Below, in pieces: positions 1 through 42,030 of a stretch of DNA of 42,030 nucleotides. Position 1 is the first letter of the stretch, and every line of letters begins with the position of its first letter. The position numbers were made by a program, and so were the translations under genes. The notes under the pieces are model-generated. The model did no database searches and was not told where the DNA came from. It worked only from the letters and a program-made list of their open reading frames with translations. Where the stretch lies: positions 1 to 42,030 of IMG/VR virus record IMGVR_UViG_3300031999_000063; one strand, written 5' to 3'. The DNA comes from a virus.

Positions 1-3000
1 AAGGTGCAGGGCAAAGGAATGAAAGGGTTTTATGGTAGCCCAACAGAAGGAAGTTTTGGAATAGTAGGTAATGTAGCTAAGAGTTTGTTTAAGCAAGAAC
101 CGAAAACGGTGGAGATTAAATTATCGGATTCTGCACCCTCGAATGAAGTTTATTTTAATGATTGGGAAGTTACTGGTCATATTGGGAAGTACCCACAATG
201 GAAAGCAGAATTAGAGGACATAACCTATGAAATAGGAACGAGAGATGGTATTAAATATACATTATGGCGTGGCGAAGAAAAAGTTGGTGTATTTAATAGT
301 GTAAAACAAGCACAAGATGCTGCAATGGGGACTGAAACTGGAAGAACTTCCACCCAACACTCCATAGACATAACACCCGAACTAAAAGCAAGTGTAGAAG
401 GTGGGCAACCGTTGTTTAAAACAGAAGAAAGCAAAAAAGAATTTGGTGGATTTGAAACAAGGGATGGTAAACCGATAGGCTTTAATTACGATACAGAAAA
501 AGTAGCAAGAGAAAGATTTGATATTTCTAAACTTAAAAAGATTGGTAGCGGAAGTGATAGAGATGTTTATGATTTAGGCAATGGCAAAGTATTAAAAGTT
601 GCTAAAACAGCAAGGGGTTTAACGCAAAATATTTATGAAGGCGACTATTATTTAAAAGGCATTATCCCGGAAGTGTTTGAAAGAGGGTTGAATTATGTTG
701 TTGCAGAAAGCACTCCGAGAATAAAATCATCAGATAAAGTTACCGTATATGACCAAGAAGGTAATGGTGATGTAGTTGGAGAAACAACAGCAGGTGAAAT
801 GCTTAGACAGTTAGGTCAATTTAATCAATCTCATTTTGATAAACATAACGACAATTTAATAAAAATACTTAACAAGTTTGGCTTTGGAGATATAACAAGC
901 TACAATGTTCTTTGGAACGACTTTACAGCACAAAGGAATTGGGGCTATAAAGATGGTGTTGCATACCACTCTGACGGTGGAACTTTTGGCGGTGTAGATA
1001 TGATTAGTTCGCACAAAGGCAAAACAAATCTATCCGACCCTGAATTTAGAAAGATATACGAAGAAAGCAAAAAACTAAAAAAACAATTTGGCGATACAGA
1101 CAAAGCCACAATGTATTCAAAAGAAGGCGGTAAAGTAGAAGCACAATACAGAATAGAAAGCGGTAAAAACATAGTAGAGGCAATAAAAGACTTCAATGGC
1201 AGTCCAAGAGCCACAGTAGCCCTTACCCACGAGATAATGCACCCCACAGTAGTAGCAATTATTGATGGTGCAAAGGCGGGTAACGAAGTAGGTGCAAAGC
1301 ATACTGAAACAATCGTAGCAGAGTTCAACAAAGCCAACCCCAAGAATCAAGTAACAACCGAACAGTTAATTAAGGGTAATGATGCCTTCAAAGGTGGCAC
1401 AACAAGCAAGGAGTACCGCCAAGTACAAGAATTTATCGCTAAGTCATGGGAGAAGTACCATACAGAAGGTGGCAAAGGATTTAGCGAAGCGTTCCAAAAA
1501 GTATTGGAGCAAATAACGCAAGCCTTCACTGAAGTTTACAAGACACTAAAAGGTAAAGAACTTACTCCTGAGCTTCGCAAGATGTTCGATGAGATTCTAG
1601 GTAAGGAGCCTGAGCCTGTTAAGGTCAAAGAACCAAGAGTAGAATCACCGGAGGAAGTCTTGGTACGGGACTTGCAACAAGACATTAAGAATATTGGCTA
1701 TGATATAGCACACGAAATGGAGATGAACTCTCTGTCAGAGTTTAGTCCTGACATGTATGCTGTTCAGAATATGCCATGGATAGATCCTTTATCAGCAGCC
1801 AAAGAGACTGGTGGTAAAGTAGGCACCAAAGGAGATATTAACCCTTCGTTTGTGCATAAAACCAAAGGAGTAGGTGTTGAGAAGGCGGGTGAAATACTAG
1901 CGCAAAGGGCAGCCGATGACGGACTGCATCCTCAATTAGATTCTCAGGATTGGCGAGAGATTCTCATTGAAATTCTACATGCAGGAAGCAAGGAGTCTTA
2001 CATAAAGAACAATACCAAGTTTGGCAAGGAGCGCACTCGAATCTTAAAGCAAGAGATGGGTGAGAAGAAGGCTGAACTTGCAGAGGCTATTAAGGATTTA
2101 GAGAATGCTGATTGGGAGAAACTTGGATTTGATTCTAAGAAGGAGTTCAAACAGCATGTACGCGATATTAAACAAGGTAAGCAGCTAGAACAGTACGAAG
2201 CAGATACTATGGATGTTGTTGCTCAGATGGACGACGCAACAGTAGACAGATTAATTAAAGAACTTGACGAAAATTTTCCAACAACGGAAGAAGAAATAAA
2301 TACATTCTATGAAAAACACGGTATTGAAGAGGGTAGTGTTAGCGCAGAAGCTAGCAGCCCTAAAATTACAGAAGGAAAACCTGAAGTTAGCCAAGCGCCA
2401 ACAGAAGGAGAATTAGTTGTTAAGGCGAAGCCCATTAAGTCAAGTTGGGAAAGCAATATTGAAGCATTAGTTGATCCAGAGAAAGGATTAGGTGCTGTTA
2501 TCTCTAAAGCAATTAAGGAGCAACAACCTTTCAAAGAATCTTTTTTAAAACGAATAGGAATATCTCTTGAAGAAATGCGTCAATTAGACGATGCCTCAAA
2601 GCAGAAAATACAAGATCAATGGGTTAAAAGCGATGAATTCAAGGAATTATCAAAGTTTGTAGAAGACAAAAAATCGACTCCTGATCCCAAGCCCGTCACC
2701 CCACCTGACACCCCCCTAAAGATCACCTCCAAAGAGAAAGCACTCAAGGCAGTTGACGATCTTGAGAACTTCTTACTTAACCTGCCCGGCATTAAAGACA
2801 ATGTAGGTGGAGAGCGTATGGGCGCACCATTCAAAGCAGAAGATGCGGTGAAGTTTTTTGCAGAAGCTCTTAGAGAGGGTGTAGAACAAGGCTACAAGGT
2901 CAAAGAAGCCATTGAGCGTGCTATTGGTAAACTAAAAGAGCACAAGACTTATAAGGCATTCCTAGACTCCGTGGATGAATCCATGCTTAGAGATAACGCT

Positions 3001-6000
3001 AGGAAGAATTATGAGAAGCAAGGTATCTCGTTAGATAAGCCTATTGAACAGCAGTTTGGAGCTTCGCACGCATCAGTAGCAGAAGTAAGAAAATCAATGG
3101 GTCTAACTGACGAGATTAATATTACTGATCAGCACCGAAGAGATACTAAAACTGTAATGAAAGAAGGTAAGCAAATTGCAGAATCTTCTAACGTGCAGTT
3201 TTTAGCAGACGATATAATTAGTGGAGAGAAGATTCCCAATGCTCAGGAGCAAGCAGCACTTGTGTATGAACAGACAAAACTCTACAATGAGTCTTTAGAC
3301 TATCAAGATAGAATTGATTCCTTTACAGCAAAAGGAGAGTTAAACGCAGCAGACCAAGCAACCATTGAACTAGCTAATATCAGAGCTAGACAGAAGAACG
3401 TGATGGACGCACTTGATGTTGCAGGAACCAAGATGGGTCTTGCTTTTCGAATGAGACAGTTGATAAATAAGCGCGACTACTCTTTAGTTGCATTAGAGAA
3501 AAGGTGGACTAGCGCTTCGGGAGGCAATGAGATAACTCCATCTGTTCGCAAGCAATTAGAAGCAAGAGTAAAGGAGTTAGAGGCAGAGGTTAAAAAGTCA
3601 GAAGAATTATTTAAGGCAAAGGATAAGGAGCTTGCAGACCAGGCAATGCTCGACATTCAAGAGGCGATGGCTAGGGAGAAAACTAGTCCACTACAAAGAA
3701 TCAAAGCCGAAAAGAAAATTCGTAAGGAGGAATTAGCCAAGAAATACAGAGGCGTATTCAATGATGCAACCAATATTGCCAAGGCGATATTGGAAAAAGA
3801 TTTTTATGAGTATTCAAAACTTGTATTAGAGGAAGTAGCCGGAGATATTAAGGAGTTTGCAAAAAGACTTATTGGTGATCTTGGAAAGAATGTAGAACCT
3901 TACGTTCAAGAAATATATGATAATGCTTCTAAAAAGGAGTATGAGAAAGCCTTTGTTGACGAAGTAAAAGGAATACAGATTGATAAGCAACTCATCCGTG
4001 ATATTGTTGAGCAAGGCGTAAAAGACTCCCAAGAACTAGTAGACAAAGTTTTCGAGGCAGTCAAGGATGATCTACCAGAGGGTACAACTCGTAGAGAGGT
4101 GCAGGACGCTATTTCCGAGTACGGCAAGCAAATTAATCCTAAGATAGATCCTCTGCAAGCTGAAATAAATAGTTTAAAACGCGATCTGAAACTTGAATCT
4201 GGATTAGAGGACGCAACAGTTGGTAAGGGTGTAAAGAGAAGCGGATTCACGCAGCCAAAACCAACTCCGAAACAGCGTGGTCTTAAACGTAGAATTAATG
4301 ATGCACTTAAAAATCACCCCCAAGATCAGGCTGAGATTAATAAAAAGTGGGCTACTGCGCTTGACAGAACCAAGACTGCACTTAATAATTCAATCACGGA
4401 TTTAACTAAACGGCTAGAAGATTTAAAGCAAGGTGTTGCTACTCCAAAAACACCAAAGGAGAGGTTAAAACTAGATGCGGAGGCAGAGGCGCTAAAAGAT
4501 ATGCGTGATGATCTAGTCAAACAAATTGAAGAGATCGAAGGAAAGAAGAAACTCAGTTATGAGCAGAGGGTAACGCTTGCTATTGAAGCAGCAGAGAGAA
4601 CAGCTCAGAAGTATAGAAATCGAACTCAAGAGATAAAAAAAACAGGAACTTATACAAAGGAAACTCCCGTTCAATTATCATCTCCTGAACTTGATATTGC
4701 AAGAGCGGAAAGAGATGCTGCACAAGCAGAGTTTAATCAGGCGAGCAAGGATGCTAATTTAGATGTTATTGCTGCAACAAGTAAAGCTCTACGTGATTCT
4801 CAAGACAGAGTTGCTAAGTTAGAGCAAAAGGTTCGCTCTAACGATATAAGTTACGCTCAACGTGCTGTACGATTAGCTCTTGATACGCCCGAACTCAAAG
4901 CATCCAAAGCAGCAGAGAAAGCGCTCAGAGATATTATCGACACTATGCGTGAAGAACAGGGACTAGCCGAACTTCATAGAATGGAACTTTGGAAGAATCG
5001 TGCAGCAAACAGGCTTAAAGAACTTGAGCGAAGAGTGCGAGAGAAAGACTATTCAAAGAAGGTGAAGAAAGAAACTCCAATTGATATGGAGATGGAGCGT
5101 ACTGCCATGAAGATTGATCGCGCTAAATTTGATTTAGATGTGGCAATTGAAGTAGAGCGATATAAAAATCTTCAAGGATGGGAGAAGACAGGAGAAACAC
5201 TTTCGGATATATTTAATATTCCAAAGTCTATTATGGCTTCGATGGATATTTCGGCTCCATTTAGACAAGGAGCAGTTTTATTTGCTCGGCATCCGATACT
5301 TGGAGTGAAAGCAACAAAGGAGATGTTTAAGCATCTTTGGAGTGAGAAGGAAGCTAATGATTGGAATGATAGACTTAGACTTAGTGATGGGTACATACGT
5401 GCCAAGAAGAGCAATCTATTTATTAGCGAACCGATGGCTAGGCTTGTTGCATCAGAGGAACGTTTCATGTCGCACATGGCAGAGAAAATACCTGTACTTG
5501 GAAGGGGTGTTAAAGCATCAAATAGGGCATACTCAGGTTTTCTTAATAAGATAAGAACTGATGTATTTAATCAGCATTACGAAGCTCTTGTAAACGAAGG
5601 CTTCTCAGGAAAAGAATTACAGAGTGAACTCAGTCAAATGGCTCACTTAATTAATAATTTTTCAGGTAGAGGAAAGTTAGGTAAGCGAGGAGAACTTGCC
5701 TCACCACTACTCAATGCAGCGTTCTTTGCACCACGATATGTGACATCAAGGATCAATACTCTTGCAAATGCAGTAACAGGATACTGGCTTGAGGGTAGAG
5801 CGTATGGATCACAGAGAATGTCTACTCGGACAAGACTTGAAGCATATAAGGCGCTTGGAGCCTATGTCACAGTTGGGGTTGGAGTCCTTCAGATGGCTAA
5901 AGCTGCCGGAGCAGAGGTTGAGATAGATCCTAGAAGTTCTGATTTTGGTAAGATCAAAATTGGTGATTTACGCTATGATATATGGGCAGGATTTCAACAA

Positions 6001-6684
6001 GAGATCGTATTACTAGCAAGGATATTTACTCAGGCAAAAGTAGATGTGTTTAACGGCAAGGTAAAAAAGTTCAATGAAGGATTTGGTTCTTCCAACACAG
6101 GAAGTACATTAGGCAATTTTCTTCGAAGTAAGGCTAGTCCACAGGTAGGATATGCACTGAGCGCAATGACAGGCACTACAATGGGCATGGAAGAGTTTGA
6201 CGCAGGCAAAGAACTTTTAAGAATGTTTGTACCACTACTACTTCAAGATCCAATTGGTAATCTTATATACAACGATGCAGTAAGCATGTATAAGGAAGGA
6301 GATGCAGGGATTGGAACTTTTGCAGCAGGAGCTACTGGCATTGGAGTAGGGTATATTCCTAAGCCGAAGCCTGTTGAAGACGCTAATTTAAAAGAGAGAT
6401 CGTTAAACTTAATGATCGAAAAGCAGTATAAACCCCAAGACTACAAAGACGACGAAGTGTACGTCAACAAAAAGCCTTACATCATCCCAGAAGATAAGAT
6501 GGTTAAGATTAAAGAGATGAGAGCTAAGGAAGCGGGAAAGTTAATTGAACTGCATTACTGGAAACTAAAAAAGTTGACTCCTGAAGAATATGAGTCAAAG
6601 GTCAACTCCTACTACAACGAAGGTCTAAAAAAGGCTCGTAACAAGTATCTACCTTCAGGGTGGAAGAATACTAAGCCTAAATAA
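1..6684 (+). CDS. Giant virion polyvalent polyprotein, 5' partial
   Basis: This frame is open from the left edge to a TAA at 6684. The GTG at position 4 is preceded by an open codon, so the true start is probably outside the window. About 2226 residues are visible. Order of parts: a barrel-type segment common in phage polyvalent proteins (start 'GKGMKGFYG', near 120 'HSIDITPELK...GQPLF'); a protein-kinase-like region near 175-340 (glycine-loop-like 'IGSGSDRDVY', 'VLKVAK', 'DITSYNVLWND'); a metallopeptidase-type HEIMH at about 409-413; long charged coiled coils at about 1170-1720; and a hydrophobic C-terminal domain from about 1735 with 'INNFSGRGKLG', resembling the LPD38 type. Such proteins are thought to be packaged and injected with the DNA. 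The domain names come from motif recognition only. The kinase DFG motif looks degenerate (HSDGGTFG). Confidence 0.85.
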   Translation, partial: KVQGKGMKGFYGSPTEGSFGIVGNVAKSLFKQEPKTVEIKLSDSAPSNEVYFNDWEVTGHIGKYPQWKAELEDITYEIGTRDGIKYTLWRGEEKVGVFNSVKQAQDAAMGTETGRTSTQHSIDITPELKASVEGGQPLFKTEESKKEFGGFETRDGKPIGFNYDTEKVARERFDISKLKKIGSGSDRDVYDLGNGKVLKVAKTARGLTQNIYEGDYYLKGIIPEVFERGLNYVVAESTPRIKSSDKVTVYDQEGNGDVVGETTAGEMLRQLGQFNQSHFDKHNDNLIKILNKFGFGDITSYNVLWNDFTAQRNWGYKDGVAYHSDGGTFGGVDMISSHKGKTNLSDPEFRKIYEESKKLKKQFGDTDKATMYSKEGGKVEAQYRIESGKNIVEAIKDFNGSPRATVALTHEIMHPTVVAIIDGAKAGNEVGAKHTETIVAEFNKANPKNQVTTEQLIKGNDAFKGGTTSKEYRQVQEFIAKSWEKYHTEGGKGFSEAFQKVLEQITQAFTEVYKTLKGKELTPELRKMFDEILGKEPEPVKVKEPRVESPEEVLVRDLQQDIKNIGYDIAHEMEMNSLSEFSPDMYAVQNMPWIDPLSAAKETGGKVGTKGDINPSFVHKTKGVGVEKAGEILAQRAADDGLHPQLDSQDWREILIEILHAGSKESYIKNNTKFGKERTRILKQEMGEKKAELAEAIKDLENADWEKLGFDSKKEFKQHVRDIKQGKQLEQYEADTMDVVAQMDDATVDRLIKELDENFPTTEEEINTFYEKHGIEEGSVSAEASSPKITEGKPEVSQAPTEGELVVKAKPIKSSWESNIEALVDPEKGLGAVISKAIKEQQPFKESFLKRIGISLEEMRQLDDASKQKIQDQWVKSDEFKELSKFVEDKKSTPDPKPVTPPDTPLKITSKEKALKAVDDLENFLLNLPGIKDNVGGERMGAPFKAEDAVKFFAEALREGVEQGYKVKEAIERAIGKLKEHKTYKAFLDSVDESMLRDNARKNYEKQGISLDKPIEQQFGASHASVAEVRKSMGLTDEINITDQHRRDTKTVMKEGKQIAESSNVQFLADDIISGEKIPNAQEQAALVYEQTKLYNESLDYQDRIDSFTAKGELNAADQATIELANIRARQKNVMDALDVAGTKMGLAFRMRQLINKRDYSLVALEKRWTSASGGNEITPSVRKQLEARVKELEAEVKKSEELFKAKDKELADQAMLDIQEAMAREKTSPLQRIKAEKKIRKEELAKKYRGVFNDATNIAKAILEKDFYEYSKLVLEEVAGDIKEFAKRLIGDLGKNVEPYVQEIYDNASKKEYEKAFVDEVKGIQIDKQLIRDIVEQGVKDSQELVDKVFEAVKDDLPEGTTRREVQDAISEYGKQINPKIDPLQAEINSLKRDLKLESGLEDATVGKGVKRSGFTQPKPTPKQRGLKRRINDALKNHPQDQAEINKKWATALDRTKTALNNSITDLTKRLEDLKQGVATPKTPKERLKLDAEAEALKDMRDDLVKQIEEIEGKKKLSYEQRVTLAIEAAERTAQKYRNRTQEIKKTGTYTKETPVQLSSPELDIARAERDAAQAEFNQASKDANLDVIAATSKALRDSQDRVAKLEQKVRSNDISYAQRAVRLALDTPELKASKAAEKALRDIIDTMREEQGLAELHRMELWKNRAANRLKELERRVREKDYSKKVKKETPIDMEMERTAMKIDRAKFDLDVAIEVERYKNLQGWEKTGETLSDIFNIPKSIMASMDISAPFRQGAVLFARHPILGVKATKEMFKHLWSEKEANDWNDRLRLSDGYIRAKKSNLFISEPMARLVASEERFMSHMAEKIPVLGRGVKASNRAYSGFLNKIRTDVFNQHYEALVNEGFSGKELQSELSQMAHLINNFSGRGKLGKRGELASPLLNAAFFAPRYVTSRINTLANAVTGYWLEGRAYGSQRMSTRTRLEAYKALGAYVTVGVGVLQMAKAAGAEVEIDPRSSDFGKIKIGDLRYDIWAGFQQEIVLLARIFTQAKVDVFNGKVKKFNEGFGSSNTGSTLGNFLRSKASPQVGYALSAMTGTTMGMEEFDAGKELLRMFVPLLLQDPIGNLIYNDAVSMYKEGDAGIGTFAAGATGIGVGYIPKPKPVEDANLKERSLNLMIEKQYKPQDYKDDEVYVNKKPYIIPEDKMVKIKEMRAKEAGKLIELHYWKLKKLTPEEYESKVNSYYNEGLKKARNKYLPSGWKNTKPK

Positions 6685-6746
6685 TTTCACCCCACATCTC
6701 ATACCAACAATAATTGATATTATCTTAGCCAAATAAATTACACACT

Positions 6747-7304
6747 ATGGCAACTACAAACCTGATATTAAATAACACAAATTATAATAACTCTTTACTA
6801 ACTAATGGTAAAGTGTATAGCACAGGAGTAGATTACGCTTGTAATTATCCATTAGACATGAATACTGCGTTTTCTATAGATACTACTAGAACATCGAAGA
6901 TAATTACATGCACTGTTGGTGATTTTACTGATTTATTAGGATGTGATATTCAAAATAATAATGTTCCTGTTCGTAAGTGGGTAACTGCCATAACTGGAGA
7001 GGTTCTTGAAATTGACTATATAAACTCTCCAACCGAAGCAGTATTAAAAATGCCATGTTCGTTTACATTAGCAGCTGGCGAATTTTATACCGTTGACTAT
7101 TGGGGAAGCCCACAAGTTGAAGATACAATTATTCAAAATACAGATGATTTTGCTGTAGCAGGATTATTGATTAATACTAATATAGGTCCTATAGTAACAA
7201 ATGTTGCATCAGGTCAATCTATTGGAATGGGTCAAAACCCTATATCTGTTGATCTTGGAAGCACAGGTGCATTATGCAGTTTAATTGTTAAATATATAAA
7301 CTAA
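6747..7304 (+). CDS. Hypothetical protein, probable virion-associated
   Basis: I do not recognise this 185-residue protein. It is rich in Asn, Thr, Ile and Val with little charge, like many beta-rich phage structural proteins. It lacks an obvious signal peptide or membrane segment. It lies 62 bp after the polyvalent gene and 6 bp before the next, in the same direction, so a structural or host-contact role is inferred from position only. Confidence 0.7.
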   Translation: MATTNLILNNTNYNNSLLTNGKVYSTGVDYACNYPLDMNTAFSIDTTRTSKIITCTVGDFTDLLGCDIQNNNVPVRKWVTAITGEVLEIDYINSPTEAVLKMPCSFTLAAGEFYTVDYWGSPQVEDTIIQNTDDFAVAGLLINTNIGPIVTNVASGQSIGMGQNPISVDLGSTGALCSLIVKYIN

Positions 7305-7310
7305 AAAACC

Positions 7311-7541
7311 ATGAGATCAGTATTTATTGCCCCAAGCCCATTAGAAGGCTACGTATTCATTAACACGGAAGGGGAGAAATTCCTTATCACTAATAGCGGG
7401 TTTGCTGTTACCAAAATTGAAACAGACGATTTAGAACAAGTATCATTTGATATTGCCGTTCAAGCGGTAATGGATAATGCTTTGACACTAATTGATCAGG
7501 CTAGTGAGGAAATTGAAGAAGCGATTCAGAACTTTGAATAA
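7311..7541 (+). CDS. Small hypothetical protein
   Basis: This 76-residue protein is of unknown function. The N-terminal half looks beta-rich ('GYVFINTEGEKFLITNSG') and the C-terminal third is an acidic amphipathic helix ('DQASEEIEEAIQNFE'). It is tightly packed between its neighbours, 6 bp after the previous stop and 3 bp before the next start, so it is very probably co-transcribed with the adhesin and may be a virion accessory or chaperone. Confidence 0.65.
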   Translation: MRSVFIAPSPLEGYVFINTEGEKFLITNSGFAVTKIETDDLEQVSFDIAVQAVMDNALTLIDQASEEIEEAIQNFE

Positions 7542-7544
7542 ACC

Positions 7545-10500
7545 ATGAGAAAAAAACTCTTACTATTGGCAGCCGTGATGATTATTACGGCTGTTTCTGT
7601 CTTAGGACAGATCAATCCACAGGTGTACTACACCTTTGACTTAACTAATCCTCTAGCACCCACTGTTGGAACTACCAATATTAGTGCTGCGGGAGCTTAC
7701 ACCACTCCATCATCAGGTAAAGTAGGTAAGTATATATCTATTAACCGTGCGGTTAATCAAACACTGACTGGACAACAAGTACTTGTAAGTAACGCGGTCA
7801 CTGTTGAGTTCTTATGGAAACCTGGCGATGGATGGGATGAAAATAGAGATCCTATCTTGTTTACTATTGGAAACACAACAGCTAAGTTTATATGGCCCGA
7901 AATATGGTTCACTACTACATCATCATCAGTAAGCGATAACTTTAAAATTAATCTTCAAAACATAGGACCTGCTACGTGGTCTTATTTTGCTAAGAATTGG
8001 CATCATTTAGTATTCGTTTATAACGCATCATCAGGATTCAAAGCACTGTATGTAGATGGCACTTTGCCTTCAGGGTTTAGTAAGTCACTTGCCGGAGGAA
8101 CCATCACGGGAGCATCCAATCAGTCTATCATTATGGGTAGCAATACTTCTTTTCAGAGTGGTCAGATGTCTTATGATGAGATCGCGGTGTACAATCAAGC
8201 TATTAGTGCAGGACAGGTTTACAAGGACTACTCAGATGCTTGGGTAGGTAATCATTACTCTTTTGGAGTAACTGCTGTACCTGCTTCGCCTGCCGTAACA
8301 GCTCCACTTGATGTGCTTGAGTTTCCACTTGGATATGTGCTTGGAAGTACAAATTCAAACTCAGTGAGCACTCCTGCGCTTGCGCAGTTAAAGAACTTTA
8401 CTCGTCCTCGGTATGCCATAGGGACAACTGCCGCTAAGAACTTTAATTGGATGGCACTAGATTATATGTCGGGGTATTATCAGCCAGGGATGACGCAAAC
8501 TATGGTAAATGATACGGGTGGCGCAATGAACATAGAACTTGCTCAAAATTGGAACTATTATTTCTTGGTAAACGTCAACGCTAATTCAACAGACTACAGC
8601 GATACTACAAAGTTTGAAGGTAAGATGGTAGTAGTTTCCAATCGAAATAGGCAGTATAAGACTTCTATTATCTCTTTTTGGACTCAACTCAGACCAAATC
8701 GGTATGGGTATATTGCCAATGCAAACTACCTTCAGTGGCAAATTTGTCCTGCTAATAATTTTATTAGAAACTCTTCAGGACAATTCATCGGTACCAATGG
8801 TGCGGTAAGTACTTATAAGTTTAGAAGTCCAGCCTCTCCACTAGATAGTATTAAGCAAGACGCAAGTACATATCGAAGAAACTTTTCGGCTCTTGCTGCG
8901 GTGATGACCGATACGCTTGATATGATCAATGAAAATGATGAGGTGTTGACTAGGTTTGACTCAACAGCACTTCGTTTAGATCCTGCGATAGTAACTGCTA
9001 TGGGAGCAGCAGGGTTTGGAAACATGAGACAGTACGCAGCCTACGCTTATGCTCGTATGTTTAAGGTTCTTAAGGACTCTGTAAAAACAATCGCTGCTCT
9101 TGATTCAACTGGATGGAGTATGTATCAAGTCGATGGAGTGGATGGAAGTATATCTCCTATTCCTTATGATCGGTGGAATTTTTCTCAGTATAGAGCAAAC
9201 AATGAAGATCCTACGTTTGGGCAGTCTTCAACCTTTGATTTTTACCCTAGATACGTTTGGAACTGGAGAAGGAACGCGGGTGCATGGCGTGGAATACAAC
9301 CATTTGTAGAGTCAAGAAACGTAGAGAACGTTGTGTTTACTAAATATAGTACTCCGTTTGTTGGCGCAGGATGGAATGTAAACGAAGAGCAGAATATGCG
9401 ACCCGCTCAGTGGCTTGGACTACTTAAAGTGATTGGTATGATGGGTGCTAGAAGCTACTACACAGGATACTTTAATGAGCAGTCTTCTTACGTGCCACCG
9501 AATCTACCTCCCGCCGATCCTAAAGGATATATTTGGCAAGCAGCCATGCCTTCCTATGCTCAGTCAGCATGTGATTGGGTAATGGACAATGGGTACAACG
9601 ATACGTTAATGACTGGCGATGTGCCGGGTAATTATCAATTTCAAACCTACAGTGGATACCGATTCTATTCAGGATCAGAAGAGATTTTAACAGTCGTAAG
9701 AAAGAAGCATAGCGTAAATCAATACGCGATAGCTACTGCTTACACCAACTCTACATCTATGACTGGTGGTACGCCACTAGTGGATACGGCTACGTTTACA
9801 CTCCAGAACAAGACTATTCAACTGCAAACACGTAGACAAGGATCTGTTTATATGCTTGATCTCGCCAAAGACACGGCAACACTAATTCAGTACGATGATT
9901 GGCATGATAGAACTCATCCTCAGCGTTGGACTACTGATATGTATGTACAGGCAGAGCATTACGCAAAATACGTATCAAGAGCGAAGGACGTTAGAACAAC
10001 TCCATATCAGTTGTCGGCAAGTACTTCTTTGAACTTGATTGGAACAACAACGTTTTTAACCTACATGGATAGTACGAACTACTCTCCTGATACTTTGTCC
10101 TACGCAGTTAATATCCCTACTGCGGGTACATTGTACCTGTGGGTAAAGATGCGATCAGCTACGGGCACTATTGCAGGATTCTCGGCACGTATGGATAACT
10201 TAGGTGCGTTCACGCAGAGTAATGTTATTGACACTACATTTCTATGGTACAGAATCAGTCTCACTCCCGATACAATGAAGTGGACGGGGCTTGCTATTGG
10301 GAATCATACGTTGAAGCTCATTGCATCTTCAGCACGTACCGAAATTGATCAGTTTCTACTCACCAATAATGCTTCGACAATGCTTCCTGAAGGAACACCA
10401 GGAGAAGCAACGCCATGCGCGGGAGTGATACCTGTGCCAACAATTACGCCAAGCGCTCCTGTAACTCAGTGTGGAGGTACTGTTGTGCTTCAAGCATCAT

Positions 10501-11546
10501 CAGGTAACGTCTACACATGGAGTAATGGTCAGACAACGCAGAGTATTACAGTTAGTGTTACAGGCAACTACGTAGTCACTGTAACGGACGGGGCAGGCTG
10601 TACAGCGACTTCGGTAGCTACAGTAGTCACTATCAAGACTCCGATCACAGCACTAATCACTCCACCTACGTCAGTAACGTGTGGGGCAAATGTTACTCTC
10701 ACCACTGTTTCGGCTACATCATACCTATGGTCTACTGGTGCTACTACTCAGAGCATAAGTGTAAGTGCCGCAACCTATACTGTGACAGTAACTAACTCTG
10801 TTGGGTGTACATCTACCACTTCGGCAGTTGTATCATCAGCTACGGCGGCAGTAGGTACGATCAGTCCATCAGGAACGGTGAATCAGTGTGGTGGAACGGT
10901 GTTACTTACAGCATCTAACAACGCATCCTACCTATGGAGCAACGGCGCTACTACAAGAAGTATCACAGCTACAAACGGTACGTATATCGTTACTGTAACC
11001 AACGCTCAAGGGTGTACAGCAGTAAGTACACCAACGTATGTTGTCATTAGGACTATACCAACAGCGTCTATTAGTCCATCAGGAACGGTTTCTGCTTGCA
11101 ATGGAGCTACAACTACGCTTACGTCTATAACTGCAACATCCTACTTATGGAGCACAGGAGCCACAACGCAGAGCATTGGAGTGACTAGTTCATCAACCTA
11201 CACGGTAACGGTAACGAACAGCGTGGGATGTACTGCATCAGCAAGCACAATAGTTGCTTACTACCCATGCGTGTGTGATGCTCCAACAGGGGTTTACATG
11301 AGCGAGATATGGAGAAATGGAGCGAAGGTAGTCTGGACTTTAGATAACGAAGTAACGTATTACAGAGTCACAATCACCGATCAGTCAGACCCTACTCGGA
11401 CGCAGACTAAAACATGGAGATCAGGAACGGTGGGGATATCCTTCTCTCAGCTAAGAACAGGTACACTGTATAAGATAACCATCACGCCAACGTGCGGAAC
11501 AAGTACGGGAAGCGCGACTAGTATATACTTTACGACGAAAAATTGA
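7545..11546 (+). CDS. Secreted multidomain adhesin or depolymerase-like protein (LamG, CBM-like, Ig repeats, FN3)
   Basis: 1333 residues. A clear Sec signal peptide occupies residues 1-21 (charged MRKK, hydrophobic core, cut near VLG|QIN). Residues about 25-235 resemble a LamG/concanavalin domain ('WHHLVFVYN', 'ALYVDG', 'SYDEIAVYNQAIS'). Residues about 245-790 form a large aromatic-rich region that could be a glycoside-hydrolase barrel, but I cannot name catalytic residues. Residues about 799-960 look like a carbohydrate-binding beta-sandwich ('QAEHYAKYV', 'AGTLYLWVKM'). Four Ig-like repeats of roughly 68 residues follow (965-1240), each with a 'YLWSNGATTQSI'-like core and a 'GC' near the end. 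A fibronectin-III-like domain closes the protein. It is the last gene of a virion-type operon; a Sec signal there is odd. Surface polysaccharide binding is an inference. Confidence 0.8.
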   Translation: MRKKLLLLAAVMIITAVSVLGQINPQVYYTFDLTNPLAPTVGTTNISAAGAYTTPSSGKVGKYISINRAVNQTLTGQQVLVSNAVTVEFLWKPGDGWDENRDPILFTIGNTTAKFIWPEIWFTTTSSSVSDNFKINLQNIGPATWSYFAKNWHHLVFVYNASSGFKALYVDGTLPSGFSKSLAGGTITGASNQSIIMGSNTSFQSGQMSYDEIAVYNQAISAGQVYKDYSDAWVGNHYSFGVTAVPASPAVTAPLDVLEFPLGYVLGSTNSNSVSTPALAQLKNFTRPRYAIGTTAAKNFNWMALDYMSGYYQPGMTQTMVNDTGGAMNIELAQNWNYYFLVNVNANSTDYSDTTKFEGKMVVVSNRNRQYKTSIISFWTQLRPNRYGYIANANYLQWQICPANNFIRNSSGQFIGTNGAVSTYKFRSPASPLDSIKQDASTYRRNFSALAAVMTDTLDMINENDEVLTRFDSTALRLDPAIVTAMGAAGFGNMRQYAAYAYARMFKVLKDSVKTIAALDSTGWSMYQVDGVDGSISPIPYDRWNFSQYRANNEDPTFGQSSTFDFYPRYVWNWRRNAGAWRGIQPFVESRNVENVVFTKYSTPFVGAGWNVNEEQNMRPAQWLGLLKVIGMMGARSYYTGYFNEQSSYVPPNLPPADPKGYIWQAAMPSYAQSACDWVMDNGYNDTLMTGDVPGNYQFQTYSGYRFYSGSEEILTVVRKKHSVNQYAIATAYTNSTSMTGGTPLVDTATFTLQNKTIQLQTRRQGSVYMLDLAKDTATLIQYDDWHDRTHPQRWTTDMYVQAEHYAKYVSRAKDVRTTPYQLSASTSLNLIGTTTFLTYMDSTNYSPDTLSYAVNIPTAGTLYLWVKMRSATGTIAGFSARMDNLGAFTQSNVIDTTFLWYRISLTPDTMKWTGLAIGNHTLKLIASSARTEIDQFLLTNNASTMLPEGTPGEATPCAGVIPVPTITPSAPVTQCGGTVVLQASSGNVYTWSNGQTTQSITVSVTGNYVVTVTDGAGCTATSVATVVTIKTPITALITPPTSVTCGANVTLTTVSATSYLWSTGATTQSISVSAATYTVTVTNSVGCTSTTSAVVSSATAAVGTISPSGTVNQCGGTVLLTASNNASYLWSNGATTRSITATNGTYIVTVTNAQGCTAVSTPTYVVIRTIPTASISPSGTVSACNGATTTLTSITATSYLWSTGATTQSIGVTSSSTYTVTVTNSVGCTASASTIVAYYPCVCDAPTGVYMSEIWRNGAKVVWTLDNEVTYYRVTITDQSDPTRTQTKTWRSGTVGISFSQLRTGTLYKITITPTCGTSTGSATSIYFTTKN

Positions 11547-11593
11547 TATTAGGTAACGAAGGGCTGCACTACCGCTAATACAGCCACTCCGAG

Positions 11594-11639
11594 ACCCATC
11601 ACTAAGATAGTACGAAGATAGTACGACATAGTGATGGGT
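11594..11639. terminator. Long-loop hairpin between convergent genes, probable bidirectional terminator
   Basis: An 11-bp perfect stem (11594-11604 with 11629-11639, ACCCATCACTA/TAGTGATGGGT) encloses a 24-nt loop. It sits in the 117-bp gap where the rightward adhesin gene (ends 11546) meets the leftward operon (ends 11664). U-tracts are short on both sides, so termination efficiency is uncertain. The loop contains an exact tandem duplication of AGATAGTACGA. Confidence 0.6.
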
Positions 11640-11663
11640 TTGGATGTTGTGATAAATTATTGT

Positions 11664-12023
11664 TTAGAATGGAGGCTCCTCATAGTCATCAGCTCCCGTT
11701 GCGAACTCCTGAGCCTTCGGATTCGGAGTGATGGGCGCAGACTCCTGAGCATGAACATTACTAGTCAGTTCAGCGACCTTCCAGACTTCGCAATCAGTAT
11801 ACCACTTGCCATTATATTCGCGTGACTTGGGTTGGTACATTACTTCAATGTCACATCCAATAGGTAGATCAAGAATCTCTTTAGCTACTTCGTTACGCGC
11901 CTTAAAGGCTACATCGGGATCGAACTTCGCATCTGTCTTGGCAAGGAATTGAACGTTTGTCCATGTTCCGTTTTTACCTTCACCTGTCTTGGTGTCAAGG
12001 ATTTTTAGTAGGGTTACTTTCAT
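11664..12023 (-). CDS. ssb: DUF3127-type OB-fold single-stranded DNA-binding protein
   Basis: 119 residues. The motifs 'GEGKNGTW', 'SREYNGKWYTD' and 'CEVWKVAEL' match the DUF3127 family of Bacteroidota, an OB-fold group regarded as SSB-like. The last residues, DDYEEPPF, form an acidic tail ending in PPF, like the SSB tip that docks partner enzymes. It is the last gene of a leftward module that also holds a PD-(D/E)XK exonuclease and a phiC31-gp3-like protein, which supports a role in coating ssDNA during phage recombination or replication. Its start overlaps the end of the previous gene by 29 bp. The symbol denotes function, not homology to E. coli ssb. Confidence 0.75.
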   Translation of the reverse strand: MKVTLLKILDTKTGEGKNGTWTNVQFLAKTDAKFDPDVAFKARNEVAKEILDLPIGCDIEVMYQPKSREYNGKWYTDCEVWKVAELTSNVHAQESAPITPNPKAQEFATGADDYEEPPF

Positions 12024-12264
12024 GTTTATTATATATGGATGTTATAAGTTTCTTGCTCTGTGAATGTAGTATTTTATCTCCAATCGGACTTCGATTATCG
12101 TACACCACCTTCGCCATCTGTTGAAAGTTATGTCGAGGGCAACGCTTATGCCTATTCTTCTTACACAGACACATTAGGTGCGTGCCGGTAACCTCAATGA
12201 AGTTAAGCATTGCCATGTCTAGTATTTCATCAAGTTGTTGGGGAGTGAGTTCTATTTTGGTCAT
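11995..12264 (-). CDS. Hypothetical protein with Cys/His cluster
   Basis: 89 residues, unknown. It contains 'HLMCLCKKNRHKRCPRHNF', a dense Cys/His/basic patch that could bind zinc or nucleic acid. It overlaps both neighbours (35 bp with the upstream gene, 29 bp with the SSB-like gene), indicating translational coupling within the recombination module. Confidence 0.55.
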   Translation of the reverse strand: MTKIELTPQQLDEILDMAMLNFIEVTGTHLMCLCKKNRHKRCPRHNFQQMAKVVYDNRSPIGDKILHSQSKKLITSIYNKHESNPTKNP

Positions 12265-12526
12265 GGGTTAATAGTTTAATTAATCTCTCCTCTTCGGAGC
12301 GTTGGTCTTCTGATAATCGGAAGGGAGTCGGGAGGTGGTTGGGATATTTTAATTTTAAATCAACTTTACCTAAAATCATATAATTATATACTGTCTTAAC
12401 AAACTCTTTCATTGCAATGTCAGCCATATCGTTTCCATAATAACAATAAACTATATTTTGCTCATACCATTTGCCTCTGTGTTTCTTTCGAAGGTATGTA
12501 ACAATCGCTCTTCCGCAATTAGACAT
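12230..12526 (-). CDS. Hypothetical protein
   Basis: 98 residues, unknown and basic overall. The N-terminal half ('GRAIVTYLRKKHRGKWYEQNI') looks like a folded alpha/beta segment and the C-terminus is charged and polar. It overlaps the next gene by 35 bp and starts 31 bp after the previous one, so it belongs to the same leftward transcript. Confidence 0.55.
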   Translation of the reverse strand: MSNCGRAIVTYLRKKHRGKWYEQNIVYCYYGNDMADIAMKEFVKTVYNYMILGKVDLKLKYPNHLPTPFRLSEDQRSEEERLIKLLTHDQNRTHSPTT

Positions 12527-12557
12527 AGGTACAATAGCATAGTCTGGGAATATCGGT

Positions 12558-13007
12558 CTAGTGTTTATTCGTTACAGATTCTTTATATTTATTATACGCT
12601 TGTTCAATCGTCTCTTTGGGCAGTATGCTAAACCGTGATACAAATTCTAGCACCTGTTCTTTGGGCAGATAGTCATCACAGTTATCCACTCTACCTTCAC
12701 TGTATTCTCTTAATACTAGCACTAGTTCCTCCTTCATCTTCAAGGAATCAGTATCGTGTATCACCTCAAGAACTTTTGAGAACCATTCGCCCTGATCTTC
12801 TAATAGTTCTAAGATGTTGTTGTCTTTAATGTGTCGTATGAAGTCATTGTTGCTATCAAGCACTTGATTGAACTTCTGCTTAAACTTCATACTTAGTTCT
12901 CGACTACCCTTAATGCTCCAAGCCCACTTATCGGCTTCAATCATTAGCACTGTGTACATCCACAGTTTAAAGTCAAATGTTGATCTTAAGTTCTTGGTTG
13001 GCGTCAT
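12558..13007 (-). CDS. Hypothetical mainly helical protein
   Basis: 149 residues, unknown, with many Lys, Glu and Leu and long predicted helices. There is no signal peptide or membrane segment. It ends 31 bp before the next gene and starts 17 bp after the stop of the membrane protein upstream. Position in the exonuclease/SSB module suggests an accessory role in DNA metabolism, but nothing in the sequence proves it. Confidence 0.6.
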   Translation of the reverse strand: MTPTKNLRSTFDFKLWMYTVLMIEADKWAWSIKGSRELSMKFKQKFNQVLDSNNDFIRHIKDNNILELLEDQGEWFSKVLEVIHDTDSLKMKEELVLVLREYSEGRVDNCDDYLPKEQVLEFVSRFSILPKETIEQAYNKYKESVTNKH

Positions 13008-13024
13008 ACGGTGTCATTACTTTT

Positions 13025-13459
13025 TTATTTATCAGATCCTTCTAAATATTTCCAATGTAGGTGTACTGCAAATGCAGACAATACTCCTGCGATAGCAGTT
13101 GCTACCCACCAATTTCTACTTTTGCGTACAGAGGCGTGTTTTTTAGCTGCTGCTACTTGTTGGTAAAGATTTTCACTAGACATACTATCGCTGTAGTTAC
13201 GCTCCTTTAGAAGTTCACTTTGCATATATGTAGTGTTTCTATCTTTAGCAACCAACATTTCAGATTGGTTTTTTAAGTCAGCACGTAAGGTGATAACTTC
13301 AATGCGGATTGAATCACACTCCTGAAGATCATCCAACATATATTTCATTAGATACTTTGGAGTGTATACCAAAGAATCTTTATTTGTTTTCGTACCGCTT
13401 TGTGAGAATGCGGTTGTAATACTGAGAAGTGTAATTAGAAATAGGAGTGATTTTTTCAT
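13025..13459 (-). CDS. Exported protein with C-terminal membrane segment
   Basis: 144 residues. A signal peptide or N-terminal anchor is evident (MKKSLLFLITLLSITTAFSQ). The middle is a charged, probably coiled segment, and a hydrophobic stretch near 116-134 ('WWVATAIAGVLSAFAV') suggests a second membrane segment. Its start lies 80 bp inside the upstream gene in another frame, an arrangement reminiscent of Rz/Rz1 spanin pairs. However, there is no lipobox cysteine after the signal, so an outer-membrane spanin is not supported. Confidence 0.65.
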   Translation of the reverse strand: MKKSLLFLITLLSITTAFSQSGTKTNKDSLVYTPKYLMKYMLDDLQECDSIRIEVITLRADLKNQSEMLVAKDRNTTYMQSELLKERNYSDSMSSENLYQQVAAAKKHASVRKSRNWWVATAIAGVLSAFAVHLHWKYLEGSDK

Positions 13460-13727
13460 TTTTATTAATGGTTTTAGTAATAATTTTTATAGGTGTTAAT
13501 TTAAGTTTATTGTTTTCAGACTCAATCTCAATAACGTGGTTAGTAAGTTGGTCTTTTTCTTGGATAATACCGCTCATCTTTTCATTAAGTGACTCAATGG
13601 TAGCAGATTGAAATTCAGCCTGATTAATTAATTGTTTTTGATACTTGGCAAGATCGCTATATTCTAGGTATATAAATACACAGAATACTAGCATAATTGT
13701 TAGTAGGATAGATGGTAATGCTTTCAT
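13380..13727 (-). CDS. Single-pass membrane protein with coiled coil (Rz-like candidate)
   Basis: 115 residues: one N-terminal membrane segment (residues 4-22), then a coiled coil ('QATIESLNEKMSG'-type heptads through about residue 75) and a Lys/Asn-rich tail. Topology and size resemble inner-membrane spanins (Rz), and the 3' end overlaps the next gene by 80 bp. It lies downstream of a nuclease gene rather than inside the membrane-gene cluster at 15.8-18.0 kb, so the lysis role is tentative. Confidence 0.6.
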   Translation of the reverse strand: MKALPSILLTIMLVFCVFIYLEYSDLAKYQKQLINQAEFQSATIESLNEKMSGIIQEKDQLTNHVIEIESENNKLKLTPIKIITKTINKNEKITPISNYTSQYYNRILTKRYENK

Positions 13728-13764
13728 AGTTTTACTTCTTTTTTATAGTTAATAATAAATTCAA

Positions 13765-13772
13765 CAAATTTA
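13765..13772 (-). promoter_or_regulatory. Possible -7 element (TAAATTTG)
   Basis: CAAATTTA on the + strand reads TAAATTTG on the - strand, matching TAnnTTTG. It lies 37 bp before the ATG at 13727, overlapping the end of the exonuclease gene. No good -33 TTG is seen at the right distance, so this is weak. Confidence 0.3.
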
Positions 13773-14771
13773 CGGAGTTTCAAACCTCTTCTTATGATGC
13801 TCTATAATATACTGCTCAAGCGTCATCTCTGAGTACAGTGCTGATGGGTCATCTCCTAGAACGATCTGTCCGTTGATGTCGCCTAAGATAGTGTCCTTCT
13901 TATCCATCTCGATCTGAGCAACACGTATCCAAGCATAGAACTTCTGCATGTCAACAGAGCCAGTCTTATCATTGAGGTTATAGGTCGGCGTACTACCCCT
14001 CCAGTCCTTCGGTGACCAGTTGAATATTCTCTCGATCTTGAGCTCAGGGAAATTATGTTCAATTAACTGCTTGTAGGCTTCAAGTTGAACATCCTTCTCT
14101 TCGTGCGACGTACTCTTACGAGTGGATTTTACGTCAATTACACAGAGCATACGTATTGCCTTCTTGGTGAGCTTAACTTCATCCTTGCGCGGTCCAGACT
14201 TATATTTCTCTCCCCAATCACCCTCCACCTCAATATCCATGTAGGCTATGATGTCGATGGTGCCCGAATAGCCTTCAGGGTGAGTGAGCATAATTTCTAC
14301 TGCAATAGGCTTCACATTATAGTCGTGACAGAACTTCACAAAGGCAAGCATATCTTGTTTAAGATCAGCGTTCCATTTCTCCTTATCAATCTTATAATCG
14401 TTTTCTATACAATAGTTGTCTATAACAACATCAATCAGAGTGAAGTCATACTTCTTGTTGATTAGTAAGTACTCAATCTCTTTGTGAAGCAGTGTGCCGT
14501 ACCAAGCTCTCTCGTGCATGTAGGCTTGAGATTTCTCCCATCCCATATCACATATCCATTTGATGAGTCCCTGCGGTTTAGGTATCACCATAGCAAGCAT
14601 TGAAGTCACTCCTAGATACATCTGTGGTACGTTATCCTCCATAGTGTAGTAGAACCTACCCTTTGGTGTTACGATGCGGTAGAGCTTGTATGGTGGTTCT
14701 CTCAAAGCTTCACTATCGAAGTAGGCTGCCACTACCGATTCTATCGGTAAGGATCTTAGTGTTGTGGTCAT
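13770..14771 (-). CDS. PD-(D/E)XK exonuclease, RecB/lambda-exonuclease-like
   Basis: 333 residues. The nuclease core is recognisable: a helix with 'GTLLHKEIE' (the G-x-x-x-H motif), the metal-binding Asp in 'SGTIDIIAYMD', the D-x-K pair in 'CVIDVKSTRKS', and a following 'QLEAYKQLIE' helix. This order is typical of Cas4/RecB/lambda-exo-type nucleases. With the gp3-like protein upstream and the SSB-like protein downstream it looks like a phage recombination module that resects DNA ends. It starts 6 bp after the preceding stop. Acting as 5'-3' exonuclease is inferred, not visible. Confidence 0.75.
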   Translation of the reverse strand: MTTTLRSLPIESVVAAYFDSEALREPPYKLYRIVTPKGRFYYTMEDNVPQMYLGVTSMLAMVIPKPQGLIKWICDMGWEKSQAYMHERAWYGTLLHKEIEYLLINKKYDFTLIDVVIDNYCIENDYKIDKEKWNADLKQDMLAFVKFCHDYNVKPIAVEIMLTHPEGYSGTIDIIAYMDIEVEGDWGEKYKSGPRKDEVKLTKKAIRMLCVIDVKSTRKSTSHEEKDVQLEAYKQLIEHNFPELKIERIFNWSPKDWRGSTPTYNLNDKTGSVDMQKFYAWIRVAQIEMDKKDTILGDINGQIVLGDDPSALYSEMTLEQYIIEHHKKRFETP

Positions 14772-14777
14772 AGGGGA

Positions 14778-15578
14778 TTAATCGGTAGGAGTGTCAGTTA
14801 TTACCTCAGCCTCCACAATAGGAACATCTCCGCTCTGTGCTAAGGCAAGTAGTTTCTTTTCATTCATGGTGATGGTTGCGATCTTAGAAATATCACCACC
14901 TCCATCAAGGTAGGCTTTAATAGCTGAGATATTCTCTTCGCCTCTGTTGGGTATTAACTGCACCACAGAGTAGGACTTGGCGGCTCCAGGAGAATAACCT
15001 GACGCTTTAGAAACTGTAAGGTCAAACGGAAATCCCATGATAGTGCCTGCCTTTTCTTTAATAAAATCAAAGGTTTCGATAATGTTTGGAATAGATGATG
15101 CGCTTCCTTTGGTCACAAACTCCCAACATCCAAGCACATCTTTGATAGCGGGAATAACAAAACGAAGACGAAGATGTTCAGCCCATCCTTTGATGGCTTT
15201 CACTCTTGGATCTGTCTTAGGCACATCTTCAACATAACCACCTACTGCTTTACCTTCTTTATCTACAATGGTAGAGTCCCATATACGGAACTTCTCGCCA
15301 TCACCTTCACCCCACAGCTTACCTTTATCCCAAGAAGCGTAGTACTGACTACAGGCTTCTGTAAGATCATCGGTAATGAATACAATACCAATCTTGTTGG
15401 GTTTATCTCCAAGAACCTCCTTGAACTTAGATTCATACTTGCCTGTGGCACGGAAGTAATCAATAGAGATAGGGTATTCTTTACCTGCTGAGTTCTTGGC
15501 TTTATCGCCTATCTTTATTCTTCCAATGAGAGGAAGCGAAGCACTACTTGCGTGCTGTTTTACAATTCTTCCGCTCAT
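14778..15578 (-). CDS. phiC31 gp3-like (recombination-directionality-factor-like) protein
   Basis: 266 residues. The N-terminal pattern 'LPLIGRIKIGDK', 'GKEYPISIDYFRATG', 'IGIVFITDD' and 'GEGDGEKFRIWD' fits the family of the phiC31 gp3 recombination directionality factor, widespread in phages next to nucleases. In phiC31 the protein switches a serine integrase to excision, but most relatives have no tested role. Here it lies between an RHH protein (4-bp overlap) and an exonuclease, which favours a DNA-recombination role. A small serine recombinase is encoded 9 kb away; a link is possible but unproven. The C-terminus is Ala/Val/Glu rich and low in complexity. Confidence 0.65.
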   Translation of the reverse strand: MSGRIVKQHASSASLPLIGRIKIGDKAKNSAGKEYPISIDYFRATGKYESKFKEVLGDKPNKIGIVFITDDLTEACSQYYASWDKGKLWGEGDGEKFRIWDSTIVDKEGKAVGGYVEDVPKTDPRVKAIKGWAEHLRLRFVIPAIKDVLGCWEFVTKGSASSIPNIIETFDFIKEKAGTIMGFPFDLTVSKASGYSPGAAKSYSVVQLIPNRGEENISAIKAYLDGGGDISKIATITMNEKKLLALAQSGDVPIVEAEVITDTPTD

Positions 15579-15790
15579 TTGTTTTTGGTGTATTTAAGTT
15601 TTTTAGTTTTCTCGTCCATGCTCTTTACTTCTTTATCATAGAGCAGAGAAATAGCCTCGCGCATTACTGATGCTTGAGATCGTCCTCCTCTGTGATTAGC
15701 CATTCTGTAGAGCATATCCATCTCCTCCTGCCCAATACGCTGAGAGGATGCACCTGATGATACGTGTACCATATAAGATTGTGTTGTCAT
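15575..15790 (-). CDS. Ribbon-helix-helix-type DNA-binding protein
   Basis: 71 residues from the ATG at 15790. 'MVHVSSGASSQRIGQEEMD' followed by 'RGGRSQASVMREAISLLYD' resembles a CopG/Arc-type fold: a beta strand, then two helices with the GRS-x-x-x-VMREAI signature. It is the first gene after a strong promoter and overlaps the gp3-like gene by 4 bp (ATGA). A role in autoregulating the recombination operon is inferred. An upstream in-frame TTG would overlap the -7 element, so the ATG at 15790 is preferred. Confidence 0.65.
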   Translation of the reverse strand: MTTQSYMVHVSSGASSQRIGQEEMDMLYRMANHRGGRSQASVMREAISLLYDKEVKSMDEKTKKLKYTKNK

Positions 15791-15794
15791 ACTG

Positions 15795-15824
15795 CAAATA
15801 TAGTACAAATAACTATAAGTGCAA
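15795..15824 (-). promoter_or_regulatory. Bacteroidota-type promoter, TTG-N19-TATATTTG
   Basis: On the - strand TTG (15824-15822) is followed after 19 bp by TATATTTG (15802-15795), matching the Bacteroidota sigma-factor consensus. The -7 element ends only 4 bp before the ATG at 15790, so the transcript would be leaderless or nearly so. Confidence 0.75.
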
Positions 15825-15830
15825 TATTAT

Positions 15831-16394
15831 TTAGTACTCTTTAGCCCAAATTCTAAAGGTTGCTCCGATAATATGTTGATTCTGAACTGCATCAAAAGTG
15901 TAGGAAATAGCTCTTTTTTTATTGATTAATTCAATCTTAGGTCCGAATCCCTGACCTGCTGTAACTGCCGCGCCTAAATAAATGGCAGTCTTAATGCCCA
16001 CATCGTAAGGAATAGAGTCAATAATATGGGTTGTTTTGATTCCTTTAAGTTTATGCGTGATCTCTACGGCTCCTACATCACACGGAGAGCACCACTTCAC
16101 CTCAATATTAACTGATGAATCGGATACTGTTGCTATGTACTCATCACATGAGTCGGGCACTTGGACAGCCACAGGATCACTAGGTATAATGATTTGCTCC
16201 TTGAGTTTCTTGCGAAGTTTAGTCTTAGTGGGAGTTATCGTATCAATCTTAGGAGTAGAATCGTGCATAGCAACATACACCGTTCTTGATGATGCGCTAG
16301 GACATGGTGGGCAGTCCATGGGCTTAAAAATATACATGAGTATTAGCACTGCAATAGCGAACCATTGCAGTTTCACTAGGCTACGGCTGTTCAT
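15831..16394 (-). CDS. Membrane-anchored hypothetical protein
   Basis: 187 residues: one N-terminal membrane anchor (residues about 9-24, 'LQWFAIAVLILMYIFK') followed by 'CPPCPSASS' and a Thr/Lys-rich linker, then a beta-rich exported domain with a second Cys pair (CSPC). Similar small anchored proteins accompany lysis genes in Bacteroidota phages, so a periplasmic or spanin-like role is possible. Its start overlaps the upstream membrane gene by 14 bp. Confidence 0.6.
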   Translation of the reverse strand: MNSRSLVKLQWFAIAVLILMYIFKPMDCPPCPSASSRTVYVAMHDSTPKIDTITPTKTKLRKKLKEQIIIPSDPVAVQVPDSCDEYIATVSDSSVNIEVKWCSPCDVGAVEITHKLKGIKTTHIIDSIPYDVGIKTAIYLGAAVTAGQGFGPKIELINKKRAISYTFDAVQNQHIIGATFRIWAKEY

Positions 16395-16746
16395 CGCTAG
16401 GAGGAGTTACCTTCTTGGTAAATACCTGTGCTATGCTCTTCCACATATCAGGGTTGGTTATTACTGGATAAATGTTATAGAGTGCAGAAGAGGAGGCATA
16501 CGACATAAAGAACGCTGCCCAAATGGGCCACCCTCTTTCAATGGATATACCTGTAAATATAAATGAGGCAATAATACTGAAGACAAATGGTGCAACATAG
16601 TCTTGAATGAACTGTGGTAGACTCCACGTTGCTTCTGTTCGCTTAGTGTTATCTTTTACCTTCATTGCCTTAAATAGAAGATGAGCTACAAGTCCAAGAG
16701 CCATCATAATCCAAGGAGAATCCATTAATAATGCAAATGTTGTCAT
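16381..16746 (-). CDS. Membrane protein, lysis-cluster (holin-like candidate)
   Basis: 121 residues with about three hydrophobic segments (near 10-25, 51-67 and 72-92) and a charged C-terminal tail ending PPSDEQP. Size and topology fit phage holins, and it overlaps the DUF5675 gene by 4 bp (ATGA). It could equally be a different accessory membrane protein; there is no diagnostic motif. Confidence 0.6.
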   Translation of the reverse strand: MTTFALLMDSPWIMMALGLVAHLLFKAMKVKDNTKRTEATWSLPQFIQDYVAPFVFSIIASFIFTGISIERGWPIWAAFFMSYASSSALYNIYPVITNPDMWKSIAQVFTKKVTPPSDEQP

Positions 16747-17231
16747 AGTTGTTTGTTTATAACTGTAAGTCTTAGGTATCCTAATGATTTTAAACTTGGA
16801 TGTTTTTGAATGAATGGTAGCACCTTCTCATCAAATGCAATGCGAGAGGAGTCCACACGATCTTTATCTTTACTCATACCAGGTAGAATACACCCTTCGG
16901 TATCTGCATCGGTATTGCCAGGGTGAATCCTAACACCTCTCCAAATGTGTTTACCATCAACAATCACGTATGGTTCGCCATTATGATCTTCGTGGGTGTA
17001 GATAATTGGAAGGTCTCTTTTAAACCGATTAGAGTAGGAGATTTTTACTCTATATTCTCCCTCTGGAATGCAGGTCGATGAAGGTATCTTCACACCACTT
17101 GGTCTTGCCTCATCTTCTAAAGCATAACAAAGCATTTTAGAAGCATCTTCTGTCACATCCCATCCAAAGATTTCTGATACTGTTGATCGAATGGTAAACC
17201 ACTTTCTGATTATCGTTAAGTCTGTATTCAT
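16743..17231 (-). CDS. DUF5675 family protein
   Basis: 162 residues. 'IRKWFTIRSTVSEIFG', 'CYALEDEARP', 'IPEGEYRVKIS' and 'GVRIHPGNTDADTEGCILPG' match the conserved core of DUF5675, a family found mainly in phages and prophages with no proven activity. The conserved His and Cys in 'RIHPGN...EGCI' resemble a catalytic pair, as in cysteine-type wall enzymes. Together with the flanking membrane proteins it may be part of a lysis cassette. It overlaps both neighbours by 4 bp. Confidence 0.75.
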   Translation of the reverse strand: MNTDLTIIRKWFTIRSTVSEIFGWDVTEDASKMLCYALEDEARPSGVKIPSSTCIPEGEYRVKISYSNRFKRDLPIIYTHEDHNGEPYVIVDGKHIWRGVRIHPGNTDADTEGCILPGMSKDKDRVDSSRIAFDEKVLPFIQKHPSLKSLGYLRLTVINKQL

Positions 17232-17557
17232 TTCTCTCCAAATTTACATCCCATGACAAAGAAGGCAAGTATTAATCCTCCGATAAGTGAGATGATTTGC
17301 ATACATATTTTAACCTGAATTGCATTACTAGGTAAAGCCCACCCCACCGATTCGCCTGCATAGTAAACCGTATAAGCCTCCGTGTAGACATGAACGAACC
17401 AAATCAAGGGTAGTGCTGCTGCGACCTTTAATCTTCTGCCTTGCAAGTATTGATTAAAGACTTTTGATTTCTTGATAAATAGCAAAAAGACATAAGCTAT
17501 TGCAATCATCAATACAAGCATCTCGGAAATATACAATGACATTAGAAGTATTGACAT
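17228..17557 (-). CDS. Small multi-pass membrane protein (holin-like candidate)
   Basis: 109 residues with three strongly hydrophobic segments (about 5-27, 44-60 and 84-103), the last ending 'LILAFFVMGCKFGEK'. Size and topology fit a holin, and the next gene is the DUF5675 protein (4-bp overlap). No specific family is recognised. Confidence 0.6.
   Translation of the reverse strand: MSILLMSLYISEMLVLMIAIAYVFLLFIKKSKVFNQYLQGRRLKVAAALPLIWFVHVYTEAYTVYYAGESVGWALPSNAIQVKICMQIISLIGGLILAFFVMGCKFGEK
17239..17268 (-). promoter_or_regulatory. Possible internal promoter, TTG-N19-TAAATTTG
   Basis: TTG (17268-17266) and TAAATTTG (17246-17239) on the - strand are 19 bp apart. They lie inside the last codons of the membrane gene 17228-17557, and the -7 element is 7 bp upstream of the DUF5675 start. 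Because it lies within coding sequence, chance cannot be excluded. Confidence 0.4.
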
Positions 17558-17561
17558 ACAT

Positions 17562-17882
17562 TTATTTCAATTTTTCGGTTATCAATAACTCAAGTCTTCG
17601 TGTTGTTGTTTCTTGCCGATCTACAAGCCTAGCTAAATTGTCGTTGCTAGTTTCCACCCCACTAAGAGCCAATGCCACCTTCTCAAGCGTGTTGTTTAGC
17701 CTGTCATTTTGAATAGAAAGGTCAGACCTCCACTCTTTGCGCTCAGATCGGTTATCACGGTACATGAATACCAATGCGCCTGCTAAAGCCACAACGATAC
17801 CCGATGAAAGACCTACCACGTATTGTAACACCTCAAAGTCATTGATGAAGTTGATTGATGCCTCTAGTTCTTCTTGAGTCAT
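17562..17882 (-). CDS. Membrane protein with coiled coil (XhlA-like topology)
   Basis: 106 residues: a short acidic N-terminus, one membrane segment (residues about 20-40, 'YVVGLSSGIVVALAGALVFMY'), then a charged coiled coil to the end. This layout is shared with small phage holin accessory proteins. The ATG overlaps the stop of a 27-residue upstream peptide (ATGA), suggesting coupled translation. Confidence 0.6.
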   Translation of the reverse strand: MTQEELEASINFINDFEVLQYVVGLSSGIVVALAGALVFMYRDNRSERKEWRSDLSIQNDRLNNTLEKVALALSGVETSNDNLARLVDRQETTTRRLELLITEKLK

Positions 17883-17962
17883 TTTTGTATTGGGGGTTCA
17901 GGGATTAATCCGTATAACTTCTCGATTTCTTCGATAAGTTCGGGTGAAGGTTCTTCAATCAT
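17879..17962 (-). CDS. Putative 27-residue leader peptide
   Basis: A short frame on the - strand runs from ATG at 17962 to TGA at 17879 (MIEEPSPEL...IPEPPIQK), acidic and proline rich. Its stop overlaps the ATG of the next gene, and a TAnnTTTG element lies 5 bp upstream of its start. It may be a real first gene of the lysis cluster or a leader that couples translation. Confidence 0.5.
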   Translation of the reverse strand: MIEEPSPELIEEIEKLYGLIPEPPIQK

Positions 17963-17967
17963 TAAGG

Positions 17968-17986
17968 CAAATTTATATTACTTTTG
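17968..17986. promoter_or_regulatory. Back-to-back -7 elements of divergent promoters
   Basis: TAAATTTG on the - strand (17975-17968) and TACTTTTG on the + strand (17979-17986) are separated by 3 bp. They face the leftward lysis/recombination block and the rightward chaperonin-terminase block. Good -33 TTG boxes are not apparent for either, so an activator may be needed, or only one is active. Confidence 0.45.
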
Positions 17987-18016
17987 CTATAATATATCAC
18001 TAAGAACAAAATTAAC

Positions 18017-18697
18017 ATGCAACCACTATTTAATACCGTAATGGTCAAATTTGACCGAGATAATGATCAGTTAAGGCTCGAAAACGGAGATTGTCTGTTT
18101 TTGGCTACTGGTTGGGAGCCTTTAAAACACGCTGTGACAAGCGGAATTGTAACCCATGTTCCCTTAAAATTAAAGTTTGACAGGGCTGACCGAAACACTA
18201 CTCTGTTTGATGTGGATATGGAGCTTCAGGTAGGAGACAGAGTAATCTTTGACTTCAAGGCAGAATCAGAGGTAAGAAAGGTGGCCACACCCGTTGATGG
18301 ATCTTACCCACTGCGTTACGACGATATTTTTGTGGCTATAAGGGGTTCTCAAATTATTCCAGTCAATGGCATTGTTTTAGTGGAGGCATGTGAGGCTACT
18401 GAAGAAGATGATGTAAAACAGGCAATGAAGCACTTGGCTATGCCCGACACCGTAGTAAAGGAGAAAAGCGAGGTGTTAGGCTACGTCCAGCACATCGGTA
18501 CTCCGTGTAGAGGATTTGCTAATGCTCCCTCAGACTTCAATGAACTCGATGACCACCTGAGTGTAGGGGACAAGGTAACGTTCCACCCATCGTATGCCAT
18601 TGAACTGCAATACTCTTTGCATCAGATCATTGGCAGAGGTAAGACTATGTACAGAATGAGAAGGAAGGATGTGTTTGCTGTTTATATGGAAGCATGA
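18017..18697 (+). CDS. Tandem GroES-like (co-chaperonin fold) protein
   Basis: 226 residues that appear to contain the GroES plan twice. Unit 1: 'PLFNTVMVKFDR' (3-14), 'SGIVTHVP' (42-49), 'LQVGDRVIFDF' (70-80), 'DDIFVAIRG' (102-110). Unit 2: 'QIIPVNGIVLVEAC' (112-125), 'EVLGYVQHIGTP' (152-163), 'LSVGDKVTFHPSY' (181-193), 'RKDVFAVYMEA' (216-226). GroES is about 95 residues, so a doubled chain is unusual. Phage co-chaperonins such as T4 gp31 help the host chaperonin fold capsid proteins; placement directly before TerL fits an assembly role. It overlaps the next gene by 4 bp. The fold is inferred from pattern only. Confidence 0.65.
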   Translation: MQPLFNTVMVKFDRDNDQLRLENGDCLFLATGWEPLKHAVTSGIVTHVPLKLKFDRADRNTTLFDVDMELQVGDRVIFDFKAESEVRKVATPVDGSYPLRYDDIFVAIRGSQIIPVNGIVLVEACEATEEDDVKQAMKHLAMPDTVVKEKSEVLGYVQHIGTPCRGFANAPSDFNELDDHLSVGDKVTFHPSYAIELQYSLHQIIGRGKTMYRMRRKDVFAVYMEA

Positions 18698-19401
18698 GTA
18701 GCACACTAACCATTGCCCAAGAGTATGTGTTCTCGCCACAGGACTACAAGTTTATGCGTTTTAACGTAATGAACCCTGATCGCAAGACTCCGCTACTAGA
18801 ACAGTTTCACGACCTTGCTCGGTTTCAATCCTTCCTAGACTTAAATAAGCAATTCGGAGAGGAAACAAACAAGATCATTCGTTACATCTGCTTGTGCTAT
18901 GATAAGCAGTCTCCCGCTATGAATCAGATTAGTGATATTACTAAGCGTAAGAATTGGTCAGGCATGGCGGCAGGGTTTTCGTTTGACGATGATACAGGAG
19001 TGTTTAAAAAGTTCTACTACGATATTCTAAATGGAGGTAGTGAGATTGTTAATACATGTATTATTAATCTGTTGTCATTAGAAAATAATCCTGATTGGAG
19101 CTTGCTTCAGATGACTTATGAATCTTTTTACCGTAAGTCAATTCAAATGGGGCTAGTATCTGAGGAAGATCCACTCAAGGCAGAGAAGTTAAGAGGTGAT
19201 TTATATAAGCAACTGCTCGATCAGAGTAAAATTATGAAGGAACTTGCAGCATCTTACCTAAATGACATTAATCCCTTCTTAAGAGAAGATATGTACCGAG
19301 TTATCAATGAAGATGTACGAAATCGTCTTAACTTAACACCCGAACGAAGAGCTAAGTGGCTAAAAAATCAAAGTACACCTACCACGGACACGAAAAAGTA
19401 A
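18694..19401 (+). CDS. Conserved hypothetical protein upstream of TerL (possible small terminase role)
   Basis: 235 residues, no named family recognised. Largely helical and hydrophilic, with a Thr-rich tail (STPTTDTKK). It lies directly before the large terminase and overlaps it by 46 bp in another frame, the usual place for a small terminase subunit. I see no clear helix-turn-helix, so that role is positional inference only. Confidence 0.65.
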   Translation: MSSTLTIAQEYVFSPQDYKFMRFNVMNPDRKTPLLEQFHDLARFQSFLDLNKQFGEETNKIIRYICLCYDKQSPAMNQISDITKRKNWSGMAAGFSFDDDTGVFKKFYYDILNGGSEIVNTCIINLLSLENNPDWSLLQMTYESFYRKSIQMGLVSEEDPLKAEKLRGDLYKQLLDQSKIMKELAASYLNDINPFLREDMYRVINEDVRNRLNLTPERRAKWLKNQSTPTTDTKK

Positions 19402-21482
19402 TTGTTTGGAACGAGGACAAGAACCTCACTCCTATCAAGTACAGGCTTCCTGACCCACCACCACTTCATACAATTGAAGGGTATGGCTTGCCACCAGAGG
19501 AGCAGTATTGGAGAAATCATCCCCTGCCTCCAAAACTAGCTAAGATCAACTCTATGGTTTATGGAGAAGATGGTAAGACCGAGCTCACCAACAGAATGAA
19601 GGTGGAGATGCTTGAAAAAGATCCTGAATTCTACCGTGAAGAGATTGAGTACATTGTAAAAGAGTGGGAGCGAAGAGAAAACGGTTATTGGTTTTTCAAT
19701 AATGGTGTACCTACAATGATTATTGGAGATCACTACTTTTATTTACAATGGTGGCCCATTGATGGCGCTTTGCCAGACTATCGAAACAGAGATCGTAGAT
19801 GGTTTTGGTTTTGGCTTATGGTAGAACATGACGATGACTGCTTTGGATTTAATAATCCTAAACAGCGAAGAGAAGGAGCCACTAAGAAGGTGTGCTTAGT
19901 TAGATGGAATAGGGCTGCCATGAACTTCTTTTACACAACAGGACTGCAATCAAAAGACGAAAACCACGCATCTGAAACACATTTCCTAGAAATTTATGAG
20001 GTATCAAGATATGTTCCATTCTTCTTTCAGCCTATAACCGACAATGCTCAAAATGTATGGAAGGAAATTAGGTTTTATGCTCCAAGAAGCAAAAATCATT
20101 CTGACTTTGGAGAAGAAGGACTGAGTAGTTTCATTGATTTTAGAGATAGCGGAGCAAAAGCATACGATGGAACGAAGAGGTGGCTAATACATAATGACGA
20201 GGCAGGAAAAGGCAGTCAGGAGATAGACATTAACGAACGTGTTCGTATTCAGATACCTTGCCTTACAAATATAGTAAGAAATAGCCCAAAGAAAGGTAAG
20301 ATGGTAAATACTTCTACCACAGGAGAAATGGAGCTTGGAGGAGGTAAAAAGTTCAAAGAACTATGCGACGCTTCAGATTATCATAAGCGAAACGCTAATA
20401 AGATGACCACTTCTGGACTGTATAATCTATTTCAACCTGCAACAGAGGGTATGGAGGGCGTTGATCCTCATACCAAGATTCCATTTATTGACAAGTATGG
20501 TAACGCTAACGAAGAAGCTATTCGCAAATTTTTAATGGCTAAAAGAGAGGATAATAGAGCAGCAGGTAAGATGGCTGACTACATTGAAGAATGCAGACAG
20601 TACCCTTTAGAATACAATGATTGTTGGAAGACATCAGCTAGGCAGTGTATATTCAACATGATCAAGATTGAGGATCGCTTAGATCACTTTAGAAATGGTC
20701 ATACCGAGAAAACAAGAGGTAATCTAAAGTGGGCTAATGGCAAGCGTGACACAAGAGTAGAGTGGGAGCCTGCCGACAACGGAAGATGGTTCTTATCCTA
20801 CAAGTTCCCTGATCCAAGGTTTGCTAACCGAATGACTATTGATGGTGATGGGTGCAAATGGCCTGCCAACAAGAGTAAATTCATTGCAGGAGGTGACCCC
20901 TACAAGTTTGATAAGACCAAACAGAAGGGATCAAAGGGTGCGGGTGTTGTGTTTTGGAAGTACGATCATTCGATTGATGGAGGCAAAACAGACTCTTTAA
21001 CTTGGGATTCGTACCGGTTTATAGCAACATACGCCAACCGTCCTCACACCTTGGAAGACTACGGTGAGGATATGATAATGATGTGCGTTTACTTCGGCTG
21101 CGAGATGTTTCCAGAGATCAACGTAGACTTTCTATATAAATACTTTACAGAACGTGGATATGGAGGCTATTTGTACTTTAAATTTGACCCTAATACAAAT
21201 AAGTATGCTCAACTACCAGGTCAGTACACTCACATCAAGCAGAAACAACAAATGTTTTCTGTCTTGCAGTCTTACATCGAACACCATGTTCACAGAGAAA
21301 AGCACAACGAACTCATTGAAGAATGGAAAAGTTTGGTTGACGAGTTCACTGACTTTGACCTTGCCGTGGCTTCAAGTCTCGCTCTCATCGGAGCGGGTGA
21401 TTCCGTTGCTAACTATGACGAAGAAATAGATAAGGCTACTGACATTAAAGATTACTTTACTCGATACGTTTACCCTGAATAA
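19356..21482 (+). CDS. terL: Terminase large subunit
   Basis: 708 residues starting at GTG 19356, giving MAKKSKYTYHGH; no ATG gives a better N-terminus. The N-terminal block 'GYWFFNNGVPTMIIGDHYFYLQWW' (110-133) is typical of long terminases of Bacteroidota phages. ATPase: 'RREGATKK' at about 171-178 is a non-canonical Walker A, and 'WLIHNDE' (276-282) is Walker B. Nuclease: 'FIAGGDPYKF' (Asp about 514) and 'DLAVASSLALIGAG' near 680 give the metal-binding acidic residues. The enzyme pumps DNA into proheads and cuts the concatemer. It is followed 9 bp later by the portal gene, the standard packaging pair. Confidence 0.9.
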   Translation: MAKKSKYTYHGHEKVIVWNEDKNLTPIKYRLPDPPPLHTIEGYGLPPEEQYWRNHPLPPKLAKINSMVYGEDGKTELTNRMKVEMLEKDPEFYREEIEYIVKEWERRENGYWFFNNGVPTMIIGDHYFYLQWWPIDGALPDYRNRDRRWFWFWLMVEHDDDCFGFNNPKQRREGATKKVCLVRWNRAAMNFFYTTGLQSKDENHASETHFLEIYEVSRYVPFFFQPITDNAQNVWKEIRFYAPRSKNHSDFGEEGLSSFIDFRDSGAKAYDGTKRWLIHNDEAGKGSQEIDINERVRIQIPCLTNIVRNSPKKGKMVNTSTTGEMELGGGKKFKELCDASDYHKRNANKMTTSGLYNLFQPATEGMEGVDPHTKIPFIDKYGNANEEAIRKFLMAKREDNRAAGKMADYIEECRQYPLEYNDCWKTSARQCIFNMIKIEDRLDHFRNGHTEKTRGNLKWANGKRDTRVEWEPADNGRWFLSYKFPDPRFANRMTIDGDGCKWPANKSKFIAGGDPYKFDKTKQKGSKGAGVVFWKYDHSIDGGKTDSLTWDSYRFIATYANRPHTLEDYGEDMIMMCVYFGCEMFPEINVDFLYKYFTERGYGGYLYFKFDPNTNKYAQLPGQYTHIKQKQQMFSVLQSYIEHHVHREKHNELIEEWKSLVDEFTDFDLAVASSLALIGAGDSVANYDEEIDKATDIKDYFTRYVYPE

Positions 21483-21491
21483 CACAAAAAA

Positions 21492-23897
21492 ATGGCAAAA
21501 TTCAATCCTCCATTCGTGGACAAATACTCTAAGTCGCCCGTTGGCAGCCCAAGAGATTCAAAAAACCCTAACAAGGTAACTGATAAAGAATGGTTTGTAC
21601 GAAAAGGTGAGTTTATCTATTCGCAGTGGCTAAATAATTTTGCTTTTACTCCATTTGTGGGGTCTTCTGAATTTTATGAACTTAGGCAGTATGCCCAAGG
21701 TAGACAGCCTACCACTAAGTACATGAATATTTTAGATCCTAAAGATCCTAACACGGGACTTAGGGCAGGGTTCTATAATATGTCATGGGATATTGTGCCT
21801 ATATTTCCAAAATACAGAGATGTGATTCGTGGTAAACTCTCCCGTTTTGACTTCACAACTTCAGCTCAGGCGCTAGATGACAACTCTCAGATGGATAGAG
21901 AGTTTATTAAGTGGAAGTCTTACGTGCTTGAGAAGAATAAGGAATTTTTTGCATCACTCGATCAAGCTATGGGAGGCGAATCAGAAGAGGAAGGACTGCC
22001 TGACCAGACTATGATTGTTAAGCCACGCTCGCTTCAAGAGATGGAGATGATTGAGTCTATGGGTGGATACCGACTACCATTAGAAGCAGCAGTAGAAAAA
22101 CTACTCTATAAGAGTAATTCTCTTAGCGAATGGGATGAGATCAAACTTCGTATGGAGGAAGACTTCATTGATTTGGGACAAGCAGCCTGTCAGGATTATA
22201 CTGATCCAGTGAGTAAGATTCCAATGTGCAGATACGTTGATATTGAGTTTTTGATTGTGCTTGCCACAAGAGATAATGCCTACACAGAGATTACAGATTG
22301 CGCTGAGATTAGGTTTATGACTTTGACTCAGCTCAAGGACGAAGGACTAAGTGAAGACGAGATCAGAACTGCTGCGAGGTCTTACATACCTTACTTTAAT
22401 AACCCTCCCTTTAATTCTATCTACAATGGTGGACTCTGGGACTGGTCTCAAGGATCGTTATTCCGTGTAGCAGTCCTAGACATGGATTTTGCTTCATGGT
22501 CGGTGGATAACTACGAAGCTCGTATTGGATCTTCAGGGCAGGAGCTCATCTTCAAGATCGGAGAAGAAAACGTAGGCAAGGACAAGAAAAAAAAATACGA
22601 AAAAACATCATACGAGCGAAGGTATCAAGGTAAATGGGTTATTGGAACTAATATCATTTGCCCTAACTTTGGCTATCAGTACAACCAAGTATTTGACTCA
22701 GACAATAGACCTAAGAGTTCATACTCTATTTACCGAGTATCAGACAGAAGTACTACTTCAAGATGTATTTCTACCCTTGATGATATTCAATTAGCAGTAC
22801 TCAAGTTTAGAAACGCTTGGGCGAAGGCTAAACCTGCGGGACTACTGATTGAGTGGGGTAGCTTGTCTGGAATGAACATGGGAGGCAAGAAACTTGAGCC
22901 TATGGATGTGTTAAAAATCTATGGCGCCACAGGAGACTTACTTTATCGTGCGGCATCACACGAAGGTCGTCCACTTCAAGGAGTGAAAGCTCCCATTGAT
23001 GAACTTGGCGGTGGAATGGGAGTAATGCTTAATGAGTTTATCACTACGCTAAATACCCATATTGCAACACTTGGAGAGATCACTGGTATTGGTAGAGGTC
23101 AGGATGGTTCACTTCCTGGAGGCGACACACTAGTAGGCGTAGCCAACATCGCTGAAGGTGCAACTCAGGACACTATGCGCCCAATGCTGATGGGTTACAA
23201 GAGAATCAAGTCTAGGGTGATGAATAACCTTGCTCTACGCTGGCAGTTACGACTAGTGGATGGTGACATCAATGAGTACGTACAAGGTAAGGAAGGAGTA
23301 GCCGGTCAGATGGTCCGCATGTCCTTTGAAGAGATGTCGGGTAGACGTATTCAGATCAACTGCGATATGATCATTGATGATACCCAAAAGCAGATGGCTA
23401 TTCAGGCTGCGCTAGAGTCCATCAAGGCTGCTAAGACGGGTAGTATAGGTATTACCTACGCTGACTTTTTAGTGGTGATGCAGGCAGTGGAGAGAGGTCA
23501 GGTAAAGTATGCCTTTATGTGGATTCACTACCGTGAGGAGCAGGAGAAAAAGTATCAAGCTCAACTTCAAAAGGAGAACATGCAGATGAATAGTCAGGGT
23601 GCGCAGCAGTTAGAACAGATGAAGCAACAAGCCTCAGCTATGGAACTTCAAGCCAAGAGTCAGCTTGCTCAAATGGAAGGCAATATTGAACTTCAGAAGA
23701 TTGCTCTCAAAGGAGAAGAAGACCGCAAGACATTAAACGTAAAGTACGCCTTAGAGATGGGCAAGGTTCAACCTGTGATGCCTAATGATTCTGCTTCTAT
23801 GCCTATGAACGAGACACCTTTGCTTTCGCAGGCTTCGGCACCCGCACCACAAGAGATCGCTCCAGAACAGGAACAAGGTATGCCAATGATGAGTTAA
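21492..23897 (+). CDS. Portal protein
   Basis: 801 residues directly after terL. The N-terminal half has features of large portals of Bacteroidota phages: 'NILDPKDPNTGLRAGFYNMSWDIVPIFPK' (shortened region near 77-105) leading to the stem, and a long middle with many aromatic residues. The C-terminal quarter is Gln/Met-rich coiled coil ('QLEQMKQQASAMELQAKS') ending in a Pro/Met tail. It forms the dodecameric ring through which DNA enters and leaves the head. Recognition rests on position after TerL, length and composition more than on a single motif. Its last 95 bp overlap the convergent DUF1508 gene. Confidence 0.85.
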   Translation: MAKFNPPFVDKYSKSPVGSPRDSKNPNKVTDKEWFVRKGEFIYSQWLNNFAFTPFVGSSEFYELRQYAQGRQPTTKYMNILDPKDPNTGLRAGFYNMSWDIVPIFPKYRDVIRGKLSRFDFTTSAQALDDNSQMDREFIKWKSYVLEKNKEFFASLDQAMGGESEEEGLPDQTMIVKPRSLQEMEMIESMGGYRLPLEAAVEKLLYKSNSLSEWDEIKLRMEEDFIDLGQAACQDYTDPVSKIPMCRYVDIEFLIVLATRDNAYTEITDCAEIRFMTLTQLKDEGLSEDEIRTAARSYIPYFNNPPFNSIYNGGLWDWSQGSLFRVAVLDMDFASWSVDNYEARIGSSGQELIFKIGEENVGKDKKKKYEKTSYERRYQGKWVIGTNIICPNFGYQYNQVFDSDNRPKSSYSIYRVSDRSTTSRCISTLDDIQLAVLKFRNAWAKAKPAGLLIEWGSLSGMNMGGKKLEPMDVLKIYGATGDLLYRAASHEGRPLQGVKAPIDELGGGMGVMLNEFITTLNTHIATLGEITGIGRGQDGSLPGGDTLVGVANIAEGATQDTMRPMLMGYKRIKSRVMNNLALRWQLRLVDGDINEYVQGKEGVAGQMVRMSFEEMSGRRIQINCDMIIDDTQKQMAIQAALESIKAAKTGSIGITYADFLVVMQAVERGQVKYAFMWIHYREEQEKKYQAQLQKENMQMNSQGAQQLEQMKQQASAMELQAKSQLAQMEGNIELQKIALKGEEDRKTLNVKYALEMGKVQPVMPNDSASMPMNETPLLSQASAPAPQEIAPEQEQGMPMMS

Positions 23898-24081
23898 TAG
23901 CCTTGATTGTGCTAGTTCTCGATTGCTTGGTCTTGTAACCTTCAGAGGCGATAATGATCTTGTTGTTGTGCCCTCTGATGTGGAAGTAGAACTGTTTGTT
24001 CTTGCTCGATTGGAAGGTAACAAAGTCTTTGATTTTAATTTTGCTCATGGGTTGTTCTAAGAGTTTGAATTTAGTTATCAT
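23803..24081 (-). CDS. DUF1508 (YegP-like) domain protein
   Basis: 92 residues. 'FYFHIRGHNNKIIIASEGYKT' and 'SRTSTIKAINSS' match the short DUF1508/YegP beta-hairpin repeat, a small widespread domain of unclear function. Two starts are possible: ATG 24081 or ATG 24048 (MSKIKIKDF), the latter fitting the domain edge. The C-terminal 31 residues overlap the end of the portal gene on the opposite strand. Confidence 0.65.
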   Translation of the reverse strand: MITKFKLLEQPMSKIKIKDFVTFQSSKNKQFYFHIRGHNNKIIIASEGYKTKQSRTSTIKAINSSLAYLVPVLERSLVVRVPKPAKAKVSRS

Positions 24082-24092
24082 TTATTATGGGA

Positions 24093-24335
24093 TTAATATA
24101 TCTCCTTAATCTGCACACATAGAGGTGTATGAGGCAGTATAGGTGGGTTAATTCTTCTGTCTAACTCTTGGTTTACTATTTGTTGTTGTTTGATTTTGTG
24201 AACTCTCTTAATTATGTCAATACTGCGAGGCAGACTATCAAGCATATCCATTACTTCATCAAAGCCTTCATTGTACATTGCTATGAGGTCTTCTCTAGTC
24301 ACGCAAGTACCCTCCGTACCGCCATAGCACTCCAC
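24093..24335 (-). CDS. Hypothetical protein downstream of recombinase
   Basis: 80 residues, unknown, helical and polar in the middle ('EVMDMLDSLPRSIDIIKRVHKIKQQQ'). Its start lies 37 bp inside the end of the recombinase gene in another frame, and it ends 11 bp before the DUF1508 gene, so the three genes appear to form one leftward transcript. Confidence 0.5.
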   Translation of the reverse strand: MECYGGTEGTCVTREDLIAMYNEGFDEVMDMLDSLPRSIDIIKRVHKIKQQQIVNQELDRRINPPILPHTPLCVQIKEIY

Positions 24336-24943
24336 TGTGCCCCTGAGAGAGTCTTCTCACCCTCTGTGTTCATCTTGTTTGCAATCGCTCTAAGAGAGAG
24401 TCCTTGTGAGCGTAGTGTAGAGAGTGCAGACAGCGTAGAATACCCGTACTGCTTTTTATCTTCCCACCTAGCGACTGCGCCACCTGTGTGACCTACGTTA
24501 AATCTATCGTGGTCATTAATCCATCCACGAGCTTTCTTAGCAGCAAGCGCATCCTTCGTTCTCTTTGAAATCAAATCACGTTCGTACTCTGCCATCAGGC
24601 TAAATATACCAAAGATCATCTTATTCATCTCAGGAATATCAACTGCTACGATGTCGTGTGCAGTGTTTAGTATGTAATGAGCGTATTCAGCATCCCTAGC
24701 AAGTCGATCTAACTTCGCCACTACGATAGTAGCCTTGCGTGTATTGGAAAGCACCACAGCCTCCTTAATCATCTTGCGCTTACGTGAAGTCCCCGACTTG
24801 ATCTCTACGTATTCTTGAATGATCGTACCGCCCTTAGACTCTACGTAACGCTCAATCTGTTCTCTTTGAGCTTCAAGTCCTAGACCTGATACGCCCTGTC
24901 TTTTGGTGCTTACACGCAGGTAGGAGATGTATTGTGTTTCCAT
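24299..24943 (-). CDS. Small serine recombinase (resolvase/invertase family)
   Basis: 214 residues from ATG 24943. 'YISYLRVSTKRQ' carries the catalytic serine (about residue 12); 'GLGLEAQREQIERYV', 'VVAKLDRLARDAEYA' and 'FSLMAEYERDLISKRTKDAL' are the family's catalytic and dimer-interface motifs. The C-terminus 'LRSQGLSLRAIANKMN' followed by 'WSAMAVRRVL' is a helix-turn-helix. An upstream TTG would add five residues but overlaps the promoter. The length fits resolvases/invertases, not the roughly 500-residue large integrases. It points away from a tail-fibre operon, as DNA invertases of fibre switches often do. Confidence 0.9.
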   Translation of the reverse strand: METQYISYLRVSTKRQGVSGLGLEAQREQIERYVESKGGTIIQEYVEIKSGTSRKRKMIKEAVVLSNTRKATIVVAKLDRLARDAEYAHYILNTAHDIVAVDIPEMNKMIFGIFSLMAEYERDLISKRTKDALAAKKARGWINDHDRFNVGHTGGAVARWEDKKQYGYSTLSALSTLRSQGLSLRAIANKMNTEGEKTLSGAQWSAMAVRRVLA

Positions 24944-24955
24944 AGAAAGTAATTG

Positions 24956-24985
24956 CAAATGTAGTTAAAATATATACACAACAAA
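24956..24985 (-). promoter_or_regulatory. Promoter of the recombinase, TTTG-N18-TACATTTG
   Basis: On the - strand TTTG (24985-24982) and TACATTTG (24963-24956) are 18 bp apart, a close match to the Bacteroidota consensus. The -7 element is 12 bp from the ATG at 24943, so the leader is very short. Confidence 0.7.
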
Positions 24986-25000
24986 TATTTTTTTCATTTA

Positions 25001-25031
25001 TTTCGAGTGAGCGAGTGATATATTATCTTTA
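25001..25031 (+). promoter_or_regulatory. Weak promoter-like element before the tail fibre
   Basis: TTTC (25001-25004), 19 bp, then TATCTTTA (25024-25031), one mismatch in each box from TTTG and TAnnTTTG. It ends 4 bp before the ATG at 25036. The gap between the divergent recombinase and fibre genes (24944-25035) contains this and the recombinase promoter. Confidence 0.35.
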
Positions 25032-25035
25032 CCCT

Positions 25036-26433
25036 ATGGAATTCAGTAAGATAATTTCTCAAAATTTCCTTTGTTCTGGTGCGCCTACGCAAGTTGCAAC
25101 CGTTGGTATAGAGGCTTTAGACATATCTGCTGGAACGCTTTACATCCAAAACAGAATACCCTCTGGCACATCTTGGGTGGTACAAGGTAAGTACTACTTC
25201 CAACCATCCGCGAGCGGCATAGCCTCTGTTACTGGTCTTAATACCGATAATACAGATCCACTTAACCCTATTGTAAGAATATCGGTAGACGATAGCACGA
25301 TCACGGGAGATGGTACACCAAGTAGTCCTTTAGTTGGCGCAGGAGGTGTGCCTACGTCAAGGACTATCAATACAACTGCCCCACTCACAGGAGGAGGGGA
25401 CTTGTCAGCCAATAGAACAATAGCTATTGCTGTGGCTACTTCGATAGCAAATGGGTATTTGTCTGCTGCTGATTGGAATATATTTAATGCCAAGCAAACA
25501 GCGTTAGGATTCACTCCTGAAAACGTAGCGAACAAGGCAACTGATCTCACTTCACCTGACAATACCAAGTACCCGACTACGCTTGCGGTTAGTACGGCAA
25601 TAGCGAGCAGTTTGTCACCATTGGGTTATTATGGAGCATTTCAAGATGTAACAAATCAAACTGCTGCGATTATAAATACAGGTTATCCAATGTTATTGGG
25701 AGTAACTGATTTAACTAATGGCGTTACTATTGTTAGTAATTCAAGAATAACAATAGCCAATACTGGAATCTACAACATTCAGTGGTCAGGGCAGTTTACT
25801 AATCCTACCGCAACTGAACATGATGTTACAGTTTGGCTTAGGAAGAATGGTGTAGATGTTCCAGGATCAGCAGGGGTGGTATTAGTTCCTAAAAAGCATG
25901 GCGCATTTGATGGACACACATTACCATCATGGAACTTCCTTCTTGATGTTGTAGGTGGAGATTATTATGAGTTTGTATGGAGTACAGAAAACATCTCTGT
26001 GTATATGTCATTTACAGGTGCAGGTTCTCCACCACCATCAGCAGCATCTTTAATAGTTACTGTTACTCAACAAAGTGGTATTTTAGCAGGTACAGGTATT
26101 ACTGCTATTAACTCTTTAACAGGTTCAGTTCAAACAATGGTATCTGGTACAAGTGGTACTGACTTTGTAATAAACTCAACAGGCTCAGCACATACATTTA
26201 ATCTACCTACAGCATCGGCAAGTAACAGAGGGGCTTTAAGTTCTGCTGATTGGACTACATTTAATGGAAAGCAAAATGCACTTGGATACACGCCAGAAAA
26301 TGTATCCAACAAAGCAACAGACTTAACAAGTCCCGACAATATAAAATATCCAACTACGCTTGCGGTAAGCAATGCGCTAGCTTCGGCAGGAGTCACAATA
26401 AATAAAACAATGGCGCTAATCGCTGCATATTAA
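25036..26433 (+). CDS. Tail fibre protein with 51-residue repeats
   Basis: 465 residues from ATG 25036 (MEFSKIISQ); an earlier start at 25015 would overlap the promoter region. Typical repeats of Bacteroidota phage fibres are visible twice: 'SAADWNIFNAKQTALGFTPEN...NKATDLTSPDN' and 'SSADWTTFNGKQNALGYTPEN...NKATDLTSPDN'. Between them lies a beta-rich C1q/jelly-roll-like stretch ('VWLRKNGVDVPGSAG', 'VGGDYYEFVWS'). It probably forms a trimeric fibre that contacts the host surface. The following gene starts 1 bp after its stop. Adjacency to a serine recombinase is notable. Confidence 0.75.
   Translation: MEFSKIISQNFLCSGAPTQVATVGIEALDISAGTLYIQNRIPSGTSWVVQGKYYFQPSASGIASVTGLNTDNTDPLNPIVRISVDDSTITGDGTPSSPLVGAGGVPTSRTINTTAPLTGGGDLSANRTIAIAVATSIANGYLSAADWNIFNAKQTALGFTPENVANKATDLTSPDNTKYPTTLAVSTAIASSLSPLGYYGAFQDVTNQTAAIINTGYPMLLGVTDLTNGVTIVSNSRITIANTGIYNIQWSGQFTNPTATEHDVTVWLRKNGVDVPGSAGVVLVPKKHGAFDGHTLPSWNFLLDVVGGDYYEFVWSTENISVYMSFTGAGSPPPSAASLIVTVTQQSGILAGTGITAINSLTGSVQTMVSGTSGTDFVINSTGSAHTFNLPTASASNRGALSSADWTTFNGKQNALGYTPENVSNKATDLTSPDNIKYPTTLAVSNALASAGVTINKTMALIAAY
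25456..25608 (+). repeat. Fibre repeat copy 1 (51 codons)
   Basis: First copy of the 51-residue fibre repeat. It differs from copy 2 at about 12 positions. The nucleotide sequences have diverged more, mostly at third positions, which argues for an old duplication under protein-level selection. Confidence 0.7.
26233..26385 (+). repeat. Fibre repeat copy 2 (51 codons)
   Basis: Second copy, close to the C-terminus of the fibre. It shares exact short stretches with copy 1, such as ACTACGCTTGCGGT, that could support recombination. Confidence 0.7.
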
Positions 26434-26434
26434 T

Positions 26435-27658
26435 ATGTATTTATCATCAACAGATAAAATCCAAGTTGTATTAAGTGGTGCAATCACTACTGTTCAACTC
26501 CCTTGTGTAGCTTCGTGGCAAGACATCATATCTACTGGTATGACACTTCCACAATCTTCGTCACAAACCAATACCAATAGCACAACCGCAGTTGATTTAG
26601 TAGCAGTACCCGCAGCCTCCACCAATAGACAAGTAGTGCATCTTTCTGTTTACAATGCAGATAGCGTTTCAGCTACTGTAACCATACAAAAAGACGTATC
26701 AGGTACGGATTATATTCTTGTCAAGGCATTACTTCAAGTAGGTGATACATTAGAGTGGAGTAGAGAAGTTGGATGGAAGATATTATCACAATCAACACAA
26801 GAGAGTATTCTTTTCACATCATTTACAGCTAGTGGAACATGGACTAAACGTGAGGGATTAAAACGTGTATTAGTTACTTGTGTAGGAGCTGGTGGTGGTG
26901 GTGGATCTGGAAGACAAGACATAGCCGGCACAAACAGATTTGGTGGTGGTGGTGGTGGTGGTGGTGCAATAGTTTGGCGACAAATTGCTGCATCTGATCT
27001 TACTTCAACTGTAGCTGTTACTGTTGGAGCTGGAGGTACATCAGGCGCAGCTCAAGCTACAATATCAACAAATGGTAATAATGGTGGTAGTGGTGGAAAC
27101 ACTTCTTTTGGTGCTTTAGTCGTAGCTGCTGGTGGATCATTTGGAGGTGGAGGAACATCAGTATCAGGTCCGGCTGGGGCTGGAGGTGCGGTAGCAAGTT
27201 GTACTCCTTCATTAGGCCCATACGCATTAGCTGGATCTGCTGGGGCTGTTGGATCAACAATAAATAATGCACCGGGAGGAGCTGGACTTGGTGGTTCATT
27301 AGCATGTCCTGGTGGTGGTGGAGGAAATGGAATAAATACAGCTAATACATCAGGGACAGCGGCTAATACTGGAGGTACCGTTGTTCAAAATGGAATAGTC
27401 ATAGCCGGTCCAGTATCAGGAGCCTCACCCAATGGAGTAGCAAATCAATCTTTGTTTCTTTCTTTTAGCAATACATTAAACGCTGGTGTTGGCATTGGTA
27501 CCGGAGGAGCTGGCAATGTACCGGCAACAACAACCGGAGGCAATGGTGGTAATTATGGTGCAGGTGCTGGCGGTGGTTCGGGTACACTCAACGGAACATC
27601 ATCAGGTGCGGGCGGTGTTGGTGGAACAGGTCTTTGCATTGTAATGGAAATATATTAA
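26435..27658 (+). CDS. Glycine-rich tail-tip or receptor-binding protein
   Basis: 407 residues. Residues 1-125 form a beta-rich attachment region ('VVHLSVYNADSVSATVTIQKD'). Then 'FTASGTWTKREGLKRVLVTCVGAGGGG' opens a long Gly-rich domain (about 150-400) with runs of Gly, as in phage fibre tips built from polyglycine-II helices, where loop residues determine receptor choice. The C-terminus closes with 'LCIVMEIY'. It starts 1 bp after the fibre gene. Several GGT runs make the gene prone to slippage. Confidence 0.75.
   Translation: MYLSSTDKIQVVLSGAITTVQLPCVASWQDIISTGMTLPQSSSQTNTNSTTAVDLVAVPAASTNRQVVHLSVYNADSVSATVTIQKDVSGTDYILVKALLQVGDTLEWSREVGWKILSQSTQESILFTSFTASGTWTKREGLKRVLVTCVGAGGGGGSGRQDIAGTNRFGGGGGGGGAIVWRQIAASDLTSTVAVTVGAGGTSGAAQATISTNGNNGGSGGNTSFGALVVAAGGSFGGGGTSVSGPAGAGGAVASCTPSLGPYALAGSAGAVGSTINNAPGGAGLGGSLACPGGGGGNGINTANTSGTAANTGGTVVQNGIVIAGPVSGASPNGVANQSLFLSFSNTLNAGVGIGTGGAGNVPATTTGGNGGNYGAGAGGGSGTLNGTSSGAGGVGGTGLCIVMEIY
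26942..26965 (+). repeat. (GGT)8 microsatellite
   Basis: Eight perfect GGT units encode an octaglycine run in the tail-tip protein, with a second shorter GGT run at about 26891-26900. Unit gains or losses keep the frame and change the tip length. Confidence 0.85.
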
Positions 27659-27678
27659 ATCATGACAACGGAAAACAA

Positions 27679-27771
27679 ATGAAACGCCCATTCAATGAGC
27701 CTGATTGGTTCGAGTGGATAGTAATTTTAGTAATATTTTGCTTGGTTCTTTGGTTTTATCATATAAGGTAA
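27679..27771 (+). CDS. 30-residue single-pass membrane peptide
   Basis: ATG 27679 to TAA 27771 encodes a short peptide with one membrane segment ('WIVILVIFCLVLWFY') between a charged N-terminus (MKRPFNEPDWFE) and YHIR. It follows the tail-tip gene by 20 bp. The TAA lies within a GGTAACAT sequence that recurs at 29311 at the other end of the methyltransferase insert. Confidence 0.5.
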   Translation: MKRPFNEPDWFEWIVILVIFCLVLWFYHIR

Positions 27772-27784
27772 CATTCTCCAATCC

Positions 27785-27800
27785 TCCCTATTATTAGGGA
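27785..27800. terminator. Small hairpin after the fibre operon
   Basis: TCCCTA-TTAT-TAGGGA, a 6-bp perfect stem with a 4-nt loop. It lacks a T tract on either strand, so it is at best a weak terminator or part of the mobile cassette border in the 27772-27843 gap. Confidence 0.3.
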
Positions 27801-27829
27801 TATGCGCTATTGTGTTGCGCCAATAAGTA

Positions 27830-28396
27830 GTTATGCGTAATGGCTACCATCCGTCCATCATATAAGTTATCTTACAATCGCCAACAAAACCTTTTTGATA
27901 ATGTAGGCAACCGACAGGAAATCCAAAAGCAAATCCGTGTTTACTTCCACCTCCCATATATACAATCTCTTTCAATCCACCGTAATCAATTACCATTTGT
28001 TGTATCTTATTGCTTTTGAAAGCCTTTGCAATCGGAACAAAAAACACAACATTGTCGGCAACAGAAAATGCTTTTTGAATAAACAAGTCATAAATACTAT
28101 ATGGTGGGTTGGTAATTATCCAATTTACTTTTTTATTCCACTCGAAAAAATCAAGTCCATCGGTTATTTCACATCGGTATTTTTCTTCGTTCTTAAATAA
28201 GTTATAAAAAGCATTTTCACCAGCAGCAGGTTCTAATATTGAGCCTTTTGCATTAAAGTAATTTACAATCCATTCAGCAGTTGTGTTTTTTGTAAATACA
28301 CTATCCGAAGCGGTTGCCTTTTCAGTTTTATTTGGTTTTGTTGGTATTCCTTTTCTACTCATAATTTATCGTTATTTAACCGCATCTACGCATAAC
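27830..28396. repeat. 10-bp inverted repeat bounding the first methyltransferase
   Basis: GTTATGCGTA at 27830-27839 and its exact complement TACGCATAAC at 28387-28396 bracket the gene 27844-28362. Complementary cassette ends of this sort are expected for integron-type cassettes; the sequence differs from the GTTRRRY core at one position. Confidence 0.6.
27844..28362 (-). CDS. N6-adenine DNA methyltransferase-like protein (NPPY)
   Basis: 172 residues. 'GSILEPAAGENAFYNLF' is an AdoMet-binding motif I (EPAAG) and 'WIITNPPYS' is the catalytic NPPY motif, in the order I then IV, so it resembles a gamma-type amino-methyltransferase. It is short and has no evident target-recognition domain, so specificity, or activity at all, is uncertain. 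It is the downstream gene of a two-gene insert on the - strand that splits rightward fibre genes from a leftward operon. It is bounded by complementary 10-bp ends. Confidence 0.75.
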   Translation of the reverse strand: MSRKGIPTKPNKTEKATASDSVFTKNTTAEWIVNYFNAKGSILEPAAGENAFYNLFKNEEKYRCEITDGLDFFEWNKKVNWIITNPPYSIYDLFIQKAFSVADNVVFFVPIAKAFKSNKIQQMVIDYGGLKEIVYMGGGSKHGFAFGFPVGCLHYQKGFVGDCKITYMMDGW

Positions 28397-28521
28397 ACGT
28401 TCTTTGCAAAAGTGGGGCTTTGTGGTTTATTAAACATTTGTACTACTATTAAACTGTGTGGGTAAATTGAACATTTGTGCCTTGAAATCCCCACCTTCGC
28501 AAAGCACCATACGTTACAGGC
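28389..28521 (-). repeat. attC-like imperfect palindrome between the two methyltransferases
   Basis: Fills most of the 216-bp gap 28363-28578. Nested complementary boxes occur in order: TAAC (28393-28396) with GTTA (28513-28516); CTTTGC (28402-28407) with GCAAAG (28499-28504); GTGGGG (28412-28417) with CCCCAC (28489-28494), separated by unpaired spacers, with a loop of about 70 nt. Two paired box sets, an unpaired spacer and a large terminal loop match the plan of integron attC sites. The core bases do not match the consensus exactly. Confidence 0.5.
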
Positions 28522-28554
28522 AATAATTTTTTTAATGTTTTTTTGCCCACGCAC

Positions 28555-28585
28555 ATTTTTAATAATAATTTTTTAAAATCAAAAT
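28555..28585. repeat. 31-bp perfect inverted repeat, left copy
   Basis: A 31-bp AT-rich sequence (begins ATTTTTAATAATAATT, ends AAAATCAAAAT) whose exact reverse complement is at 29237-29267. It overlaps the stop end of the second methyltransferase gene. A further block (AAAAAAACATTAAAAAAATTA) is also inverted-repeated outside it (about 28523-28543 and 29283-29304). Confidence 0.9.
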
Positions 28586-29238
28586 AAAAAGGTTTGTAGC
28601 CGTTCCTTACTTGCATCTGCTATATCGGTGTTCAGTTCAAAGCAAATGCAATTCCTGTTTAGGTTTTTACAAGCAACGCCTGTTGAACCACTACCTCCGA
28701 ATAAGTCAATCACCAAATCACCTTCTTTGCTAAACCCCTTCAAAATATGTTCTATCAGTTCAATCGGCTTTTGCGCTCCGTGTATCTTATCGCTATCGTG
28801 TTTTACTTTCAAAACGCTTGGCAAGTGAGTTACTCCTTCTGTCTTTTGAAATCCGTAGGTGCTTTGGTTTGCATATAAAATCAATTCGTGCTGTTTCCTA
28901 ATCGGGTTTCCCATTCCAATTTTTTGCTTATCCCAAATCAGCAGTTGAATATTTTGCCAGTCATAAAAAACCGAAAACAGCACAGGGTAAAAATTGTCAT
29001 TGCAAAATATAAAAACCCTGCCATCAGGTTTCAGCACTCTTTCAAGTTCCTTTTTTACAAACCTAAAATATCCTTCCTGTATTGATAGGTCAGCAAGGTT
29101 TTTAAATTTCTTTCTGCCAAATGAAGTAATCACAGGCGTTGAGTATGGCGGGTCAGTTATTAAAATGTCCACCGAGTTTGATGCCAATGATTTTAAACCA
29201 TCCAAGCAATCTTCATTTCGTATCTCTATCATAAGCAT
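28579..29238 (-). CDS. Beta-class DNA methyltransferase (DPPY)
   Basis: 219 residues. Near the N-terminus 'DILITDPPYS' is the catalytic motif IV; near the C-terminus 'GDLVIDLFGGSGSTGVA' is AdoMet motif I, after 'HGAQKPIELIEHIL' (motif X). The order IV-X-I defines the beta class, which methylates adenine N6 or cytosine N4. Start ATG 29238 (MLMIEI); ATG 29232 is also possible. The gene has 31-bp perfect inverted repeats at its two ends, the left one overlapping its last codons. No partner endonuclease is present, so it probably protects phage DNA. Confidence 0.85.
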   Translation of the reverse strand: MLMIEIRNEDCLDGLKSLASNSVDILITDPPYSTPVITSFGRKKFKNLADLSIQEGYFRFVKKELERVLKPDGRVFIFCNDNFYPVLFSVFYDWQNIQLLIWDKQKIGMGNPIRKQHELILYANQSTYGFQKTEGVTHLPSVLKVKHDSDKIHGAQKPIELIEHILKGFSKEGDLVIDLFGGSGSTGVACKNLNRNCICFELNTDIADASKERLQTFLF

Positions 29239-29267
29239 TTTGATTTTAAAAAATTATTATTAAAAAT
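29237..29267. repeat. 31-bp perfect inverted repeat, right copy
   Basis: Exact reverse complement of 28555-28585. It covers the region just upstream of the methyltransferase start and so could also contain its promoter; no TAnnTTTG element is visible in it. Confidence 0.9.
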
Positions 29268-29308
29268 TTCCTCCCCTTTAAGAAAAAAAACATTAAAAAA
29301 ATTACAGA

Positions 29309-29398
29309 CAGGTAACATAGGGTTTGAAGAAATAAAAAAATCTTTTCTCATTTTTATTTTGGTATTTTTTTACTTCTCAAACCCTCGTCCGTTACCTG
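29309..29398 (-). repeat. attC-like imperfect palindrome upstream of the methyltransferase
   Basis: CAGGTAAC (29309-29316) pairs with GTTACCTG (29391-29398); AGGGTTTGA (29319-29327) pairs with TCAAACCCT (29377-29385). The spacers between the boxes are 2 and 5 nt, an asymmetric bulge, and the loop is an AT-rich 49 nt. The layout resembles the R and L boxes of an integron attC site. The stop codon of the next leftward gene lies in its outer box. Confidence 0.55.
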
Positions 29399-29583
29399 CA
29401 ACTGCTGACCTGCTCCAAATCTGCATTCGACCAATCATCAGGGTAAACTGTGTGTGAGATTCCTTTAGCGGGCTTGTGCGAAGGCTTAACCTTCATTAGC
29501 CACATTGTTTCCTTAGCATCGCTAACATCCTTTACAAGAGCCTTGTTAACGGTCATTCGATTCCATTTGGTTGTGTGGTTCAT
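29392..29583 (-). CDS. Hypothetical protein, possibly truncated at its 3' end
   Basis: 63 residues, unknown, basic, with 'HTVYPDDWSNADLEQ' near the end. The ATG overlaps the upstream stop (ATGA). Its TAA stop lies within the CAGGTAAC box of the attC-like element, so the insertion may have supplied the stop and replaced the original C-terminus. Confidence 0.55.
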   Translation of the reverse strand: MNHTTKWNRMTVNKALVKDVSDAKETMWLMKVKPSHKPAKGISHTVYPDDWSNADLEQVSSCR

Positions 29584-29726
29584 TGATTAAGTTTTATCAT
29601 CTGTTCGACTGTTTCTTTGAGAATCTTGATGGCTGAATCTGTATTGCTATCTAACCACCTATCATCTTTTGTAGGAATTTCAATCTCAATCTCCCTTCCT
29701 CCGTGTACTACTTTTATCTTAAACAT
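29580..29726 (-). CDS. Small hypothetical protein (48 residues)
   Basis: ATG 29726 to TGA 29580 encodes MFKIKVVHGGREIEIEIP and a C-terminal amphipathic helix ending IKLNQ. A short beta hairpin followed by a helix is likely. Overlap of its stop with the next ATG supports translation. Confidence 0.55.
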   Translation of the reverse strand: MFKIKVVHGGREIEIEIPTKDDRWLDSNTDSAIKILKETVEQMIKLNQ

Positions 29727-29771
29727 CTTAATTTATTTTTATGTTACTACCCACTCATGCAGGCGTGTACC

Positions 29772-29999
29772 TTATACAATTTCCTCCATCACTTCATATC
29801 CAAGGAATATCAACCTATTCCTATCATGCTCATTGGTTAGCCTGTACAGATATTTCTTAGCAAATCTTGGATCAGAGCAAAAGTAAGGTGTTAAGTGATC
29901 TACCCACCCTGCGAAATACGGGCGAGTCTTTTCTCTAACAGAAAGAATATGTCTTCCTGTGGTTGTTCCACCTGTGGTGGGGATTGCGGTTTCTTGCAT
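29772..29999 (-). CDS. Hypothetical protein
   Basis: 75 residues. The C-terminal two thirds ('RPYFAGWVDHLTPYF', 'FAKKYLYRLTNEHDRNRL') look like real protein; the N-terminus is Thr/Gly rich. It overlaps the upstream gene by 100 bp in another frame, unusually long, so either its real start is downstream or the upstream gene ends differently. Confidence 0.5.
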   Translation of the reverse strand: MQETAIPTTGGTTTGRHILSVREKTRPYFAGWVDHLTPYFCSDPRFAKKYLYRLTNEHDRNRLIFLGYEVMEEIV

Positions 30000-30271
30000 G
30001 GTTGTATAATTGGTTGTTCTTGCGTGTGTAGAGGGAGTCCACTACACCACCTACACCACCTCACGCTTACTACCTCGGCAGGCTTTCTCTCTGGTGCATA
30101 GATGCAGTGAATGTACTCGCAGTCGCCACAATTGCACTTGCCTTTAAGCACAGTCTCAGTAAAGAATCTAGACTGAAATCTTTGCAGTCTGCTCCCTGAC
30201 CTTGCTATGACTAGGCTACGGGCTTTGGTGCGTGCTGCCCTGAGGGTGGGTGCTATATAAGTGTCGTACAT
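29900..30271 (-). CDS. Cysteine-rich, probable zinc-binding protein
   Basis: 123 residues from ATG 30271 (MYDTYIAPTLRAARTKAR). 'CNCGDCEYIHC' followed by 'WCRWCSG' places six cysteines as in a zinc ribbon, after a basic N-terminus. The C-terminus is Pro/Gln rich. It overlaps the upstream gene by 19 bp. An upstream start at 30433 would run entirely through the preceding gene and is not preferred. Confidence 0.5.
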   Translation of the reverse strand: MYDTYIAPTLRAARTKARSLVIARSGSRLQRFQSRFFTETVLKGKCNCGDCEYIHCIYAPERKPAEVVSVRWCRWCSGLPLHTQEQPIIQPCKKPQSPPQVEQPQEDIFFLLEKRLARISQGG

Positions 30272-30540
30272 ATTAGTTCTGTTATGGTATCCTTCATCAC
30301 TTCGGTATCGGTAAACATATACGAAGCATACCATCCTATCTCTGAGCTTGCATGGATGTGTCCACACCGGCATTGTACTCCGAGTACCTTGTTTGGAAAC
30401 CGTAAGCCTATGTCGTATAGGTTGTGATTGCATTTGCAGGGTGCAGGCTTGATAGCTAGTAAGTCAAAGGTATCACCTTGTAGGAAGCGTTTGTCTGCTT
30501 GGTCCTTGATGGCGGTTATAGATGGTCGGATACAGATCAT
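30253..30540 (-). CDS. Zinc-ribbon-like hypothetical protein
   Basis: 95 residues. 'PCKCNHNLYDIG' and 'GVQCRCGHIH' contribute paired Cys/His, like a small zinc ribbon; the rest is mixed alpha/beta. ATG overlaps the stop of the gene above (ATGA). Function unknown. Confidence 0.55.
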   Translation of the reverse strand: MICIRPSITAIKDQADKRFLQGDTFDLLAIKPAPCKCNHNLYDIGLRFPNKVLGVQCRCGHIHASSEIGWYASYMFTDTEVMKDTITELICTTLI

Positions 30541-30740
30541 GGTTCAATTATATATTTTAAATTTCCTTGTAATGTGATGACCTTCTTAGCGCGTGGTCCT
30601 ACGCCTTTCTTAGCAGTTAGCCATGTGTGGTAGTCATCGTACATGGATGTGCCTGGAATAAGTTTACTTCTAGTGAACCGTGTTCCTTGTTCTGATATGA
30701 ATAGGATTGGGTTGCTTTTGCTTAGTAGTGTCTCTATCAT
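30537..30740 (-). CDS. Hypothetical protein
   Basis: 67 residues, basic, unknown. The C-terminus 'GPRAKKVITLQGNLKYIIEP' resembles the same region of the protein encoded upstream ('AKKLMKVITRQGDRYN'), suggesting the two may be distant duplicates. Coupled by ATGA overlaps on both sides. Confidence 0.55.
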   Translation of the reverse strand: MIETLLSKSNPILFISEQGTRFTRSKLIPGTSMYDDYHTWLTAKKGVGPRAKKVITLQGNLKYIIEP

Positions 30741-31021
30741 ACGTTGTCTGTGTTATAACATACATTAACACTATCCACCAAATAACTGAACACGATCTGT
30801 CCATCAAAATTATACCCATTGTACCGGTCACCTTGCCTTGTGATGACCTTCATTAGCTTCTTAGCATGAAACTCGCTTGCCTTACTGTGCTTGAGCTCTG
30901 TGCTTACAGTGAATGTGAGGGGTGACTGTGAATAGGCTTCGGTGATGCTTAGTATGGTTCCTACGGATGGTTCTGTTTCCTTGTTCCACGTCCAAGCGTT
31001 GTCTGTTAATGGTTTTCTCAT
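30737..31021 (-). CDS. Hypothetical protein, first gene of a leftward operon
   Basis: 94 residues, unknown. A beta-rich middle ('GTILSITEAYSQSPLTFTVSTE') precedes 'AKKLMKVITRQGDRYNGYN'. The start is 7 bp downstream of a strong promoter -7 element, so translation would be from a nearly leaderless message. Confidence 0.6.
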   Translation of the reverse strand: MRKPLTDNAWTWNKETEPSVGTILSITEAYSQSPLTFTVSTELKHSKASEFHAKKLMKVITRQGDRYNGYNFDGQIVFSYLVDSVNVCYNTDNV

Positions 31022-31028
31022 TAGATTG

Positions 31029-31058
31029 CAAATGTAGTTATTAATAGTACTTATGCAA
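31029..31058 (-). promoter_or_regulatory. Bacteroidota-type promoter, TTG-N19-TACATTTG
   Basis: TTG (31058-31056) and TACATTTG (31036-31029) on the - strand, 19 bp apart, 7 bp before the ATG at 31021. It likely drives the genes from 31021 down to 29392. Confidence 0.75.
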
Positions 31059-31075
31059 GTACCTTGTTGTGTGTA

Positions 31076-31192
31076 TTACTCACTTGGTTGATTCTCTAGG
31101 TTATATATTACTAACCTTGTTGTACTGAGGCTTGCTCCCGTCCATCCTTGTATGATGTGGTTGAGCCAAGCGTGAATGCTTAGGGTGGTCAT
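31076..31192 (-). CDS. Small hypothetical protein (38 residues)
   Basis: ATG 31192 to TAA 31076 (MTTLSIHAWLNHIIQGWTG...). The ATG overlaps the preceding stop (ATGA). It is last in its run before the 31029-31058 promoter. Little can be said beyond the coupling. Confidence 0.4.
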   Translation of the reverse strand: MTTLSIHAWLNHIIQGWTGASLSTTRLVIYNLENQPSE

Positions 31193-31347
31193 AGCTTATT
31201 GTTGTTTCGCCATATTTTAATAGCTTCCGTCATTGTATAAAACATAAATCTAGTGCCATTAATATTAATACATCCATTCAAATATTTGTGTGCCCATATT
31301 CTCTTTCTAATTTTACGCGATATGATGGGCGTATTAAACATATCCAT
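31189..31347 (-). CDS. Small basic hypothetical protein (52 residues)
   Basis: ATG 31347 (or 31341) to TGA 31189 encodes a Lys/Arg/Trp-rich protein ('ISRKIRKRIWAHKYLNG', 'MTEAIKIWRNNNKL'). A small nucleic-acid-binding or host-interaction protein is possible. The start is 1 bp beyond the stop of the preceding gene. Confidence 0.5.
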   Translation of the reverse strand: MDMFNTPIISRKIRKRIWAHKYLNGCININGTRFMFYTMTEAIKIWRNNNKL

Positions 31348-31348
31348 G

Positions 31349-31675
31349 TTAGTATTCCATTAGTTGCATGAACGATATTACATACTTATGTTTGCCTACC
31401 GGAGTTGCTATGATTTGCGTTCCTTGATAACAGTCAGGTAAATTATTTTCAACATAATTGCAGAAGTTTTGAACTCCTTTTGTTTTGGTTTCGGCATTAG
31501 ATAGAATCATTTGTAAATCTGAATCGAATCCATCTTCTTTTGCCTTGTCGCTAAGATACTCCTTGCCATTGCTTCCATTTAAGTCTTGATCGAAAGAAAA
31601 GTCTTTGAATTTCTCTGCGATGTTCTCTTGGGTGACTACTATCACCTCTAAGATGTTGTTTTTATTTGTGCTCAT
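31349..31675 (-). CDS. Hypothetical acidic protein
   Basis: 108 residues, acidic, unknown. 'IAEKFKDFSFDQDLNGSNGKEYLSDKAKEDG' suggests a helical N-terminal half and 'GTQIIATPVGKHKYVISF' a beta-rich end. Packed 1 bp from the upstream gene. Confidence 0.6.
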   Translation of the reverse strand: MSTNKNNILEVIVVTQENIAEKFKDFSFDQDLNGSNGKEYLSDKAKEDGFDSDLQMILSNAETKTKGVQNFCNYVENNLPDCYQGTQIIATPVGKHKYVISFMQLMEY

Positions 31676-31676
31676 G

Positions 31677-31907
31677 TTAGTATATATAAGTTAAGTTTAA
31701 GTTTACAATAATTGTGCATTTTACTCCCATGCGGTCCACCTTGCAATGGGCGGTGCCGTTCCACTTCTGAATGTCCAGGCTTTCAATGGTTACGTCTTCA
31801 TCAAAATGATATTCGAGCGCGTGGTGTAATCTTTCCTTGATGTCATCACCCATCCGGAGTACGCCAATATTCGGCTCGTCTTGGGCTGTTATTAGGTAGT
31901 GTGTCAT
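31677..31907 (-). CDS. Hypothetical protein
   Basis: 76 residues, unknown. Alternating strand/helix pattern ('HYLITAQDEPNIGVLRMGDD', 'KCTIIVNLNLTYIY'). Its ATG overlaps the stop of the gene above. Confidence 0.55.
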   Translation of the reverse strand: MTHYLITAQDEPNIGVLRMGDDIKERLHHALEYHFDEDVTIESLDIQKWNGTAHCKVDRMGVKCTIIVNLNLTYIY

Positions 31908-32089
31908 GGCTTTAGATAAATTAATACTATCCTACTTGTGTTTCCATCGGTTTCAACCTTGTATATGCAATTCTGTATTAGTGCATACGTGTTACCATTA
32001 CCTAGGATTATCTCCCTACCTTGTCCGAAATATTCGGAGTGTCCGTTATCTACCTTGTAGAAACTGACGTTCTTGCGTGTGTTGTTCAT
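31904..32089 (-). CDS. Hypothetical protein
   Basis: 61 residues, unknown and probably all-beta ('VSFYKVDNGHSEYFGQG', 'CIYKVETDGNTSRIVLI'). Both ends overlap neighbours by 4 bp (ATGA), so it is translationally coupled. Confidence 0.55.
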   Translation of the reverse strand: MNNTRKNVSFYKVDNGHSEYFGQGREIILGNGNTYALIQNCIYKVETDGNTSRIVLIYLKP

Positions 32090-32229
32090 TTACTTGCTTT
32101 GTTTCTCAATGAACATCTTAGCTTCTGTAATCTCATCCACAATGCAGCTCTCTGCACGGATTTGTTGGGGCTGTTCAGCACGGATGTTATTACCTTGCTT
32201 ACTCGTTGGGGTGTGTATTCCTTGTTCAT
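32086..32229 (-). CDS. Small basic hypothetical protein; competing frame present
   Basis: 47 residues from ATG 32229 to TGA 32086, with ATGA overlaps at both ends supporting this frame. However, the -1 frame over the 3' half reads through 'IRAEQPQQIRAESCIVDE' and 'EAKMFIEKQSK', more protein-like than the ATG frame, and ends at a TAA 1 bp before the next ATG. Either the ORF is frameshifted or a programmed shift occurs near 32200. Confidence 0.4.
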   Translation of the reverse strand: MNKEYTPQRVSKVITSVLNSPNKSVQRAALWMRLQKLRCSLRNKASK

Positions 32230-32402
32230 GCGGTTTCCTTGTTTAGCATTATTAATATTTCATTGAATCTTGAGAGCTTTACAGCGCGTTCGCGTTCTAT
32301 ATCCTGATCGCGTTGCCCTACTATGTAGGTTCCAAGTCTTGGGCTGTTTAGTTCTCTTTGGAGCTTATGCAGTTCCTTGAGGTGTGCTTGGTAGGTTTTC
32401 AT
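32226..32402 (-). CDS. Small helical protein (58 residues)
   Basis: ATG 32402 to TGA 32226. A heptad-like, charged helical sequence ('HLKELHKLQRELNSP', 'DIERERAVKLSRFNEIL') suggests a short coiled-coil hairpin. ATGA overlaps at both ends. Confidence 0.6.
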   Translation of the reverse strand: MKTYQAHLKELHKLQRELNSPRLGTYIVGQRDQDIERERAVKLSRFNEILIMLNKETA

Positions 32403-32926
32403 AACTTTCTGTTGTTTCTTAGGTTTAATAATTCTTGAATTGAGTTTAATATCGTGGTTTCTGTGCTTGGGTTCTGCTGTTCCTCTTCCTCTTCAATTCC
32501 TCTCTTTAAGAATGCCTCCAATGAATCAAAACTATCCGCGTTCAATGGTATTACTGTGGTCCTCCCTCCGAATGAGATGGTAATATCGTGCACCTCATCC
32601 GCGTATTCGCAATCGTCTTGTAAGAATTCTCCAACTACTTTGTTAGCGTTATCTATGAATTCAACGAGTGTTACCGGTTCCACTTGATCTGAATACATAG
32701 GTAAATCTACTCTGTTCTCTGCTGTGAAATTATGCTCTTGCTCCTCATTCATTACTATCTGTACCTTGTATAATGGATTCATTAGTGCCTTCAATACTGT
32801 AATATCAAAGTTTAAGAAATTAGCTTCTTGCGTGTCTAAGTACTTGGACCTTGCCGCCTCTTGTAGTACGTTTAATGAGGTGGTAATTATTTCCTTTTGT
32901 TGGGTTGGTATTGTTATTGTTTTCAT
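32399..32926 (-). CDS. Hypothetical acidic protein
   Basis: 175 residues, strongly acidic, unknown. It has an N-terminal helical half ('SLNVLQEAARSKYLDTQEANF'), a beta-rich part near 110-125 ('HDITISFGGRTTVIPL') and a run of Glu (EEEEEQQ) near 143. Acidic early proteins of phages often mimic DNA or bind host proteins; that is speculation here. Confidence 0.6.
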   Translation of the reverse strand: MKTITIPTQQKEIITTSLNVLQEAARSKYLDTQEANFLNFDITVLKALMNPLYKVQIVMNEEQEHNFTAENRVDLPMYSDQVEPVTLVEFIDNANKVVGEFLQDDCEYADEVHDITISFGGRTTVIPLNADSFDSLEAFLKRGIEEEEEQQNPSTETTILNSIQELLNLRNNRKL

Positions 32927-32938
32927 TTGTTTTATATT

Positions 32939-33169
32939 TTATTTATTATCTGCTTCTTGCAGTATTGTGTTCACTTTTTGAATTGATATGTTGAAGTGTT
33001 TACTTGCCATTACTATTACATCATCAAGTTGTGTATGATGAGGGGCAACACCAGGTTCTGCGTCAATGTCTGTGCGTGCATAAACGTATTCGCGTACTCT
33101 TTGCTCTTTCTTGTGGTGCCAATGGTTGAATAATGCGAGGGTGGTTATGATTAGTAGGATGTATTTCAT
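32939..33169 (-). CDS. Small exported or membrane protein
   Basis: 76 residues with an N-terminal hydrophobic segment (MKYILLIITTLALF) and a polar exported part rich in His and Asp. It starts 11 bp after the RadC-like gene. Confidence 0.5.
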   Translation of the reverse strand: MKYILLIITTLALFNHWHHKKEQRVREYVYARTDIDAEPGVAPHHTQLDDVIVMASKHFNISIQKVNTILQEADNK

Positions 33170-33180
33170 AGTTTTGTTTA

Positions 33181-33660
33181 TTAAATTATTCCTTGGTCTG
33201 CGAATGAGTAGTGAAGATTACCCGCTATTATTACATGATCTAGTATTTGTATCTCGAGTATATTACCACTATTTTTCATGTTCTTTGTCAGTTGTATATC
33301 TTGTTCGCTTGGTTGATTGTTTCCACTTGGATGATTGTGGCTAAGTATTATGCACGTGGCTTTGTTTAATAGTGCTTTTCTAAATATTACTCTCTGATCC
33401 ACTACAGTAGCTGTCATCCCTCCTTGAGAGATTAATTCAATAGCTAGTACCTTGTTAGCTCTATTTAAAAATACACAATAAAAGTGTTCTGTTTCTAAAT
33501 TATAGTAGTATGGTTTAAGCAGTTCAATAATATCTCTGCTGCTTGTTATCTTATGCTTATCTTCTGTTTGCTTTATCTGTTCCCTTCTTGCGTATTGAAT
33601 TGCTGCCTCTCTTAATTTAGGGCTAATTAGTTTTTGAAGTTGTTCGTCTGTGTAGTTCAT
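33181..33660 (-). CDS. radC: RadC-like JAB/MPN domain protein
   Basis: 159 residues. The metal-binding motif 'ILSHNHPSGNNQPSEQD' (H-x-H...D) is diagnostic of RadC JAB domains, with 'RVIFRKALLNKATCIIL' before it and 'LDHVIIAGNLHYSFADQG' after. The N-terminal HhH part of chromosomal RadC is missing; phage and plasmid copies are often short like this. RadC-like proteins are frequently found with antirestriction genes, as here near an ArdA-like gene. Biochemical role unknown. It begins with the repeated leader and MNY codons shared with the gene at 33891. Confidence 0.85.
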   Translation of the reverse strand: MNYTDEQLQKLISPKLREAAIQYARREQIKQTEDKHKITSSRDIIELLKPYYYNLETEHFYCVFLNRANKVLAIELISQGGMTATVVDQRVIFRKALLNKATCIILSHNHPSGNNQPSEQDIQLTKNMKNSGNILEIQILDHVIIAGNLHYSFADQGII

Positions 33661-33687
33661 CTTTATAAGTTTTTAGTGTGGGGTGTT
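33651..33687 (-). repeat. 37-bp direct repeat, copy 1 (translation start region)
   Basis: Exact copy of 33882-33918. On the - strand it includes ACTTATAAAGATGAACTAC, so it covers the leader and first codons (MNY) of the RadC-like gene. Confidence 0.85.
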
Positions 33688-33696
33688 CCTTGTTGT

Positions 33697-33891
33697 TTAC
33701 AGGTTATTAGGTTCCATCTCATCTACTGCGAGCTCACTGCCTCCGGTGGTTTCTTTCCAATCGTTTTCTATTGCATCTAAGACTGCATACCAATCGTGGC
33801 TGTTTGGCTCTTCTGTCATCATGCGTGCGAATCGTTCGGGGCTGTCTGTCTGCATTGCCTTGTTATAGTGGGCGCGTTGTTTGTAGTTCAT
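33697..33891 (-). CDS. Small hypothetical protein
   Basis: 64 residues, unknown, acidic C-terminus ('HDWYAVLDAIENDWKE', 'DEMEPNNL'). Its leader and first three codons duplicate those of the RadC-like gene. Confidence 0.55.
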   Translation of the reverse strand: MNYKQRAHYNKAMQTDSPERFARMMTEEPNSHDWYAVLDAIENDWKETTGGSELAVDEMEPNNL

Positions 33892-33918
33892 CTTTATAAG
33901 TTTTTAGTGTGGGGTGTT
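33882..33918 (-). repeat. 37-bp direct repeat, copy 2 (translation start region)
   Basis: Exact copy of 33651-33687 at the start of the 64-residue gene ending at 33697. The core ACTTATAAAGATG also occurs at the ArdA-like gene start (about 34785-34797), so it may be a shared ribosome-loading sequence. Confidence 0.85.
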
Positions 33919-33973
33919 ACCCCTTGTTAATTATATTCTGGAGGGTTCGCCTCTCTTCCTTGTGTGGTGTTGT

Positions 33974-34213
33974 TCATTCCTTAACCTTTAAATATTGTTT
34001 ATATATTCTCCCCGTTTTACTTGTTCTAATTATGAAATGCTTGCCGTTGATCGACTGCATAACAGGGTAAATATTCCCTTTAATATCTGTGAACGTTTTA
34101 CCTGTGCTTTGTGCTTGGGCTAAAATCATTGTGTAGTTTCCTTGTGCATCCTTTACCATCTGAGCGCGTGCGGGTGCTGTGTACATTAGTAATATTAATA
34201 TTAGGTATTTCAT
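33974..34213 (-). CDS. Small secreted protein
   Basis: 79 residues with a Sec signal peptide (MKYLILILLMYTAPARA, cut near ARA|QM). The mature part ends 'HFIIRTSKTGRIYKQYLKV', a basic beta hairpin seen in small proteins of phages and their Bacteroidota hosts. Exported phage proteins of this kind can act in superinfection exclusion; this is a guess. Confidence 0.6.
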   Translation of the reverse strand: MKYLILILLMYTAPARAQMVKDAQGNYTMILAQAQSTGKTFTDIKGNIYPVMQSINGKHFIIRTSKTGRIYKQYLKVKE

Positions 34214-34250
34214 AGTTATAAGTTGTTAGTTGTTAGTTCTGTTTGGGTTG

Positions 34251-34787
34251 TTAGTTATTTAAAAAGAAGTACACAGTTCCGTCCTCATCTGTCGCAGTGT
34301 TGTAGTCGTGTCTCAAATTACAATTCCATGAGGCTTGCCAATCTATTACAATCCATGACGGCATATCTTTAGGAATTTCTCCGCAGTCTTCCGCTTGTTG
34401 TTGTGCGAAATCTTCTTCACTATCTGCCGTTCCCATAAAATTATCTTGTACGTCTGAAAGTTCAATATCGTCAATATTGTAGCCTGTAGCGTCTGCGTAC
34501 ATTTCTATTAGTTTGCGGTCATCCTCGTCCATGTTAATATATTCATACAGTTTTTCAAGTTCATCTGTGCTCATACTTTCTGAGTAGAATGATTTCGGAA
34601 AGCCTTCGAAGTCTTGGAACATGAATTCGGGGTCTTCTTCATCTGCATGCAGTTCTTTGATATTGTCCATGAATTCATCGGCGTCGCTGAAGTCTTCGAG
34701 GTTTATCCATGCGCCTTGAATACTGCCATTGTTGTACTTTGAATAAGTGCCTACGTATAGGCTTGGTGTTGTTGTTGTGTTTTTCAT
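34251..34787 (-). CDS. ardA: ArdA-like antirestriction protein
   Basis: 178 residues, very acidic. 'PSLYVGTYSKYNNGSIQGAWINLEDF' (8-33), 'FMFQDFEGFP' and the following acidic helices fit ArdA, a DNA mimic that blocks type I restriction enzymes. Length matches the family (about 165-180). Its start carries the AACTTATAAAGATG leader motif. It belongs to the leftward early operon led by the 35094 promoter, where rapid expression after DNA entry would be useful. Together with three methyltransferases it indicates protection from host restriction. Confidence 0.85.
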   Translation of the reverse strand: MKNTTTTPSLYVGTYSKYNNGSIQGAWINLEDFSDADEFMDNIKELHADEEDPEFMFQDFEGFPKSFYSESMSTDELEKLYEYINMDEDDRKLIEMYADATGYNIDDIELSDVQDNFMGTADSEEDFAQQQAEDCGEIPKDMPSWIVIDWQASWNCNLRHDYNTATDEDGTVYFFLNN

Positions 34788-34821
34788 CTTTATAAGTTGT
34801 TTATGCCCTTGGGCGGTTGGT

Positions 34822-35052
34822 TTATTTATTTGTAATTCTTAACTCTCTCGCTTTGGTGAAATATGCCTTACTCATTGCCTTCGCGCTTTCGTAATGTGCT
34901 AAAATATCCGCACTTGTTGAATTGGCTCTATTTAATACATGACCACCAAGCGGCGAACGTTCACCAATATGGGGGCTGTGTTTTGATGCCCATCTGTAGT
35001 ATGTACCTAAATACACAAACTCTAAATAAATTCTTTTTGTGTAGTGGTTCAT
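34822..35052 (-). CDS. Hypothetical protein, first gene of the early leftward operon
   Basis: 76 residues, basic, unknown. N-terminal aromatic-rich strand ('IYLEFVYLGTYYRWASK') and C-terminal Ala-rich helix ('YESAKAMSKAYFTKAREL'). It is the first gene after the 35094-35123 promoter. Confidence 0.6.
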   Translation of the reverse strand: MNHYTKRIYLEFVYLGTYYRWASKHSPHIGERSPLGGHVLNRANSTSADILAHYESAKAMSKAYFTKARELRITNK

Positions 35053-35093
35053 TTCGAATGTGTTTTCATTGTGCTATTGTTATTATCTGAGTA

Positions 35094-35123
35094 CAAATAT
35101 ATATGTTATATTGCATTATGCAA
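35094..35123 (-). promoter_or_regulatory. Bacteroidota-type promoter of the early leftward operon, TTG-N19-TATATTTG
   Basis: TTG (35123-35121) and TATATTTG (35101-35094) on the - strand, exactly 19 bp apart, with a predicted leader of about 35 nt before the ATG at 35052. The surrounding 35102-35250 is AT rich and has no other supported feature. Confidence 0.8.
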
Positions 35124-35253
35124 GTAAAAGTTGCAAATATCTTACAAATGGTTGATATACAATATGAATATTTTACATTTACTTCCTTACAAGGTGTATA
35201 AATAGGAGCTTTTGCCGGTGTCCTGGCACCAATGGCCCCAAGTTATTAGGCAA

Positions 35254-35278
35254 TAAAAAAGCCCCTAATTTTGGGGCT
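35254..35278 (-). terminator. Rho-independent terminator
   Basis: On the - strand AGCCCC-AAAATTA-GGGGCT followed by TTTTTTA, a classic hairpin plus T tract. It lies 30 bp after the regulator gene 35308-35712, isolating it from the early leftward operon. Confidence 0.9.
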
Positions 35279-35307
35279 GTATGTGTTAAGTGGATATGAG
35301 GATAATA

Positions 35308-35712
35308 CTACGCTACTGCGTGAATGCGATATTTTTGTATGAAGGGTGTTATAATATTTATCCCTTGATCTGTCAATGTGTATCGTCCACCTATTTTAAA
35401 TACGTGACCCTTTTTAATGAGATTTAAGGCACTGTTAAAAATGGATTGCGTCATGTGTCCATTTAGTTTTAGATCGGCTAATGTAGGGGCTTCTAAGTAC
35501 GATATACCTATAAGTATTTTAAATTCTAAAGAGCCCTTGTCTGTAAGTAGATCGTTTAGGAATGGTTTAACCACATGGTTAAATTCATCTAAAGAACCAT
35601 GCGCATAGCAGTTTGTCCCAATTTGGGAATCGCCTTTGGTCCTTCGCTTTCTTGGTCCTTCCTTCACTTGCTTTGTTCCGGTTGTCGTGGTGTGGTCCTT
35701 TGGAGCTTTCAT
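35308..35712 (-). CDS. Putative winged-helix regulator
   Basis: 134 residues. The basic, Thr-rich N-terminus (residues 1-28) precedes a helical domain; 'LADLKLNGHMTQSIFNSALNLIKKGHVFKIGGRYTLT' (in part) reads as helix-turn-helix plus wing, as in small transcription regulators. It is transcribed alone between its own promoter and a strong terminator, divergent from the replication operon, the typical position of a phage repressor or early switch. The family is not named with certainty. Confidence 0.6.
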   Translation of the reverse strand: MKAPKDHTTTTGTKQVKEGPRKRRTKGDSQIGTNCYAHGSLDEFNHVVKPFLNDLLTDKGSLEFKILIGISYLEAPTLADLKLNGHMTQSIFNSALNLIKKGHVFKIGGRYTLTDQGINIITPFIQKYRIHAVA

Positions 35713-35726
35713 CTGCTTTAGTTTGC

Positions 35727-35766
35727 TTGTAACAATATACTAACGTCTGTTTGTTTATTGTTACAA
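35727..35766. promoter_or_regulatory. Paired palindromic operators (TTGTAACAATA / TATTGTTACAA)
   Basis: An 11-bp perfect inverted repeat (35727-35737 and 35756-35766). Each arm is itself a TTGTNACAA palindrome. It lies between the regulator's promoter and its ATG, a position suited to autoregulation. It could instead form an mRNA hairpin. Confidence 0.55.
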
Positions 35767-35779
35767 TGGTTATTTTCTA

Positions 35780-35811
35780 CAAATATACGTTGAATTCCGT
35801 TTCGTTTGCAA
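35780..35811 (-). promoter_or_regulatory. Promoter of the regulator gene, TTG-N21-TATATTTG
   Basis: TATATTTG at 35787-35780 and TTG at 35811-35809 on the - strand; the spacer of 21 bp is slightly long. The leader of about 60 nt contains the operator pair. Confidence 0.55.
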
Positions 35812-35978
35812 GTGTTTGCAGTTTCTTGCAATTGTGGGACGTTCTATGAAATTTTTTCGGAGGGGGTCGGGTGCGCTTATTTTGTTTTTTTTTGCGCCGG
35901 TGGGGGTGGGGGTGTGAGCGATGAAACCCAACCATCGAACTATCGAATAATATATACCTATTATTTATCAACATGCAC

Positions 35979-36008
35979 TTGTTTTTTAAAAATGTATGTA
36001 TATTTTTG
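35979..36008 (+). promoter_or_regulatory. Promoter of the replication operon, TTG-N19-TATTTTTG
   Basis: TTG (35979-35981) and TATTTTTG (36001-36008), 19 bp apart, lead into the ATG at 36027 with a leader of about 12 nt. It points away from the regulator promoter, so the 35767-36026 gap holds divergent early promoters plus a G-rich stretch (35862-35916) for which I see no further role. Confidence 0.75.
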
Positions 36009-36026
36009 CACAAAACTAAACAATAT

Positions 36027-36203
36027 ATGACAGACAAGCATGTAAGTATTCAAGAAGCAAGTGAGCTTACTGGATACAGTAAGAGTATTATTAGACGATG
36101 GTGTAATAGTAATAGTATTGAGTATGTGGTACCAGGTAAAAGGAAGTACTACGTCAGAGTGAATAATGGACACATTGTTTTCAAGCCAAATGTTAATAAG
36201 TAA
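36027..36203 (+). CDS. Excisionase/MerR-like helix-turn-helix protein
   Basis: 58 residues from ATG 36027; an earlier in-frame ATG at 35973 lies upstream of the promoter -7 box and is rejected. 'VSIQEASELTGYSKSIIRRWC' is a MerR/Xis-type winged helix start, with 'VPGKRKYYVRV' as the wing. First gene of the rightward replication operon, it may act as early regulator or excisionase-type DNA-bending protein. Confidence 0.75.
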   Translation: MTDKHVSIQEASELTGYSKSIIRRWCNSNSIEYVVPGKRKYYVRVNNGHIVFKPNVNK

Positions 36204-36209
36204 TGGTGT

Positions 36210-36887
36210 ATGGCTAAAGATCCTGCGGTATTATTTTACACTTCTGACTTCCTCACTGGAACTGCATTAATGAGCTACGAGGAGAGGGGGCGGTATATTT
36301 ATTTATTGTGTTTACAGCATCAAATGGGTGGAATTTCCCAAGATCATATGAAGATCATATGTGAATCATATGATGTTGTAAAAAATAAATTTGATTTAGG
36401 AAAAGATGGCCTATTTCGGAACAAAAGGATGGAGGAAGAGTCCCTCCGTCGCGCAAAGTATTCAGAATCAAGAAGTAAGAACAAAAAAGGGAAGAATCAT
36501 ATGAAGATCATATGTGAATCATATGAAGATCATATGGAAACTGCAACTGAAACTAGGGTTAGGGAAAAGGGTGTGGGAAAAGGGGAAGGGATTCCTAGGA
36601 TTTCTGAAGTCGAAGAATTTTTTGTTTCATCCGGATTCAAAATCGAAGTTGCCCAAAAAGCATTTCGGTACTACGACGAGGCAGGGTGGAAGGACAGCAG
36701 GGGTGTTCAAGTGCGGAACTGGAAACAAAAAATGGTATCAGTTTGGTTTACAGAAGACGCTAAACAGACTGTACCACAGATAGATAAGGTAAAAGCCAAG
36801 GCTGCTGCGGATGACTTTCACAACAGCCGACTTGGACCTGCGGATCGGGTTCATTATCCAAAGGACGATGATCATGTCGATGAATAA
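36210..36887 (+). CDS. Replication initiator (lambda O / DnaD-like, DUF1376-like N-terminus)
   Basis: 225 residues. The N-terminus 'FYTSDFLTGTALMSYEERGRYIYL' resembles the winged-helix domain of phage replication proteins (DUF1376 type). The C-terminus 'VEEFFVSSGF...AQKAFRYYDEAGW...VRNWKQKMVSVWF' resembles helicase-loader-type tails. The middle is a low-complexity linker with the peptide 'HMKIICESY' twice, encoded by DNA iterons. The plan (origin-binding N-domain, iterons within the gene, loader tail, helicase gene downstream) parallels lambda O. It starts 6 bp after the HTH gene. Confidence 0.75.
   Translation: MAKDPAVLFYTSDFLTGTALMSYEERGRYIYLLCLQHQMGGISQDHMKIICESYDVVKNKFDLGKDGLFRNKRMEEESLRRAKYSESRSKNKKGKNHMKIICESYEDHMETATETRVREKGVGKGEGIPRISEVEEFFVSSGFKIEVAQKAFRYYDEAGWKDSRGVQVRNWKQKMVSVWFTEDAKQTVPQIDKVKAKAAADDFHNSRLGPADRVHYPKDDDHVDE
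36342..36372 (+). repeat. Iteron cluster 1 (three RATCATATG units, 11-bp period)
   Basis: Units start at 36342, 36353 and 36364. The 31-bp core is repeated exactly in cluster 2. It lies inside the initiator gene and is probably the initiator's binding site at the replication origin. Confidence 0.75.
36495..36536 (+). repeat. Iteron cluster 2 (four RATCATATG units, 11-bp period)
   Basis: Units start at 36495, 36506, 36517 and 36528, 153 bp downstream of cluster 1. A spacing of 11 bp places all units on one face of the helix. Confidence 0.75.
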
Positions 36888-36994
36888 CATGGCTTGTTTC
36901 TCTATTACATCACGCTTGTTAGCATATAATATGCTGTTTAAGGTTAGGTGCTATACATGGGGTTAGTATGTCTTAAAACGCTTAAAATTGAGTT

Positions 36995-37588
36995 ATGGAA
37001 AAAGAATTAGAGAACATATTGAAGATCAGGTTTGTAAGTATATTTAGTCCATTGTTCTATATAAGGAGTGAAGTGTGGTCTGATAACAGAGTTTGTCGTA
37101 TAGACTTCATTATCACCGATATATGTAGTGGAAAAGAGTTTGGAATTGAGTGTAAAACGGTAGGCGGGAAAAAAGGCAGGGATTTAGGTGGAATGATTAC
37201 GCAATGTGCTCAGTATAGCCGACTTACGTTTGGCGGTGTTAGAATACCAATATTTCTATATCCTCAAATATCAAGTAACTATTTGATTTATAGCGATCAG
37301 CAGAAGGTTTTAGATGATGGAATATGGCATAAAGATCGGCACGATTCTGATCATAACCATCATGGTGTCAATAGTTTACTTGCTTATTTTAATATGGGTG
37401 AAGTGCGTCCGAAGAAAAGTGGTGATTATCACGACTTTACGTTTAATAACAAGGTAATATTTAAAACTGCTAAAAAATGGGGTTTTAACGAGATAGTTGG
37501 CTTACATTCAGATAATTATAACGAATTAATAAAAAGAATAAATACATGGGAAGAACGGTCACGTATTTTCAAGATTATAAAGCCGTAA
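36995..37588 (+). CDS. PD-(D/E)XK-type nuclease
   Basis: 197 residues. 'CRIDFIITD' provides the catalytic Asp and 'EFGIECKTVGGKKG' the E-x-K pair, followed by a Gln-containing helix 'GMITQCAQYSRLTF', the hallmarks of a restriction-endonuclease-like fold. His-rich in the middle ('HKDRHDSDHNHH'). It lies between the initiator and the primase-helicase and overlaps the latter by 43 bp, so a function in replication or recombination of phage DNA is likely. The 107-bp gap before it holds a small palindrome (AGCATA-TAA-TATGCT at 36921-36935) but no promoter match. Confidence 0.7.
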   Translation: MEKELENILKIRFVSIFSPLFYIRSEVWSDNRVCRIDFIITDICSGKEFGIECKTVGGKKGRDLGGMITQCAQYSRLTFGGVRIPIFLYPQISSNYLIYSDQQKVLDDGIWHKDRHDSDHNHHGVNSLLAYFNMGEVRPKKSGDYHDFTFNNKVIFKTAKKWGFNEIVGLHSDNYNELIKRINTWEERSRIFKIIKP

Positions 37589-39336
37589 GTCCGTTCTATT
37601 TAACTGTCGATCAGTCGCTTGACAGGATAAAGACGGGGGCGGTAAGGGATAAGATTGAGCAGTTGAGGTCAATCGAGGATTTAAAAAGCGCGAGAATATA
37701 CAAAACTAAATCACTACCCTGTATACTGTTTTCAGGAAAGTTTTCAACAAGGAAAGATGATGGAATTTTGGAACATTCGGGCTTCTGCATACTGGATTTT
37801 GATCATATAAATCCCGTAAAATATAAGCAAGATTTAAGTCGGTTTAAGTGGATTTATGCCATGTTTATTTCTCCAAGTGGGGATGGATTGAAGGTTGTGG
37901 CGCGAATTCCGGCTGCTTCGGACAAGCATCGGGAGCACTTCTTGGGTATTCAGAAGGCTCTTTTGGGGTTTGATGGTTTTGATGGGACGAGTATTAATAT
38001 AAGCAGGGTGTGTTTTGAATCGTGGGATGAGCATATTTATATTAATAAGGATGCTACTGAGTTTGCTCTACCGCCCAAGACTGTAACCAACTGGTCATTA
38101 CTGAACCGTGCCGTGAAGATGATTTTAGATGCACCGGATGGAGGTAAGCACTCTGAACTGCTAAAGGCGGCAAAGCTCTGTGGTGGATGGGTCGGATCAG
38201 GGGTGATGGATGAGTCGGAGGCTCAGTATGAGCTTGAGAAAGCGATAGAGAGTCGGGATATTGATGATATGGCGGGTGCCAAGAAGACAATCAAGGATGG
38301 ACTTGGTTATGGGAAGGCGCTGCCGATTATGGTTGAATCGCGTTCCAATGGAATCGGTGAGATTTCAAGACCTCAGATCAAGGTAGATAATCATATATCC
38401 ACTAGATTACAAGAGTCGGAGTATATGGGACAGGTTCGCACGCAGACTTTGCCGATGGGGCTTAGTACTGGGTTTGAGAAGTTTGATCTACATTTTCGGT
38501 TTAAGCCATCCAACTTTGTGATTATTAATGGACATGATAACGTAGGAAAGTCAACGTTTATATGGTATATGGCTGTCCTGAGTAACGTACTGCATGGGTG
38601 GAAGTGGATAATGTACTGCGCGGAGAACACTGAGGGACAAGTTAGGAAGTCTCTTATGCAGTTTAAGACAGGAAAAGCGGTGCACAACATGAGTGAACAA
38701 GAGTATAGTGATGCATTAGATTGGGCTTATGATAATTTTACGTTAATTAAGGTTCAAGAGATGTTGTCTTGGAAGGATCTATTGAAGGTAGGGGTAAGTA
38801 TAAACTCTAAAAAACATCACCATGGATTCCTTATTGATCCGTACAATGCACTAGATTTAGATTTAAATAGTAGTCCACTCAGCTCCCACGAGTATCATTA
38901 TATGGTGACAAGTCAGATGAGATCGTTCTGTAAGCATTGGAATACGAGCATTTATTTGAATTGCCATGCCGTAACCGAGGCTCTGAGAAGGACACACAAG
39001 GATGGACTGTATATGGGATTCCCTGCTGCGCCAAACAAGGCTGACACAGAAGGAGGTGGTAAGTTTTCCAATCGTGCCGACGAGTTTTTGACTATTCATA
39101 GGTATGTTCAGCATCCCACTGAGTTTAATGTGACACAGGTTCATGTACGAAAGGTAAAAGAAACTGAGACAGGCGGTAGACCAACACTTCTGGATGAGCC
39201 GATACTATTTAAGATGGAGAAGGGTTATTATGGATTCTTTGATGTTGATGCGTTAGCTAGTCCATTAGTCAGCCGAGTGCATACCACCAAAGAAATGAAT
39301 CATTGGACGGACGATAGAGGAGATGCTCCGTTCTAA
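37546..39336 (+). CDS. Primase-helicase fusion (BT4734/VirE-type primase plus RecA-fold helicase)
   Basis: 596 residues. N-terminal primase-type domain: 'CILDFDHI' (Asp 84 and 86) and 'ISPSGDGLKVVARI' (109-121) match the BT4734/VirE-type domain related to archaeo-eukaryotic primases. Residues about 185-260 form a helical primase C-terminal-like linker ('CGGWVGSGVMDESEA'). The C-terminal half is a DnaB/Twinkle-type ATPase: Walker A 'GHDNVGKST' (329-337), Walker B 'GFLIDPYN' (Asp 431), and 'NRADEFLTIHR' further on. It would unwind the fork and prime synthesis. The start lies inside the nuclease gene. Confidence 0.85.
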   Translation: MGRTVTYFQDYKAVSPFYLTVDQSLDRIKTGAVRDKIEQLRSIEDLKSARIYKTKSLPCILFSGKFSTRKDDGILEHSGFCILDFDHINPVKYKQDLSRFKWIYAMFISPSGDGLKVVARIPAASDKHREHFLGIQKALLGFDGFDGTSINISRVCFESWDEHIYINKDATEFALPPKTVTNWSLLNRAVKMILDAPDGGKHSELLKAAKLCGGWVGSGVMDESEAQYELEKAIESRDIDDMAGAKKTIKDGLGYGKALPIMVESRSNGIGEISRPQIKVDNHISTRLQESEYMGQVRTQTLPMGLSTGFEKFDLHFRFKPSNFVIINGHDNVGKSTFIWYMAVLSNVLHGWKWIMYCAENTEGQVRKSLMQFKTGKAVHNMSEQEYSDALDWAYDNFTLIKVQEMLSWKDLLKVGVSINSKKHHHGFLIDPYNALDLDLNSSPLSSHEYHYMVTSQMRSFCKHWNTSIYLNCHAVTEALRRTHKDGLYMGFPAAPNKADTEGGGKFSNRADEFLTIHRYVQHPTEFNVTQVHVRKVKETETGGRPTLLDEPILFKMEKGYYGFFDVDALASPLVSRVHTTKEMNHWTDDRGDAPF

Positions 39337-39354
39337 ACCTCGGTTGTTGATAAT

Positions 39355-39375
39355 TTTTAATGATTATTATTAAAA
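39355..39375. promoter_or_regulatory. Candidate operator, TTTTAAT-N7-ATTAAAA
   Basis: A perfect 7-bp inverted repeat (39355-39361, 39369-39375) immediately upstream of the -7 element at 39382, where a -33 box would lie. It may be the binding site of the ribbon-helix-helix protein encoded next, giving autorepression. Confidence 0.4.
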
Positions 39376-39381
39376 GTTAAG

Positions 39382-39389
39382 TATATTTG
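39382..39389 (+). promoter_or_regulatory. -7 element TATATTTG upstream of the RHH gene
   Basis: TATATTTG ends 5 bp before the ATG at 39395. No good TTG is seen 18-21 bp upstream (the nearest, 39347-39349, is 32 bp away). The position is nevertheless typical of the other start-proximal promoters here. Confidence 0.55.
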
Positions 39390-39394
39390 TACCT

Positions 39395-39562
39395 ATGGAA
39401 AAAGTAGTCAAAAAGATGGTTGGAGTACAGGCATGGGTGGAGGATGTTATCCAAGAAACTATTGCTAGTATGGCACAAAAGGATGATATTAGCATATCTT
39501 CGTGGATAAGGCGTGCGATTAAGGAGAAGATTGAAAGAGATTTACCCTCGCGCCCACAATGA
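39395..39562 (+). CDS. Ribbon-helix-helix regulator (55 residues)
   Basis: ATG 39395 to TGA 39562. 'DISISSWIRRAIKEKIERDL' (31-50) is a typical RHH second half, after an amphipathic N-terminal helix. The stop overlaps the next ATG. Small RHH proteins usually repress their own promoter; an AT-rich inverted repeat lies just upstream. Confidence 0.65.
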   Translation: MEKVVKKMVGVQAWVEDVIQETIASMAQKDDISISSWIRRAIKEKIERDLPSRPQ

Positions 39563-39741
39563 CATATTACATGAACTCCGATCACATCAAAGCCTGCATG
39601 GGGCCACGCTCTAGGAATTACTACTGCGGAGTGCCGGTGTATGAGGTGTTTAGAATATACTACTGTGTAGGTGTGTGCATGTATATTAGAATTGAAATGG
39701 ATAATGATATGATACTTACTTGGAGTTATAGTTTGAACTGA
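39559..39741 (+). CDS. Small Cys/Tyr-rich hypothetical protein
   Basis: 60 residues, unknown, unusually rich in Tyr, Cys and Met ('RNYYCGVPVYEVFRIYYCVGVCMYIRIE'). ATG overlaps the RHH stop (ATGA), which supports translation; an internal ATG gives a 56-residue form. Confidence 0.5.
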   Translation: MTYYMNSDHIKACMGPRSRNYYCGVPVYEVFRIYYCVGVCMYIRIEMDNDMILTWSYSLN

Positions 39742-39762
39742 ATCACAACATACGCCAACGAC

Positions 39763-39918
39763 ATGAAAACACTAAAACGCCTAACAGTTATCCCTTTGTT
39801 CATCATACTAATTATATCAATACCAATATTGTTTATTGTATGGGTAATCACGGGAAAGAATAGTCCAATTGAGATTGCAGATAAGTACACTGATTGGCTA
39901 ACTAAAATAGATCAATGA
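39763..39918 (+). CDS. 51-residue single-pass membrane protein
   Basis: ATG 39763 to TGA 39918. A hydrophobic segment (residues 9-29, 'IPLFIILIISIPILFIVWV') is flanked by a basic N-terminus (MKTLKRL) and a polar tail. The stop overlaps the next ATG. Possibly an early inner-membrane effector. Confidence 0.6.
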   Translation: MKTLKRLTVIPLFIILIISIPILFIVWVITGKNSPIEIADKYTDWLTKIDQ

Positions 39919-40349
39919 AAACCTACGTACTCACCCTATCACAAGTATTCCCTAAGAACCATTCTCGCAAGGGGGAGTCTACGGGATTTGCGACCAACAA
40001 GAAGAAGATCCACACCATCCGTGGTAGCTATGCCCTATGGAAGAAACGATTCGAGACTATTGACAGAGGTGAAGGCATGCTTGCCATCCGTCAGTGGAGC
40101 GGTAAGCCTTATGTATCACCTCAAGTGGAGGTTGCCAACCTGTTTAGAGAAGACGGCATCGGTATTCAGAAGATCGAGTTTGATCCTGCTGTGCACTCAT
40201 GTAAGATAGATGGCAGAGAACACTTAGTAGAAGAGTCAGTTGCAGCCAACGATGGACTCTCCTACAATGACTTCAAGGAATGGTTCAAGGGAGATGATGA
40301 CTTTGAGCCAATGGTTGTTATACATTTTACGAAGTTTAGGTATATATGA
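39915..40349 (+). CDS. ASCH-like domain protein
   Basis: 144 residues. 'FATNKKKIHTIRGSYALWKKR' and 'GEGMLAIRQWSGKPYVSPQ' recall the ASCH/PUA-like beta-barrel fold with a helix carrying K-I-H-T-I-R, found in phage proteins. It overlaps the C5 methyltransferase gene by 4 bp. PUA-type domains bind modified nucleic acids, so a link to DNA methylation is attractive but inferred. Confidence 0.6.
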   Translation: MKTYVLTLSQVFPKNHSRKGESTGFATNKKKIHTIRGSYALWKKRFETIDRGEGMLAIRQWSGKPYVSPQVEVANLFREDGIGIQKIEFDPAVHSCKIDGREHLVEESVAANDGLSYNDFKEWFKGDDDFEPMVVIHFTKFRYI

Positions 40350-41701
40350 ACGTACTAAGTATCTGCGATGGCATGTCATGTGGGAGAATCGCATTAGGGA
40401 GAGCAGGCATTAAGGTAGAGAACTACTACGCATCCGAGATTGACAAATACGCCATACAGGTAACTCAAGCGAATTATCCGGATACTATACAGTTGGGGGA
40501 TATGACCGCTTGGAGAGAATGGGATATTGATTGGAAATCTATCGGGATGGTACAGTCGGGAACGCCATGCCAAGGATTCTCATTTGCAGGCAAGCAGTTA
40601 GCTTTTGATGATCCACGAAGTAAATTATTCTTCGTGTTTGTAGACATACTGCGCCATGTGCAGAGCTTTAACCCATCAGTGTTGTTTTTGCTTGAAAACG
40701 TTCGAATGAAGGAAGAGCACGAACTAGTAATCAGTAGAACGCTTGGGATAAACCCTATCGCTATAAATAGTTCGCTTTTGTCAGCTCAGTCGAGATATAG
40801 AAATTATTGGACGAATATCGGCTGCGAACCACGAGGACTCTTCGGAGATATGGAGTGCGTGATTCCTCAACCCAAAGACAAAGGAATTCTGCTGCGCGAT
40901 GTGCTGGAAACAGAGGTGGATGAGAAGTATTATTTAAAGACCCCACTTGCAGGATTTAGCGGAATGGATTTGAATAGCAAGAGTAACACATTAAGAATAG
41001 GAGGTGGGGCAACCCAGAGTAATAAGCATAATTTTGATCTCATTAAGATCGACAAAAAAGGCACCGTAAAAAGCAACCAAGACAAAGCATCCACATTCAC
41101 TGCGGGTGGACATTCTGGAGGTAATCACTCTGACATGGATCTAATCATCGTCGCCTCACGAGGACGAAACCCAGAGAACCCATCAGACCGAACAACAGGT
41201 GCTAACCTAGAGCAGAGGTTAGAACCTAGAACCGACGGTAAGACTAATACGTTAACAAGCGTGCAGAAGGATAATATGGTTCTTCAACTCAACCCATCTA
41301 AGGAGTCTAATGGTCAACAACCCTATCAACAGAATAGAGTGTATTCACCTGATGGTATTAGTCCTGCTTTGAATACTGATGGGAGAACTCACGCTGTGAA
41401 AGTTAAAGCTCTTAACGAAAACCAACAAAAGAAATTCAATCCAAACATAAATGCTGACAAAGCAAACACATTAACACTTGCACAAGGTAGAGCAGGAAGT
41501 AGTGAAGAATATATGGATGCAGTTTCAAAGATTGCAAAACTAACATCACGCATTCGCAGACTTACACCATTAGAATGTATGCGTTTGCAAACAGTTAATG
41601 ACAATTACAAGATGCCAGTAAGTGATTCACAGAAGTACAAGATGCTTGGGAATGGTTGGACTATTGATGTTATTGCACACATTTTGAAATACGCTTTTTA
41701 A
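40346..41701 (+). CDS. C5-cytosine DNA methyltransferase
   Basis: 451 residues. Motifs in order: 'LSICDGMSCGRIAL' (I), 'SGTPCQGFSFAGK' with catalytic Cys 75 (IV), 'LLENVR' (VI), 'AQSRYRNYW' (VIII), 'RRLTPLECMRLQ' (IX) and 'KMLGNGWTID' (X). Between VIII and IX is a long repetitive target-recognition region with several 'NTLT'-like units ('KSNTLRIGGG', 'KASTFTAGG', 'KTNTLTSV', 'KANTLTLAQG'), typical of phage C5 enzymes. No restriction partner is adjacent, so it probably protects phage DNA or marks it. It is the last gene before a terminator. Confidence 0.9.
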   Translation: MNVLSICDGMSCGRIALGRAGIKVENYYASEIDKYAIQVTQANYPDTIQLGDMTAWREWDIDWKSIGMVQSGTPCQGFSFAGKQLAFDDPRSKLFFVFVDILRHVQSFNPSVLFLLENVRMKEEHELVISRTLGINPIAINSSLLSAQSRYRNYWTNIGCEPRGLFGDMECVIPQPKDKGILLRDVLETEVDEKYYLKTPLAGFSGMDLNSKSNTLRIGGGATQSNKHNFDLIKIDKKGTVKSNQDKASTFTAGGHSGGNHSDMDLIIVASRGRNPENPSDRTTGANLEQRLEPRTDGKTNTLTSVQKDNMVLQLNPSKESNGQQPYQQNRVYSPDGISPALNTDGRTHAVKVKALNENQQKKFNPNINADKANTLTLAQGRAGSSEEYMDAVSKIAKLTSRIRRLTPLECMRLQTVNDNYKMPVSDSQKYKMLGNGWTIDVIAHILKYAF

Positions 41702-41712
41702 TCGTATCTTTG
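41683..41712 (+). promoter_or_regulatory. Promoter, TTTG-N18-TATCTTTG
   Basis: TTTG (41683-41686) and TATCTTTG (41705-41712), 18 bp apart, overlap the end of the methyltransferase gene. The next 55-60 bp end at a terminator, and no rightward gene follows in the window. Confidence 0.6.
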
Positions 41713-41740
41713 CCCTGTGTTTCAAAAGTTAGTTAGATTG

Positions 41741-41774
41741 ACAGCCTCGCAGTAATGTGAGGTTGTTTTTTTTT
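41741..41774 (+). terminator. Rho-independent terminator of the replication/methylation operon
   Basis: ACAGCCTC (41741-41748) pairs with GAGGTTGT (41759-41766, one G-T pair), with a 10-nt loop, followed by a run of nine T. It stops rightward transcription before the convergent gene ending at 41773. Confidence 0.85.
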
Positions 41775-41949
41775 ACCGCTCATCAATTATCCCCAACAGC
41801 ACCAACAACGCTATAACACCGCCTTTAAAGGTCGCTGCAATACTTTTTCCAAGTTGCCGATAGTGATATAGCATCACGCATAGAAATAACAACACAACGC
41901 AAACAGCAGCCATTAACGGCTTAAGATTGGTTATCTCTTGGTTTGTCAT
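41773..41949 (-). CDS. Small membrane protein (58 residues)
   Basis: ATG 41949 to TAA 41773. Two hydrophobic segments (residues 13-27, 'AAVCVVLLFLCVMLY', and 44-55, 'GVIALLVLLGII') flank a basic loop (HYRQLGKSIAATFKGG). A holin-like size and topology. It overlaps the next upstream gene by 29 bp in another frame. Confidence 0.6.
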   Translation of the reverse strand: MTNQEITNLKPLMAAVCVVLLFLCVMLYHYRQLGKSIAATFKGGVIALLVLLGIIDER

Positions 41950-42030
41950 CTGGCTTGTTCTTAACTGCCACTCGGTACGATGCCCACATTGAAATTATCA
42001 ATGCGCCTAACTTTGCAAACTCGTACAATG
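41921..42030 (-). CDS. Small membrane protein, 5' end beyond the window
   Basis: An open frame enters from the right edge and stops at TAA 41921. The visible 35 residues contain a membrane segment ('FAKLGALIISMWASYRVAV') and a polar tail (KNKPDDKPRDNQS). With the 58-residue protein it may form a small-membrane-protein pair at the end of a leftward operon outside the window. Confidence 0.55.
   Translation of the reverse strand, partial: LYEFAKLGALIISMWASYRVAVKNKPDDKPRDNQS

Follow-up and report, generated by a model that had tools for sequence, protein, structure and literature searches.

DNA methyltransferase genes of a phage as probable mobile cassettes of an integron-like system of Bacteroidota

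Integrons (IntI, attI and attC, with their sedentary chromosomal arrays and CALINs) are the described systems closest to the locus reported here. Both are built from tandem single-gene cassettes, each with a palindromic site, and they share a cassette start complementary to the inner box of that site, GTT cores, precise excision and insertion, and a tyrosine recombinase, with what may be a counterpart of attI, at one end of the array. The differences lie in the core, which is here GTT[AG] and not GTTRRRY; in the central spacer, which in most sites has 5 nt in one arm against 1 in the opposite one and goes with a conserved C.A mismatch; in the recombinase, which lacks the IntI-specific domain and usually points into the array; and in the phage genes, which face the opposite way.

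Phage-borne cassettes with DNA methyltransferases have been described as CALINs, including some from the Bacteroidota phage Polaribacter P12002L (Qi et al., 2023; PMC9892861); Flavobacterium is absent by name from the main text of that paper. Those CALINs have classical attC sites, most of which recombined with IntI1, whereas the covariance model R1 used here finds none of its sites in P12002L and the present arrays reach about 15 cassettes. The array recombinases find their best family match among archaeal/XerA-type tyrosine recombinases (NF040815, PDB 5HXY), from which they differ by adjoining cassette arrays and, in chromosomes, by an N-terminal domain of about 75-100 aa. With IntegronFinder 2.0, Bacteroidetes, which had earlier given lone integrases only, gained a single complete integron, from Salinibacter (PMC9024848); among the 11 published attC taxon models there is none for the phylum Bacteroidetes (PMC8352920). 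No description of the present system was found in a search of published integron papers (without preprints). The analysis of a 42-kb IMG/VR virus record (42,030 nucleotides, hereafter the window) indicates, with a probability of about 0.87, that its genes MTase1 and MTase2 are mobile cassettes of an integron-like Bacteroidota system, with exchange at GTT[AG] cores by a recombinase that would act in trans on a folded strand.

The initial annotation of the window had pointed to two palindromes flanking two methyltransferase genes. The palindromes are indeed present, the sites proper spanning 28393-28516 and 29313-29394 when read on the minus strand, and both genes were recognised as methyltransferases by family matches. 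Its layout of one palindrome after each ORF was mistaken, as in the direction of transcription each gene comes after its hairpin. In minus-strand order (hairpin, MTase2, hairpin, MTase1, constant segment), the features are the following.

29394-29313, minus strand: hairpin recombination site (attC-like), TAACGGACG-AGGGTTTGA..loop..TCAAACCCT-AT-GTTA
29390-28513, minus strand: cassette A, made up of MTase2 and its hairpin site (29313-29390), with its end at TAAC core 28513-28516
29304-29237, minus strand: start of cassette A, one arm of a long inverted repeat, pairing with 28524-28585
29238-28579, minus strand: MTase2, N6/N4 DNA methyltransferase of 219 aa (PF01555, E 1.3e-31; phrog_67, E 8.2e-56)
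28585-28524, minus strand: end of cassette A, the other arm of the long inverted repeat, pairing with 29237-29304
28516-28393, minus strand: hairpin recombination site (attC-like), TAACG-TATG..CTTTGCGAAGGTGGGG..loop..CCCCACTTTTGCAAAG..GTTA
28512-27830, minus strand: cassette B, made up of MTase1 and its hairpin site (28393-28512), with its end at GTTA core 27830-27833
28362-27844, minus strand: MTase1, DNA methyltransferase-like ORF of 172 aa (phrog_799, E 4.8e-20; no Pfam match)
27833-27764, minus strand: constant phage segment with attI-like core, in gene sense AAC^TACTTATTGGCGCAAC, core GTTA 27830-27833

The boundaries of cassette A fall at cores, and the ends of cassette B are the inverted repeats GTTATGCGTA / TACGCATAAC, which enclose MTase1; the right core of cassette A and the boundary of cassette B are borne out by the related phage L299, described below. 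The long inverted repeat around MTase2, overlooked in the initial annotation like the repeats that enclose MTase1, measures 62-68 bp, with 82% identity and exact arms of 31 and 21 nt. The constant segment resembles the attI-like sequence adjoining chromosomal integrases, by a short match in which the window copy was compared by eye. Model R1 gave 11 bits there (E 6.5), which is no convincing match, and the segment was therefore not counted as a cassette site. Protein queries returned no relatives of MTase1 in the viral contigs and none of MTase2 in the genome contigs; the Rfam scan gave no match and ARAGORN no tRNA. In agreement with the initial annotation, which had seen no integrase, no tyrosine recombinase was found within the window record. 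The window also holds, on the minus strand, a serine recombinase gene amid the structural-gene region of the phage (24299-24958; PF00239, partial PF07508) and a RadC-like JAB-domain gene (33181-33660; PF04002).

The window palindromes are recombination sites. The consensus of 30 sites (A1) reads TAACGTTTnGCGG-C-TTTGTG..nAG-TTGCGG..loop..CCGCAA-TnG-CACAAA-A-CCGC-T-GTTA; in this alignment 91% of cells are paired, 139 two-sided changes occur, and covariation is 0.61, compared with 0.149 +/- 0.017 after shuffling and at most 0.152 with slid partners. R1 scored site 28393-28516 at 83.5 bits (E 1.6e-13) and site 29313-29394 at 40.1 bits (E 2.3e-5), values that are not independent, as both window sites belong to its training set. 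The independent covariance model R2, built from 91 chromosomal sites only, scored them at 76 bits (E 1.1e-16) and 29.6 bits (E 3.6e-5). By covariation and by this independent model, a conserved hairpin with two box pairs is shared with integrons; site 29313-29394 is without the inner box pairs. Folding as single-stranded DNA against shuffled sequence, proposed with the initial annotation as a check, succeeded for one site and not for the other: 29313-29394 is much stabler than its shuffles (z -5.9/-6.6), whereas 28393-28516, with its long loop, is no stabler (z about 0), so that minimum free energy alone would have overlooked it.

Evidence that these units move comes from closely related genomes. 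Over 12 kb, L299 matches the window at 97% identity, and at this locus a single different cassette is present, consisting of a 79-aa ORF and a hairpin of its own (E 1e-5; outside the training set). Identity stops at GTTA 27830-27833 and returns from CGTTA 29390-29394, and the constant segment 27764-27833 is identical in L299 as far as the core and divergent beyond it; the comparison of related phages that had been asked for thus finds the unit replaced exactly between GTTA cores. The viral contig L005 has an MTase2 relative between hairpins of the same kind in unrelated flanks, and the site upstream of MTase1 has a match in Flavobacterium phages, in an element that separates methyltransferase genes. 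L299 also contains, at 13339-13370, the sequence CGCTAACAGCACATTTGCAATGGCGGG, which resembles half of a decayed site and lies in a 200-bp insertion missing from the window. In L246 (619-962 and 3135-3704), sites stand about 222 bp apart with scant room for a gene, possibly as ORF-less cassettes.

An intact move was found in Flavobacterium phages, three of which hold 13-15 sites each, all in the same direction (script scan). Phages lillamy9-2 and lillamy9-3 are identical across the compared 12 kb save for one unit of 439 bp, relocated from 5637 to 2037 (3.6 kb) with its orientation kept; lillamy9-7, judged by alignment coordinates, looks like lillamy9-3. The donor is healed and the target interrupted, the position is ambiguous by only 5 nt (ATAAC), and the junctions have no homology beyond them. 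The moved unit comprises the hairpin and the gene and was cut at the TAAC box that lies beyond the hairpin as seen from the gene; at its far end, GAGTTATAAC can pair with the inner box. A phage cassette of gene then hairpin had been considered and was dropped on account of this cut. Excision and reinsertion are thus as precise as in integrons, both here and between L299 and the window. Phages hemulen and stinky (L010:6650-7830 vs L011:6650), in neither of which a tyrosine recombinase is annotated, are distinguished by a segment of about 1.2 kb that includes a methyltransferase gene and has its ends at TAACG cores.

Across 13 Flavobacterium phages, 58 of 101 distinct junctions, which are not fully independent of each other, lie near GTTA, compared with 11% of positions, and a hotspot at phage position ~2040, TAATATTGTAG^TTA, is a recurrent array end. 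The other 43 junctions are away from cores. Together with the mosaic nature of phage genomes and the presence of hairpins in the 5' leaders of phage genes, they would suit homologous or illegitimate phage recombination as the maker of the mosaic, the hairpins being terminators or leader structures. This origin is nevertheless highly improbable in view of the exact lillamy move with 5 nt shared only, the L299 swap from core to core, the covariation that fits recombination boxes, and the chromosomal arrays, which have the same sites with genes on the opposite side of the hairpin.

The pairing of cassette ends agrees with the logic of integrons. Within a cassette, the start and the inner box pair at a mean of 7.6-8.2 of 10 positions, vs 3.5 in shuffled sequence. 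The proportion of intervals in which at least 7 of 10 positions pair is 126/167 in viral contigs, 25/28 in Flavobacterium phages, 102/115 on the integrase side and 159/178 elsewhere in genomes, or 75-90% of real intervals vs 3-6% of shuffled ones. Tandem cassettes, each with a palindromic site as in integrons, are found as the 2 of the window, the 13-15 of the Flavobacterium phages and the 10-25 of chromosomal arrays.

The acquisition of modification genes as cassettes, first regarded as unusual for a phage, proved to belong to a system that extends across Bacteroidota and many of their phages. The model search found related sites in 77 of 119 Bacteroidia genomes and in none of the genomes of two other phyla (0/118 and 0/114; 0/232 together). 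The consensus pattern matched at least 120 stretches of genome contigs, mostly of Bacteroidota, and 84 viral stretches. A few matches, possibly contamination, fell in MAGs named for other groups, one of which has four sites.

At the end of the chromosomal arrays, which comprise 10-25 sites, stands a tyrosine recombinase, relatives of which are present in 67 of the 119 Bacteroidia genomes; 58 genomes have both recombinase and sites, 9 the recombinase only, 19 sites only and 33 neither (p 2e-8). As in integrons, the enzyme adjoins the array, in 18 of 40 chromosomal recombinase neighbourhoods (many contigs end there), in G001-G010 and in 19 viral loci. Site polarity towards the enzyme is the same in 17 of 18 chromosomal loci, with three further loci besides. 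Most recombinase genes point into the array, and a subgroup (L297, L387, L388, L389) faces away from it. Chromosomal array recombinases have an extra N-terminal domain of ~75-100 aa with predicted strands and helices (model pTM 0.48), and the four phage enzymes inspected, of 267-276 aa, are without it; a fold search confirmed a recombinase of Xer/IntI type and gave no identity for the N-terminal domain. Genome G006 (C1) contains many 224-aa tyrosine recombinase frames with near-identical scores (913714, 920708, 935696, 975761, 3124124, 3806334, 3817159), about 600 bp downstream of sites, which are possibly recombinase genes carried as cassettes themselves. On plasmids (records NZ_CP041688, NZ_CP094530; FJ012881), recombinases 84-87% identical to an array recombinase occur in Chryseobacterium, and 48% identical ones, one annotated TnpF, on many plasmids of Acinetobacter.

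These recombinases bear directly on whether the units are ordinary cassettes of IntI type (CALIN), moved by a classical integron integrase. The layout follows the same logic, and published phage CALINs with methyltransferases have sites that work with IntI1 (PMC9892861). Against this stand the cores, which had been noted from the start to deviate from the R box consensus GTTRRRY and whose outer copy fits it in only 17/269 viral and 8/170 chromosomal sites (6/71 and 14/309 in further sets). The IntI-specific additional domain is likewise missing: the span that would hold it has 69-70 residues in all 19 array recombinases, 74-77 in XerC/D and 110 in IntI. XerA-like NF040815 (NCBIfam) is their best family, and the integron integrase family TIGR02249 matches below its cut-off, in two stretches. 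The model also finds nothing in the classical-integron phage M16-3, in P12002L or in TJE1, the last represented by an 8-kb piece only. Movement by IntI is hence improbable. In a tree, the array recombinases and IntI split from XerC/D with full support, and the very long branch of IntI leaves its position among the array recombinases uncertain. In its working the system resembles an integron, without the IntI-specific domain and without GTTRRRY cores. Of the initial integron-cassette reading, the mobile, cassette-like units with a folded site are supported by the L299 swap, and a classical IntI/attC system is not; the competing idea of a different single-strand-based mobile unit was partly right, with an action on single strands that is presumptive.

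An enzyme of the IS200/IS605 family (HUH, Y1) would offer another single-strand route, by cutting beside a hairpin after a short target such as ATAAC. Insertion at a fixed motif, the lack of target duplication and the healed donor would also suit HUH chemistry, and the site hairpin has a GTTAT that pairs with the target. The chance that such an enzyme is responsible is nonetheless very small, as tyrosine recombinases stand at the array ends with the site polarity described above, and tandem cassette arrays adjoin a common attI-like site.

The integron-like system appears to be complete in some phages. A recombinase relative was identified in 54 viral loci, with sites upstream on the same strand in 19 of them, in several only a few hundred bases away; a few of these loci are copies of one contig type. 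In three viral loci, AAC^TAT and an AT-rich sequence precede the recombinase gene, like the lillamy target and the chromosomal sequences, and this short attI-like match, AAC^T plus AT-rich sequence, was seen beside integrases and in phages. These phages appear to carry the complete platform of sites, genes, attI-like site and recombinase.

The direction and content of the cassettes set phages and chromosomes apart. With the site as reference, viral contigs (141:1) and Flavobacterium phages (26:0) have their genes in one direction, and loci beside integrases (4:96) and other genome contigs (17:146) in the opposite one. Genes read from cassette start to attC, the integron arrangement, are thus the rule in chromosomes (96:4), whereas phages (1:141) and the window have the reverse. 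Phages therefore have a cassette pool of their own, presumably since an array within a phage operon has to be read together with that operon. Among 95 viral cassette ORFs, 21 matched N6/N4, 3 C5 and 3 D12 methyltransferases and one Mom, so that DNA methyltransferases make up ~28% of the sampled viral cassette genes; these shares are rough, since the viral set was drawn with one sequence pattern. For 75 chromosomal cassette ORFs, the 25 families listed, out of 29, include no methyltransferase.

In the mechanism proposed, each unit would comprise an imperfect hairpin, TAACGTTTn-GCGG-C-TTTGTG..loop..CACAAA-A-CCGC-T-GTTA, and a gene. Since the inner box has its complement at the far end, the excised unit would be able to close into an extended hairpin, probably by way of a circular intermediate. 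Exchange would take place at the GTT[AG] cores of a folded single strand, with insertion at the attI-like site at the downstream end of the phage operon. As the window has no tyrosine recombinase, the enzyme is assumed to act in trans, from the host or from another phage; some phages encode a relative beside their own array. The window phage would most likely gain exchangeable methyltransferases against host restriction. In Baltic phage isolates, plating is 1000- to 10,000-fold lower where one methyltransferase, which may lie outside the cassettes, is missing (PMC7077304); the paper mentions neither cassettes nor hairpins.

In broader terms, there is good reason to think that a second, IntI-independent integron system is common to Bacteroidota and their phages, with an XerA-like recombinase, a presence in more than half of the sampled Bacteroidia, and a separate, reverse-oriented and methyltransferase-rich phage pool, some phages having their own integrase platform; it would have been missed by attC searches. 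In the flavobacterium Riemerella anatipestifer, homology-independent uptake of aph(3')-IVb was described in a 2026 paper, in which the gene moves with a 27-bp 5' segment and a 140-bp 3' segment of attC-like folding by a mechanism 'not fully elucidated' there (PMC13148043); by analogy, this may be the same system. If so, it could account for the spread of resistance genes without homology in Riemerella. The occurrence at hairpin arrays of recombinases that lack the IntI domain would open the origin of IntI to testing. If the reading is true, cassette capture would be widespread in Bacteroidota, and lytic phages would obtain from it an exchangeable kit of genes for the evasion of restriction.
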